A model generated the notes under the pieces. That model did no database searches. It was not told the DNA's origin and saw nothing but the letters and a program-made list of their open reading frames with translations. Positions 1 through 45,625 of a DNA stretch of 45,625 nt are shown piece by piece (position 1 is the stretch's first letter; each line of letters starts with the position of its first letter). Both the position numbers and the translations under genes were made by a program. The DNA is from a virus. The stretch covers positions 1 to 45,625 of the IMG/VR virus record IMGVR_UViG_3300031999_000047; one strand, written 5' to 3'.

Positions 1-235
1 GCAGGAGTATACCCACAAAGTAATGATGTCCCAGGCTCGTAAGATATGTGATCGCAAGGAATGCCCGCTTGACACTAAGGAGTCGGCAGGCACTCCCACC
101 AACAGCGATTATGCGGCGGCGCTCAAGTTGTACTTATCATATCGTGAGACTGTTGCTTTGGCCGACATGCCATTTTCATTTGAGGACTGGTGTAAGCAGC
201 GCCTCAATTCGGCCAAAGCGCCGAACTGCGCATAA
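1..235 (+). CDS. Cassette ORF 3, 3' part (continues from 45561 across the window ends)
   Basis: The frame starting at base 2 is open to the stop at 233-235. Its upstream half is the ORF that starts at ATG 45561, runs off the window end in frame, and together gives 99 residues. Read alone, a 70-residue ORF could start at the ATG at 23. The product is not recognised: it is mixed polar and aromatic, with a Cys-containing stretch (KICDRKECP) and no membrane segment. The last third overlaps the attC-like site at 97-250, as in the other cassettes. In-frame continuity across the ends is the main evidence that the contig is circular. Confidence 0.65.
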   Translation, partial: QEYTHKVMMSQARKICDRKECPLDTKESAGTPTNSDYAAALKLYLSYRETVALADMPFSFEDWCKQRLNSAKAPNCA

Positions 236-250
236 TTGCAACCGTTGCAC
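97..250 (+). repeat. attC-like site 3
   Basis: R'' CACCAAC (97-103) is followed by a single A and L'' GCGATTATGCG (105-115). L' CGCATAATTGC (229-239) is followed by spacer AACC and R' GTTGCAC (244-250). The L arms pair fully with one G-T wobble, and an inner stem pairs GGCGCT with AGCGCC. The stop codon of cassette ORF 3 lies inside L'. Confidence 0.65.
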
Positions 251-290
251 GCAATACCGGGGCAACCAATTTATAGGCGCGCGCGGGAAA
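244..290 (+). repeat. Cassette leader, identical copy at 4984-5030
   Basis: About 47 bases from the R' core through the leader are identical in the two beta-class methyltransferase cassettes (244-290 and 4984-5030). Related but diverged leaders follow most other R' cores: a GCAAT motif just after the core, then TTATAGG or TTGTA(A/G)G about 30 bases on, then the Shine-Dalgarno. Confidence 0.8.
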
Positions 291-301
291 AGACAAATGC
301 A

Positions 302-1009
302 ATGAAACCATACTATCAAGACACATACTGCACTATTTACAACGGCGACTGCCGCGACGTGCTTCCGTTGCTGTCTCCGATGGACTTGGTTCTCACCGAT
401 CCGCCGTATGGAATCGGAGATCGGATGCAAGGTGGGACGTGGGGTGCAAAAGAGAAGTACGCCGACTTTCGCAAGTGGGACGTAGCACCGTTGCCGGAAA
501 CCCTCGCTGCCGTCTGTGCGCTTGGCCGTCAGGTTATTGTGTGGGGTGGCAACTACTTTGCGCTTGGCCCGTCTCGTTGCTGGCTTGTGTGGGACAAGCG
601 GAACGCGGTTCCGACAATGGCAGATTGTGAGCTTGCGTGGACAAATCTTGACAAACCCGCCAAGCGCCTTTCTTTGGGCGTCGGCGTGCACGTTCACGGG
701 CACCCCACGGAAAAGCCTTTGCCGCTTTTTGCTTGGTGCATATCGCAGGCCGTGGACGTGCGTACTATCGTGGATCCATTCATGGGCTCCGGGACTTCGC
801 TTCGTGCGGCAAAGAATCGGTGCATCCGTTCTATCGGGATTGAGGTTGATGAGCGGTATTGTGAGATTGCAGCGTCGCGGTTGTCGCAAGAGTCGCTAAA
901 TTTCAGACAAGACGAAGACGCGCGCGCAGGACAGGGGGAGTGCCCCGGTACAGCGTGCAACAGCGGTAGAGATGCCATGCCGCTGGACATTTTTGAAGGG
1001 GTTCAGTAG
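302..1009 (+). CDS. Orphan DNA methyltransferase, beta-class (N6-adenine or N4-cytosine)
   Basis: The 235-residue product carries the SAM-dependent amino-methyltransferase motifs in beta-class order: DPPYG at 33-37 (catalytic motif IV), HPTEKP at 134-139, and DPFMGSG at 158-164 (SAM-binding motif I) near the C-terminus. It should methylate a specific DNA sequence; the target cannot be read. No endonuclease gene is nearby, so protection from host restriction is the natural inference. ATG 302 follows the cassette leader; an upstream in-frame start at 236 would lie within the recombination site and is rejected. The last 30 or so residues are encoded by sequence shared with the second methyltransferase (5044-5841) and by the attC-like site. 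Confidence 0.88.
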   Translation: MKPYYQDTYCTIYNGDCRDVLPLLSPMDLVLTDPPYGIGDRMQGGTWGAKEKYADFRKWDVAPLPETLAAVCALGRQVIVWGGNYFALGPSRCWLVWDKRNAVPTMADCELAWTNLDKPAKRLSLGVGVHVHGHPTEKPLPLFAWCISQAVDVRTIVDPFMGSGTSLRAAKNRCIRSIGIEVDERYCEIAASRLSQESLNFRQDEDARAGQGECPGTACNSGRDAMPLDIFEGVQ

Positions 1010-1041
1010 GCGGCACGGCACCCGTACCGCAAACGTTGCAA
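955..1041 (+). repeat. attC-like site 4
   Basis: R'' GTGCAAC (955-961), single A, L'' GCGGTA (963-968); L' TACCGC (1025-1030), spacer AAAC, R' GTTGCAA (1035-1041). An inner stem pairs 973-982 with 1010-1019 at 9 of 10 positions. The methyltransferase stop codon lies in the loop region. This is one of the clearest sites. Confidence 0.75.
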
Positions 1042-1088
1042 TTTGTAAATCTTTTTGATTTATAGGTTGCGCCTAAGAAAGGAACATT

Positions 1089-1256
1089 ATGCCCACTGTG
1101 AATATGTTTTACGATAAAAATGGTGTGTTGCGTAGTGGTTGGACTGGTAAGGAGATTCGGTGTGGTAAAATTCCACCGCCTCCTCCTCCTCCACCACCGC
1201 CGAAGAAGGCGCAACAGTACATTAAGGTAGATTTACAAACAATAACCAACACGTAA
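1089..1256 (+). CDS. Small cassette ORF with deca-proline tract (55 aa)
   Basis: ATG 1089 follows a leader with GAAAGGAAC as ribosome-binding site. The product starts MPTVNMFYDKNGVLRSGWTG, has ten consecutive prolines at 29-38, then KKAQQYIKVDLQTITNT. Such a proline run would form a stiff linker and normally needs EF-P for translation. There is no recognisable domain, signal peptide or membrane segment. The stop codon lies within the left arm of the attC-like site at 1244-1306, the normal arrangement in this array. Confidence 0.6.
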   Translation: MPTVNMFYDKNGVLRSGWTGKEIRCGKIPPPPPPPPPPKKAQQYIKVDLQTITNT

Positions 1257-1306
1257 AGTATGTCATTTGCAAAGCCAAACGAACATACATTTACGAAACG
1301 TTGTGC
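1244..1306 (+). repeat. attC-like site 5
   Basis: R'' AACCAAC (1244-1250), single A, L'' CGTAAAGTATGT (1252-1263); L' ACATACATTTACG (1283-1295), spacer AAAC, R' GTTGTGC (1300-1306). L'' and L' pair over 12 bases with one extra base in L', the extrahelical-base signature. Confidence 0.75.
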
Positions 1307-1343
1307 ACAATGGGCGCGGAACCATATTGTAAAGGAGCGCTTT

Positions 1344-1643
1344 ATGCAGTATCGGAGTGAGGCGTATTCTTGCCCTCTCGATGAGGCGAGGCAACATTGG
1401 ATTGATTATCTCAATGATCACGACTCTATAGCCATTGAATTATGTGCTCAATTTACTGTGGATGCTATTAACGACGCGCTCCTTAAGAGGGTGGAGTCCG
1501 CGCCCACAGACGCACAACAACCGCAGCCCAAAATTTGCCCCTGCTTTATCGATGGTGCGGGGTGTGTTATCCAAGAAACAACCATGTTGTGCTACGGTAA
1601 GCCGTGCGTGCTCGAACGGGGCAAACTATCGGGCGTGCGGTGA
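1344..1643 (+). CDS. Cassette ORF 6, unknown (99 aa)
   Basis: ATG 1344 is preceded by AAAGGAG at 1331-1337. The frame is open back to 1260, but that start lies inside the previous recombination site, so the internal ATG is chosen. The N-terminal half looks helical and acidic (EARQHWIDYLNDHDSIAIEL). The C-terminal third has five Cys residues (CPCFIDGAGC, LCYGKPC) that could bind metal, and it is encoded within the attC-like site. No known family is recognised. Confidence 0.65.
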   Translation: MQYRSEAYSCPLDEARQHWIDYLNDHDSIAIELCAQFTVDAINDALLKRVESAPTDAQQPQPKICPCFIDGAGCVIQETTMLCYGKPCVLERGKLSGVR

Positions 1644-1652
1644 ACGTTAGGT
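1512..1652 (+). repeat. attC-like site 6
   Basis: R'' GCACAAC (1512-1518), single A, L'' ACCGCAGCCC (1520-1529); L' GGGCGTGCGGT (1631-1641), spacer GAAC, R' GTTAGGT (1646-1652), which fits the integron core GTTRRRY exactly. One extra G sits in L'. An inner stem pairs TTTGCCCC (1534-1541) with GGGGCAAA (1618-1625). Confidence 0.78.
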
Positions 1653-1691
1653 GCCACTCCGTTCGCTCTTTACGTATTGATAGGAGGCGCA

Positions 1692-1934
1692 ATGTGTAAC
1701 GGTCATCTATGCGACGAATGCAAAAAGTTTGTCGATGTTGAGGATATCGGAATGATACTGTGTAGTAATTGCGCCTCTAAAGCAGAGGAATCCGCTCGCT
1801 CCGCAGCACCTAACAGCGCTATGGATGCCATTGCCGCGCTTGCCGACAAGTGGTGTGATGCGACTAATCAGCCGGATAGTATATGCGTGGCATTGTATCA
1901 GTTTACAAAATGGGCGCGGCAACAGCACCAGTAG
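1692..1934 (+). CDS. Small zinc-ribbon-like cassette protein (80 aa)
   Basis: ATG 1692 follows TAGGAGGC. The N-terminus has two CxxC pairs (Cys7/10 and Cys24/27) separated by 13 residues, the spacing of a zinc ribbon. The rest is a predicted helical segment (AMDAIAALADKWCDATNQPD) with no known domain. It might bind nucleic acid or protein, but the sequence does not say which. The start at 1677 is in frame but would skip the good Shine-Dalgarno. The 3' half of the gene is the attC-like site at 1808-1949. Confidence 0.65.
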   Translation: MCNGHLCDECKKFVDVEDIGMILCSNCASKAEESARSAAPNSAMDAIAALADKWCDATNQPDSICVALYQFTKWARQQHQ

Positions 1935-1949
1935 CGCGAACCGTTAGAG
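1808..1949 (+). repeat. attC-like site 7
   Basis: R'' ACCTAAC (1808-1814) fits the classical RYYYAAC box. Then single A and L'' GCGCTATGG (1816-1824); L' CCAGTAGCGC (1928-1937) with one extra G, spacer GAACC, R' GTTAGAG (1943-1949). An inner 9-bp stem pairs TTGCCGCGC (1831-1839) with GCGCGGCAA (1914-1922). Confidence 0.78.
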
Positions 1950-1991
1950 TACATGTTGGGAACTTCTGTGATTGTAGGCGCGGCAAAAAAC

Positions 1992-2221
1992 ATGCTCGGA
2001 GCCTTTTATGAGAGTGGATTCGACACCACTATGGCCTACCATTCGATAGAAACTATGGTAGGAGCCGCGCCAAACTTGTGGAGGTTCCCAACACGTCCTC
2101 TAACACCACAAGGGACGAAATTTGCACGCAGTGTGGCAACGGTGAGGTGCGAATTATTTTCGCGCATAGGCATTATCTCTATTGCCCGTATTGTGGGTAC
2201 AAACTGTCGCCCGTTGCGTAG
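1992..2221 (+). pseudogene. Frameshifted zinc-ribbon cassette ORF, paralogue of 4104-4343
   Basis: From ATG 1992 a frame reads MLGAFYESGFDTTMAYHSIE and on past 2080. The conserved zinc-ribbon C-terminus (RDEICTQCGNG, HYLYCPYCG, ending KLSPVA at the stop 2219-2221) is in a different frame, open from 2012 but without an ATG. The 4104-4343 cassette carries the same C-terminus in one frame. The simplest reading is an indel near 2060-2085 that split an ancestral gene. Translation from GTG 2078 would yield only the ribbon (47 aa), but no Shine-Dalgarno is seen there. Confidence 0.55.
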
Positions 2222-2230
2222 ACGTTGCAT
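2098..2230 (+). repeat. attC-like site 8 (nearly duplicated at 4220-4352)
   Basis: R'' CTCTAAC (2098-2104), single A, L'' CCACAAGGG (2106-2114); L' CCCGTTGCG (2210-2218), spacer TAGAC, R' GTTGCAT (2224-2230). It has the same length (133 bases) as site 11 and is highly similar through the loop, which encodes the zinc ribbon in both. Confidence 0.72.
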
Positions 2231-2300
2231 GCAATGCTGGCCTGCTTGAAATACTGAGGCGGCGGCTAAGATTCATGCCAGTAGGCATGGGAAGACAAAA

Positions 2301-3665
2301 ATGAGATTTGCAACAGTATGCAGCGGAATCGGAGCACCAGAGGTGGCATGGGCGCCAATGTACTGGACTCCTGTTTTTTGTTCCGAGATAGAACCTTTTC
2401 CGTGCGCCGTTCTGAATGTTCATCGCCCAGAGGTTCCAAATTACGGCGACATGAAAAAGTTTAAGGAGTGGCCCGATGCAACAGTTGAACTTATTTGCGC
2501 AGGAACACCTTGCCAGGCTTTCAGTGTCGCCGGATTGCGAAAGGGATTGGATGACCCTCGTGGCAACCTTACCCTCGTTTTCCTTGGCATCGTTCGGCGC
2601 TATAGCCCCAAGTGGGTGGTATGGGAGAACGTGCCCGGAGTCCTGTCAGATAAAACCGGAGCGTTTGGAGCCTTCCTTGGAGGGCTGGGGCAACTCGGGT
2701 ATGGGTTCGCTTACAGAATTTTGGACGCTCAATACTTTGGAGTTCCCCAGCGCCGCCGTCGCGTCTTCGTTGTCGGATGTTTTGGAAGTTGGCAAAGTGC
2801 CGCAGCGGTACTTTTTGAGCGCCACAGCTTGCAAGGGCATACTCCGCCGAGCAGAAAAAAGGGGCAAAAGCCTGCCGGAACAATTAGCGCGCGCACTAAG
2901 GGCGGTGGTGGACTCGGAACCGACTTCGATTTAGATGGCGGCTTGATTGCCCACTCATTACGCGCCGAAGGGTTCGACGCATCGGAAGACGGCACCGGGC
3001 GTGGTACTCCGCTTGTCATGGCGCACGGCCAAGGCAACGCTGAGATAGTCAGGGACGGCTCGCCGTCCCTGACATGCAACCATGAGGCACCTATTGCGTT
3101 TGCAGAGAATCAGCGCGGGGAAATACGGGAAATGCTCGAAAGCCCCGCGTTATCATCTGGTGGTGGCAAGCCGGGAAGCGGATATCCAGCAATCTGTTTC
3201 AAGGGCGGTCAAGGCGCAAAATCAAGAGGGCTTGGTATCGGAATTGAAATAGCGCCCACCTTGCCGAGTTCTGATTCTGGAAGCAATCGGGCTCCGGTGG
3301 TTTCTTTGCAGTCGGTCAATTGTCCAAGGCAGAGGAAGCAAAACGGAATCGGCATTTCAGAAAGTGATGTAATGTACTCGTGCACGTCCAGGGATTTACA
3401 CAGCATTCAGAGCGGAATGCAAGTTCGCCGACTCACGCCGAGAGAATGCGAACGGTTGCAGGGGTTCCCCGATGATTATACGCTGGTAAATCATCGCGGC
3501 AAACCGGCAGCAGATGGGCCACGATACAAAGCGCTGGGTAATTCGATGGCTGTTCCCGTTGTCCGGTGGATAGGCGAAAGAATCCAGGCAACCGGCACAC
3601 TCGGTGCCGGAAGAGCCGCCGCAGGAGAAAGCGGAACAGGCCAGCACAGCATGCAACAGCGGTAG
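2301..3665 (+). CDS. DNA (cytosine-5) methyltransferase
   Basis: The 454-residue product has the C5-methyltransferase motifs in order: SAM-binding FATVCSGIGAPEVA (3-16), catalytic PCQ loop with Cys71, ENVPG (109-113), and YFGVPQRRRR (145-154). A long variable target-recognition region follows, and a C-terminal motif GNSMAVPVVRWIGERI. It transfers methyl to C5 of cytosine in a specific site. With no endonuclease beside it, it is probably an orphan anti-restriction enzyme. The cassette leader precedes ATG 2301, though the ribosome-binding site (GGGAAG) is modest. The last residues (about GESGTGQHSMQQR) are encoded by the attC-like site. A second, overlapping gene occupies 2476-2934 in another frame. 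Confidence 0.93.
   Translation: MRFATVCSGIGAPEVAWAPMYWTPVFCSEIEPFPCAVLNVHRPEVPNYGDMKKFKEWPDATVELICAGTPCQAFSVAGLRKGLDDPRGNLTLVFLGIVRRYSPKWVVWENVPGVLSDKTGAFGAFLGGLGQLGYGFAYRILDAQYFGVPQRRRRVFVVGCFGSWQSAAAVLFERHSLQGHTPPSRKKGQKPAGTISARTKGGGGLGTDFDLDGGLIAHSLRAEGFDASEDGTGRGTPLVMAHGQGNAEIVRDGSPSLTCNHEAPIAFAENQRGEIREMLESPALSSGGGKPGSGYPAICFKGGQGAKSRGLGIGIEIAPTLPSSDSGSNRAPVVSLQSVNCPRQRKQNGIGISESDVMYSCTSRDLHSIQSGMQVRRLTPRECERLQGFPDDYTLVNHRGKPAADGPRYKALGNSMAVPVVRWIGERIQATGTLGAGRAAAGESGTGQHSMQQR
2476..2934 (+). CDS. Overprinted ORF inside the cytosine methyltransferase gene (152 aa)
   Basis: This ORF lies wholly within 2301-3665 in a different frame. ATG 2476 has AAGGAG at 2462-2467, ideally spaced. The protein has unbiased composition and a strongly protein-like C-terminus, for example FWTLNTLEFPSAA, SSLSDVLEVGKVPQRYFLS and ACKGILRRAEKRGKSLPEQL. 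From memory, similar proteins ending in SDILE, P-RYFLS and GILRRAEKRGK motifs are common unnamed phage proteins near cytosine methyltransferases, which argues for a real overprinted gene. It overlaps the methyltransferase region from the PCQ motif to the variable domain. Function is unknown; coupling to methyltransferase expression is a guess. Confidence 0.55.
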   Translation: MQQLNLFAQEHLARLSVSPDCERDWMTLVATLPSFSLASFGAIAPSGWYGRTCPESCQIKPERLEPSLEGWGNSGMGSLTEFWTLNTLEFPSAAVASSLSDVLEVGKVPQRYFLSATACKGILRRAEKRGKSLPEQLARALRAVVDSEPTSI

Positions 3666-3738
3666 TTTGCAATAACCGCTTGACACGTAGTAAAAATCTC
3701 ATAGGCGGTTACAGCAAACAGTACCGCAAACGTTATAC
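3651..3738 (+). repeat. attC-like site 9
   Basis: R'' ATGCAAC (3651-3657), single A, L'' GCGGTA (3659-3664); L' TACCGC (3722-3727), spacer AAAC, R' GTTATAC (3732-3738). Inner stems pair GTTTGC with GCAAAC and TAACCGC (3673-3679) with GCGGTTA (3705-3711), giving a long near-continuous hairpin. Confidence 0.78.
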
Positions 3739-3775
3739 GCAATTCGTCAACCGACCATATTAGGAGGCGGCGCTA

Positions 3776-4033
3776 ATGCACGAGAGATTAGAGGTTATCC
3801 ACCAGCATTACAAACCACATGGCGTCCGTGATTCAACCGGATTTCTATTTTTCTTTCCACAAGTTACGAAGTATCCCGGCCAAGAACGCCGGTATCGTGA
3901 TGAAATATTCGAGCAGTTTGAATTGGCAGATTTTCTTGTCAACGCACTTCGGGGCCGCGCCGCTGAAAATCATGGAGCGGTTGACGAACAGCGTATAACA
4001 GGCCAAGCACAAAACTCGGCTGACAAGGGGTAA
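3776..4033 (+). CDS. Cassette ORF 10, unknown (85 aa)
   Basis: ATG 3776 follows TAGGAGGCGGCGCTA. The product is a soluble small protein beginning MHERLEVIHQHYKPHGVRDS, with an aromatic stretch (GFLFFFPQVTKYPGQERRYR) and an acidic helix (DEIFEQFELADFLVNALRG). No domain is recognised. The C-terminal tail from about residue 73 is encoded within the following recombination site and is probably not part of the functional fold. Confidence 0.62.
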   Translation: MHERLEVIHQHYKPHGVRDSTGFLFFFPQVTKYPGQERRYRDEIFEQFELADFLVNALRGRAAENHGAVDEQRITGQAQNSADKG

Positions 4034-4076
4034 GGGTTTGTAGGCCGCGCTTCGTGCGTTGGCCATTCCGTTGACA
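3993..4076 (+). repeat. attC-like site 10
   Basis: R'' GTATAAC (3993-3999), single A, L'' GGCCAAGCAC (4001-4010); L' GTGCGTTGGCC (4054-4064) with one extra G, spacer ATTCC, R' GTTGACA (4070-4076). The L arms pair perfectly apart from the extra base. Confidence 0.75.
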
Positions 4077-4103
4077 TACGCGATTCTATGGAGGTTATAG
4101 CAC

Positions 4104-4343
4104 ATGGCTTTGAAGCTGAGTGGCCCTTGCGGTAGTTGCGCGATCTACGATGAGTGTGAGAGTTCTATTATCGGTGGTGCGCCGCCATGTGCAATACTGG
4201 CGGAGGAATCGCGCACGCCAACCAACACCGCAAGGGACGAAATTTGCACGCAGTGTGGCAACGGTGGGTTGCGAATTGTTTTCGCGCATAGGCATTATCT
4301 CTATTGCCCGTATTGTGGGTGCAAACTGTCGCCCGTTGCGTAG
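4104..4343 (+). CDS. Cys-rich zinc-ribbon cassette protein (79 aa)
   Basis: ATG 4104 follows GGAGG at 4090-4094. The N-terminal half has Cys9, 12, 18 and 29. The C-terminal half has CxxC pairs at Cys48/51 and Cys68/71, a typical zinc ribbon. The C-terminal ribbon is encoded entirely inside attC-like site 11 and is shared with the frameshifted cassette at 1992-2221, so the recombination site itself supplies a protein domain. The role is unknown; a small nucleic-acid or protein-binding ribbon is the most that can be said. Confidence 0.65.
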   Translation: MALKLSGPCGSCAIYDECESSIIGGAPPCAILAEESRTPTNTARDEICTQCGNGGLRIVFAHRHYLYCPYCGCKLSPVA

Positions 4344-4352
4344 ACGTTATGC
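4220..4352 (+). repeat. attC-like site 11
   Basis: R'' AACCAAC (4220-4226), single A, L'' CCGCAAGGG (4228-4236); L' CCCGTTGCG (4332-4340) with one extra G, spacer TAGAC, R' GTTATGC (4346-4352). An inner stem pairs TTTGCAC with GTGCAAA. It is a near copy of site 8. Confidence 0.76.
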
Positions 4353-4379
4353 AAAATGTCAACCTTTGGAGAATTATAT

Positions 4380-4604
4380 ATGGCGGCAAAAACATTTGAG
4401 CAGTGGTGGGAGTCAATGGAACGTGAACCTTTAACGTATAGTTATGAGCATGCTAAAGAGGGGTGGAATGCCGCCATAAAAAATATTGAAGCGGTTGCCA
4501 CTTCGCACAACAAACAAAGCGCGCCATTACTTTGCCGCAACGTAGAGTGTGACCATTGTAGGTGTATTTGCCTTACGCAAAAATGTGATTATTTCAAGGG
4601 GTAA
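4380..4604 (+). CDS. Cassette ORF 12, unknown (74 aa)
   Basis: The start is set at ATG 4380, since GGAG at 4367-4370 is well placed for it. The in-frame ATG at 4356 is only four bases after the recombination core and has no ribosome-binding site. The product begins MAAKTFEQWWESMEREPLTY and looks helical, then has a C-terminal Cys-rich tail with five Cys in about 17 residues that lies inside the attC-like site. No family is recognised. Confidence 0.62.
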   Translation: MAAKTFEQWWESMEREPLTYSYEHAKEGWNAAIKNIEAVATSHNKQSAPLLCRNVECDHCRCICLTQKCDYFKG

Positions 4605-4630
4605 CGGCGTACATTTGTCGGACGTTGTGC
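4505..4630 (+). repeat. attC-like site 12
   Basis: R'' GCACAAC (4505-4511) is exactly complementary to R' GTTGTGC (4624-4630). A single A follows R''; short L arms pair ACAAA with TTTGT; the right spacer is GGAC. An inner stem pairs CCATTAC with GTAACGG at 6 of 7 positions. Confidence 0.68.
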
Positions 4631-4684
4631 GCAATTGCCCGGCAACCATGTTATAGGCGGCTGGGCTAACATTGGAGGTATCAA

Positions 4685-4981
4685 GTGAGTGGTAGTCATT
4701 ATAAGCAGGTGTGTGAGCAGTGCGGTGGTGTAATTGCCCAATGTAGGTGTATGTCGTGTGACAAGGCAGTCGTTGTCAAGGGGCTCTGTGCCAAGTGCGC
4801 CGCCCAGCCGCAGGACAAGGGGAGTGCCGGGCAACAGTCCGGCGAAGCGCCCGTGCAACACCGCAAGGCAAAAAGTTTGCGCTGCTCTACGTGTGGCTGG
4901 GAAGTCTGTTTGCAAAGGGATTGCCTTAAACAAAAGGTGGCCTGTTCTCGGTGGAAGCGCAAACCTTCTGCCGTTGCGTAA
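4685..4981 (+). CDS. Cys-rich cassette protein with multiple zinc-ribbon pairs (98 aa)
   Basis: The start is GTG 4685, with GGAGG at 4674-4678. The product has many CxxC-like pairs: Cys10/13, Cys20/22/25, Cys35/38, Cys67/70 and a last cluster Cys75/80/87. The first half resembles a double zinc ribbon (EQCGGVIAQCRCMSCDK). The middle is low-complexity Gln/Gly/Lys, and the C-terminal third is encoded by the recombination site. No enzyme motif is visible; structural zinc binding is the likely common theme of this and the neighbouring small cassettes. Confidence 0.65.
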   Translation: MSGSHYKQVCEQCGGVIAQCRCMSCDKAVVVKGLCAKCAAQPQDKGSAGQQSGEAPVQHRKAKSLRCSTCGWEVCLQRDCLKQKVACSRWKRKPSAVA

Positions 4982-4990
4982 ACGTTGCAC
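4853..4990 (+). repeat. attC-like site 13
   Basis: R'' GTGCAAC (4853-4859) is exactly complementary to R' GTTGCAC (4984-4990). Single A follows R''; L'' CGCAAGGCA (4862-4870); L' TGCCGTTGCG (4969-4978) with one extra G; spacer TAAAC. An inner stem pairs GTTTGCGC with GCGCAAAC. Confidence 0.78.
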
Positions 4991-5043
4991 GCAATACCGG
5001 GGCAACCAATTTATAGGCGCGCGCGGGAACCAAAACAAAAGCA

Positions 5044-5841
5044 ATGAAGACAGAAAAACTATCAGACACCATCACCATCATCAACGCGGACTGCTATGCG
5101 TTGCTTGATTCGTGGCCGTCTGATGCTGCGCTTGTCACAGACCCGCCATATGGGATCAGCTATTCGCGGAGTCAAGATATGCGTATGCGCCAGATACTTC
5201 CTGGGCGTACACCAATGGCGTTTGGAAGGAGTGCTGGAGATTGGAAGCAGATTCACGGAGACGACAAGCCATTTGACCCAACCCCTTTTTTGCGGTTCGC
5301 GACTGTGTGCTTATGGGGTGCAAATCACTATGCAAGTAAATTGCCGGATAAGAAAGGGTGGCTGATTTGGAATAAGCTCGCAGGGAAAACGCCGAGCTTT
5401 CAGTCAGATTGTGAACTTGCTTGGACAAACAAAGACACCCCGGCGCGCCTTTTCACATATTTATGGCGTGGTATCATGCGAGAGGGAGAGGAGCACATTA
5501 TGATTGGTGGTCCTAAATTACACCCAAACCAGAAGCCCGTTGCCCTTCTTGCGTGGTGTCTTGATATGTGCTGCATTCACAACGGCGTTGTGATTGACCC
5601 GTTCATGGGTAGCGGAAGCCTGGGCGTGGCTTGTCACCGTGCCGGGCTGAAATACATTGGCGTTGAAATCGACGAACAGCATTTTGAGACGGCTCGGCAA
5701 CGGCTTATGAATGAGCTTGCACAGACGAACCTTTTCAGACAAGACGAAGACGCGCGCGCAGGACAGGGGGAGTGCCCCGGTACAGCGCGCAACAGCGCAA
5801 GCCCAAAAGCTGCGCAGGAAGTTTTGGAATTGGGATTATAG
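5044..5841 (+). CDS. Orphan DNA methyltransferase, beta-class (second copy)
   Basis: The 265-residue product has DPPYG (33-37), HPNQKP (160-165) and DPFMGSG (185-191), the same motif order as the enzyme at 302-1009, with a distinct central region. It probably methylates adenine N6 or cytosine N4 in a different site. The start at ATG 5044 is preceded by the leader identical to that of the first copy. About 60 bases encoding the FRQDEDARAGQGECPGTA tail are also nearly identical between the two genes (903-966 and 5733-5797). The cassettes therefore share both ends but differ in the middle, as expected if cargo was exchanged by recombination. Confidence 0.88.
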   Translation: MKTEKLSDTITIINADCYALLDSWPSDAALVTDPPYGISYSRSQDMRMRQILPGRTPMAFGRSAGDWKQIHGDDKPFDPTPFLRFATVCLWGANHYASKLPDKKGWLIWNKLAGKTPSFQSDCELAWTNKDTPARLFTYLWRGIMREGEEHIMIGGPKLHPNQKPVALLAWCLDMCCIHNGVVIDPFMGSGSLGVACHRAGLKYIGVEIDEQHFETARQRLMNELAQTNLFRQDEDARAGQGECPGTARNSASPKAAQEVLELGL

Positions 5842-5874
5842 GCGCAGCCTTCGGGCGTTGCGCAAACGTTGCAC
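5787..5874 (+). repeat. attC-like site 14
   Basis: R'' GCGCAAC (5787-5793), single A, L'' GCGCAAGCCC (5795-5804); L' GGGCGTTGCGC (5853-5863) with one extra G, spacer AAAC, R' GTTGCAC (5868-5874). An inner stem pairs GCTGCGC with GCGCAGC. Confidence 0.78.
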
Positions 5875-5914
5875 GCAATAGGCCGCGAGAGCGCGATTGT
5901 AAAGGAGGCGGACA

Positions 5915-6358
5915 ATGAACGTGTTTGGAATTTATAGGCGATTGTTCGCAAAGGACGACGGTATTCTCCACGAACTTTGGGACGATAAGCGCGCGGCTAT
6001 CACCCGTAAAGATGCATTGTCAAGCGAACAATCGCAATACCATTGGTATATGTGTGAGTTACAGGTACGGTCCGCCTCCAAACGTGCGGAGTCGCGGCCT
6101 ACAGTTCGCCCGAAGCGGGCCGTGCAACACATTACAAATGTCAAGGACTCAAAAGGGGCGATCATGTATCTGGGCGCACTCAACGGGACGGGCAAGAAAA
6201 GCAGGCAGGGCATAAGGCATGCACGGACGCACACCCGGGTCGATCACGACGTATGGCGCTCATACGAGGTCGAGAAGCAGCGCCTGCGCAGGCTGTCCAT
6301 ATCACCCGATGAGTACGAGTGCATGGTGCAAAAGATAGCGCGATCCCTTGGCGTTTGA
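5915..6358 (+). CDS. Last cassette ORF, probably fused to a phage gene (147 aa)
   Basis: ATG 5915 follows AAAGGAGGCGGACA. The first half (MNVFGIYRRLFAKDDGILHE onward) belongs to the cassette. A lone R''-like GTGCAAC box occurs at 6122-6128 with no matching R' downstream. From about residue 84 the sequence could be an original phage gene: ATG 6164 has AAAAGGGG in front and would encode a basic 64-residue protein ending RRLSISPDEYECMVQKIARS. The reading frame is continuous, so this looks like a fusion at the array's right border. No function is recognised for either part. Confidence 0.5.
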   Translation: MNVFGIYRRLFAKDDGILHELWDDKRAAITRKDALSSEQSQYHWYMCELQVRSASKRAESRPTVRPKRAVQHITNVKDSKGAIMYLGALNGTGKKSRQGIRHARTHTRVDHDVWRSYEVEKQRLRRLSISPDEYECMVQKIARSLGV

Positions 6359-6642
6359 ACAAGTCGGCAATACTTGCCGGGTTGTATCACGAATGATACA
6401 CTGATTTCATAAACGCTACTTAAGATTTAAGTTAATATGACATCACAGGAGGCCCGTGAACCGATTTTGAGCCTTTTGACCATGGGCAGGTTCGGTCGTA
6501 AATCATTGATCCTGGGGCATCTGGTGAGGTCTAGCAAGGTACTACCGGGGCAGGAATGTAAAGAGGTAGCCGAAGCTCGGTAGATTTTCGCAAAAATGAG
6601 AAATTACGAACCAGGTAGGAAAAAGGTAGCGATAACGCACCC
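6359..6642. other. Non-coding region before terS; candidate cos/terminase-binding site
   Basis: This 284-base gap just upstream of terS has no convincing ORF. It holds two small hairpins, CGGCAATACTTGCCG near 6365-6380 and TGTATC/GATACA around 6382-6399. It also has repeated (A/C)GGTA(G/C) motifs at 6537, 6564, 6578, 6613 and 6624, all on the same strand. In lambda-type phages the cos site and repeated terminase-binding elements lie directly upstream of the small terminase gene, so that is the inferred role. The cleavage position is not visible. Confidence 0.4.
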
Positions 6643-7221
6643 ATGAGTAGCAAAAACGCAACCATTCTCGAGAAGATCGACCCGGAGTCATGCCCGACGA
6701 AATCGCTCTCAATGCTGCTCGGGGTGACTACTCAGGCGATCGACAAGTGGCGGGAGGAGGGTTGCCCACACCAGGCGCCCCGCGGACGGCGACGGCAGTT
6801 TCATTTTTCGGTCCCTGGGGTCTGGTCATGGCACCGGGCCCGGCTCAAGGACTTGTATCAGGACCAGGCGGCCGACGCCAAACATGCGGAGGAGACGCAA
6901 CGACTTAAGAACCAGAATTCACTGCTCGAAGTGCGGATCCAGAAGGCGCGCGACGAGACGATCGACCGGCACACCGTGGAACAGGTTGCCAAAGAACAGG
7001 CGATCGCGCTGCGCACGTTCTGGACTGACGCATGGAAGCGAAACATCAACGCGCTTCTGACGGCCATGGGCTCGGCGCCGGAGAACGCCGGCAGAGTCTT
7101 GGACGTGGTTGACGGATTCGTCAAGGAAGCGCTCGAAGCGTTTGTTGAAGGATCACGCCCGATAACGCCGCACACAGAACTGGACGCGGGAGAGACAGGT
7201 GAGCCAATCAAAACCGAGTAG
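6643..7221 (+). CDS. terS: Terminase small subunit, Nu1-like
   Basis: The 192-residue product has an N-terminal winged helix-turn-helix (residues 18-60, LSMLLGVTTQAIDKWREEG then a basic wing) like lambda Nu1, which recognises cos DNA. A charged coiled-coil stretch (85-125) for oligomerisation follows. It would bind the packaging site and recruit the large subunit, whose gene overlaps its end by 23 bases. The position directly before terL and after a repeat-containing non-coding region fits. The start is ATG 6643, although the Shine-Dalgarno is weak (AAAAAGGTAG further upstream). Confidence 0.85.
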   Translation: MSSKNATILEKIDPESCPTKSLSMLLGVTTQAIDKWREEGCPHQAPRGRRRQFHFSVPGVWSWHRARLKDLYQDQAADAKHAEETQRLKNQNSLLEVRIQKARDETIDRHTVEQVAKEQAIALRTFWTDAWKRNINALLTAMGSAPENAGRVLDVVDGFVKEALEAFVEGSRPITPHTELDAGETGEPIKTE

Positions 7222-9166
7222 CTGGAAATTCGAGAAATCCGGATTCCCGGTCTACTCGAAGGACCATTCGGAATCGTTCAGGGTTCCCGATCGCCCGCGG
7301 ATATCCGAATGGGCGGAGCGTGACTTTCGGATGTCAAGCGCCTATGCGGTGCAGGGCCGCCTCAAGTTGTTCCCCTGGCAACGGGAACCGCTCGACGCGA
7401 TCGCCATCTACGACGAGGTATTTCTCGTCGGCCCCGTCCAGACCGGGAAATCCCTTCTTGCCGAGGTGATAGCCGCGTGGTTCATGGCGTTCGAGACGCT
7501 CAACATGATGTTCTGCTATGCCAAGAAGGAGACCATCGCCGATGTGTTCGACGAACGCATCAAGCCACTTATCAAAGGCATTCCGTGCATCCGGAAGTTC
7601 TGGGACGGCGACGATTCAAAACTCACAAAGCGTCGCCTGAAGCTCTCCCATATCACCATCCGTATCGCAAGCGCCAACGTGCGCAGCGACCTGGCATCCT
7701 ACAACGCCGGGTTCATTTACGGATCAGAATTGGCGAAATGGCAGAACAAGAATTTTGATCCGGTGAAGATGCTTTTCGGACGGCAGCAGGCATCCCGGAT
7801 GCTCGGGCGCAAGGTCAAGGCTGTCTTCGAGACAAGTCCTATCGAGGAGGGTGATAAATCATTCACCGAGACGCACCGATCGGGGGTCCTGTTTCTCACC
7901 CCGCATTACCCATGTCCACACTGCTTGGAATGGATCGAATATTCCGACGCGCAAATCAAGGAACTCCCGAACGCGGAAGGAAAGTACGATCACGACGCAA
8001 ACCGGATTCGCTTGGACAAGGCCGCGCGCTTTGAGTGTCCGAAATGTAAAGCGACCATCACGGAGACCGAACGGCTGGCGATCAACGATCGCGTTACCTG
8101 GTTGGCAAAAGGCGAATCCTACTCCGAGGGAATCATCCGGGGTCGGACGCGCGCCACCCGCGTTGTCTACAACTGGAACCGCCTCGTTGACACATCATAC
8201 TCATCCGCCGAATGCCTGGCCCGATACTTCGAGGCGCTGCATTCCCCGGACCCGAACGCCCTGGCGACCTACCAAAATGAGGACATGGCGCGGTGGATCC
8301 GCGTCTTCTCGCAGCGCGGGCAGGAATCGTGGCTCAAGAGCAAGACGCAGAAATACCTCCAATACGGCCCGGACGCCTACGTTCCCGACGCGGTGACGCT
8401 TCTTCTCTGCGGGGTTGACACCCAAGACGACGGTTTTTATTTCATCGTCCGCGGCTTTGGCAAGGGAATGGAATCATGGCTTGTCCGGTGCGAGTTCGTC
8501 GCGTGTGACATGAACATCGACATGAACGCAAACCCGGCCGAGGTATGGGCAACGCTTAACAAGGAAATCCATCGCTGGCCCTACCAGAAGAAATCTGGGC
8601 GCAAAGTCCAGATGCTTTTCGGGCTCATCGACCGCGGAGGACATCGCTCGAAAGACGTTGATTACATCGTATCCCATAGCGGGTTTTTCGGCGCATACAT
8701 CGGCAGCGCCAGCAAAGGCCAACTCATCGATCGAAAAGAATCAGGGATCTTTTTCGGCAACACGGAACAGCTTTCGCGCATCGTCAAGAAGCAGATGGAG
8801 ACGAGCCTCTGGCATCTGCCGGAGGACATTCAACCGGCGTACCTCGAACAGGTGCTCAACCAGTACGATGAGGAATACACGGACCCCCGCGGGAACAAGC
8901 GGAAGCGCTGGATCAGTGGGGATACCTCCGGGCAGCCGGACCATTTCCGAGACTGCGAGAATTACATTGTCGGGGCATCGCTGATTCTGAATCTTCAGGA
9001 GCAGCTTTTCGACGAGACGGTTGTCGCGGCATACGATCATGCGCAGGAACAGAAACCGGCGGTTGAGAATTCAGCGGACGCAAACCATGGGCGCGGAGCC
9101 CCGGAAATACAGAGCAACTACATGGGCGGAACCGTGAGAGACTTTCTCAAACAAGGAGGATGGTGA
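7199..9166 (+). CDS. terL: Terminase large subunit, GpA family
   Basis: The 655-residue product matches the lambda GpA type of packaging motor. It has a Walker A motif GPVQTGKS at 78-85, an N-terminal ATPase domain to about residue 240, CxxC pairs (YPCPHC and FECPKC) typical of this family's zinc-binding insertion, and a C-terminal nuclease region with the acidic motif LLLCGVDTQDDG. It cuts concatemers and drives DNA into the prohead. The start is GTG 7199 inside terS, suggesting translational coupling. The length is normal for GpA-family proteins. Confidence 0.95.
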   Translation: MSQSKPSSWKFEKSGFPVYSKDHSESFRVPDRPRISEWAERDFRMSSAYAVQGRLKLFPWQREPLDAIAIYDEVFLVGPVQTGKSLLAEVIAAWFMAFETLNMMFCYAKKETIADVFDERIKPLIKGIPCIRKFWDGDDSKLTKRRLKLSHITIRIASANVRSDLASYNAGFIYGSELAKWQNKNFDPVKMLFGRQQASRMLGRKVKAVFETSPIEEGDKSFTETHRSGVLFLTPHYPCPHCLEWIEYSDAQIKELPNAEGKYDHDANRIRLDKAARFECPKCKATITETERLAINDRVTWLAKGESYSEGIIRGRTRATRVVYNWNRLVDTSYSSAECLARYFEALHSPDPNALATYQNEDMARWIRVFSQRGQESWLKSKTQKYLQYGPDAYVPDAVTLLLCGVDTQDDGFYFIVRGFGKGMESWLVRCEFVACDMNIDMNANPAEVWATLNKEIHRWPYQKKSGRKVQMLFGLIDRGGHRSKDVDYIVSHSGFFGAYIGSASKGQLIDRKESGIFFGNTEQLSRIVKKQMETSLWHLPEDIQPAYLEQVLNQYDEEYTDPRGNKRKRWISGDTSGQPDHFRDCENYIVGASLILNLQEQLFDETVVAAYDHAQEQKPAVENSADANHGRGAPEIQSNYMGGTVRDFLKQGGW

Positions 9167-9474
9167 TGGAAAACGAGAAGACGCTTGGGCCAACTACCGG
9201 AATGCTTCCGCCTGGAGATCGAGAGGCGGCGAAACAGGCTTTCATCGATCTCACGTCGAAGCCGAAGCGCGGCCGGCCCGCGGGCTCGGTCGAATATTAC
9301 CGTGACCTGCGCATGGAAGGCGCTTGGCACCGCACCTTCATCAAGCAACTGAACGATATGCGGCGCGAGGGCTGGGCATACCGGGCGGTGTTCAATCTCG
9401 GACCCATCGAAGGGGTTATGGTGCTGTTCGAGAAAGTGAAAAAGAGTGACGACGATCCTATAATATCAATATGA
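9166..9474 (+). CDS. Small protein with AT-hook-like motif, unknown (102 aa)
   Basis: ATG 9166 overlaps the terL stop and has AAGGAGG at 9153-9159. The in-frame ATG at 9160 is too close to that site. A basic KPKRGRPAGS segment near residue 40 resembles an AT-hook, which binds the DNA minor groove. The second half (RDLRMEGAWHRTFIKQLNDM onward) looks like a small alpha/beta fold. The position between terminase and connector suggests a packaging accessory role, but no family is recognised. Confidence 0.7.
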   Translation: MENEKTLGPTTGMLPPGDREAAKQAFIDLTSKPKRGRPAGSVEYYRDLRMEGAWHRTFIKQLNDMRREGWAYRAVFNLGPIEGVMVLFEKVKKSDDDPIISI

Positions 9475-9575
9475 CATAGTCGAATTTATTTGCCAATTAA
9501 TTCGGCGATTGTTTCGTTTTCGCTCCAGCCGTATTATCTTTGTGCCAATCGCAGATTACCCGAAAGGGCTTTGCA

Positions 9576-9788
9576 TTGGCAATCGACTCCGCGTATCTAT
9601 CTGCCGTCGAGGCCGCTCTCGTTGCTAATATAGGGCGAGACGGCGCCATCTCCGTGAGCATCAACGGGCGGACAATCCAGTTCGCCTCACTCGAATCTCT
9701 CCAGAAGCACTACGACTGGGCGCAAGGCCAGGCGAACTCCACCGAGTACGGCGGCTCAATCCCTATTGCCTTCAGCGAGGCGACATAG
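9576..9788 (+). CDS. gpW-like head-tail connector
   Basis: The protein is 70 residues if translation starts at TTG 9576, which has GAAAGGG at 9562-9568. Another TTG at 9540 would add 12 residues without a ribosome-binding site. The pattern, a helix (LSAVEAALVANIG), a short two-strand segment (ISVSINGRTIQFAS) and a second helix (LESLQKHYDWAQGQ), is that of lambda gpW (68 aa). gpW sits under the portal and is needed to attach tails. The place between terL and portal is exactly that of W in lambda. Confidence 0.72.
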   Translation: MAIDSAYLSAVEAALVANIGRDGAISVSINGRTIQFASLESLQKHYDWAQGQANSTEYGGSIPIAFSEAT

Positions 9789-9792
9789 GGAA

Positions 9793-11406
9793 ATGAGCCG
9801 ACCTACCTTCTTTCAACAGGTCAAGTTTCTGATGTCCGATATTCGGGCGATGCACCGGGGATTGCCCGCGCATCAATACCAGGTCGAGAACATCGAGTCT
9901 TTCCTCGGGGATCTCCGAAAACTCTACAAGTTCGCGCATCATGAAGCAGCCGACACGAGCCGGATCTCCGCCGATTGGTCCACGCACTACGATACGCCAT
10001 ACTGGAACGTCCGGGCGAACTGGCGCACCATCGTTGCCCGCAGTATCTCCCAGGTCGATAACGATCCCCACGCCAAAGGGATCATGAATACGCTGCTCAA
10101 CAACGTGATCCGCGGCGGGATGAAGCCAATGCCGCGCGTCAAGATGTACAACGGCCAGCCGGTCACGGGACTCAATACGCTCCTATCCCGGCTATGGGAA
10201 CGATATCACGACGAATGGGACGCCACGGGGAAGCGCTCGTTCTCCGAAGCCCAGCGGATGATCTTCGCCGAGATTGTCAAGAGTGGAACCGTCCTGACGA
10301 ACAAGGTGGCGGCGCCCGCCGGCCATCTTCTTCCGGTGACCACGCAGGTAATCAATTGCTTGCGCCTCGATGACGGATACGACATTGGCGCGCCGACAGT
10401 CTGGTCGAATCCCGCGGTGAAACAAACGCTTTTCGGCATTTCCTTTGACGAGAACGGCCGCCCCGTAGAGTACCGCATCAAGGGCGTTGATAGGGCGATA
10501 AGCTGGCGGTACATGAAACACCACTACCAAAGCGACCAGGCCGAGGAGTACCTCGGTCTTCCGTGGTTTACAAGTGCGCTTCGGTATCTCTGGGCGATTC
10601 AGCATCTCATCGAGGATAAACTGATTTCCAGCAGATTGCAGGCAATGATCGGGCTTTTTGTTCCGAACAGCATCGCCGCGGGACTTATCAAGAAGCAACT
10701 CAATTCAAATAGCCAGATTACGATGGAACCCGGCAAGATCTACTATGGCGACAAGGGCGACAAGCCCGAGATCGTGCAGGCGGACGACTCGATCCAGGCC
10801 GTTCTCCAACCTCTACAGAAGCTCATACTTCACACAATCGGAATGACGTTCGGCGTGTCGTATATGACGTTCACCCGCGACGTTGACGCCATATCTTTCG
10901 CATCGGGAAAGATCAACAAGAACGAGGACCAGAAGGCGTTTCGCGGGATGCAAGGATGGTTCGCGCGGGAGGTGTGCGATACCGAGTGGCATGAGTTCGT
11001 TTACAGATGCTTCGCGGCGAATCTCATACCGGGATATTCGCTCACCGACTATCTCGCCGACCCTCGATACTACGACCGTGTACAATGGTCCTCTCCCGGT
11101 TTCGACTTCATCGACCCCGCGCGCGAAGTGCAGGCGATCTCCCAACTCTACGGCAACAAGATGATGACGCTGCATGAGTTCTATTCCGAGCAGGGCCAGA
11201 ACTGGAAAGACCAGATCGACCAATTGGAGGACGAAGCCGGCTACATCTTGTCAAAGAAGAATATCATCGAGATGCAGCAAAGGGGACTTACTACAAATGC
11301 GAACGGACAAGTTCCAGGACCGAAACCGACAGCCGGAGATCAACCGCAGCCAAGCGGAAACAATTCGGGAAATAGTGACGGTAGCGGTGACGGTTCTGTC
11401 GAGTAA
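9793..11406 (+). CDS. Portal protein, lambda family
   Basis: The 537-residue product belongs to the lambda gpB-type portal family by its N-terminal region: NWRTIVARSISQVDNDPHAK followed by IMNTLLNNVIRGGMK. The length and position after terminase and the gpW-like gene are also typical. It forms the dodecameric ring at one head vertex through which DNA passes. The C-terminal 40 residues are Gly/Asn/Ser-rich and probably flexible. ATG 9793 is chosen over TTG 9766, which would overlap the previous gene. Its ribosome-binding site is weak (ATAGGGAA), perhaps compensated by coupling to the upstream stop four bases earlier. Confidence 0.92.
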   Translation: MSRPTFFQQVKFLMSDIRAMHRGLPAHQYQVENIESFLGDLRKLYKFAHHEAADTSRISADWSTHYDTPYWNVRANWRTIVARSISQVDNDPHAKGIMNTLLNNVIRGGMKPMPRVKMYNGQPVTGLNTLLSRLWERYHDEWDATGKRSFSEAQRMIFAEIVKSGTVLTNKVAAPAGHLLPVTTQVINCLRLDDGYDIGAPTVWSNPAVKQTLFGISFDENGRPVEYRIKGVDRAISWRYMKHHYQSDQAEEYLGLPWFTSALRYLWAIQHLIEDKLISSRLQAMIGLFVPNSIAAGLIKKQLNSNSQITMEPGKIYYGDKGDKPEIVQADDSIQAVLQPLQKLILHTIGMTFGVSYMTFTRDVDAISFASGKINKNEDQKAFRGMQGWFAREVCDTEWHEFVYRCFAANLIPGYSLTDYLADPRYYDRVQWSSPGFDFIDPAREVQAISQLYGNKMMTLHEFYSEQGQNWKDQIDQLEDEAGYILSKKNIIEMQQRGLTTNANGQVPGPKPTAGDQPQPSGNNSGNSDGSGDGSVE

Positions 11407-11462
11407 CAACCTCGCCCGACCGAAGACAATTCGGTTGAGCATCGAATCAGAGGAGGATGAAG

Positions 11463-13703
11463 ATGCCGGTATCAAAGACAAAGTTCAGAGCCTCCGTCGC
11501 AAGGGGAATTGACAAAGCGTCTTTGACCGCGGAGAACAAGGCCGCACATATCCTCGCGGGGTTCTCAGTGATCTCTATCGGCGAAGCCATAGGCCATGAC
11601 ATGGAGATTGACGATACCACGCTCAACCAAGTTGTGGAGCATGGGAACAAATCCAAGAACGGCGTGAAAAGCCGCTTTGGTCATCCCGATATGTCAAGCG
11701 ACGCGCTCGGGACATACCTCGGTCGGGCAAAGAACTTTCGTAAAGACGGCGATCGCGTTCGTGCCGATCTTCATCTTGACGAAAGCTCATTCGATACTCC
11801 GAACGGAGACCTCGGCGGATACGTAAGCCAACTGGCCGAAAGCGACCCTGATGCTTTCGGAGTATCGATAGTGTTCAAGGGCAAGACCGAGCAACGACTC
11901 AATGAAGATGGAACCAGGCAACGCGACGAGGCAGGCAACGCGCTTCTCCCGCTTGCTCGCGTCGAATATCTGTACGCTGTGGACGCCGTTGACGACCCGG
12001 CTACCGGGGACGGAATGTTCTCGCAGTCCGTCGGGCTCTCGGCCTCCGTAAGTTCACAGCTTGACAGGTTTCTTGACGATGAGGAATCGGTTGAGCATGG
12101 AGTTGCCTATCTGAAACGCTTTGCAGGAAACCGCGAACTGTCCGTAGATGATCCGCGCATGGGGAAGTTATGCGCCATCATGGACGCATTTCGATCACAA
12201 TTCAAGCAGGAGGAAACCGCCATGCCCGCAGAGAAACCGGAAGTCGCCGCTGTGGCAACCCAGACCCCCGCGACGGAACAGATTGACAAGAGCGCGTTGC
12301 GCAAGGCCGAACGCGCCCGCATCGACACGATCCGCAAGCTCGGCGCCCGCATGGGCATCGAGGGAAAAGTCATCGAGGACGCGGTTGACGGAGATCTCAG
12401 CATCGAGGAAGTCGCCAGCAAGTTCTCCCGGATCGAGACTTCATCGTTGATTCCGGTCGCCCCCGGCGCCGAGCATCCCACGGTGCAGGTTGCGAAGGAC
12501 GAGACGGACAAGTTTCGCGCCGGCCACGTCAACGCCTTCGCCGTGCGCACCGGGATGGATTCGAGCAACGAAGCGATCACCGCGAACCGCAAGAGTGAGT
12601 TCCGCGGCGCCACACTTCTCTCGCTCGCGCGTGAGTGCCTGTCCCGCGCCGGTCTTCAGGGTATCGTCCGCATGCCCGCCGAGGATGTGTATGCGGCGAT
12701 CATTCGCCAGACCCGGTTCGGCGGCGGCATGTCGCAGCAAACCGACGATTTCACCAACATCCTCGGCGCGACGCTCAACAAGTCGCTCGTGCGCGGATGG
12801 GATGCGGCGCCGGTGACGTACCCGAGATGGTGCGCGCAGGGTTCGCTGTCCGATTTCAAGACGGCCGACCTCGCCAAGCTGTCGGATTTCTCCGATGTCG
12901 AGGAGATTCCCGAGGGGCAGTCCCCGAAGGAAGGCACCTTCAGCGATACGAAGGAAACGGCAAAGCTCTCGACGTGGGGAAAGTTCTTCACCCTCACTCG
13001 GCAGGCGCTCATCAACGACGACCTGAATGCGTTCACGCGCATCCCGGCCAGCATGACCGGCAGCCTCCGCCGCAAGATGAACAAGCTCGCCTACGGCATG
13101 CTGTTCAACGGCAATGGAGTCAATGCGAATTTTGCCGGACCCACGATGCTGGAAGATTCGGTGGCGCTGTTCAATCTGGCGTCCCACGCGAACGTGGGAA
13201 CCGCCGGCGCGATCAGCAAGACCACTCTGGACGAGGCGTTCGTCGCGTTTGCCAATCAGACGCTCCCGTCGCCCGATGGCGGCCGGTCCGCTGCGATCCG
13301 AACGAACATCCGGCCCCGGTACATGCTATGTGGCAACCGCAACGAGATGCTCGCCGCGCAGACGTTCTCCTCGGCGCTTCTGGCGATCACCGCCGACGCC
13401 GTCACCGCGGGCACCGATCTCGTCAACATCTACGGGCCGGGCCGCCCGCGGAATCTGGACATCATCGTGGATGCGGAGATCGACAATCTGAGCGCGACGA
13501 AGACCGCGCCGTGGTGGTTGGCGGCCGATCCCGTGCAGCTCGGGACCATCACCCTCTATACCCTCAACGGAGCGAGCGCGCCTTACACGGCGTCCGCGCC
13601 TTCGGAGATCGGCGAGGCGGATGGCATGAAGTGGTATGTCCGGCATGACTTCGTTTTCGCAGCGGAGGACTTCCGGGGTCTGTTCGTCAACCAGGGAGCA
13701 TAA
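11463..13703 (+). CDS. Prohead protease / scaffold / major capsid protein fusion
   Basis: The 746-residue product joins three parts. Residues 1-190 resemble a prohead serine protease (GHPDMSSDALG with candidate His74, and SDPDAFGVSIVF with candidate Ser135). Residues 250-330 are charged and helical, like a scaffold (delta) domain. Residues 350-746 look like an HK97-fold major capsid protein. Such fusions self-process during assembly. ATG 11463 is used because AGGAGG (11451-11456) directly abuts the alternative ATG 11457. An internal ATG at codon 254 has its own perfect Shine-Dalgarno, so a separate scaffold-capsid product is likely. Confidence 0.85.
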   Translation: MPVSKTKFRASVARGIDKASLTAENKAAHILAGFSVISIGEAIGHDMEIDDTTLNQVVEHGNKSKNGVKSRFGHPDMSSDALGTYLGRAKNFRKDGDRVRADLHLDESSFDTPNGDLGGYVSQLAESDPDAFGVSIVFKGKTEQRLNEDGTRQRDEAGNALLPLARVEYLYAVDAVDDPATGDGMFSQSVGLSASVSSQLDRFLDDEESVEHGVAYLKRFAGNRELSVDDPRMGKLCAIMDAFRSQFKQEETAMPAEKPEVAAVATQTPATEQIDKSALRKAERARIDTIRKLGARMGIEGKVIEDAVDGDLSIEEVASKFSRIETSSLIPVAPGAEHPTVQVAKDETDKFRAGHVNAFAVRTGMDSSNEAITANRKSEFRGATLLSLARECLSRAGLQGIVRMPAEDVYAAIIRQTRFGGGMSQQTDDFTNILGATLNKSLVRGWDAAPVTYPRWCAQGSLSDFKTADLAKLSDFSDVEEIPEGQSPKEGTFSDTKETAKLSTWGKFFTLTRQALINDDLNAFTRIPASMTGSLRRKMNKLAYGMLFNGNGVNANFAGPTMLEDSVALFNLASHANVGTAGAISKTTLDEAFVAFANQTLPSPDGGRSAAIRTNIRPRYMLCGNRNEMLAAQTFSSALLAITADAVTAGTDLVNIYGPGRPRNLDIIVDAEIDNLSATKTAPWWLAADPVQLGTITLYTLNGASAPYTASAPSEIGEADGMKWYVRHDFVFAAEDFRGLFVNQGA
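12208..12224 (+). promoter_or_regulatory. Internal ribosome-binding site and start for scaffold-capsid product
   Basis: AGGAGG at 12208-12213 lies eight bases before an in-frame ATG (12222-12224) within the protease-capsid gene. Translation here would give a 493-residue protein (starting MPAEKPEVAAVATQ) holding scaffold and capsid domains but no protease, much as lambda Nu3 is nested in gene C. It would explain how capsid subunits outnumber protease. Confidence 0.65.
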
Positions 13704-13718
13704 GCGCCTGGAGAACGC

Positions 13719-13746
13719 GCGGGGCGCGTGGAATATCGCGCCCCGC
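13719..13746 (+). terminator. Strong hairpin after the capsid gene
   Basis: A perfect 10-bp GC-rich stem (GCGGGGCGCG at 13719-13728 with CGCGCCCCGC at 13737-13746) has an 8-base loop and lies 16 bases after the capsid stop. The downstream run is only ATTTCG, so it may be a weak terminator or an RNA-stabilising hairpin. Confidence 0.55.
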
Positions 13747-13800
13747 ATTTCGATGCTTGTCACGCTCATTCTCACCACGACAACCGAAAGAGAGGCTATT

Positions 13801-14271
13801 ATGGCTCGGGAAGGAATCGAAATTCAGGTTCTTGAGGAAGCGGTCCAGGTCAACTACACGAATAACACGGCCGCGGCTATGGCCGTCGGCGAGATCATCG
13901 GCATTGCCACGACCACCGGCAAGCGTATCGCGGGCATGGTGCTCGCAACCATCGCCGGTGCGGCAACCGGCGCGGTGCTCATCTACGGGCGCGTAAACGT
14001 CAAGAAGACGACCTCGCGCGCGTTCGCGCAGGGCGCGGATGTCTATTGGGACGCCAGCGCGAACCAGGCCGACACAAAGGCGATTGCTTCGCAGCATGGC
14101 GACTTCTGCGTCGGTATGTGCACAAAGGCAGCGGCGGCGGCCGACGGGTTCGTTGAGGTGGATTTGAACCGCGGCACGACCACCAGTATGCCGTCGTCGT
14201 CCAGTTCGAGCAGCAGCTCAAGCAGTTCGTCGAGCAGCAGCTCGTCCAGCAGTTCCAGTTCGTCGAGCTGA
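13801..14271 (+). CDS. Capsid decoration (DUF2190-like) protein with 25-serine tail, copy 1
   Basis: The 156-residue product has a small beta-rich domain (1-125) of the DUF2190 type found next to phage capsid genes and thought to cement the shell (motifs VGEIIGIATTTGKR, QGADVYWDASANQAD). It ends in PS followed by 24 more serines. The serine codons are mixed (TCG, TCC, AGT, AGC, TCA), so the run is kept at protein level and is not a simple DNA slippage tract. GAGAGG at about 13789 serves ATG 13801. The adjacent paralogue at 14341 has an even longer tail. The exposed tail is a candidate for O-glycosylation. Confidence 0.8.
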   Translation: MAREGIEIQVLEEAVQVNYTNNTAAAMAVGEIIGIATTTGKRIAGMVLATIAGAATGAVLIYGRVNVKKTTSRAFAQGADVYWDASANQADTKAIASQHGDFCVGMCTKAAAAADGFVEVDLNRGTTTSMPSSSSSSSSSSSSSSSSSSSSSSSSS

Positions 14272-14289
14272 ACGTAAGCGATCACTGAC

Positions 14290-14317
14290 GGGCGCGAGGG
14301 GACGCGCCCTTTTCTTT
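14290..14317 (+). terminator. Rho-independent terminator between the two decoration genes
   Basis: A perfect 7-bp stem GGGCGCG (14290-14296) / CGCGCCC (14303-14309) with loop AGGGGA is followed by TTTTCTTT. It would reduce expression of copy 2 and downstream genes relative to capsid and decoration copy 1, unless late transcription is antiterminated. Confidence 0.85.
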
Positions 14318-14340
14318 CACATTGACGTAGGAGATGCCCC

Positions 14341-14859
14341 ATGGCGCGCGAAGGAATCGAGATCCAAGTTGTCGATGCGGCAACGCAGATCAATTACACG
14401 AACATCACCGGGGCAACCATCGCCGTCGGAGAGATGATCGCCATTCCGATGACCAGCGGAAAGCGCATCGCCGCGATGTCTCTCGCTGCCAATGCTTCCG
14501 GGGAAACGAAGCCGGTTCTCATCTACGGCCGTGTGAACGTGAAGAAAGCGGCGGTCGCATTTGCACTCGGTGCGGATGTCTATTGGGACGCGAGTCTCAA
14601 TCAGGCGAATACCAAGGCGGTCGCCGGTACGCATCTCGATTTCTGCGTTGGGATGTGCTCGAAGCCCGCCATCGCCGGAGAGGGTTTCGTCGAGGTGGAT
14701 CTCAACAAGGGCACAACATTGGCTCTCCCATCATCCTCGTCATCATCCTCGTCCAGTTCGTCGAGCAGTTCGTCGAGTTCAAGCAGTTCTTCGTCCTCAA
14801 GTTCGTCAAGCAGTTCGTCATCATCCTCGTCGTCTTCGAGTTCTTCTTCCAGCACGTAG
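14341..14859 (+). CDS. Capsid decoration (DUF2190-like) protein with 41-serine tail, copy 2
   Basis: This 172-residue paralogue of 13801-14271 has the same start (MAREGIEIQV) and core, then 41 consecutive serines and a final Thr. Codons in the tail are again mixed. Two divergent copies may occupy different positions on the capsid or add tails of different length. No Gly or Pro interrupts the tail, unlike usual linkers. The function of the tail is unknown; the glycosyltransferase block at 28717-36033 makes sugar attachment plausible. A Shine-Dalgarno-like GTAGGAG precedes ATG 14341. Confidence 0.8.
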   Translation: MAREGIEIQVVDAATQINYTNITGATIAVGEMIAIPMTSGKRIAAMSLAANASGETKPVLIYGRVNVKKAAVAFALGADVYWDASLNQANTKAVAGTHLDFCVGMCSKPAIAGEGFVEVDLNKGTTLALPSSSSSSSSSSSSSSSSSSSSSSSSSSSSSSSSSSSSSSSSST

Positions 14860-14874
14860 CCGGAGCAACGGATA

Positions 14875-15201
14875 ATGGGGATAGACTTCGACAGATTGGC
14901 GGAAATCTCCCTCGGGGTTGGGTTTGAGGAAACGATAACCTACACCCCAAGCGGCGGTTCCGCTGTCCGAATCTCCGCCATTGTCAACCGCGGCGGGATC
15001 TCGTCGCCATCCGGGAAAACCGAGAAGGACCGCAAGTTCGCAATCGACGTTGTAGTCTCCACCGCGGATGTTCCCACCGTTCTTGTCAATGCCGACAGGT
15101 TTGCAGTCAAGAAGCGCGCCGACGATGTGGCCGAAACCACCTACCTCGCCGCCGGACTGATCTACTCTGACCAGGGCGCGCATAGAGTGGGACTTGCGTA
15201 A
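14875..15201 (+). CDS. Head-tail joining protein, FII-like (candidate)
   Basis: The 108-residue product is mainly beta-strand by composition (EETITYTPSGGSAVRISAIV, KFAIDVVVSTADVPTVLVN) and lies where lambda has gene FII, after the capsid genes and before the Z-like gene, whose ATG overlaps its stop by one base. FII-type proteins form the ring at the head-tail junction. The assignment rests on size, beta content and gene order rather than on a conserved motif. Confidence 0.6.
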   Translation: MGIDFDRLAEISLGVGFEETITYTPSGGSAVRISAIVNRGGISSPSGKTEKDRKFAIDVVVSTADVPTVLVNADRFAVKKRADDVAETTYLAAGLIYSDQGAHRVGLA

Positions 15202-15938
15202 TGGCGCGATTTCAGGCATGCATCTACGGCAAGGACAATATCGACAGGGGCATCCATCTCGCCCCCTCGCTCTATACTCGCTTCCTCAAGGCATGGTTGA
15301 TAGATGAGAAGGCGCGCTTCATCGGTGGCAAGGGATCGCGCGGAAAGATCTTCGCCGGGTATCGGTCGGCGTTGGCGCACAAGAAGCTGTCCGGCCGAGA
15401 GGGCACCTGGAGCACGCGCATTACTCATCTGTTCAAAGGCTACGTGGATGGCGAGACGATCGCCACGCTGACGATGCGCGCGGGCGCCGGGCTCAATCAT
15501 CCGAACCGCTTGACCGAAGGCATGAAGCTCATGCACACGGGCGGGCGCACAACCACAAACAGCTTCATGCCAGTCCCTATCTATGAAAACCTGAAGCGCA
15601 TCGGTTTCAATGGTCCCTGGCAACAGGGTAGCCTGTATTCTGGAATGCGGTCAACTGTCTATTCGCATTTCGGCAGAACTCAGAAGCGCCTGGAAGTCAT
15701 AGAGAAGAACGGAAAGCTCTACTATTTCGACAAGACACAGCGACTGCCAAACGGGAAATTCCCTCGCGATGCATTGCTCATGATCGGCGTAAGTTCGGTG
15801 ACGATTCCCAGAGTCCTCAAGGGCAATCTCGATTTCTATTCGCGTTGGCAGAAGCAAACGCCGGCGATCATCAATCGGGGGCGCGCAGTCGTCAATCGCG
15901 CAAGCGCATCCGTATTCGAGAAAGGAAATCTCGACTGA
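15201..15938 (+). CDS. Tail completion / minor tail protein, Z-like (candidate)
   Basis: The 245-residue basic protein starts within the stop of the previous gene and ends overlapping the next start. Gene order (after an FII-like gene, before tail genes) fits lambda Z or HK97 gp10-like tail-completion proteins, but no clear motif is seen. It contains a long basic middle region and a C-terminal helix (WQKQTPAIINRGRAVVNRAS). It could act on the tail end that meets the head. Confidence 0.45.
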   Translation: MARFQACIYGKDNIDRGIHLAPSLYTRFLKAWLIDEKARFIGGKGSRGKIFAGYRSALAHKKLSGREGTWSTRITHLFKGYVDGETIATLTMRAGAGLNHPNRLTEGMKLMHTGGRTTTNSFMPVPIYENLKRIGFNGPWQQGSLYSGMRSTVYSHFGRTQKRLEVIEKNGKLYYFDKTQRLPNGKFPRDALLMIGVSSVTIPRVLKGNLDFYSRWQKQTPAIINRGRAVVNRASASVFEKGNLD

Positions 15939-16576
15939 TGGACTATCGCGTCGGTCAATTCGTCTGCACCACGGACTCCCTCACGCCGCTGGGCCGCATC
16001 ATCAAGCTGGGTGAGAACCAACTCGCCCATGTCTTCAGTCCCTACATCGCGTCCCATTGCGCGAACGTAGCGCGGTGGAGGAACGAATATCTGGACATCC
16101 TCGACAACAACGACTTGAGATACGACATCTGCAACAACGCCCCGGACCTGCACGATGGCGATCTCTGTTTCATCGAAGCGACGTGGCCGCGCTGCACATG
16201 GCGGAAGATCGAATACTATCCGCAGGAATGCCGCGCCGGGCGTCACGTTGTATGCGTCTGTCAACCGCAATCGCTTCGGGTCGAAGACGAGGAGAAGATC
16301 AGCGAATTGCTATGGGGCTTCGTCGGCAAGCCGTATCAATGGCGGGTTTTTCTCCAGATGTTCGGCGCACCGAATCAGGACCGTGACGATAAGGCGGAAT
16401 ACTGTTCCGAGGTTGTAGCGCACATGCTTACAGCACAGGGCGCGGATATCCCGGTAGAGTGGCTGAAGTATGGCGTAACGCCGCTTCAAATTCAAGCGCA
16501 CGCGGAAGCCGCCGGGTGGGTGAAATGGCGTTGCGGATACGATCCAAAAAAAATCTTTGGAGGGACAAATGGCTAA
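15938..16576 (+). CDS. Permuted NlpC/P60-like (YiiX-type) cysteine peptidase
   Basis: The 212-residue product has features of circularly permuted papain-like NlpC/P60 enzymes: a candidate His31 in LAHVFSPY near the N-terminus, and a late candidate nucleophile Cys156 in GKPYQW...AEYCSEVVAHML. These enzymes cut peptidoglycan peptides or amide bonds. It sits next to holin-like and M15 peptidase genes, so a part in lysis or wall penetration is likely. ATG 15938 overlaps the preceding stop. No signal peptide is seen. Confidence 0.6.
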   Translation: MDYRVGQFVCTTDSLTPLGRIIKLGENQLAHVFSPYIASHCANVARWRNEYLDILDNNDLRYDICNNAPDLHDGDLCFIEATWPRCTWRKIEYYPQECRAGRHVVCVCQPQSLRVEDEEKISELLWGFVGKPYQWRVFLQMFGAPNQDRDDKAEYCSEVVAHMLTAQGADIPVEWLKYGVTPLQIQAHAEAAGWVKWRCGYDPKKIFGGTNG

Positions 16577-16757
16577 CAGCATCAAGCGGAACGTGTCGAA
16601 GGGGATCACGGTCGCGGCGCTCGTGGCCGCAGTGGGGATTGCGGTGTTAGTCGTCGATCATTTCGTACCGATTCCGCCCGAAGTCAAAGCGGCAGCGGTC
16701 GTGGCGCTGTGTGGCGCGCTCTATGCGGGGGTGGACGCGATAAAGCATCGGGGGTAA
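16569..16757 (+). CDS. Small two-helix membrane protein, candidate holin
   Basis: The 62-residue protein has a basic N-terminus (MANSIKRNVSKG), a hydrophobic helix at 12-33 (ITVAALVAAVGIAVLVVDHF), a short PIPPE turn, and a second helix at 39-57. Size, two membrane segments and neighbours (peptidases on both sides) fit a class II holin that permeabilises the inner membrane. GGAGGGAC precedes ATG 16569, which overlaps the end of the previous gene. Confidence 0.65.
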   Translation: MANSIKRNVSKGITVAALVAAVGIAVLVVDHFVPIPPEVKAAAVVALCGALYAGVDAIKHRG

Positions 16758-16759
16758 CC

Positions 16760-17050
16760 ATGCGCTGGAACTCTCCTGGTTTCATGGGGCCGCTGAGTCG
16801 GGAAGTTGAAAACGTACTGAGGATTTTGGAGCGCATCGCAGCGAAGCAAAACGAGGATTTATACATCACGCATGGGCGCGACGGGCGGCATGGATGCGGG
16901 ACTCTGCACTATCAGGGAGACGCGGTGGACATCCTACCAATGAAGCGAATGACGGCGCACGACATACAGACGGCGGTGACGATGAAATGTCCGGGGATAC
17001 AGGTGGTTGAGGAAGCGGATCATGTTCATATTGAGTATGATCCGAAATGA
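16760..17050 (+). CDS. Peptidase M15-like endolysin (96 aa)
   Basis: The product is a minimal M15-type zinc peptidase: HYQGDAVDI (His50, Asp57) and DHVHIEY (His88/His90) supply the expected His-Asp-His zinc ligands. Family members cut the D-Ala or L-Ala-D-Glu bonds of cell-wall peptides. At 96 residues it is short and lacks any wall-binding domain or signal, so export would need the holin-like proteins on either side. ATG 16760 is two bases after the previous stop. Confidence 0.72.
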   Translation: MRWNSPGFMGPLSREVENVLRILERIAAKQNEDLYITHGRDGRHGCGTLHYQGDAVDILPMKRMTAHDIQTAVTMKCPGIQVVEEADHVHIEYDPK

Positions 17051-17057
17051 GGAACCA

Positions 17058-17240
17058 ATGAACCATTGTGCAGATCATTCCGGTTTTTGCGCGCGGCTTG
17101 ACGCGCATGAAAAGGCCATTGACCAACTGTGGAAAGCCGTCAATGGTATAAAAGCATGGATCATCGCGGGCATGGGAAGTATGATTGTCTATTTTCTGAC
17201 GGTCGCGGGCGACAAGATTTTTCATGAGGTTGTGAAATGA
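17058..17240 (+). CDS. XhlA-like membrane protein (60 aa)
   Basis: The product has a short amphipathic, coiled-coil-like N-terminal half (ARLDAHEKAIDQLWKAVNGI) followed by one membrane helix (AWIIAGMGSMIVYFLTVAG) and a short tail. This is the layout of XhlA-type hemolysin proteins that work with a holin. Together with the two-helix protein upstream it would complete a lysis cassette. ATG 17058 follows GAGGAACC; an in-frame start at 17007 lies inside the M15 gene and is rejected. Confidence 0.55.
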   Translation: MNHCADHSGFCARLDAHEKAIDQLWKAVNGIKAWIIAGMGSMIVYFLTVAGDKIFHEVVK

Positions 17241-17608
17241 AACTCGTTGATGGACAGTACCACATCGGCCTCAAGTGCTGGCGCGTGTTGAGCGACGACG
17301 AAACACGTGCGTACTCGCTCAACATGCCCGCTGATGCGAACCCGGACAACGTGCTCGCCGAGGCGCAGCGGCTCGATGACATGGCGACTGCACCGATAGA
17401 GGAGCCTGTTGTTTCGACGCCGGAGGACACGCTCAACGCGGCGATTGACGAGTACATTGCCGCGACGGGCGAGACCCCTGAGACGGTGGCGGATATGGTA
17501 GTGGCTCGCATGGACCCAGGCCAGGCCGAGACATATCTCGACGCGAAGTCGATTGTAATTCGGATCAAACCAGATCCGATTGAAACGCCGATTGAGAAGG
17601 TGGGATAA
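17237..17608 (+). CDS. Unknown acidic protein before the giant tail gene (123 aa)
   Basis: The product is acidic and probably soluble. It begins MKLVDGQYHIGLKCWRVLSD, has a low-complexity middle rich in Glu, Pro, Thr and Ala (TAPIEEPVVSTPEDTLNAAI), and ends with RIKPDPIETPIEKVG. Its start overlaps the XhlA-like stop and its stop overlaps the ATG of the next gene, so it is co-translated with tail genes. No family is recognised. Confidence 0.6.
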   Translation: MKLVDGQYHIGLKCWRVLSDDETRAYSLNMPADANPDNVLAEAQRLDDMATAPIEEPVVSTPEDTLNAAIDEYIAATGETPETVADMVVARMDPGQAETYLDAKSIVIRIKPDPIETPIEKVG

Positions 17609-20600
17609 TGCCCTCAATACGCAGAATTTCCAAGGCCGCATACGGCACGGCAACGGGGAAGACTGGGGCCGATTGGACAACGAATGCCATGGGAAAATTC
17701 TCTGAGGCAATCGTTACTGCTGGCGATGAAGTACGCGTTGAGGCCAGTACCGATAACGATCTCGGTGTGACAGGCGCATTTTCGAAGGGAAGCGCCGCCA
17801 CTCCAAACCGATACATCCAACTCAGCGCAGGAGTTCTCGCGACAAAGGCAAAGTTGATTGACGCATGCGAGGCAGGTTGGGTCAAGGCCGCTGGTGGCGA
17901 TTTGTCAACGGTTGGGTATGGGGCGGGAATAACAAAAAATGGAACAGCCAGTAAACTTACACTTACATTCGGTGCAACTCCCCACGCAACTACATTGCAA
18001 GCATACAAAGTCGTTTCAAATCTCAGTCTTTCGGCTTTTCAGAATCTAACATTTTGGTGCCTGCCATCAACGGGGGCTATGCTTGCCAATGCCCTGGTTA
18101 TCAAATTATGTACCGGAAACGATGGTGTGACTGGAGTTGTTGCGACGCTCACTCAGGCTGATTTGATTGCTGCGGGTGGGTATGGCAACGCCTCAATCGG
18201 AATCGACAATGGTAGTGCTCTCCCCGATGGTATCAACTCCATAGCAATTTACACTGGGGCGGTTGTTCCTGCCGCTAGTGTTGTTTGGGTATTCGATACA
18301 TTCTATGCGACAATCGCAGGTTTCGATCTCAACTCAGTGCTCCACAAACCGTGGAAAACGCAATGGACAGCCAGCGAAACTGTGGCGCTCAATGATATTA
18401 GACGGCCAACTTGGGCATATCATTCAAAATGTTACTATAAATGCACAGTTGGCGGGCAATGTGGTGCGACTGAACCCATTTGGGATAACGCGGTTCTCGG
18501 AGATCTCGGTAGTTTTGCAGCACAGACAATTGTTGACGGTGCGGCAACGTGGAAATGCATGGGCGATGATGAAAGCTGGTATTTCTTTACAATCAAGAGT
18601 TTTCAAATTGCTACAGATAGAATCGAAATCGATAATGACGCAGCTAATCAAGGGAATAATGGTCGAGGTTATTATGGCACAGACGAAACAGTTGAAATCT
18701 GGTACTTCACTCCTATACTGCCTCCTATACCCACAAACTGGTCCACGGTAGCCGATACGACCGGAGGGAATGGGATTGCTGCATTGCTAATAAATGTTTC
18801 TGGTGGTTGGACATCCCCAGGTGGAGTTGACACGATAACTGGAGTATCTGTAATAAATTGGAGAAATAGTTCTGGGTTACTCTATCTTCAGCACAGCTAC
18901 ATACACTGGAATGGTGGATTTGGTTTCGTTCGGTTTACCTTTTTTGGTACGAATGGGTCGGCTTCAACTGTTGAAACTCTTGTAAGAAATATTGTCATAA
19001 CTTCCCATGCTGTTAGTGGTATTAATGGTGGACTAATTCTTTGTATCGCTGGTATAACCACCTTACAGCATGTTATATCAATGAACGGAGGATCATATAG
19101 TAATGGAATATCGGTGGCCGGAGGCATGGGATCACGAAATTGTTACGGCATTACCTGCATATCAAATATATTAGCAATTGGCGGAACAATATTTTCCTCA
19201 TTCACTTCAAAAGGAAATATTTTTGCCAATTGTGGGAATACTGGCTTAAAACAGACAACAGCCGACTGTCTTTTTGTTAATACGTCAATGTCTCTGAATG
19301 GAACCGCCTCTTTAGCTACAATGTCAACGTATGCTGTAAATGGCGCGTTCAACGGGGCACGATTTAAAAACCTACTGACCACCGATTCTGCTGTCATACA
19401 CACCAGTTCCAACTGGGGATCTAAGGGCATTCTGGTTCAGGGGTTCGGAGGAGTTCCGGGAGACAATCGTGCATATTATCCATTGATGGGCTACGCTACC
19501 TTCGCTACTTCCACATGGACAATTGCAGTCAACAACGTCAATGCATCACTACTGTTCCCCATGCGTCACAAGGTAGGCGTGATCGCATGCCGTGTCGCTG
19601 GCGTACAGTACACGGTCTCGCTCGCTGTCAATCCTAGCAATGCAGCCCTTATCGCGGCACTCAAAATCCTCGGCAACACCATTGCAGGTGTAGGGGCGGA
19701 TCTCTCTCAATCGTCATCTGGCGCAGGACTGCAAACGCTCACGTTGACATTCACGCCACTCGAAACCGGGCCGGTTGAAGTATATCTCGATCTGTGGCTG
19801 ACGAATGCTACGCTCACATATACCTGCACGTACTCCCTCAATTCGTTCGCTGGAACGCAATCAGGCGTGGCGATGCGCGTGCGGGCGATCGGGGACGAAC
19901 TTTTCGGCGACGAGCGGGTGATGGCGGAACAGATTGCGACGTTCCCGGATGCGACCAAAGTTGTGGATGTTGCGACAGGTGGGCCTGCTTCATGGGGATA
20001 CCCGGATGGCTCAACATTGGGGCCGGGGACGGCGGTTTCCGCATCTTCGGTGATCCTTCCCACCGCCGGAGAGACGTGGGACGGCCGCGCGCAGTACGGC
20101 ATTCCGGGGTCGCTCATTACTCCGACGCGGGTGGATGCGATTGTCTCTAAAGTGCAATCCGGCTATAAGTACGGCGACCCGGCGGCGCAAAAGACGGGAA
20201 CGCTGGTCCTTCTGACTCCCATACGCATATCGTCAATCAAACCGATCTATGCCCCAAAGTCTGGCGGTGCACTCTGCGAAATGGTCATGCGCGACGCGGG
20301 GGCGACTGCCGGGACAATCGTATTGACGATGCCCGATGATTCTTTCGAGGCGATCACGCCGATCCGCTGGGAGAACGAATTGATTTCTTTCCTTGTCCCC
20401 GCGTCCGCCGAACTCGGTCTCTGTGACATCACGGTCACTGCGGACGACACCACAACCGATACGGTTGACGCCGCTTTCGAATACGTCGAGGACGACTGCA
20501 TCACCGCGCGCATCACCGCCGACATCGTGGCGACACTCGAAACGCTCGACTCATACGGTGGCGTCCCGGGCAAGGTCGAGGAAGAAAAACTCATCCACGC

Positions 20601-20958
20601 GCCCAACGGACGATACCCATACGTCGAGGTGTGCGGTCCGGTCGGCTCTCCGAATCCTCAGACCACCAAAGTCGCAATGACTGAACTCCGCTACACCATC
20701 AAGCATTACACGCAGGCCAACGACGAGGGCGATGCAAACCCGGCGATCTCCTACCTCGCGCGCAACATCATTGCCGATATCGTCAAGTGCCTGATGGTCG
20801 ATCAGACGCGCGGTAACATCGCTCTTTCGACGGAGCAAGAAGAATTCGGCAACGCCTTCCTCGTCGATGAAGCATCCGGCGCCGTCGAGTTCTGTGTCTA
20901 TGTCAACATCATGGTCCGAACACGTATCGATGTCAACAATCCCTATTCACTTGGGTAA
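17608..20958 (+). CDS. Giant protein with C-terminal tail-terminator-like domain
   Basis: The 1116-residue protein has a Gly/Thr/Ser-rich N-terminal 850 residues, with a central part (about 380-620) of short hydrophobic-Gly repeats like a beta-helix or adhesin. An IPT/TIG-like segment follows (RISSIKPIYAPKSGGALCEM, about 870-960), and then a final 150 residues (DDCITARITADIVATLETL to the end) that look like a tail-terminator or minor tail U-type protein. It sits directly before the tail tube gene, the usual place of a tail terminator. The central DNA (about 17930-19450) is visibly AT-richer than its flanks, suggesting an acquired insert. The fusion is unusual. Confidence 0.6.
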   Translation: MPSIRRISKAAYGTATGKTGADWTTNAMGKFSEAIVTAGDEVRVEASTDNDLGVTGAFSKGSAATPNRYIQLSAGVLATKAKLIDACEAGWVKAAGGDLSTVGYGAGITKNGTASKLTLTFGATPHATTLQAYKVVSNLSLSAFQNLTFWCLPSTGAMLANALVIKLCTGNDGVTGVVATLTQADLIAAGGYGNASIGIDNGSALPDGINSIAIYTGAVVPAASVVWVFDTFYATIAGFDLNSVLHKPWKTQWTASETVALNDIRRPTWAYHSKCYYKCTVGGQCGATEPIWDNAVLGDLGSFAAQTIVDGAATWKCMGDDESWYFFTIKSFQIATDRIEIDNDAANQGNNGRGYYGTDETVEIWYFTPILPPIPTNWSTVADTTGGNGIAALLINVSGGWTSPGGVDTITGVSVINWRNSSGLLYLQHSYIHWNGGFGFVRFTFFGTNGSASTVETLVRNIVITSHAVSGINGGLILCIAGITTLQHVISMNGGSYSNGISVAGGMGSRNCYGITCISNILAIGGTIFSSFTSKGNIFANCGNTGLKQTTADCLFVNTSMSLNGTASLATMSTYAVNGAFNGARFKNLLTTDSAVIHTSSNWGSKGILVQGFGGVPGDNRAYYPLMGYATFATSTWTIAVNNVNASLLFPMRHKVGVIACRVAGVQYTVSLAVNPSNAALIAALKILGNTIAGVGADLSQSSSGAGLQTLTLTFTPLETGPVEVYLDLWLTNATLTYTCTYSLNSFAGTQSGVAMRVRAIGDELFGDERVMAEQIATFPDATKVVDVATGGPASWGYPDGSTLGPGTAVSASSVILPTAGETWDGRAQYGIPGSLITPTRVDAIVSKVQSGYKYGDPAAQKTGTLVLLTPIRISSIKPIYAPKSGGALCEMVMRDAGATAGTIVLTMPDDSFEAITPIRWENELISFLVPASAELGLCDITVTADDTTTDTVDAAFEYVEDDCITARITADIVATLETLDSYGGVPGKVEEEKLIHAPNGRYPYVEVCGPVGSPNPQTTKVAMTELRYTIKHYTQANDEGDANPAISYLARNIIADIVKCLMVDQTRGNIALSTEQEEFGNAFLVDEASGAVEFCVYVNIMVRTRIDVNNPYSLG

Positions 20959-20970
20959 AGGAGTCCCGCT

Positions 20971-21963
20971 ATGGTCAACGCAAAAGCCCTGTTTCTTCTC
21001 CGCCTCCAGGCCGACGAACTCACGCCGGAAACCACGCTCACGAATGGCGATCTCTTCGAGGCGGATCCCAGCAGCAAGCTCGAACCGGACATCCGCACCA
21101 CCGAGGTCAATCTCCTCGGCGCCGGGTTCGACCAGGACGCCTCAGTCGTTGGCCGGCAATTGGCGACCGTCACATTGACCGCGCCGATCCGCCCGTATGG
21201 CGCGAAGGATTCGCTCGTCGTCCCGGATTGGGTGAGGGGCATGCAGGCCGCCGGGTTCGCGCGCTCGGGGAACAATGGGTATCACATCCTTCGACCGTCG
21301 AATACCGTCTTGACATCGGCGACCGTCTGGCGTTACGGCGGGGATCTCAACTCGTCGCAGTGCCTTTTGGCGAAGGCCGGGAACGTCAAGTTCGATTGGA
21401 AACTCAATTTCGACTTTTCGGGCGAGGTCATGGGCAAGGTCGAACTCACTGGCGCCGGGCAATATGGCGGAGCACCGACCACGCAGAGTCAGCCGACCGT
21501 CCATAAGAGCCGGTACGCGGTCCCGCCGCTCACCACTGCAACCGTGAGTATCAATGGCAGCAGTGCCTACCGCCCGATCAGTCTGGAGATCAGCGGCAAT
21601 CAAAAGGTGGAAGCGACGGTCATGCCCACAGTTGCCTCGAACGTCGGCCGATCACGCATTACCGATCGCAAGATCAAATGGTCCGCGAAGGTCTACCGCG
21701 AACTCACGGCGACCGTGGACCCGGAAGCCGCGGTCATCGCCGGCACGCTCGGCGCGATCCGGCTGTGGTACTCGATCGGCAATCAGATCAAAATCGACCT
21801 CGGCTATTGCCAGGTCACGAAAGCCACACCAAGCGACGAGAACGGCGTGGAGACGATGGACCTCGAAGGCATCGCGGTGCGCAATGACGTCGTGCTGCGC
21901 GTTCTCGGCGCCGCATCGAGTTCGTCCAGTTCGTCTTCCAGTTCGAGCAGCACGTCGGCATAG
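20971..21963 (+). CDS. Major tail tube protein with serine tail
   Basis: The 330-residue beta-rich protein follows the terminator-like gene and precedes the tail chaperones and tape measure, the standard position of the tail tube subunit. Its N-terminus (RTTEVNLLGAGFDQDASVVG) and repeated beta pattern suit this fold. It ends with 12 consecutive serines and TSA, echoing the decoration proteins. Many copies per virion would display this tail along the tube. AAAGGAG at 20958-20964 serves ATG 20971. Confidence 0.8.
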   Translation: MVNAKALFLLRLQADELTPETTLTNGDLFEADPSSKLEPDIRTTEVNLLGAGFDQDASVVGRQLATVTLTAPIRPYGAKDSLVVPDWVRGMQAAGFARSGNNGYHILRPSNTVLTSATVWRYGGDLNSSQCLLAKAGNVKFDWKLNFDFSGEVMGKVELTGAGQYGGAPTTQSQPTVHKSRYAVPPLTTATVSINGSSAYRPISLEISGNQKVEATVMPTVASNVGRSRITDRKIKWSAKVYRELTATVDPEAAVIAGTLGAIRLWYSIGNQIKIDLGYCQVTKATPSDENGVETMDLEGIAVRNDVVLRVLGAASSSSSSSSSSSSTSA

Positions 21964-21996
21964 TCGAGGATCACCAGCAAACCAGGAGGGGACACC

Positions 21997-22458
21997 ATGG
22001 TTCCGATCACGAGAGATAGCACCTACCCGTATACCGATCCGGTCTCGGGTACGGTGTACCATCTGCGGTACATCACGGGCGATTATCAGGACCGGTTCGA
22101 CGCGATCCTCTCAGAGGCGCGCAGCAGGGGCCGTAACGCGGTCGTCGCGGCCACCCGCATGGTTGACGCCATGAAGCCGAGCGACAAGCCCAAGCCCGGC
22201 ACCGCTCGCCAGGAGATGATCCGCAGGATCGCCACGGAAGAGGCGATGAAGACGGACACTGAAGCCGCCAATTTCGCCTACGCTCGTAAAATCGTGGACC
22301 TGTTTGTGGTCGGGTGGACCGGCAAGGGAGTCGCGGGACTGCCGGATGGGCAGCCCGCTTCATCGATGCTCAAATACGGCGCCGTGATCGAACTGTCTGA
22401 GATCATCACCAAGCTGGGGCCGGAACTCACCGGGCTGGGGGACGACCTCCCAAAATAG
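21997..22458 (+). CDS. Tail assembly chaperone, gpG-like
   Basis: The 153-residue mostly helical protein lies between tail tube and tape measure, where lambda has G. Its final codons are CCA AAA TAG within the slippery sequence CCCAAAA, so a fraction of ribosomes should shift back one base into the downstream frame and make a G-T-type fusion. Such chaperones coat the tape measure during tail assembly. CAGGAGGGG precedes ATG 21997. Confidence 0.8.
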   Translation: MVPITRDSTYPYTDPVSGTVYHLRYITGDYQDRFDAILSEARSRGRNAVVAATRMVDAMKPSDKPKPGTARQEMIRRIATEEAMKTDTEAANFAYARKIVDLFVVGWTGKGVAGLPDGQPASSMLKYGAVIELSEIITKLGPELTGLGDDLPK

Positions 22459-22489
22459 TGGCGGCGGCCCTGATCTATCATCGCCGCCC
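22449..22489 (+). promoter_or_regulatory. Programmed -1 frameshift signal
   Basis: CCCAAAA (22449-22455) fits X XXY YYZ in the zero frame (CCA at 22450-22452, AAA at 22453-22455) directly before the TAG stop. Four bases on, a GC-only stem pairs GGCGGCG (22460-22466) with CGCCGCC (22482-22488). A one-base backward shift joins the upstream frame to the ORF at 22458-22835. This is the known control of G/GT chaperone ratios in lambda-like tails. Confidence 0.85.
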
Positions 22490-22835
22490 GTTGGCACTCG
22501 TGATGAAGTGCAGTCATTGCACGGGCCGCGAGAAGGCCATTAGGGGATGCAGAGAGCCGAAGAAGCGAAAAACGGTTTGGGTAATCGATGAATGCCTGAA
22601 ATGCGGAGGAAAGAACAAACGGTGCACTCAGTGCAAGGGGAGCGGGAAAATAGGCGTGCTGCGTTGTCCCCACGCGATCGCGGACTTTTCCTTGCTCCCC
22701 TACTTCCTTGAGTACCGAGCGAATCTCGGGACGTGGCCGGACGGGAGCGGGCGGTACTATCAGCCGGTCAAATTGGTCGAAGCGTTTGATGTTTTGATGT
22801 TCTACTTCAACAAATACGAGGCGAAACCAGAATGA
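22458..22835 (+). CDS. Tail assembly chaperone frameshift extension, gpT-like, Cys-rich
   Basis: The downstream frame of the -1 shift adds about 125 residues to the gpG-like protein. A GTG at 22458 overlapping the stop could also start it independently. It is unusual in being rich in Cys pairs: Cys18/21, Cys46/49, Cys56/59 and further Cys31 and Cys70, including a DnaJ-like CTQCKGSGK segment. These probably bind zinc. In lambda, the T part contacts the tail tube protein while G coats the tape measure. The stop overlaps the tape measure start. Confidence 0.75.
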   Translation: MAAALIYHRRPLALVMKCSHCTGREKAIRGCREPKKRKTVWVIDECLKCGGKNKRCTQCKGSGKIGVLRCPHAIADFSLLPYFLEYRANLGTWPDGSGRYYQPVKLVEAFDVLMFYFNKYEAKPE

Positions 22836-24700
22836 GCGCATCGCTCGAAGTAGCACTCAAGGTAGTTGACAATGCGACAAAGGAAATAAATAACTTTGGC
22901 CGCAACCTTGATCGCGTGCTTTTTCGCGGAAACGAAACGCTCAAGCTCTTTGCCGAATGGGCGGGCATTGCCTTTTCCGTGCAAGCCGTGAAGGCGTTCG
23001 CCGACGAAAGCATCAAGGCATATGAGAAGTCCGCCGATGCCGAGGCGCAACTATCCGCAGCCATCGGCCACCACAGCGCCTACCTCGAACAGGAAGCCGC
23101 GGCGATCGCAGAAGTAACGCGATTCAGCCGAGACGACACCGTTGCCGCCGAAGCCCAACTCGCCAACTACGTCAAAGAAGAATCTTCCATCAAAAGGCTC
23201 ATGCCGGTCATCGCCGACCTGGCGACTGCTAAGCACATCAGCCTCGCGGATGCTGCCGGAAAAGTCGGCGTTGCGTTGACAAAAAATAATGAAGAATTTG
23301 GAAAGATGGGCGTCCGTCTTCACGGGGCGGCCGGGAGCACCGAACGGCTTACCTCCATGGTTGATGGTCTGACGAAGGCTTTTGGCGGACAGGCCGAGGC
23401 CCTTGCGAATACTCCTCTCGGTCAACTCGACCAGATGAAAAATCAGATGGAGGAGATTAAGGTTGAGATCGGCGAGAAGGTGATTCCGGTTCAGATCGCG
23501 TGGAACAAGTTGGTTTTGGAAACGCTGCGCAAAATGGAAGGAATTGCCGGATGGTTCGGGGTGATCTCCGAGAGGAATATCAAGAAGTCCGTCAACGAGA
23601 CGATGATGGGCCAGTTGATGGACGATGCGCAGAAGGTCAACGACGAACTTGACCAACTGCAACAGGATCGCGGAACCGATTATCTCAACACGACACTTAA
23701 GAACCTCACGAAGGCGGAACTCAAAGACCGACAGGATGAACTTGACGAAACGGATAGGATGATTCGGGAGAAGACTGTCGAGAAGGCGCACATCCAGAAA
23801 GAGATTTCCGACCTCCAGGTGAAGATGGGCATCGTCCCCGATAAGGCGGCTGACGATTCGGCGAGGGCTGCGGCAGATGCGGAGAGAAGAAAAGAAAATG
23901 CTGACAAGGCCGCGAAGGCAGAGCAGAAAGCTTTCGATGATCATGTCAAACGCAATGACGCATTCCTCAAGGCTGAGGAAGATCGAAAGCTACGGGAAGC
24001 GAAACTCGTTGACGACCATATTGCAAAACTCGAAACGGCGGCGCAGGCCGACCAGGACCGACTCGATCGCGAAAAGGCCGCGAAGGACAAGGCGCTCCAA
24101 GATGATCGTAAGAGAATGGAAGAAAACATTCGTCTGAAACAGATGGAGGTTGAGGCAACATATGCGATGGGTCACGCGATTATGGCTCTCGGGGAAATGG
24201 CCATCAACGCATCTGTCAAGGACGAACGCAAGCGCAGAAACATGCTTTATTTCATGGCTCTGGCAGATGCGGCTGGCGCGGCGGTTCGTGGCGTTTATCA
24301 GGTGTGGTCCGACAAATCCACGGGCAACACTTACACCAAGATCGCTCTTTCCGCCGCCGTCATCGGTGAGATCATTGCCTCCACCGCCGGACAGATTGCC
24401 TCGATCAAGAAATCATCCTTCGCCACCGGAACCGGGTTCGCCCGCGGTGGTCGGTCTCTACTCGGAGAGGAAGGCCCGGAGTTCGTGGATCTCCCTAGAG
24501 GTGCTCGCGTGCTCACTGCCATGCAGACGAAGCAGACCATGCACAACTCGATTTCCTTCCCCATCACCATCAACGGTCCCGTCGATCGGCACAGCGTCGG
24601 GCAACTGATGGGCTCGATACGCCAGTTCTCAGATACGTTCGTTGATGCAGTGCGCGGCGGATATATCAACCTCAACCGTCTCTCAGCGATGCCCGCATGA
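22832..24700 (+). CDS. Tape measure protein
   Basis: The 622-residue protein has an N-terminal TMP-type region (helical, with GKVGVALTKNNEEFGKMGV), a long charged coiled coil (about 265-440), a hydrophobic patch around 470-530, and the characteristic C-terminus FARGGRSLLGEEGPEFVDLP. It sets tail length and is ejected with DNA. By the usual 1.5 angstrom per residue this predicts a tail near 90 nm. It is short for a siphovirus tape measure but internally complete. The start overlaps the chaperone extension by four bases. Confidence 0.9.
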   Translation: MSASLEVALKVVDNATKEINNFGRNLDRVLFRGNETLKLFAEWAGIAFSVQAVKAFADESIKAYEKSADAEAQLSAAIGHHSAYLEQEAAAIAEVTRFSRDDTVAAEAQLANYVKEESSIKRLMPVIADLATAKHISLADAAGKVGVALTKNNEEFGKMGVRLHGAAGSTERLTSMVDGLTKAFGGQAEALANTPLGQLDQMKNQMEEIKVEIGEKVIPVQIAWNKLVLETLRKMEGIAGWFGVISERNIKKSVNETMMGQLMDDAQKVNDELDQLQQDRGTDYLNTTLKNLTKAELKDRQDELDETDRMIREKTVEKAHIQKEISDLQVKMGIVPDKAADDSARAAADAERRKENADKAAKAEQKAFDDHVKRNDAFLKAEEDRKLREAKLVDDHIAKLETAAQADQDRLDREKAAKDKALQDDRKRMEENIRLKQMEVEATYAMGHAIMALGEMAINASVKDERKRRNMLYFMALADAAGAAVRGVYQVWSDKSTGNTYTKIALSAAVIGEIIASTAGQIASIKKSSFATGTGFARGGRSLLGEEGPEFVDLPRGARVLTAMQTKQTMHNSISFPITINGPVDRHSVGQLMGSIRQFSDTFVDAVRGGYINLNRLSAMPA

Positions 24701-25509
24701 GCGCACAGATCTACCTCAAGCTCGCAGGCGGATCGCGCGTGGCGCTCAGGACTCCCGAGCCCGGATACGCCGTGAGCGTCGCCCTGGGGCTGCACAGTAC
24801 GCGCGTGCGCCCGGCCGGGCTCGTGACCTTCGACGACGCCACCACCGCGCGCAGCGTTTCGTTCTCGTTTCTATGTGACGCCACAACGACCAGCGCACTT
24901 CAGACGTTCTACGACACCACCGCGCGCGCCAAGGACTCATATCTCATTCTGCCGGCCCGTAGCGGGTTCTATCCGTTCGGACCGGACAAGGGCGACGGCG
25001 GGGAATTCAAGGTGCACATCATCGGCTTCACGCCCGAGGCGGTTCTCAGTGAGCCGTACAAGTGGTTCCGCATCAACCTCAGTCTCGCGGGGATTTCGTT
25101 TCCTACGCACGCGCTTCCGACGGCGATCCCGGAGGGCGACTTCTCGATCGGGACATGCACCCAATTACAGTTCCCCTACGAGCAACCGGGCACGGAATTG
25201 ATCTACAGCGTCGGCAGCGCAGTGACGCGCACCGGGATTCCCTACTCGGTCGCAAAGGTCTCGGACTCGCAACTCACCACATTGACGCTCGAATGCAACA
25301 CCTCGAACGCCGCGAAGCTTCTGGACTATCTCATCGGTAAGGTGCGCGCTGGAACGGTCGCTCTCGGTTGCCCGGCGAATTCATACCTCTTTGGCGCGAA
25401 AGTGGGATCCGGATCGATCAACTGCAAAATGACGAATGAGATAATCACCGTCACGCACGACAGCCCCGACAGTTTCACCTTCAAGTTGACATTTCTGAGG
25501 ACGGCATAG
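24697..25509 (+). CDS. Distal tail protein (candidate)
   Basis: The 270-residue beta-rich protein follows the tape measure with a four-base overlap. That position is typical of the distal tail (Dit-like) or lambda L/M-type tip proteins. It shows a repeated pattern, FSFLCDATTTSALQTFYDTT early and TLECNTSNAAKLLDYLIGKV late, which suggests two related domains. There is no enzymatic motif. It would join the tail tube to the tip complex. Confidence 0.55.
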   Translation: MSAQIYLKLAGGSRVALRTPEPGYAVSVALGLHSTRVRPAGLVTFDDATTARSVSFSFLCDATTTSALQTFYDTTARAKDSYLILPARSGFYPFGPDKGDGGEFKVHIIGFTPEAVLSEPYKWFRINLSLAGISFPTHALPTAIPEGDFSIGTCTQLQFPYEQPGTELIYSVGSAVTRTGIPYSVAKVSDSQLTTLTLECNTSNAAKLLDYLIGKVRAGTVALGCPANSYLFGAKVGSGSINCKMTNEIITVTHDSPDSFTFKLTFLRTA

Positions 25510-28500
25510 ATGGCGCAGTATGTCTTCGGCATTCGCTTTTATCTGCGCTCTGCGGTTGCGCAGGATACGTCCGTGGGCATCTACACGGTTGGCGGGAGCA
25601 ACAGCCAGATCCGACTGATTGAGGACGACATCTCGGCGCTGTCCCCGACGGTTGCTTGGAAGTCAGGTTTACTCCGCGAGAATGCTCCGTTCGATGCGTT
25701 CGAGGAAAGCATGACGCTGGACGACGGCGGGTGCATGCCGGAGATCGGCGGGTCAACGGTGCATATTGCGAACGGCGCGCAGTTCGACAAGACCATCACT
25801 GCGGCGGGTATCAACTTCGTGGGACTCGTCACGGAGATCGTGATGTTCGAGATTGTCAACGGGGCGCTCGTCGATCCCGATGGTACGGTCTTCCGGCGCC
25901 GCATCGCGGATGCGCCATCATGGGACGAATACGATTATGCCATACCGCTGAAGGATGCGCGGATCAAGCGTCGGGCCAACCTGTCAACACTCATCAGCAC
26001 GACGACCTACCCCAATGCCGAAGGAAGCGTCATCGGAAAATCGACGCCTGTCACGGTTGGGAAACTGTGGTCGCCGATCGGAATCGACGGGCTGTTCACC
26101 CGGAACTCTTTCGCGAAGCTGATCCGGGTGGCGAACAAGCAAACCACATTTTGCAATAATGAATATACTTATCACGGTCAAAGTATGTTCACTCCGAAGG
26201 ACCAGTATGTTTTTCCTCTTGTCGTGATGGCAACTGGTGGAGCACCGTTGACGTATGGGATTCAACTCGGAACAGCATTGCTTTATCCATACACCGAGGA
26301 CGATGTTATTCAATGGACAGATTACTATATGTATATAGTCGAGGGAGACGGCAGTGGGGAATATCGAAAGATTACATCCTATGTTCGGCCATGGTCTACA
26401 TTGATTCTGACTGTAACAGTCAGCGATTACTTTTCAAAAACGCTGCAAGGGAATACCACGGCAACGGCGACCGGGCAGGCGTGGGTATCTTTCGTCAAGA
26501 TTTCTCGTCAGTATCTTGCCGATGAATGGCCGTGCATCGGATTTCTTGACGATGTTGGCAACCCCGTTGTCAATGGGCAGAACGCCATCTATGCCTACTC
26601 CGATGATAAGAATGTCACGGTGGCTGCGACGAATACGAAAACGCCAGTGCAGGTTGAAAGTTGGGACTTTCGGAAGATTCCCGAATGGGCATTCGCGGCC
26701 AACCTTGCGGGAAATTTGCTCACCGTTGATCTCAAGTATTTCAATGGGTCGATAGATCAGGTTGAGAGCGTAATAATTATTCCATGTAAAAATGTCGGCT
26801 TATTTGGCGATGGAAATGTACCAAACGATAAAGATATGACACCATTCATAACCGACGACGATATTTTTGAATGGAACCATTACCGGCAAATCCCTTTCAA
26901 TATCCCTGGCTATTTTAGTGAAAGAGGATTTTCTGACTATGCCGGATTTTTGCACGTACTACCTTACATGCATCCTGAGACGTTGCCATATACTATAGAT
27001 AAAAACGGCCTTACCGCGTGGCAATGTCAAGTCAACACTAATAGCGTATGGATCTTGGGATCAGAACACGTCGATTATGCATTTGCCCTATATGCCATTC
27101 CTCCAACGATAAGCAACCGACTGTTGTTTGATAATGTTTACTTTATGATAAAAAGTGACAGTACCACGCAGACGCAACCAGGAGTAACGGGAAATTTTCA
27201 CTGCAATGCAAGGATCGTTTATACTCGATTTTTAGGTAATGCAAATGCCATTTTGCCTACAGCGACCGGAGATTGGTATTATGATCTAGGAAATAACTAC
27301 GCGCTGCCTCCAGATGAATTAGGAGAGATCAAGGATCAACTCGATTCTTATTTGGGAGACGCGACGAATAACAAAAACTTTTTTCTTGACGTTCCGGTAA
27401 CATCTGGGGTTCATCTTATCTGCGGAAAAGGAAAATTCCAAATTCCTGGAATTACCGATATTAGAACGTATCAATCAATTCAGAGCTTTCTTTTATGCGT
27501 ACATCATAAATATGACACGACCTATCAAGCAAGAGCAGTCTGGAATGTTTATGAGCTCGCCGTGATGTTCCAAAAATCGCTATCGATTTCCGAAGCCGTC
27601 TACGCGCAGTTCTCCGGGCGCAACTTCGGCGGCGCCACTCTTGATACCTGGAACTCCCGCAAGACCGCCGCCGACCCCATTCTTTATCTCACCGATTGGG
27701 CGGAGATGGTGGCGCGTTTGCAGGATTGGTCCGAGACGGGTGAAGTGAAAGATTGGGGCCACGAATACGCAACCGCGCCGCTCATCGAAACCGGGAACGG
27801 CGAGGGCGGCTTCGATTCGATTGACTTGACGGATTGGCAGACAATGCCGATAGCCTACCAGAATGAGGACTACGGCAATTGCTGGACTGACGTGCTACTC
27901 CGCGAGATCGCCGCGCAATGTTTCTTGACGTTCTACCAAGACCCGGTGACCGGCAAGGAGCGCATCGGAAACATAGCCAAGCGCGCTGACACCACGCCTA
28001 CCACGACGATCACGCTCGCGGACATTATCGGCCCCATTGGTCGCGTCTCCGAGCCGTCGGCGGTGAACATCTACTGCGAACCGCTGATCCGCTACAAGAA
28101 GAATCGCGGGTCCGGGGCGTATGAGGGCTTGCTCGCGATCACCAACTCATCGGCGGCCACCTACGATCCCGCCTACGTCTCAGGCGTGACCGGCACCGAT
28201 ACCGCCGAATTACTGTGGACCATGGCGCACGTTCTTCGCCTCAACGTGGATCAGGTCGTGCCCCCGCCGAGCGACATCACCGATAACAATTTCATCTATG
28301 ACGAGTACGAAGCTGTCAAGCTCATGCTCATCTGGCTCTCATGGATGGGCGCGACGAACGTGGACGGGACGCCCGCTTCAGTCATCTACCAGCCGAAGCA
28401 GCGACTGCTATTCTCGGTGCCCCTGGAACTCGGCAAGGACTGGTTCATCTCAAAGCACATCAACATCCAGTTGCCGTTTCACACCAACAATTCGGTTACT

Positions 28501-28704
28501 GAATGCGTAATTGAGCGTTTGTCAACGAAAATTTCTCAAGGCGAAGAAGAGGTTGCCGTGCAGGTCGTGACGTATGGGCTCACAGACGAGATTGCGCTCT
28601 TCATTCAGGATACCTACGCCACGGTCTCGGAGGATTGGCAGGACCACATGCAGACGGAAGCCGAGCGGGGAGAAGGGCACGCGGACGTTCAAGGTATCAT
28701 GTAG
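25510..28704 (+). CDS. Large tail tip / hub protein
   Basis: The 1064-residue protein follows the distal tail gene by one base and is the largest tail-tip candidate, in the place of lambda J or baseplate hub proteins. Its N-terminal 200 and C-terminal 300 residues are encoded by GC-rich DNA like the neighbours. The middle (about 26140-27580) is clearly AT-richer and aromatic-rich (many Tyr, Phe, Asn), suggesting a swapped receptor-facing module. No catalytic motif is seen. A role in host recognition is inferred from position and mosaic structure. Confidence 0.6.
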   Translation: MAQYVFGIRFYLRSAVAQDTSVGIYTVGGSNSQIRLIEDDISALSPTVAWKSGLLRENAPFDAFEESMTLDDGGCMPEIGGSTVHIANGAQFDKTITAAGINFVGLVTEIVMFEIVNGALVDPDGTVFRRRIADAPSWDEYDYAIPLKDARIKRRANLSTLISTTTYPNAEGSVIGKSTPVTVGKLWSPIGIDGLFTRNSFAKLIRVANKQTTFCNNEYTYHGQSMFTPKDQYVFPLVVMATGGAPLTYGIQLGTALLYPYTEDDVIQWTDYYMYIVEGDGSGEYRKITSYVRPWSTLILTVTVSDYFSKTLQGNTTATATGQAWVSFVKISRQYLADEWPCIGFLDDVGNPVVNGQNAIYAYSDDKNVTVAATNTKTPVQVESWDFRKIPEWAFAANLAGNLLTVDLKYFNGSIDQVESVIIIPCKNVGLFGDGNVPNDKDMTPFITDDDIFEWNHYRQIPFNIPGYFSERGFSDYAGFLHVLPYMHPETLPYTIDKNGLTAWQCQVNTNSVWILGSEHVDYAFALYAIPPTISNRLLFDNVYFMIKSDSTTQTQPGVTGNFHCNARIVYTRFLGNANAILPTATGDWYYDLGNNYALPPDELGEIKDQLDSYLGDATNNKNFFLDVPVTSGVHLICGKGKFQIPGITDIRTYQSIQSFLLCVHHKYDTTYQARAVWNVYELAVMFQKSLSISEAVYAQFSGRNFGGATLDTWNSRKTAADPILYLTDWAEMVARLQDWSETGEVKDWGHEYATAPLIETGNGEGGFDSIDLTDWQTMPIAYQNEDYGNCWTDVLLREIAAQCFLTFYQDPVTGKERIGNIAKRADTTPTTTITLADIIGPIGRVSEPSAVNIYCEPLIRYKKNRGSGAYEGLLAITNSSAATYDPAYVSGVTGTDTAELLWTMAHVLRLNVDQVVPPPSDITDNNFIYDEYEAVKLMLIWLSWMGATNVDGTPASVIYQPKQRLLFSVPLELGKDWFISKHINIQLPFHTNNSVTECVIERLSTKISQGEEEVAVQVVTYGLTDEIALFIQDTYATVSEDWQDHMQTEAERGEGHADVQGIM

Positions 28705-28716
28705 CAAGGGGACACC

Positions 28717-29646
28717 ATGGCAGCACGCAAGATCATTCTGGACAAGGGGCAAGCGCCCGGCGATATCGTGGTATTCACCGGCGCACTGCGGGACCTCAAG
28801 AGGCAGTATCCCGATTGGGAGATAGACGTGCGGTCGTGCTGCATGGACGTTTTCGCGAACAATCCGCACATCACCCCTCTTGAGGAGAGCGCGCCCGGCG
28901 TTGAGTATCACGACGTGGGATACAGCGACGTCCATCAGTCGAACCACTCGGGGCGTCATTTCTCGGCGGCATACCATCTGGAACTCGAAGACCTACTCGG
29001 GATCCGCCTGCGCCAGACGGAAATATTCCCGGACCTCCATCTCTCGGCCGATGAGAAGGCGGCGCCGTGCCAGGTCTCGACCGACCTCAACTATGACGGC
29101 CCGTTCTGGCTTATCAACTCGGGCAACAAAGACGATTTTCCGCTCAAACAATGGGGGTTCGAACGGTGGCAGCGTTTCGTGGATCTCCTGCGCGATCGCG
29201 TGCAGTTCGTTCAGATCGGCGAGTTATCAGCCGGCCACCACCACCCGCTTCTCTCCGGGGTCATGGACCTCCGCGGGCGGACCACGTTGCGGCAGTTGAT
29301 CGTCCTATCCTCGCGCGCTCAGGGGGCCGTAGGGCACGTGTCCCTCCTCATGCACCTCATGGGGGCCTGGCGCAAGCCATGCGTGGTCCTGGCGGGCGGT
29401 AGAGAGCCCTGGCGGTGGGAGGCGTATCCTCAACATCAGTACCTCCACACATGCGGCGCGCTGCCGTGCTGCGACCCCGGAGGGTGCTGGCTGAGCGGCA
29501 ACGTCGAGATCGATATAGAGCATGTCCGCACCGAAAACAAGCGGTGTCGCAACATGCGTGGAAACTCCGCGGGATGCATGGCGATGATCTCGCCGGAGAC
29601 CGCGGCGCGGGCGGTGACGCTCTATCTCGATGGCGGTGTCGCATGA
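28717..29646 (+). CDS. Glycosyltransferase family 9 (heptosyltransferase-like)
   Basis: The 309-residue product resembles ADP-heptose:LPS heptosyltransferases in its N-terminal PGDIVVFTGALRDLKRQYPDW and its C-terminal donor-binding region (LIVLSSRAQGAVGHVSLLMH, then CVVLAGGREPWRWEAYPQHQ). It lacks a membrane segment. It starts a run of sugar-modifying genes with overlapping ends. Phage members of this family occur among other glyco-genes; the acceptor could be host surface glycan or a virion protein. ATG 28717 follows CAAGGGGACACC. Confidence 0.75.
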   Translation: MAARKIILDKGQAPGDIVVFTGALRDLKRQYPDWEIDVRSCCMDVFANNPHITPLEESAPGVEYHDVGYSDVHQSNHSGRHFSAAYHLELEDLLGIRLRQTEIFPDLHLSADEKAAPCQVSTDLNYDGPFWLINSGNKDDFPLKQWGFERWQRFVDLLRDRVQFVQIGELSAGHHHPLLSGVMDLRGRTTLRQLIVLSSRAQGAVGHVSLLMHLMGAWRKPCVVLAGGREPWRWEAYPQHQYLHTCGALPCCDPGGCWLSGNVEIDIEHVRTENKRCRNMRGNSAGCMAMISPETAARAVTLYLDGGVA

Positions 29647-30299
29647 GCACCTACAATTTCACGCACCGAGGGCGCGCCTTCTCGATGGAACTCCACGCCG
29701 GCAACGAGCAGATGTCCGTGCACCAACAGAAAGAGGGAGGTTTCTTCGAGCACGAAATGCTCGACTATTTGGCCGACCACTACCCCGACCACGGCGTCGT
29801 CATCGATGTCGGGGCGAACGTCGGCAACCACTCACTCTATTTCTCCGCATTTCTGCGGCACTCGTTCATTATCTCGATTGAGCCGCAGCCGAGAAACTAC
29901 GCGCTACTCGTGGGGAACGTCAGCGACGCATGGTGCATCCCGCTTAACGTGGCGATGGCTGGAAAACCGGGTCCGGTGTGGATCGCGACGGACGAATACA
30001 ATATGGGCATGTGTCACATCGAGCCGCGGGCGAATCGGTACAACGCGGCAGCCGTGACTGTCGATGGGCTCGGCTTGAGCAACGTCACCCTCATCAAGAT
30101 CGATACCGAGGGGAACGAACTCGACGTCCTCGAAGGCGCGCGCGAAACGGTGCAGCGGGATCGGCCATTGATCGTCATCGAGATCGCAGTTGAGAGTTTC
30201 GACCAATACGATGCATACATGCAGTCAATCGGATACGATCTGGAGCACTACTGGCGTGACCGCATTGTCGCGCTATATCACCCGAGGGGGAACAGATGA
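29643..30299 (+). CDS. FkbM-family SAM methyltransferase
   Basis: The 218-residue product has the FkbM-type fold: SAM motif VVIDVGANVGNHSLYFSAF (52-70), SIEPQPRNYALL, and IKIDTEGNELDVLEGA. FkbM enzymes O-methylate sugars or small molecules. It overlaps the GT9 gene by four bases and the next gene by four, so it is part of a tightly coupled glyco-operon. ATG 29643 is preferred over the upstream in-frame start at 29415, which lies inside the GT9 gene. Confidence 0.88.
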   Translation: MSTYNFTHRGRAFSMELHAGNEQMSVHQQKEGGFFEHEMLDYLADHYPDHGVVIDVGANVGNHSLYFSAFLRHSFIISIEPQPRNYALLVGNVSDAWCIPLNVAMAGKPGPVWIATDEYNMGMCHIEPRANRYNAAAVTVDGLGLSNVTLIKIDTEGNELDVLEGARETVQRDRPLIVIEIAVESFDQYDAYMQSIGYDLEHYWRDRIVALYHPRGNR

Positions 30300-30979
30300 G
30301 ACCGATAATCGCACTGGTCACATGCATCATCGGAGACATCGACGAACTGCGCGCTCCGGTCGATCAGTCGTTGCCCTACCATGGCTTTTGCTTTACGGAT
30401 CAGAGGATCGGAAGCAAGCATTACCGCATCGTCCCGATTCCTGAGAAGGGCGATCAACCGAACATCATCCGGGCGAAATACTACAAGTACGCATACAGCC
30501 AGATCCCCGAACTCCAGGGGTATGAATACATCGCCTACATCGACGCCTCGATCCACATCAAGAATGTCAATTTCCTCAGCGATTGGATTGCCCGCTGCAA
30601 GAATGGAATCGTGATGTTCGATCACCCCTCGCGCGATTGCGCCATGGCCGAGGCTGCTTTCTCTACAGGCGTTCCGAAATACAAGATGCTCGATCTCGAA
30701 GGGCAATGCCGCACGTACCGCGCCGAGGGATTCCCGGACCATTACGGACTCTGGTGCACCGGGATCAAGCTCTTTCGCCGCTCGCCCGAACTTGACGCGA
30801 TTGACATGGAGATACACCAAGAGTGCCTGCGATGGGGGCAGCAGGACCAGGTGGCGCAGCCGTTCATTTTCTGGAAGCACGGATTCAAGCCGGACGTTTT
30901 TCCGGGCGACATGCGATGGAATGACCACACCGCCAAGTGCAACCACAAGCCACATTATCAAGAACTGGGGAAACGGTAG
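30296..30979 (+). CDS. DUF616-type (TOD1/MUCI70-like) glycosyltransferase
   Basis: The 227-residue product matches the DUF616 pattern: an N-terminal strand (MRPIIALVTCIIGDIDEL), a YIAYIDASIHIK segment with the acidic residues expected of a GT-A donor site, and VMFDHPSRDCAMAEA followed by WGQQDQVAQPFIFWKHG. Members are glycosyltransferase-like enzymes found in plants and bacterial or phage glycan clusters. The donor sugar is unknown. It overlaps FkbM by four bases. Confidence 0.75.
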   Translation: MRPIIALVTCIIGDIDELRAPVDQSLPYHGFCFTDQRIGSKHYRIVPIPEKGDQPNIIRAKYYKYAYSQIPELQGYEYIAYIDASIHIKNVNFLSDWIARCKNGIVMFDHPSRDCAMAEAAFSTGVPKYKMLDLEGQCRTYRAEGFPDHYGLWCTGIKLFRRSPELDAIDMEIHQECLRWGQQDQVAQPFIFWKHGFKPDVFPGDMRWNDHTAKCNHKPHYQELGKR

Positions 30980-30980
30980 T

Positions 30981-31562
30981 ATGCGCAGATGGGAAATCAT
31001 CAACTGGCTGATCGGTGAGCACGGATACAAGTCATATCTGGAGATCGGAATTGACAATCCGAGCAACTGCTTTGACCACATCGCGTTGACGGACAAGACG
31101 GGCGTCGATCCACACAAGGCGACGACGTTTCGGATGACCTCGGATGCGTTCTTCGCGCAGAATGTCAAGACGTTCGATATCATGTTCATTGACGGACTGC
31201 ACTTGGACGAGCAGGTGCGCCGCGATATCGGCAACTCCATCGCCAACCTAAACGACGGCGGAACGATAATCGTGCACGACTGCCATCCCTACAAGGAGGA
31301 CGCCTGCGGGGATGAACAGAGACCTGGACAGCCATGGTATGGCACCACATACCGCGCCTATGCGTTCTACCGGCATACGCGCCCGGACTTGCGCATGCAC
31401 TGCGTAAACGATGACTGCGGCCTCGGCATCATTCAGCGGGGCGCGCAGGATGTTTACCCGGTGCTGGTTGACACCTGGGAAAAGTACATCGAGCATCAGG
31501 ACGCGATGTTGAACCTCATCTCTCACGAGCAACTCGTCGAGATTTACGGGCGGAAATCATGA
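30981..31562 (+). CDS. Class I SAM-dependent methyltransferase
   Basis: The 193-residue protein has a methyltransferase core: YLEIGIDNPSNCFDHI (motif I region), DIMFIDGLHLDEQVRRDI (motif IV/V) and IIVHDCHPY. This is the Methyltransf_24 pattern often seen in glycan clusters. It probably methylates a sugar on the glycan built by its neighbours. The start is ATG 30981, two bases after the previous stop, and its own stop overlaps the next start. Confidence 0.8.
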   Translation: MRRWEIINWLIGEHGYKSYLEIGIDNPSNCFDHIALTDKTGVDPHKATTFRMTSDAFFAQNVKTFDIMFIDGLHLDEQVRRDIGNSIANLNDGGTIIVHDCHPYKEDACGDEQRPGQPWYGTTYRAYAFYRHTRPDLRMHCVNDDCGLGIIQRGAQDVYPVLVDTWEKYIEHQDAMLNLISHEQLVEIYGRKS

Positions 31563-32224
31563 GCGGAACCTTCATTTTCACTTTCGACGATGGGTTGAGT
31601 TCGGTGTACGATCATGCCTTCCCGCATCTGCGCGCGCGTGGGATACGGGCGGTGTCCTTCGTCTGCGGATCACTCGTGGGCACGCCGGGATACATGACGG
31701 TGGACCAGCTCCGGGAATTGCAGGACGCCGGATGGGATGTATGCTCGCACGGATACGTTCATCAAAAGATGGATGCGATGCACATCGATGAGGCAATCGG
31801 GAATATCACGGCCAATCTCGAATGGATGTGGGAACATGGACTCGCGGCAACGCGCCTGTTCTGCTTTCCATGGGGCCGCACGAACGACGCGATCAGCGAG
31901 GCGATGCCCAACTATCATTCCTACGCGCGCGGGGTCCGGCTGCACGCAAACCGTCTTTTTGAGGACTTCCCGCCGGATCGCCCCGAGTACCTGACGGCGG
32001 TCCACTTCGACAGTGAGTTCGATGTCATGGAGCTTGAGACAGTGTTCAACCTCATGGAAGGCGATGAGTTCACGATGTCCTACTCCCACAAGGTGCACCC
32101 GGTCGAGGTCAACGGGCTCACAACTTCTCTCGAACAGATTGACCAGGTGATCGCGGCGGCCGGGCGCGCGGAGACGCGGATCACCACCTTCCACGACATG
32201 ATCGAGGCGCACCGTGCACATTGA
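31559..32224 (+). CDS. Polysaccharide deacetylase (NodB-like)
   Basis: The 221-residue product has the carbohydrate esterase 4 motifs: TFDDG (8-12, catalytic Asp and metal Asp) and SHGYVH (63-68, metal-binding His64 and His68), and a late STTFHD-like ITTFHDMI. It would remove N-acetyl groups from an acetylamino sugar. It lacks a signal peptide, so it works in the cytoplasm on a sugar intermediate or on assembled virions. Overlaps on both sides place it in the same operon. Confidence 0.88.
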   Translation: MSGTFIFTFDDGLSSVYDHAFPHLRARGIRAVSFVCGSLVGTPGYMTVDQLRELQDAGWDVCSHGYVHQKMDAMHIDEAIGNITANLEWMWEHGLAATRLFCFPWGRTNDAISEAMPNYHSYARGVRLHANRLFEDFPPDRPEYLTAVHFDSEFDVMELETVFNLMEGDEFTMSYSHKVHPVEVNGLTTSLEQIDQVIAAAGRAETRITTFHDMIEAHRAH

Positions 32225-32732
32225 CATCCGCATACCATACGAGCCCGACTTCAAGCTTGGGACCGCATACAACCGCATCATGCGCAACGTCGAGGATTGG
32301 GTGCTCATCCTTGATACCGATGTTTTTGTGGCGCTAATTCCCGATTGGTACGACCGATGTCTGAAGGCAATCGAGAAGGTAGGCGATACGGCCGGCTGGA
32401 TCACCTGCCTCACGAACCGAATCGGGTGCCCGCATCAGAAATACCCGCACGAGGTTTCCGACGACATCACGGACCACATGATTGTTGCCCGCGATCTCGC
32501 CCTGCAGAACGATGGTATTATCGTGGACATCACCGCGCACAAACCGCACATGAGCGGTTTCTTCATTCTCACCCGGCGCCGGTGCTGGGAAGCCGTCGGG
32601 CCGTTCCCGGAGAAGTTTCTCGGTCTTGACAATTGGTATGGGGACCGCTTGCGCGAAAAGGGCTTCACCCTCCACGTAATGCAGGATCTCTACGTCTATC
32701 ACGCCTATCACCGTCTTTGGAAAGGAAAGTGA
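32214..32732 (+). CDS. Short GT-A glycosyltransferase (GT2-like)
   Basis: The 172-residue product carries a GT-A core with DXD-type motif in WVLILDTDVFVALIPDWYDR and an acceptor-side segment SGFFILTRRRCWEAVGPFPE followed by LDNWYGDRLREKG. It is shorter than usual GT2 enzymes (about 230-300) and lacks most of the N-terminal nucleotide-binding strand, so it may be truncated or belong to a compact phage lineage. The GTG start at 32214 overlaps the deacetylase end by 11 bases. Confidence 0.72.
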   Translation: MHIDIRIPYEPDFKLGTAYNRIMRNVEDWVLILDTDVFVALIPDWYDRCLKAIEKVGDTAGWITCLTNRIGCPHQKYPHEVSDDITDHMIVARDLALQNDGIIVDITAHKPHMSGFFILTRRRCWEAVGPFPEKFLGLDNWYGDRLREKGFTLHVMQDLYVYHAYHRLWKGK

Positions 32733-32735
32733 CCC

Positions 32736-33701
32736 ATGGGGACTAAGGCCATTTTCATTGCGTCTACAGACAATTACTTGCCATATCTCCACGTTCTTCT
32801 GAACAGCATCGAGAAGCGGTGCGAGAATCCGAAGGATTTGGATGTCTACATCCTGCACCACGAATTCCCGGTGAAGTATTTCGACTTCACTCATCTCTTC
32901 TCGTTCAACGTTATCCCTATCAGCGTTGACAGATCGAGTATCGAGTGTCCTATTGAGACGAAACGCATTGAGTTTATCAAGCGCGCCCGCTTCTCCTACA
33001 TCATCGAGTACGCCATGAAGTACGATTCGGTGTGCCTGCTCGATGCCGACATGTTCATCGTATCCCCGCAATTCTTCGATCTCTTTGAGTTGGTACGCGG
33101 TAAGCGCTTTATGGTAGGGTGCAACGAGCGCTTCAAGTGGCAGATCGGCCCGAACTTCACAGCCAACGGCGAGCCACTTTTCACTGAGCCAACCAAGCTT
33201 TACAATATGCACTGCTCAGTGCCGATCATCTTCGATATGCCTTCCTGGAAATACGTATTCGAATACTACAACCGGATTTGCTTCAACGGAAAGCAGGTTG
33301 ACAAAGAGGGTAACGTCAAGGGAATCGGTGATATTTTCTGCTGGAATATCGCGGTTCAGAAGCTCGCTCGCGCCTGCGATATGATCATCTTCCCCATGGA
33401 AGCAATGACCCAGGTCCATCAGACGAATCTTGCGCCGCAGACCTTCATGGTCGTCGAGAACGATTACTGGTTCACGAACGCCGGGGACCGCGTGTATTCG
33501 ATCCATGGCCGTGTCGCTCAGGACGGTTGGGCGGAGGGACACATGGAGCGATACTACCGGGATATGGGCGATAATGCGGCACCGGGACTCACCGCGAAAC
33601 TCGAAGGAAAAGTGCGTTGCGGACTCGAAGCGATAGTTGACGAATGGCACAGACTCGAATCCATGACCTTCCCGATTGGTGGAATGGTACAGAAGAAATA
33701 G
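32736..33701 (+). CDS. GT8-like glycosyltransferase
   Basis: The 321-residue protein has a GT-A fold with donor motif VCLLDADMFIV and a start typical of GT8-like enzymes (AIFIASTDNYLPYLHVLLNS). A C-terminal YSIHGRVAQDGWAEGH segment supplies a likely metal-binding His. It would transfer a sugar from a nucleotide donor. It closes the main glyco-block before the fibre-like gene, with ATG 32736 just after the previous stop and GGAAAGTGACCC in front. Confidence 0.75.
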   Translation: MGTKAIFIASTDNYLPYLHVLLNSIEKRCENPKDLDVYILHHEFPVKYFDFTHLFSFNVIPISVDRSSIECPIETKRIEFIKRARFSYIIEYAMKYDSVCLLDADMFIVSPQFFDLFELVRGKRFMVGCNERFKWQIGPNFTANGEPLFTEPTKLYNMHCSVPIIFDMPSWKYVFEYYNRICFNGKQVDKEGNVKGIGDIFCWNIAVQKLARACDMIIFPMEAMTQVHQTNLAPQTFMVVENDYWFTNAGDRVYSIHGRVAQDGWAEGHMERYYRDMGDNAAPGLTAKLEGKVRCGLEAIVDEWHRLESMTFPIGGMVQKK

Positions 33702-33712
33702 GAGGATGCATC

Positions 33713-35365
33713 ATGGCAACTCAGAATGTCCATATTACGCAGATCAACGACACCTGGGCAAACATCCTCGCGGGGCTCGACGACGGGCAATCCGCGCAGA
33801 TGACCGACCAGACAAAGGCGCATGTTCATCGCATCGGGGCGAATCGCTACTGGACGGCGATGTCTCGCTATTGGAACGGGTCGGCGTTTGTCTACTGCGA
33901 TGAGGTTTTCAACAATATCACAGCGAATGCCGAAATAACCGCCGCCACAGCCGGAATCGGAATGACTCGCGCAACCGCAACGCTTGACATACTGGCGAAC
34001 ACGTCGCACTACAACTTGCACCTCCAGGAAAACAGCGGCGGAGAGGCGTGGCAAATTGGGGTGAACGCGACAGGAGATTTGGTCTACTATAACAGCGAAT
34101 CTGCGGCGCACTATATGCTCGATGATGGTTCTTTTGGTTTCGGAGTATCTCCATCCTATTTCGTTCATGCGAGGTGTGATAGGAATGCATCAACGAGATT
34201 CTACATTGAAAACATGACCGCAGGATCATCTTCCTATGCCGGAGTTTCCATCCACTCTGATGCCGGGGAAATGACGCTCATCCAAGGGTCTTCGCTCAGA
34301 CGGACTACCTACGGCGGACTGTCCGGTGGTGCAGGCACAGAGGGTATTGGAATACTGCTCGGGATGAATGCCTATGGAATGCTGATTGATAACTACAGCA
34401 ACACCCCGATGTATTTCGCAACCAACAATATCGTGCGCGTAACGATACCCGCAGCGGGTGGCCTCAACATTGCCGCACTCCCGGCGGGCACCGACAACTC
34501 GGTGGTGTGCTACGATTCGAGTGGGAATCTGGTGACAGACGAGATTGATTCGCGGGTGTGGGGATCGACATTATTAGACGCGATGGCCGATCACGGGGTA
34601 ACAGTTGGCACGATACCAAAAGCCTCCGGGGCGAAGACGTGGGCCAATTCGCAGATTATAGAGAATGCCACTGGTATCGGCTTCGGCGTTTCCCCGTCTT
34701 ACTTCGTGCATGCGTCGAAAGATCAAAACAACGCCACATCCTTAACAATATCAAATGTGAATAACCACGTCTCCGCGTATAGTGCAATTACTGCGTTGAG
34801 CGATAGCATTAATCAGATAACATTGGTAGCCAATTCGACGCTTTGCACTGAATATAGCAATCACTGCGGTGGGCTTGCTTCTACAGGGAAATCTCTTATT
34901 TATTTGAGGAACATCACCGGCGCTGTCATCGACAACCACTCCAATACCCCTCTCTACCTCGCCACGAACAACGTGGTGCGGATGACAATCCCCGCCGCTG
35001 GCGGCCTCAACATCGCCGCACTCCCGGCAGGCACAGACAACAGCGTAGTATGCCATGACAGCAGCGGCAATTTAGTGACGGATGAGATTGATTCACGTGT
35101 ATGGGGCGCGAACCTCGTTGATCAAGGTGGGACAGGCCTCACGGCCTCAACTTTGCCTATGGCGTCAGGGGCAGGCGGGAAAACCCTTGCGGATTCTCTC
35201 TACAGGCAATATTCCACCGACGCGATTGTTGACGCTCCGCTATACGCGGAAACGACTAAGCGGGTTGCGTGTGGTGGTGGAACAACAGGTGCACCAGGTG
35301 CTGCGGGCATAGCAGTTACCCTTGAGATTGCTGGTGTCACAAGGACGGTCCTATGCGTGTCGTGA
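33713..35365 (+). CDS. Fibre-like protein with two tandem 182-residue repeats
   Basis: The 550-residue product has a Gly/Ser/Thr/Asn-rich composition typical of trimeric tail fibres. A unit of about 182 residues occurs twice. GFGVSPSYFVHA recurs near 141 and 323, and a nearly identical block (VTIPAAGGLNIAALPAGTDN then SSGNLVTDEIDSRVWG) near 240-285 and 420-465. The similarity extends to the DNA, so the duplication is recent or kept by conversion. Its place inside the glyco-block suggests either a receptor-binding fibre or a glycan-carrying appendage. GGAGGATGC precedes ATG 33713. Confidence 0.68.
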   Translation: MATQNVHITQINDTWANILAGLDDGQSAQMTDQTKAHVHRIGANRYWTAMSRYWNGSAFVYCDEVFNNITANAEITAATAGIGMTRATATLDILANTSHYNLHLQENSGGEAWQIGVNATGDLVYYNSESAAHYMLDDGSFGFGVSPSYFVHARCDRNASTRFYIENMTAGSSSYAGVSIHSDAGEMTLIQGSSLRRTTYGGLSGGAGTEGIGILLGMNAYGMLIDNYSNTPMYFATNNIVRVTIPAAGGLNIAALPAGTDNSVVCYDSSGNLVTDEIDSRVWGSTLLDAMADHGVTVGTIPKASGAKTWANSQIIENATGIGFGVSPSYFVHASKDQNNATSLTISNVNNHVSAYSAITALSDSINQITLVANSTLCTEYSNHCGGLASTGKSLIYLRNITGAVIDNHSNTPLYLATNNVVRMTIPAAGGLNIAALPAGTDNSVVCHDSSGNLVTDEIDSRVWGANLVDQGGTGLTASTLPMASGAGGKTLADSLYRQYSTDAIVDAPLYAETTKRVACGGGTTGAPGAAGIAVTLEIAGVTRTVLCVS

Positions 35366-36033
35366 AGATCATCATCTCCTGTTGGCCGACATTCGCGCAA
35401 AGCGCGACGGAAGGGCTGCGCGAATCATTGCGTGTATTTGCCGGTACCCGATGTCTTGAGGTGCTGGACACGCACGATGGAATGGGCAAAGTTCCGTGTT
35501 ATGGGTTTGAGCACAAAGATGTGCGCTTTATCATTGTTCCATCGTCGCATTGCTATCTGTCCACAAGCAAAAATCAGGGAGTGAATAATTTCTCGGGGTG
35601 CGAGCGGAAGACACAACCGATTACTGACTGTGAGGCCGTAATTTTTGTTGATTCCGACCACTCTTTCACCCCTGAAAATATTGAGGCACTCGTAAACTCT
35701 CCATACGATATCACAGGTGCTGCATATCGGTATAGGCAAGGGCCTACAGATTGTTTTGTTGCGGGCACAATGCGCGACGACGGATATCTCACTGCCCGAT
35801 TGCTGGCTATCGAGACAGGTGTTCATCGCGTTGATTGGGTGGGCGGCGGATTTATTGCGGTAAAATCAACCGTATTTGAACAGCTAGAATATCCGTGGTT
35901 TCGGCGCGGCGTAATCGATAACGGCGCTACAGCGGTCGAACTTGGCGAGGACATTGGCTTCTGTTTGCAGGCGAAACGCGCTGGAATACCGGTTTGGGTA
36001 GATTGCGATTGCCAAGTTGGACACGGACAATAA
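35353..36033 (+). CDS. Glycosyltransferase (GT-A, GT2-like)
   Basis: The 226-residue product has an N-terminal strand (VVKIIISCWPTFAQSATEGL), donor motif VIFVDSDHSFTPENIEAL and a catalytic-loop-like GEDIGFCLQAKRAGIPVWVD ending in HGQ. This layout is frequent in phage-encoded glycosyltransferases. Its start overlaps the fibre-like gene by 13 bases, so the two are co-translated. Because it follows the fibre directly, that protein is one plausible acceptor. Confidence 0.75.
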   Translation: MRVVKIIISCWPTFAQSATEGLRESLRVFAGTRCLEVLDTHDGMGKVPCYGFEHKDVRFIIVPSSHCYLSTSKNQGVNNFSGCERKTQPITDCEAVIFVDSDHSFTPENIEALVNSPYDITGAAYRYRQGPTDCFVAGTMRDDGYLTARLLAIETGVHRVDWVGGGFIAVKSTVFEQLEYPWFRRGVIDNGATAVELGEDIGFCLQAKRAGIPVWVDCDCQVGHGQ

Positions 36034-36057
36034 ACCAAAACCATGAGGAGGGGATGT

Positions 36058-36429
36058 ATGTCAGTGAAGTTCACGAATGCGGAGCTTGTCGGGATGCCGT
36101 TCGGACGCGCACTCGGTATGCTGTCGGGAAAGCCGTTGCCCCCCAAGCTCGCGTGGACTGTCGTGGATGTGATCGAATTTGTCAATGCGCGATGCAAGCA
36201 ATATTCGAAGATCCAAAAAGAAATCGCCGAGCGAAACAAAATCAAAGACGGCACGGCCATTGATTCCCTACCGGAGCCCCTGCGCAAGGAGTTCGAGGAA
36301 CTTGATGCGCTGGAATGCGAGATTCCGATTGAGCCGATTACCCTGCCCGAGAAAGACGCCGCGGGCCGGGAGATATGGTATGAGCCGATGATTTTTGTGG
36401 TGTTGCAAAAAATCATCAAGCACCAGTAG
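36058..36429 (+). CDS. Unknown protein, last gene of the late block (123 aa)
   Basis: ATG 36058 has AGGAGGGG at 36046-36053. The product (MSVKFTNAELVGMPFGRALG onward) is soluble, with a helical middle (CKQYSKIQKEIAERNKIKDG) and an acidic C-terminus (LDALECEIPIEPITLPEKDA). No domain is recognised. It ends at the convergent point with the only likely minus-strand gene. Confidence 0.6.
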   Translation: MSVKFTNAELVGMPFGRALGMLSGKPLPPKLAWTVVDVIEFVNARCKQYSKIQKEIAERNKIKDGTAIDSLPEPLRKEFEELDALECEIPIEPITLPEKDAAGREIWYEPMIFVVLQKIIKHQ

Positions 36430-36689
36430 ACCCCGTCTGCTTGCGGTAGATCACAAACGGCAGCAGCAACACCAGCACAAGGGCGAGCAACACTCGCCCT
36501 ATCACATCCTTTGTGGCCTTCCACGCCCCGGCGTTCCGTCTCATCCTGCAACCACGCGGACATGAGCCGCGCCGGCCGCGTGTCGAGGAACATCAACGCC
36601 ATGTAGATGCCCTGCCCCGTGTACGCCCAGCCTCGCTCTTCGGTCCAGCCCGGAACCCAATGAAACGCCGACCACTCCATCGCCGTCAT
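36416..36689 (-). pseudogene. Minus-strand small membrane protein gene, apparently frameshifted
   Basis: On the minus strand, ATG at 36689 opens MTAMEWSAFHWVPGWTEERG and continues protein-like to WLQDETERR. The membrane helix that should follow (VIGRVLLALVLVLLLPFVIY, then RKQTGSTGA and a stop at 36416) is in another frame, which also has its own ATG at 36544 (42 aa). One indel near 36535 would fuse them. No plus-strand gene covers 36430-36690, which supports a real minus gene. The first frame runs on antisense to the upstream gene, which is surely not coding. No Shine-Dalgarno is evident. Confidence 0.4.
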
Positions 36690-36759
36690 GTAAAAGCGGT
36701 GGAAGTCAGCTCTTCAGACAAACATGCATGCAAGTGCCCGGCAGATGACAGTCAATTGC

Positions 36760-36813
36760 CTGACATTGAAATTTCGCAGAAAACGCCACTTTCTGACATG
36801 ACGCGGCAGAAAA
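36760..36813 (+). repeat. Pair of direct repeats upstream of the early promoter, candidate operator
   Basis: CTGACAT, a spacer and GCAGAAAA occur twice, at 36760-36783 and 36793-36813, with spacers of 9 and 6 bases. They end seven bases before the -35 box of the strong promoter at 36820. Phased protein binding could regulate it. No matching regulator is identified. Confidence 0.45.
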
Positions 36814-36819
36814 TTCCTC

Positions 36820-36848
36820 TTGACACGGGCCTGCAAACGCATTATATT
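36820..36848 (+). promoter_or_regulatory. Sigma70-type promoter for the replication operon
   Basis: A perfect TTGACA (36820-36825) is separated by 17 bases from TATATT (36843-36848). Transcription would begin near 36855 and run through a leader with an intrinsic terminator into the replication genes at 36973 onward. Confidence 0.85.
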
Positions 36849-36907
36849 CAGTCATGCCCCGCAAGGTTTCCACGATTTTGACTATCTAACGCCCCTGCGA
36901 ATCAACG

Positions 36908-36958
36908 CCTCGGGGTGCGCTTTCCTTTTGCGGGGCTGGCGCATCCGAGGGGCTTTTT
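36908..36958 (+). terminator. Leader terminator / attenuator upstream of the replication genes
   Basis: GCCTCGG and GTGCGC (36908-36920) pair with GCGCAT and CCGAGG (36939-36951), then GGCTTTTT follows. It lies about 55-100 bases after the predicted start of transcription and just before the first gene. It looks like an attenuator or antitermination target, not the end of an operon. Confidence 0.6.
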
Positions 36959-36972
36959 CTGACTGGCGGACC

Positions 36973-37695
36973 GTGTCTAAAACGCCATACTTCCCGATGT
37001 ACGTCCGTAACTGGCTTTGCTCAAGAACCGTGTTCTCAATGAGTGGGGATGCGGTGAAGGCATACGTCTATCTACTTTGCGAGGCATGGCTTCAGGAGCC
37101 ACGGGCAACACTACCCAATGACGACGCGGAACTAGCTTCGATTGCTCGTCTGTCGATTGAGGAATGGATGAACATAAAAACCAGTGTCATTCGTTCGTTC
37201 AAAATAGGTGAATGTGAGGAGCATTTAGGGCGATTGTATAACGAACTGCAATTAGAGGTGTCTCGTAAGTTCGAAAAAAATCAACGTCTTAACAACAAAA
37301 ACGCGAGACGAACGCGAAATAAACGCGATACGAACGCGAAACGTTCACGTGACATAGCAAATGCAAATGCAATTGTATCTTCTGAATTGCTTGTATCTGA
37401 ATTGAATGAAAAGCAATTAAGAAAGAGTAAGCTAGAGCAAGTACCGCCGACCATGGAAGACTTGACTGCATACTGCGCTGAACGGTACGGACAGGGACAC
37501 CCCAAGGTGAGCGCCAAGGCGTTCTTCGACCACTACGAATCCAATGGATGGTTGGTTGGTAAGAGCAAAATGAAATCTTGGCATGCCTCGGTGCGAACCT
37601 GGGAGCACAACGCCGGGGAATACGCACGAGCCCCTGCAAAACCATCGTCCTTATCAGTAACCCCAGAACAACTCAATATACCCAAGGAATGGTGA
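36973..37695 (+). CDS. DUF1376-like replication initiator
   Basis: The 240-residue product begins MSKTPYFPMYVRNWLCSRTV, the start of DUF1376-type phage replication proteins, with the helical body AYVYLLCEAWLQEPRATLPN. A basic Asn/Arg/Lys linker (about 105-140) follows. The C-terminal AKAFFDHYESNGWLVGKSKM and WHASVRTWEHNA pattern is seen in replisome organisers that load helicase. The next gene is a DnaB-like helicase. The linker DNA is AT-rich and repetitive (AACGCGA), which could serve as an origin within the gene, a known habit of phage initiators. GTG 36973 is the best start. Confidence 0.72.
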   Translation: MSKTPYFPMYVRNWLCSRTVFSMSGDAVKAYVYLLCEAWLQEPRATLPNDDAELASIARLSIEEWMNIKTSVIRSFKIGECEEHLGRLYNELQLEVSRKFEKNQRLNNKNARRTRNKRDTNAKRSRDIANANAIVSSELLVSELNEKQLRKSKLEQVPPTMEDLTAYCAERYGQGHPKVSAKAFFDHYESNGWLVGKSKMKSWHASVRTWEHNAGEYARAPAKPSSLSVTPEQLNIPKEW

Positions 37696-37698
37696 TTC

Positions 37699-39045
37699 AT
37701 GCAGAGATTTTTGGACCTCGCGAGCAGCCGCGACGAAACCGCCGAAAGACGAGCACTGTCTGGGATCCTCGCGCAACGTTCCATCCCAGCCGGGTTCGTG
37801 CCGGAAATGTGCGTCGGAGATAACCGAATCCTCGCGCAGGCGCTCGTTGTCCAGTGGACAGAGCACCACGAAATCAACCCAGACTCCATACCGAGTGTAC
37901 TACTCGACACACTCATAGGTTGCCTACAGTTGTCCCCGGACTGCGGGGAAATAGCGCTGGCCGACCTGCGGGCACACTCCGCACGCCGCGCCATTGGTAA
38001 CGCGATGGTGCATGCCAATACGAGCGTCGATCCTCTCATCATTGCACGGACGATTCAAGACCAGATGGCGAACGTGATTCTGGGGGCCAGCATCGACGAG
38101 GAATATGACCACCACCGCGAGGTAATACGACTCCTGCAAGTCCTGGAGGCCGCGTCACTGTCGGGGAGGGAAATCGCCGGAACCGGGATCGGACTTCCCG
38201 ATTTTGATTCGGTATTGGGAGGTTTCGAGCGAGACAAATTCTACCTCTTAGGGGCGCTCAAGAAGACGGGAAAAAGCCGGTTCATGATCCACTGCGCGGC
38301 GATGCTATCCCAAGCGGATCACGGCGTACTCATTGACTCGCTGGAGATGAACCGCATTCAGTTGTTATCGTGCGGTCTCGGATGGTGCGCGGATCTGAAC
38401 ACGAGTCTCATGGCAACAGCGATGCCGAAGCGGGAATACTCGAAGATGGCCATTGGTATGGGTCCGCTCGATGCCATGCACTGGCACATCTGCCGGGATC
38501 GCACCGTGCCCGAACTGCGCGCGCGGATACATCAAGCCAGATCGAAAGGTTCTGTCGATTTTGTCTTCGTTGATTTTCTCCAGCGCATGCGATCTACTCG
38601 GGCAAAGGCCGGTGATCGGGTGCGCGAAGTTGAAGAGGTTTCAATGGACTTGGCCGACTTGTCGCGGGAGATGAGGGTGGGGGTGATTGCCTTGTGTCAA
38701 TTATCGGGAGAAGCTGAGAAATTAGACGATGACGAGATACCCAACATGCAGTACATCAAGGAAAGCCAGGCTGCCGCCGAGAACGCCGACACCATCATCA
38801 CCATGCACAACCCAAACCGAAAAAAAACTGAGTTTACAGGAGGCGAGTACCATGCCCAATCAATCATGTTCCGTATCGAACAGCGATACGGCCTATCGGG
38901 AAAAATTGTTAAGGCACTTGGCGATCTTAGAACCTGTAGATTTACCCCTGATGCGGACAACGCTGGAGAAGGTACTGATGGATTTTCAGAACCCGGAACT
39001 ACTCCACGAGCGCAAGGAGATGTCCGCCGACCTTATATTGATTGA
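37699..39045 (+). CDS. DnaB-like replicative helicase
   Basis: The 448-residue product has an N-terminal helical domain (1-150) and a RecA-like ATPase domain with P-loop GALKKTGKS (185-193) and Walker B VDFVFVDFLQ (286-295). ALCQLSGEAEK then supplies the later motif. It should unwind DNA as a hexamer at the phage fork. It is coupled to the initiator three bases upstream, with AAGGAATGG before ATG 37699. Its last 65 codons overlap another gene in a different frame. Confidence 0.88.
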   Translation: MQRFLDLASSRDETAERRALSGILAQRSIPAGFVPEMCVGDNRILAQALVVQWTEHHEINPDSIPSVLLDTLIGCLQLSPDCGEIALADLRAHSARRAIGNAMVHANTSVDPLIIARTIQDQMANVILGASIDEEYDHHREVIRLLQVLEAASLSGREIAGTGIGLPDFDSVLGGFERDKFYLLGALKKTGKSRFMIHCAAMLSQADHGVLIDSLEMNRIQLLSCGLGWCADLNTSLMATAMPKREYSKMAIGMGPLDAMHWHICRDRTVPELRARIHQARSKGSVDFVFVDFLQRMRSTRAKAGDRVREVEEVSMDLADLSREMRVGVIALCQLSGEAEKLDDDEIPNMQYIKESQAAAENADTIITMHNPNRKKTEFTGGEYHAQSIMFRIEQRYGLSGKIVKALGDLRTCRFTPDADNAGEGTDGFSEPGTTPRAQGDVRRPYID

Positions 39046-39118
39046 GAAAGATTTACAAACGCTATCTGATCTGAAGATCGCCCGGGAAAGGCAAAAGAAA
39101 TATGAGTCAGCACAATGA
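38852..39118 (+). CDS. Small helical protein overlapping the helicase end (88 aa)
   Basis: ATG 38852 has AGGAGG at 38838-38843, placed within the helicase gene. The first 194 bases overlap the helicase in another frame and the rest extends beyond it. The product is a compact, charged, all-helical protein (REKLLRHLAILEPVDLPLMR, LILIEKDLQTLSDLKIARER), likely a coiled-coil or helicase-interacting factor. The strong ribosome-binding site and extension past the helicase stop argue for a real gene. No family is recognised. Confidence 0.65.
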   Translation: MPNQSCSVSNSDTAYREKLLRHLAILEPVDLPLMRTTLEKVLMDFQNPELLHERKEMSADLILIEKDLQTLSDLKIARERQKKYESAQ

Positions 39119-39263
39119 CAAAAAATTTTGGCGCGACTACGAGGCGAAGAAGGCGGAGTTGCGCCGGTACAATCTGACGCCGGTGCAGTACGAGGAGCAG
39201 GTGCAGGCATGGCTTGACGCTCAGCGCGCGATGGCCCGATCCCGCCGCGCACAAGCGCATTGA
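39102..39263 (+). CDS. Small basic helical protein (53 aa)
   Basis: ATG 39102 overlaps the end of the previous gene and has GGAAAGGCAAAAG in front. The product (MSQHNDKKFWRDYEAKKAEL, later AWLDAQRAMARSRRAQAH) is a highly charged, probably single-helix protein. No function is recognised. It belongs to a row of very small genes after the helicase. Confidence 0.55.
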   Translation: MSQHNDKKFWRDYEAKKAELRRYNLTPVQYEEQVQAWLDAQRAMARSRRAQAH

Positions 39264-39322
39264 CAAATACAAAGAGGATAAAGACAGCGAGTGGTGGGGA
39301 TAATTATGAGGAGAATTAAAAC

Positions 39323-39466
39323 ATGATACCACGAGAAAAAATATTACCCACTGTGCTGATGATTATAGACGTGTGCGCCGCAATAGGCTATGTGCCTACA
39401 GGAGATTGGCGCAAGGTCGCATACTGGCTTGCGGCTGGTTTGCTCACATGCGTAGTAACATGGTGA
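39323..39466 (+). CDS. Small membrane protein (47 aa)
   Basis: ATG 39323 follows GAGGAGAATTAAAAC. The product has two hydrophobic segments, ILPTVLMIIDVCAAIGYV and VAYWLAAGLLTCVVTW, joined by PTGDWRK, so it is likely a two-helix membrane protein. The last codons overlap the ribosome-binding site of the next gene. The role is unknown. Confidence 0.55.
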   Translation: MIPREKILPTVLMIIDVCAAIGYVPTGDWRKVAYWLAAGLLTCVVTW

Positions 39467-39474
39467 GGAAAAAA

Positions 39475-39750
39475 ATGAGTGAATATCTGGCTTATCTTGA
39501 ATCAAAACTACAGCGCGGAGCAGACGCAAGATTTGATCCGATGTGGATTCCTGATTTTCTTTTCGACTTTCAAAAATCTCTTGTCACATGGTCGCTACAA
39601 AAAGGCCGATGCGCACTGTTTGAGGATTGCGGTCTCGGCAAGACCCCGCAGCAGTTAGTGTGGGCTGAAAACATAGCGCGCAAGAGTGTGGTGCATAGGG
39701 CGCACGACGCGATTGACAAAATAATACTTGACAACAACCCGGCGAGTTAG
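39475..39750 (+). pseudogene. Truncated SNF2/DEAD-type helicase, N-terminal remnant (91 aa)
   Basis: The product begins MSEYLAYLESKLQRGADARF, continues PDFLFDFQKSLVTWSLQKGR, and reaches a Walker A segment DCGLGKT (51-57). It then departs after WAENIARKS and stops at residue 91. Phage SNF2-like helicases start the same way but run to 450-500 residues; the DEAH box and all later motifs are missing. A deletion probably joined the remnant to unrelated sequence that now carries the promoter of the next gene. It cannot be an active helicase. Confidence 0.65.
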
Positions 39751-39756
39751 TATATT
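39728..39756 (+). promoter_or_regulatory. Sigma70-type promoter with operator-like repeats
   Basis: TTGACA (39728-39733) and TATATT (39751-39756) are 17 bases apart. TTAGTAT occurs at 39747-39753 and 39758-39764, overlapping and following the -10 box, so a repressor bound there would block the promoter. The first gene downstream encodes a small ribbon-helix-helix-like protein, suggesting autoregulation. Confidence 0.8.
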
Positions 39757-39777
39757 AGTTAGTATGGAGGTGCGAAT

Positions 39778-39927
39778 ATGAAAGCCAAAGAGAAGACGTT
39801 CACCCTCAACCTGCGGCTCACCGAGCGCGAACGCGCCCGCAAAAAGCGTCTGGCGCGGTATACCACGTGGCGCACAGTGATCCTATCGGGACTGGCGACG
39901 ATGGAAAGCGAGAAGCGCTGTGACTGA
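39778..39927 (+). CDS. Ribbon-helix-helix-like DNA-binding protein (49 aa)
   Basis: ATG 39778 follows ATGGAGGTGCG. The product KTFTLNLRLTERERARKKRL followed by ARYTTWRTVILSGLATM has the Arc-type layout: a short strand, a helix, a turn and a second helix. Such dimers bind DNA through the strand. It lies immediately behind a strong promoter carrying TTAGTAT repeats, its probable own operator. It may control the recombination operon that follows. Confidence 0.6.
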   Translation: MKAKEKTFTLNLRLTERERARKKRLARYTTWRTVILSGLATMESEKRCD

Positions 39928-40111
39928 AATCGAGAGACACATGGTGATGCACGACATGATCCGTGAGGCCGCCGACCGTCACGGCGAGATCCGTCCTTGC
40001 GATGGCTTGGATTGGCCGGGGTGCTGTACTGAGGATTTCGGGCACATGCATCTGTGGTACAACGACGAGTACGGCAGTACGCATATCGTCAAGCGGCCAA
40101 TTCCCAATTGA
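39920..40111 (+). CDS. Small unknown protein (63 aa)
   Basis: GTG 39920 overlaps the end of the ribbon-helix-helix gene by eight bases, with AGAAGCGC as a poor ribosome-binding site, so translation is probably coupled. ATG 39941 is another possible start. The product is rich in His, Asp and Cys (MHDMIREAADRHGEIRPCDG, GCCTEDFGHMHLWYNDEYGS), which hints at metal binding. No family is recognised. Confidence 0.55.
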   Translation: MTEIERHMVMHDMIREAADRHGEIRPCDGLDWPGCCTEDFGHMHLWYNDEYGSTHIVKRPIPN

Positions 40112-40121
40112 GGAGGGAAAT

Positions 40122-40256
40122 GTGCTCAAATACTGGCGCTGGAACGACCTCGACATGCTCATCATCACGGTGGTTTTTTCACTTGCCGGTGCCGCCGTCG
40201 CAGCTATCGCCCTTTGGCCGGAGGTGCAAAAATGGCTGATCGCACACGCACACTGA
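40122..40256 (+). CDS. Single-helix membrane protein (44 aa)
   Basis: GTG 40122 has GGAGGG directly upstream. The product is MLKYWRWNDLDMLIITVVFS followed by LAGAAVAAIALWPEVQKWL, one membrane-spanning helix with a short basic N-terminus. The next gene starts inside it. The role is unknown. Confidence 0.5.
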   Translation: MLKYWRWNDLDMLIITVVFSLAGAAVAAIALWPEVQKWLIAHAH

Positions 40257-40500
40257 TTGACATTGACGATTTCGAGCAAGTTGACATGCGTGATAGCTCA
40301 GGGATTTTCCGGCCCGTAGTGGATTACGATGATCGTAGCCGTAGCATCAACGATAATCGACGACGGTACGTTATGAACGGGAGTACACAGCACCGAAAGT
40401 CCGGGAAGAGGATCGCGCACGGCCGAGCGAGATCCGCGACCTGGTTGACTCGGTGCTGCCAGAATCACTCAGAAACCCAAAGAAGGAGGCTGCCGAATGA
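40232..40500 (+). pseudogene. Frameshifted small protein gene
   Basis: From ATG 40232 (GGAGGTGC upstream) the frame reads MADRTRTLIDIDDFEQVDMR and onward normally to about NDNRRRY, then turns Arg/Ser/Gln-rich and ends late at 40510. In the -1 frame from about 40370 the sequence reads YTAPKVREEDRARPSEIRDL and VDSVLPESLRNPKKEAAE, then stops at 40498-40500, overlapping the ATG of the exonuclease in a typical ATGA. The original gene therefore appears broken by one base near 40360-40372. No slippery heptamer is visible there, so a mutation or base-call error is more likely than programmed shifting. Confidence 0.6.
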
Positions 40501-41438
40501 CGCCAACTGAGCGAGTTGACTGGCTGAAGAAACGCAGACTATGCGTGACGGGCACAGACATCGCGGGCATTCTCGGGATATCTCCGTGGACGACGCCGTT
40601 TCAGGTTTGGCAATCGAAAGTCGATCCACAGGATTTACCCGATCAGGCAAACGAGGCGATGCGCTGGGGCACGCGACTGGAACCCGCGATTGCCGACGCC
40701 TACATGCAGGAGTGTGGGGCAAAGAGCCTCGTCAAGGGCGAGTTTACAACACGCGACTTCGACGGACTCCCGGCGGGCGGAACGCCGGACTACCTGCGCC
40801 CCGAAGAGCAAATCGTGCTGGAGATCAAAACCGCGCGCGGCGCACATGGATGGGGCGACCAGGGCACCGACGACATCCCGATGTACTACCTCACACAGGT
40901 GATGTGGTACATGGGGCTTATCGGTTGGAATATGGCGCACGTCACGGTGCTGATCGGTGGGTCCGACATGCGGACCTACAACGTGCCGATGGATCGGGAA
41001 TTGTTCGGCGAGTTCGTCAGCCGGGCGCGGGAGTTCTGGGCGCTGGTGACGGCGAAGACCCCGCCACCGATCGACGGCAGCGAGTCGTGCCGGTACTGGA
41101 TCACGCGGCAATATGTGGGCAAGAAGGGCATCCTCGCCGCGCCCCCGACGGCCCTGATAGACGACGCCGCGACCCTGCGCGATATCCACCACCAGAAGAA
41201 CGAGCTGGAGGAACAGGAGGCAACGCTCAAGAACCGGATACTGGCCGGCATGGGCGAGTTCGACCGGACCGCGATAGCTGGCGTAGGCCGCATCACGGTC
41301 GTCCGGGGGTCCGAAACTACCAAGACCGACTGGAAAGCGGTTTCTGAGGCCTCTGGTGCGTCGCAGGAGCTAATTATGCGGCACACCACGAAGTCGCAGC
41401 GCGCATCATACCTCAAACCAACCTGGGACAAGGAGTGA
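40497..41438 (+). CDS. YqaJ-type viral recombination exonuclease
   Basis: The 313-residue product has the lambda-exonuclease/YqaJ fold: VTGTDIAGILGISPW (17-31), RWGTRLEPAIADAY with Glu62, GTPDYL with Asp98, and LEIKT with Glu109 and Lys111 as catalytic residues. It should digest one DNA strand to expose a tail for annealing. The next gene likely encodes the annealing partner. AAGGAGG at 40482-40488 serves ATG 40497. Confidence 0.88.
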   Translation: MTPTERVDWLKKRRLCVTGTDIAGILGISPWTTPFQVWQSKVDPQDLPDQANEAMRWGTRLEPAIADAYMQECGAKSLVKGEFTTRDFDGLPAGGTPDYLRPEEQIVLEIKTARGAHGWGDQGTDDIPMYYLTQVMWYMGLIGWNMAHVTVLIGGSDMRTYNVPMDRELFGEFVSRAREFWALVTAKTPPPIDGSESCRYWITRQYVGKKGILAAPPTALIDDAATLRDIHHQKNELEEQEATLKNRILAGMGEFDRTAIAGVGRITVVRGSETTKTDWKAVSEASGASQELIMRHTTKSQRASYLKPTWDKE

Positions 41439-41442
41439 TCCA

Positions 41443-42555
41443 ATGAACGAAACCATGATCGAACAGGCACAGGGCCAGAACAAGGCAATCCAGACAAACG
41501 AGACCGCATCGACCGCGGTGGCGGCGCAGGCACGGGCAATCATCGAGGCGCGCTACCTGATGGCGAAACACCAACCCCGCGACATGGACCTCGCCCGCCA
41601 GCGCATCCTCAAGGAGTGCGCCCGCCCCGGATTTGCCGAGGCTGCGAAATACTCCAAACCGGTGGGCGAATCATCCATCGTCGGGCCGTCCATTCGGTTC
41701 GCCGAGGCCGCGATCCGGTGTCTCGGCAACATCGACATCTCGTGCATGACGGTCTACGACGATGCCGAGAAGCGCATCGTGCGCGTGTGCTGCACCGACC
41801 TGGAATCCAATCACGACTACTCGCAGGATGTCACGATCCAGAAGACCGTTGAACGCAAGAACCCGGCAGGATACGAGGTCGTGAGTCAGCGCACGAACAA
41901 ACAAAACCAAATCGTTTACATCGTGCGAGCCACCGACGACGACATTCTCAACAAGCAGAACGCGCTCATCTCGAAAGCAATCCGCACGCTCGGATTGCGC
42001 CTGGTGCCGGGCGACATCATCGATGAGGCCATGGATGCCGTAGCCGTCACGCAAAGCAAGCGCGACGCCGTGGACCCGGACGCGGCGCGCAAGAAGCTGC
42101 TAGACGCATTCTCCGCCGTAGGAGTGCCCGCGGACGAGGTCAAGCGCTACCTGGGCCACGACTGCGGGACTCTCGACCCGAAAGAGCTTTCCGATCTGCG
42201 GGCACTCTACTCCGCAATCAAGGACGGCGAAACTACCTGGCGCGAAGTGATGGACGGACGAAACGCGGACGGGGAGAAATCCGCCGAACCGATTGGCAAA
42301 GGCGCCGCCGGGCTCAAGGCGGCAATCGGGAAAAAGGCCGAAGCCCCGACCGAACTTCTCGCGCAGTGCACCGCGATCATCGGAGAGTCCGGTCCGATGG
42401 TGACCGAGTACGGCATTGCGCATAAGTGGATTACCGCCGGCCAGACATGGCAGCACGCGACGCCAGACAACCTCAAGACCATCGTCGCGGCAGGCGCGGG
42501 ATTCATGAAATCCGTTTCAAATTTCATCGACAAAAAAGACACTGTGATCAAATAG
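41443..42555 (+). CDS. Probable single-strand annealing protein partner
   Basis: The 370-residue product lies four bases after the YqaJ exonuclease, as RecT- or Bet-type annealing proteins do. The N-terminal 220 residues (ARAIIEARYLMAKHQPRDMD, VGPSIRFAEAAIRCLGNIDI) form one domain of a type common next to phage exonucleases. The C-terminal third is Lys/Glu/Ala-rich with a final small domain. The annealing role is inferred from context, not from a proven motif. Together they would repair ends and promote recombination. Confidence 0.6.
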   Translation: MNETMIEQAQGQNKAIQTNETASTAVAAQARAIIEARYLMAKHQPRDMDLARQRILKECARPGFAEAAKYSKPVGESSIVGPSIRFAEAAIRCLGNIDISCMTVYDDAEKRIVRVCCTDLESNHDYSQDVTIQKTVERKNPAGYEVVSQRTNKQNQIVYIVRATDDDILNKQNALISKAIRTLGLRLVPGDIIDEAMDAVAVTQSKRDAVDPDAARKKLLDAFSAVGVPADEVKRYLGHDCGTLDPKELSDLRALYSAIKDGETTWREVMDGRNADGEKSAEPIGKGAAGLKAAIGKKAEAPTELLAQCTAIIGESGPMVTEYGIAHKWITAGQTWQHATPDNLKTIVAAGAGFMKSVSNFIDKKDTVIK

Positions 42556-42558
42556 GGG

Positions 42559-42587
42559 TTGTGCGAATGACAACCATGCACTATATT
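42559..42587 (+). promoter_or_regulatory. Candidate promoter for the structured RNA
   Basis: TTGTGC (42559-42564, three of six matches to the -35 consensus) is 17 bases from TATATT (42582-42587). Transcription would begin at about 42593, directly before the long hairpin. Confidence 0.5.
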
Positions 42588-42592
42588 TCAGG

Positions 42593-42910
42593 TGTACGAT
42601 TCCCCGCTGCCACGGAGAATGAGAAAAGCCCGACTGCAAACGTCGGTTTTCCCAAGTGGCAGCTTGGGGGAATCGACAACAAGCAGCCGGGCTTTTTTTG
42701 TTCCCCGGTACATGGTGCAAGTGCGGCGCGGAAACATGCGCCGACATGTGGGATACTGAGTAACAGGTATCATTCGACGCATGCACCATGGTCCATCGGG
42801 AGCGGGGATAATACCGCTCGTTCGGGGAGTTCGACCTCTCACCCGATCCGGGAGTCAGCCGTTTACGCCATGACTTCTCGGCGGTCAGTCTTCTGACCTT
42901 TTGGCCGAGA
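42593..42910 (+). ncRNA. Highly structured non-coding region, candidate new RNA
   Basis: About 320 bases without a convincing ORF contain a chain of stems. P1 pairs CGATTCCCCGCTGCCAC (42597-42613) with 42656-42675 over 17 bp with a 3-base bulge; inside it CCGAC pairs with GTCGG. A T7 run follows at 42693-42699. Next, 42711-42719 pairs with 42782-42790 (9 bp), enclosing hairpins CGGCGC/GCGCCG and GATAC/GTATC. Then 42795-42799 pairs with 42843-42847, enclosing GAGCGG/CCGCTC and a TTCGAC-loop hairpin. The end is CTCGGC-GGTCAG-TCTT-CTGACC-TTTTG-GCCGAG (42877-42909). Within P1, AAAGCCCGACTGC can instead pair with GCAGCCGGGCTTT (42683-42695) to make a terminator, so the first part looks like a switch. 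Confidence 0.55.
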
Positions 42911-42956
42911 TGTAACCGTTTATCCATATCACCATTGACAAGAAAGAGGGTGCCAA

Positions 42957-44222
42957 GTGAAAATACTCAAGTTGACAGCAGAGAATTTCAAACGGCTTCG
43001 CGCCATCGAGATCACGCCCGATCCTGACAACCCCCTGGTGACGATCACGGGCCGCAACGGGCAGGGAAAGAGCAGCGTGCTGGATGCCATTGCCGCCGCG
43101 CTATCAGGGCGCGAACTTCCCGAGCTTCCGATCCGATCCGGCGAGAACGCGGCGTACATCGCGGTGGACTGCGGCGAATTCGTCATCAAGCGCTCGATCA
43201 CCGCGTCTGGTGCACGCTTGACGGTAGAAAACAAGGAGGGATTCGCGAAGAAGAGTCCCCAGAAGTTCCTTGAGGAGCGCGTGGGTTCGGTGTCGATAGA
43301 CCCCATGGCGTTCACCCGCCTAAAGCCCTCAGAGCAGCGCGCCATCCTCTGCCGGGTCATCGGGGTGGACGTGGACGCCTACCTGGCGCACATCGCCCAA
43401 CTCACCGAGGAACGGCGTCAGATCGGCCGGGAGCGGGACCGGCTGGCCGGCTACGCCGCGTCGCTTCCGGCGCACGCGGATGCGCCGGCCGCCGAGGTAT
43501 CGGTGACGGACCTGATGGAGGAGTACAACCGGATCCAGGAGCACAACCGGATCGCGGCGGCGCGTGTCGATCAGATGCGGGCACGCAAGGATGAGTCCCT
43601 GCGCATGGCCGAGAAAATCAACACCCTACTCGATCAGGCGAAGCAGATGCAGGCGCACCTCGAGAAGGTGAATGCCGACTACGAATCGACCAAGGCCGAG
43701 TGCGACAAGCCCGACAACGCCCCGCAGTCAACCGACGCGATCCGCGCCCGGCTCGGCAACGTCGAGGTTGAGAACAAGAAGGTGCGCGCCAACACGGAAC
43801 GCACGAAGGCAACCGTCTCCGCCGAAAAGGCAGAAGCCGAGTACGTCGCGAAAACCGAAGAGATCACGCGCACACAAGGACAACTCGACGCAAAACTTCA
43901 CGAGTGCAAACTCCCCGTAGAAGATCTGTCCATCACCGGAACCGAGATTCTCTCTCGCGGGATTCCATTCGCCCAATTGTCAAGCTCTGAGAAGATCAAG
44001 ATCAGCAGCGCGATTGCCATGAGCGAGAAGCCTGACATCAAGGTCCTGCGCGTGACGGACGGAAGCCTGCTCGACACCGAGTCGATGGCGACACTCGAAG
44101 CGATCGCGCGGGAGAACGATTTCCAGGTTTGGATCGAAGTGGTTGACGACTCGCCCACGAGCGGATTCATCATCGAGGACGGCGCGGTCGTCAGCGCGCC
44201 CGCAGAACTACAAGCGGTGTGA
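42957..44222 (+). CDS. Rad50/SMC-like AAA ATPase
   Basis: The 421-residue product starts KILKLTAENFKRLRAIEI with Walker A GRNGQGKS (32-39), a hallmark of RecF/SMC-type ATPases. A coiled-coil region (about 145-300) follows, then an ABC-signature-like QLSSSEKIKISSAIAM and a variant Walker B region (IKVLRVTDGSLLD). It is short for Rad50 but normal for phage members that act in DNA repair or with an exonuclease. GTG 42957 has AAAGAGGG upstream. It begins the last phage operon before the cassette array. Confidence 0.82.
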   Translation: MKILKLTAENFKRLRAIEITPDPDNPLVTITGRNGQGKSSVLDAIAAALSGRELPELPIRSGENAAYIAVDCGEFVIKRSITASGARLTVENKEGFAKKSPQKFLEERVGSVSIDPMAFTRLKPSEQRAILCRVIGVDVDAYLAHIAQLTEERRQIGRERDRLAGYAASLPAHADAPAAEVSVTDLMEEYNRIQEHNRIAAARVDQMRARKDESLRMAEKINTLLDQAKQMQAHLEKVNADYESTKAECDKPDNAPQSTDAIRARLGNVEVENKKVRANTERTKATVSAEKAEAEYVAKTEEITRTQGQLDAKLHECKLPVEDLSITGTEILSRGIPFAQLSSSEKIKISSAIAMSEKPDIKVLRVTDGSLLDTESMATLEAIARENDFQVWIEVVDDSPTSGFIIEDGAVVSAPAELQAV

Positions 44223-44223
44223 T

Positions 44224-44583
44224 ATGGGATACGACGCAAAGACAATCGAGAAACTCAACCCCGGAGAGCGCGCGGTGCTGGCCGCGTTGCTTTCCGGGGG
44301 CCGGTGGACAAACGTAATGCTGTCAAGTCGGTGTTGCCTCAATGTCAACACGGCGCAGAAGTGGCTCAGCGCAATCGAGCAGTATTCAGACGCCGAGACG
44401 ATTCCGTACAAGATCGAAAGCGCATTCCCGGAAGGCGGGAAGCTGAAGGAACACTGGATCGCCGGGAAGGAAGAGGAGCCCAAACCGAGATCGTGCGTTT
44501 GCGGCGTGTCAATCTTCTTCAGTACACAAACCCGCTGTGGTTCGTGGGTGTGCAGCGAGTGCGGCGCAGTGAGGATGCGATGA
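44224..44583 (+). CDS. Small HTH / zinc-ribbon protein (119 aa)
   Basis: ATG 44224 lies just after the ATPase stop. The N-terminal 70 residues (NPGERAVLAALLSGGRWTNV, then LNVNTAQKWLSAIEQY) look like a winged helix. The C-terminal part has Cys pairs (SCVCG, then SWVCSECGAVRMR) for a zinc ribbon. It may bind DNA as a regulator or a replication accessory. The next gene overlaps its end by four bases. Confidence 0.62.
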   Translation: MGYDAKTIEKLNPGERAVLAALLSGGRWTNVMLSSRCCLNVNTAQKWLSAIEQYSDAETIPYKIESAFPEGGKLKEHWIAGKEEEPKPRSCVCGVSIFFSTQTRCGSWVCSECGAVRMR

Positions 44584-44846
44584 GAGGCAAAGGAAAAGTA
44601 GTCCCATCCCGCGCGTACTTGGAGGATGTCCACTGGCTGCTCGGCGTCGCGGCCAAGTTGACATCGGACACTGGCCGCGCACACGGTGCGGCGGACGCGA
44701 TTGCGTGGGCGCGTCGGGAGATGACGCGGTTGCAGCGGCAGGTTGTGTACCTGGAAACCGACCGGGCGGCATTGTTGCGAAAGGTCAACGAGTTGGTGCG
44801 AGAGAAATCAAAGTGGCTACAGTTTGAGGGTACATACAAGAAGTAG
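44580..44846 (+). CDS. Small coiled-coil protein at the left border of the cassette array (88 aa)
   Basis: ATG 44580 overlaps the previous stop, with GAGGATGCG in front. The product is basic and helical, ending in a coiled coil (MTRLQRQVVYLETDRAALLR, KVNELVREKSKW). The last base of its TAG stop is the G of a GTTGTAA core, after which the cassette array starts. This stop codon is therefore the likely insertion point (attI-like) of the array. No family is recognised. Confidence 0.6.
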   Translation: MRGKGKVVPSRAYLEDVHWLLGVAAKLTSDTGRAHGAADAIAWARREMTRLQRQVVYLETDRAALLRKVNELVREKSKWLQFEGTYKK

Positions 44847-44899
44847 TTGTAAGAAACCCGGTGCGCTCTTGAAATTATAGGGCCGCCAAAGGAGGAAAA

Positions 44900-45139
44900 A
44901 TGAATCTCTATCTTATTTCGCAGGAAGTTAACAATAGTTACGACACTTACGATTCAGCGGTAGTCGCCGCCGAATCAGAGGATGCCGCACGGTCTATACA
45001 TCCGTCAAAATCTGATTGGGACGGAAAGTCTCAAATGTATGAAACGTGGTGCGCAAAAGAAAATGTAACCGTGCGGCTCATTGGAACGGCGGCAGATGAC
45101 GTATCAGGAGTTATCTGTGCATCTTTCAACGCAGGATAA
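44900..45139 (+). CDS. Cassette ORF 1, unknown (79 aa)
   Basis: ATG 44900 follows AAAGGAGGAAAA. The product MNLYLISQEVNNSYDTYDSA onward is a small alpha/beta protein with an acidic helix (VVAAESEDAARSIHPSKSDW) and a beta-rich end. It is a phage-like small protein without a named family. It is the only cassette in which the ORF ends clearly before the recombination site (37 bases earlier). Confidence 0.68.
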   Translation: MNLYLISQEVNNSYDTYDSAVVAAESEDAARSIHPSKSDWDGKSQMYETWCAKENVTVRLIGTAADDVSGVICASFNAG

Positions 45140-45175
45140 TGGCGGCCTGAACACTATGGAAGCGCACCGGGCATC

Positions 45176-45233
45176 TTACAACAGCGGTAGGAATGCCACG
45201 AGTACGCAGCATCCGTACCGCGAAACGTTGTGC
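45176..45233 (+). repeat. attC-like site 1
   Basis: R'' TTACAAC (45176-45182), single A, L'' GCGGTA (45184-45189); L' TACCGC (45216-45221), spacer GAAAC, R' GTTGTGC (45227-45233). The inner stem GGAATGC / GCATCC has one extra A. The loop TGCCACGAGTACGCAGCA is identical to that of site 2. Confidence 0.76.
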
Positions 45234-45279
45234 ACCATTATTGGCGAGCCATGTTATAGGCCGCCGCAGGAGGTTCTAA

Positions 45280-45456
45280 ATGGCTATTTACGCATGCGAA
45301 GATCATTCTTTTGTCGTTGTTTGGGAGTCGGCGCGTATTGGTCGTGGTAATTGTCCAGCTTGTGAGATGGTAAGCGAGATTGATCGTCTTGAGAAACAGG
45401 TTGCTGATCTCGAAGAGGCGGCGGCAACTATAGGAGTCGCCAAAAACGGCGCATAA
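45280..45456 (+). CDS. Cassette ORF 2, unknown (58 aa)
   Basis: ATG 45280 follows GCAGGAGGTTCTA. The product MAIYACEDHSFVVVWESARI continues with GRGNCPACEMVSEIDRLEKQ and VADLEEAAATIGVAKNGA: an N-terminal part with a CxxC pair and a C-terminal coiled coil. It may be a small zinc-binding dimer. The stop codon lies inside the R'' box of site 2. Confidence 0.62.
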   Translation: MAIYACEDHSFVVVWESARIGRGNCPACEMVSEIDRLEKQVADLEEAAATIGVAKNGA

Positions 45457-45508
45457 CACGGCAAGGCGTGCCACGAGTACGCAGCAGCCGTTGCCCTGAA
45501 CGTTGGTG
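45451..45508 (+). repeat. attC-like site 2
   Basis: R'' GCATAAC (45451-45457) fits RYYYAAC except at one position. Single A follows; L'' GGCAAGGC (45460-45467); L' GCCGTTGCC (45487-45495) with one extra G; spacer CTGAAC; R' GTTGGTG (45502-45508). The loop is shared with site 1. Confidence 0.72.
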
Positions 45509-45560
45509 TAAATGCCTGCCGAGAGCGATTTTGTAGGCGGGCTTTTTCAAAGGAGCATTT

Positions 45561-45625
45561 ATGAGTTGCGGCTATCTTCTTGAGTTCGACGATGTTTCCG
45601 AACTTATCAGGCTCCACTATAATTT
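45561..45625 (+). CDS. Cassette ORF 3, 5' part (continues at base 1)
   Basis: ATG 45561 follows AAAGGAGCATTT. Twenty-one codons (MSCGYLLEFDDVSELIRLHY and one more) reach the window end with two bases left over. Joined to base 1 they make a TTG codon and continue in frame through LQEYTHKVMMSQARK to the stop at 235, giving 99 residues. The function is unknown. Confidence 0.7.
   Translation, partial: MSCGYLLEFDDVSELIRLHYN

Follow-up and report, generated by a model that had tools for sequence, protein, structure and literature searches.

What does the structured DNA between a recombination-type and a repair-type gene of an uncultured phage do, and could it take part in the timing of the gene that follows? 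Phage gene timing is usually attributed to promoters, repressors and processive antitermination proteins. The DNA considered here is positions 1 to 45,625 of IMG/VR virus record IMGVR_UViG_3300031999_000047, and this whole stretch of 45,625 nucleotides is called the window. In the window, the structured element sits between a PHROG 3657 gene of unassigned function (41443-42555, plus strand), which is preceded by a RecE-like exonuclease gene and stops just short of the element, and a gene for an SbcC/RecF-like AAA ATPase (PHROG 1499, Pfam AAA_23; 42957-44222, plus strand), which is presumed to be the regulated gene. A Shine-Dalgarno-like AGAGGG (42945-42950, plus strand) stands in the sequence ahead of the GTG at 42957. 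The large genes flanking the element, which is referred to below as the leader, are all oriented rightward.

Fold strength and architecture of the leader

The first-pass annotation of this DNA had described a structured RNA of about 320 bases at 42593-42910, and the strongest fold of the record was indeed found there. The plus-strand folding energy of 42593-42920 was -161.1 kcal/mol, compared with -113.9 ± 5.7 kcal/mol for dinucleotide shuffles (z = -8.2; none of the 100 shuffles was as low). When the GC-corrected energies of all 150-nt segments of the record were compared on both strands, the most extreme value was that at 42601. The minus strand of the leader also folded beyond expectation, as any palindrome would. 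Outside the leader, the stretches 951-1100 and 1951-2100 were among the next strongest folds of the record.

A diverged relative was found via the ATPase protein in two IMG/VR phage contigs, L002 and L003, which are near-identical and effectively represent one second sequence. All comparative evidence given below therefore comes from one diverged pair, that is, from two distinct sequences and a single comparison for covariation. L002 and L003 carry the same gene-leader-gene arrangement as the window. The PHROG 3657 gene was 99-100% identical between the relative and the window up to about 42500, i.e., to within about 55 bases of the gene end. Across the promoter, the identity was only 40%; in the leader, it was 75% (domain 1), 76% (domain 2), 83% (domain 3) and 96% (domain 4), and the ATPase gene was 86-98% identical (86-90% across most of its length). 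The upstream gene is thus near-identical, whereas the leader has diverged jointly with the ATPase gene, as if the leader and the larger part of that gene had been exchanged as one cassette. Domain 4 exceeds the greater part of the ATPase gene in conservation, which points to a binding site or to a role in translation. In the comparison with L003, the mosaic boundary was sharp (42500-44000), with upstream genes at 97-100% and the leader-ATPase block at 75-90%, and a 180-aa ORF 3' of this block (44304-44846) showed 70% identity with L003.

All the parts that had been described for the RNA were located, namely the rod, the terminator pairing with T7, the three-way junction, the second three-way-like unit and the nested hairpin. 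The rod and the terminator belong to domain 1 and are treated below. Domain 2 (42711-42790, plus strand) is a three-way junction with two hairpins and the closing stem CATGGTGC/GCACCATG, which is CATAGTGA/TCACTATG in L002. Domain 3 (42797-42850, plus strand), the second three-way-like unit, has two hairpins and a closing stem of 3 bp, and contains compensatory changes. Domain 4 (42851-42927, plus strand) combines a hairpin with a nested one (GGTCAG/CTGACC in the window, GATCAG/CTGATC in L002), followed by CCGTTTATCCAT. The nested hairpin had been reported to end the RNA with a T4 run; the hairpin itself is present at 42877-42909, but the TTTT forms an internal bulge and there is no terminator tail. 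The sole terminator of the leader is the one with the U7 tract at 42693-42699. The motif CCGTTTA occurs twice in domain 4 (42859 and 42916), and AAACGGCT, roughly 12 codons downstream of the ATPase start (42990), is complementary to its first copy. This early coding sequence can pair with AGCCGTTT, and the pairing is kept in the relative with a G-U change.

A promoter-like element before the rod had also been proposed. It is present at 42559-42587 (plus strand) as TTGTGC-17-TATATT, and at the corresponding place, a few bases ahead of the RNA, L002 has the near-consensus TTGACA-17-TATATT (11 of 12 consensus positions). However, the element of the window is weak, with 8 of 12 consensus positions and a score under the threshold of the promoter scan. 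Judged from these sequences, the promoter of the window may either be weaker or depend on an activator or upstream read-through.

Two mutually exclusive folds of domain 1

Domain 1 is built from the plus-strand segments A (42597-42613; CGATTCCCC GCTGCCAC), B (42622-42637), C (42642-42656), D (42656-42677), and E with U7 (42683-42699; GCAGCCGGGC TTTTTTT), of which E proper covers 42683-42692 and U7 comes next. In the rod, A, as the 5' strand, pairs with D, and B pairs with C. In the terminator, C pairs with D as an inner hairpin nested in B:E, and E with U7 forms the 3' strand of an intrinsic terminator. The terminator pairing is thus AGAAAAGCCCG...CGGGCTTTTTT followed by T7, and its helix comprises 31 pairs in the model common to the window and the relative. 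The proposal that this first unit adopts either a rod or an intrinsic terminator, each excluding the other, held for both the window and the diverged relative.

The minimum-energy fold depended on the length of domain 1 that was folded. With a 92-column prefix ending before E, it was the rod (-41.2 kcal/mol for the window and -48.0 kcal/mol for L002); with the full domain 1, it was the terminator (-54.6 and -65.7 kcal/mol, respectively), which was more stable than the rod as a final state by 8-11 kcal/mol. When the folding was followed stepwise, the rod stayed ahead until the last bases of E appeared and the terminator was ahead thereafter, and this tipping point was the same in both sequences. 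RNA polymerase shields roughly the last dozen nucleotides of its transcript. Because these nucleotides are covered, the decision between the rod and the terminator would fall while the polymerase is crossing the U tract, as estimated from equilibrium energies and not from a kinetic simulation.

The folds of the relative were then compared with a null in which the 63 substitutions that distinguish the two RNAs were scattered at random on the window sequence and the indels were left unchanged. The L002 leader had a folding energy of -155.6 kcal/mol, compared with -125.7 ± 6.6 kcal/mol for the same substitutions randomly placed (0 of 300 trials as low). In the truncated domain 1, the L002 rod was at -48.0 kcal/mol against a null of -29.0 ± 4.0 kcal/mol, and in the full domain 1, the L002 terminator was at -65.7 kcal/mol against -37.0 ± 4.1 kcal/mol; neither value was reached in 1500 trials each, and these two tests are correlated because segments A and C are alike, so that the pairing of D with either of them is partly one fact counted twice.

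Compensatory changes were seen in every domain in this one diverged comparison, with three two-sided pairs in the rod, three in the terminator, three in domain 2, and four in domains 3-4. When the 3' partners were slid by 1-3 columns as a control, there were no such pairs, except for one at +2 for the rod and the terminator. Within-column shuffles, which are weak with two rows, reached the observed compensatory counts in 26-66 of 500 cases. From the window to L002, the change of C to U in column 45 is answered in the rod by G to A in column 59 and in the terminator by G to A in column 104, and the change in column 59 is also answered by C to U in column 89 in the terminator hairpin. Compensation at the column pairs 21-76 and 23-74 concerns the rod alone. 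Since the relative preserves both folds through matched mutations, domain 1 is probably a real genetic switch. We are highly confident that the leader is a selected RNA structure, and it is a real structured RNA, apparently one not recorded before, whose two-state terminator is conserved.

Distribution of the element and comparison with known RNA families

In the DNA and neighbour-gene scans of viral contigs, L002 and L003 were the sole carriers of the element. In L015 and L036, the same two flanking genes abut and the leader is absent; the element is therefore optional, and the ATPase gene does not always depend on it. The terminase-based search of viral contigs returned short contigs from the same phages or from related ones, with no match to either covariance model, and BLAST searches of phage, plasmid and E. 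coli sequences gave no meaningful match. Two covariance models built here (R1 and R2) had no match in the loci of the flanking-gene relatives, and R1 had no convincing match in their whole records, where a match in G013 reached an E value of 0.06 over about one third of the model. Several candidates were rejected: L037-L039 of the viral contig scan as chance matches, L055, an unrelated large phage, as a bare 17-mer, and L040 of the genome contig scan as a chance 21-mer within a Desulfobacula gene. In the relatives L019 and L020, a terminator-like stretch rich in T and a tRNA-like sequence were noticed by eye directly after the PHROG 3657 gene, so that the position 3' of this gene may be one where RNA elements insert recurrently.

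The leader matched no known RNA family. With Rfam, there was no match at the gathering thresholds in the entire window, only sub-threshold noise with lax filters in the leader region of the window and the relative, and no riboswitch with a known aptamer domain in either. ARAGORN found no tRNA or tmRNA, in agreement with the first-pass annotation, which had judged the RNA not to be a tRNA. The threonine operon leader (RF00506) was a sub-threshold match, at 17.2 bits against a gathering threshold of 55, centred on the AAAAGCCCG/CGGGCTTTT terminator; within the terminator, the two differ in spacing by over 40 nt, and thr genes are absent here.

The nearest arrangement tested was that of Gifsy-1 IsrK and the isrK-C4 leaders of P4/N15/P1-like phages (RF01394, RF01695 and RF03163), and we asked, prompted by the order of the parts and by an open frame across the RNA, whether the leader is a distant relative of the isrK/C4 (CI) antisense immunity module of P4/P1/N15-type phages. 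Both share the order of a phage promoter, a short RNA ending in TTTTTTTG with a read-through-capable terminator and alternative leader structures, a three-way-junction RNA made of two hairpins and a long closing stem, and a gene, and the P4 and N15-type controls carry isrK and C4 in that order. The IsrK locus likewise gives rise to two transcripts that involve alternative structures, a terminated sRNA and an mRNA made by read-through (PMC4825925). However, the C4 model (RF01695) had no match in the window at E <= 10, while the positive controls P4, N15, PY54, D6 and others scored 71-83 bits. The isrK model (RF01394) did not match the window and was positive for the P4/N15-type controls, and c4-a1b1 in Rfam had no match to the leader. 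Furthermore, nhmmer and both of our covariance models showed no similarity with P4/N15-type loci, and a match to an ash or icd protein was absent. In a scan for complementarity conserved in both sequences, no loop of domain 2 matched an upstream site in domain 1 as well as one at the ribosome-binding site. The leader thus differs from isrK-C4 in that neither paired complementary target sites nor a sequence or model match were found. The terminator here is also much longer, and the downstream gene encodes an SbcC/RecF-like ATPase in place of the icd/ash-antirepressor operon. With the models, the complementarity and the family searches negative and the controls positive, membership in C4/isrK/CI was rejected, and a distant kinship is very unlikely.

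The leader as a putative transcription attenuator

We favour, with moderate confidence, the explanation that the leader is a transcription attenuator of the downstream SbcC/RecF-like ATPase gene with its own internal promoter. The terminator and the antiterminator exclude each other and are both conserved in the one diverged comparison, a promoter lies 5' (a strong one in the relative and a weak one in the window), and a gene on the same strand lies 3'. From the computed fold conservation, tipping point, compensatory changes, same-strand upstream position and promoter of the relative, we infer that transcription of the leader takes place, that its terminator is functional, and that the expression of the ATPase is set by read-through. 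The internal promoter would drive the ATPase gene through a structured 5' leader, in which the rod (A:D with B:C) would serve as the antiterminator, and C:D in B:E, followed by U7, as a long intrinsic terminator. According to the predicted folding, the rod would arise first, as A-D are being transcribed, and the terminator would become lower in energy only once the last bases of E emerge and the polymerase crosses the U tract. Small shifts in rod stability or polymerase speed should then decide between a terminated RNA of about 110 nt, released as an sRNA, and a read-through RNA that continues into domains 2-4 and the ATPase gene. If this is true, phages time recombination/repair-type ATPase genes by RNA folding as well, and the leader would be a compact natural two-state RNA whose folds are directly testable by mutation.

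Such a leader would be like the trp- and TRAP-type leaders, T-boxes and transcriptional riboswitches, in which exclusive folds share segments and the later one is a U-tract terminator, and like transcription attenuators in being located 5' of a same-strand gene. In contrast to these, no leader-peptide codon run (by eye), T-box or Rfam riboswitch was found here, the segments nest as A:D with B:C versus C:D in B:E, and the leader is phage-borne and lies ahead of a DNA-repair-type gene. The attenuator may also be part of a larger device, a new class of phage cis-regulatory RNA in which domains 2-4 act as a sensor that tilts the balance between the rod and the terminator of domain 1 and thereby gates the repair gene. 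The sensor could respond to a small molecule, to a protein encoded by the phage (the ATPase itself, for example), or to the state of DNA replication; we regard this extension as quite unlikely.

Alternatively, domain 1 may be a small RNA gene of about 110 nt with a constitutive terminator, whose product acts in trans or titrates a host factor; domains 2-4 would then be separate elements and the rod merely a folding intermediate. The promoter of L002 and the U7 terminator do flank domain 1, and the terminator is the stabler final state by the 8-11 kcal/mol given above. Nevertheless, the rod-only compensations at columns 21-76 and 23-74, which the terminator does not use, would be left unexplained, and in both phages domains 2-4 directly adjoin the start of the ATPase gene and share its divergence. 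We therefore consider a stand-alone small RNA somewhat unlikely. That the sequence acts as DNA, i.e., as an origin, a recombination site or a packaging site whose hairpins form in single-stranded DNA, would accord with the good folding of both strands and with the recombination and repair genes next to it. However, the one-sided changes in the helices are G-U compatible on the plus strand, as against three A-C mismatches, and both the promoter and the U7 tract, which is 3' of its stem, are oriented on the plus strand. A DNA element is thus highly improbable.

The leader region could also be a protein-coding gene of 109-111 aa. It had been described as holding no credible ORF. A frame of 109 codons (42567-42896, plus strand) does run across the RNA in the window, is open in the diverged relative too (111 codons), and has an AGGGG-like site ahead of its ATG, but no constraint was seen at the protein level. 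In the gap-free part, 21 codons were changed in their amino acid compared with 20.3 expected, so that silent changes were not in excess, and the substitutions were evenly spread across the three codon positions. The frame was kept open in 8% of neutral simulations. Moreover, the frames of the window and the relative are out of register through part of domain 1, the frame has no Pfam or NCBIfam match, and tblastn against phages and plasmids gave weak matches only (best E value, 0.2). Purifying selection on an encoded protein was not found; the coding explanation was rejected and is almost certainly wrong. Two of the grounds on which the first-pass annotation would have given up its reading, missing covariation and a conserved ORF across the RNA, were thus checked, and neither of them refuted it.

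Some further features of the window were observed away from the leader. Two DNA methyltransferase genes were recognized by PHROG match at 2301-3665 and 5044-5841. Long serine runs end the ORF products at 13636-14271 and 20971-21963, beside the head and tail genes. After the tail genes, 28717-33701 carries genes for surface-sugar-type enzymes, comprising a GT9 glycosyltransferase, an FkbM methyltransferase, a Methyltransf_24 protein, a polysaccharide deacetylase and a GT8 glycosyltransferase, a set that is unusual for a phage of this size.
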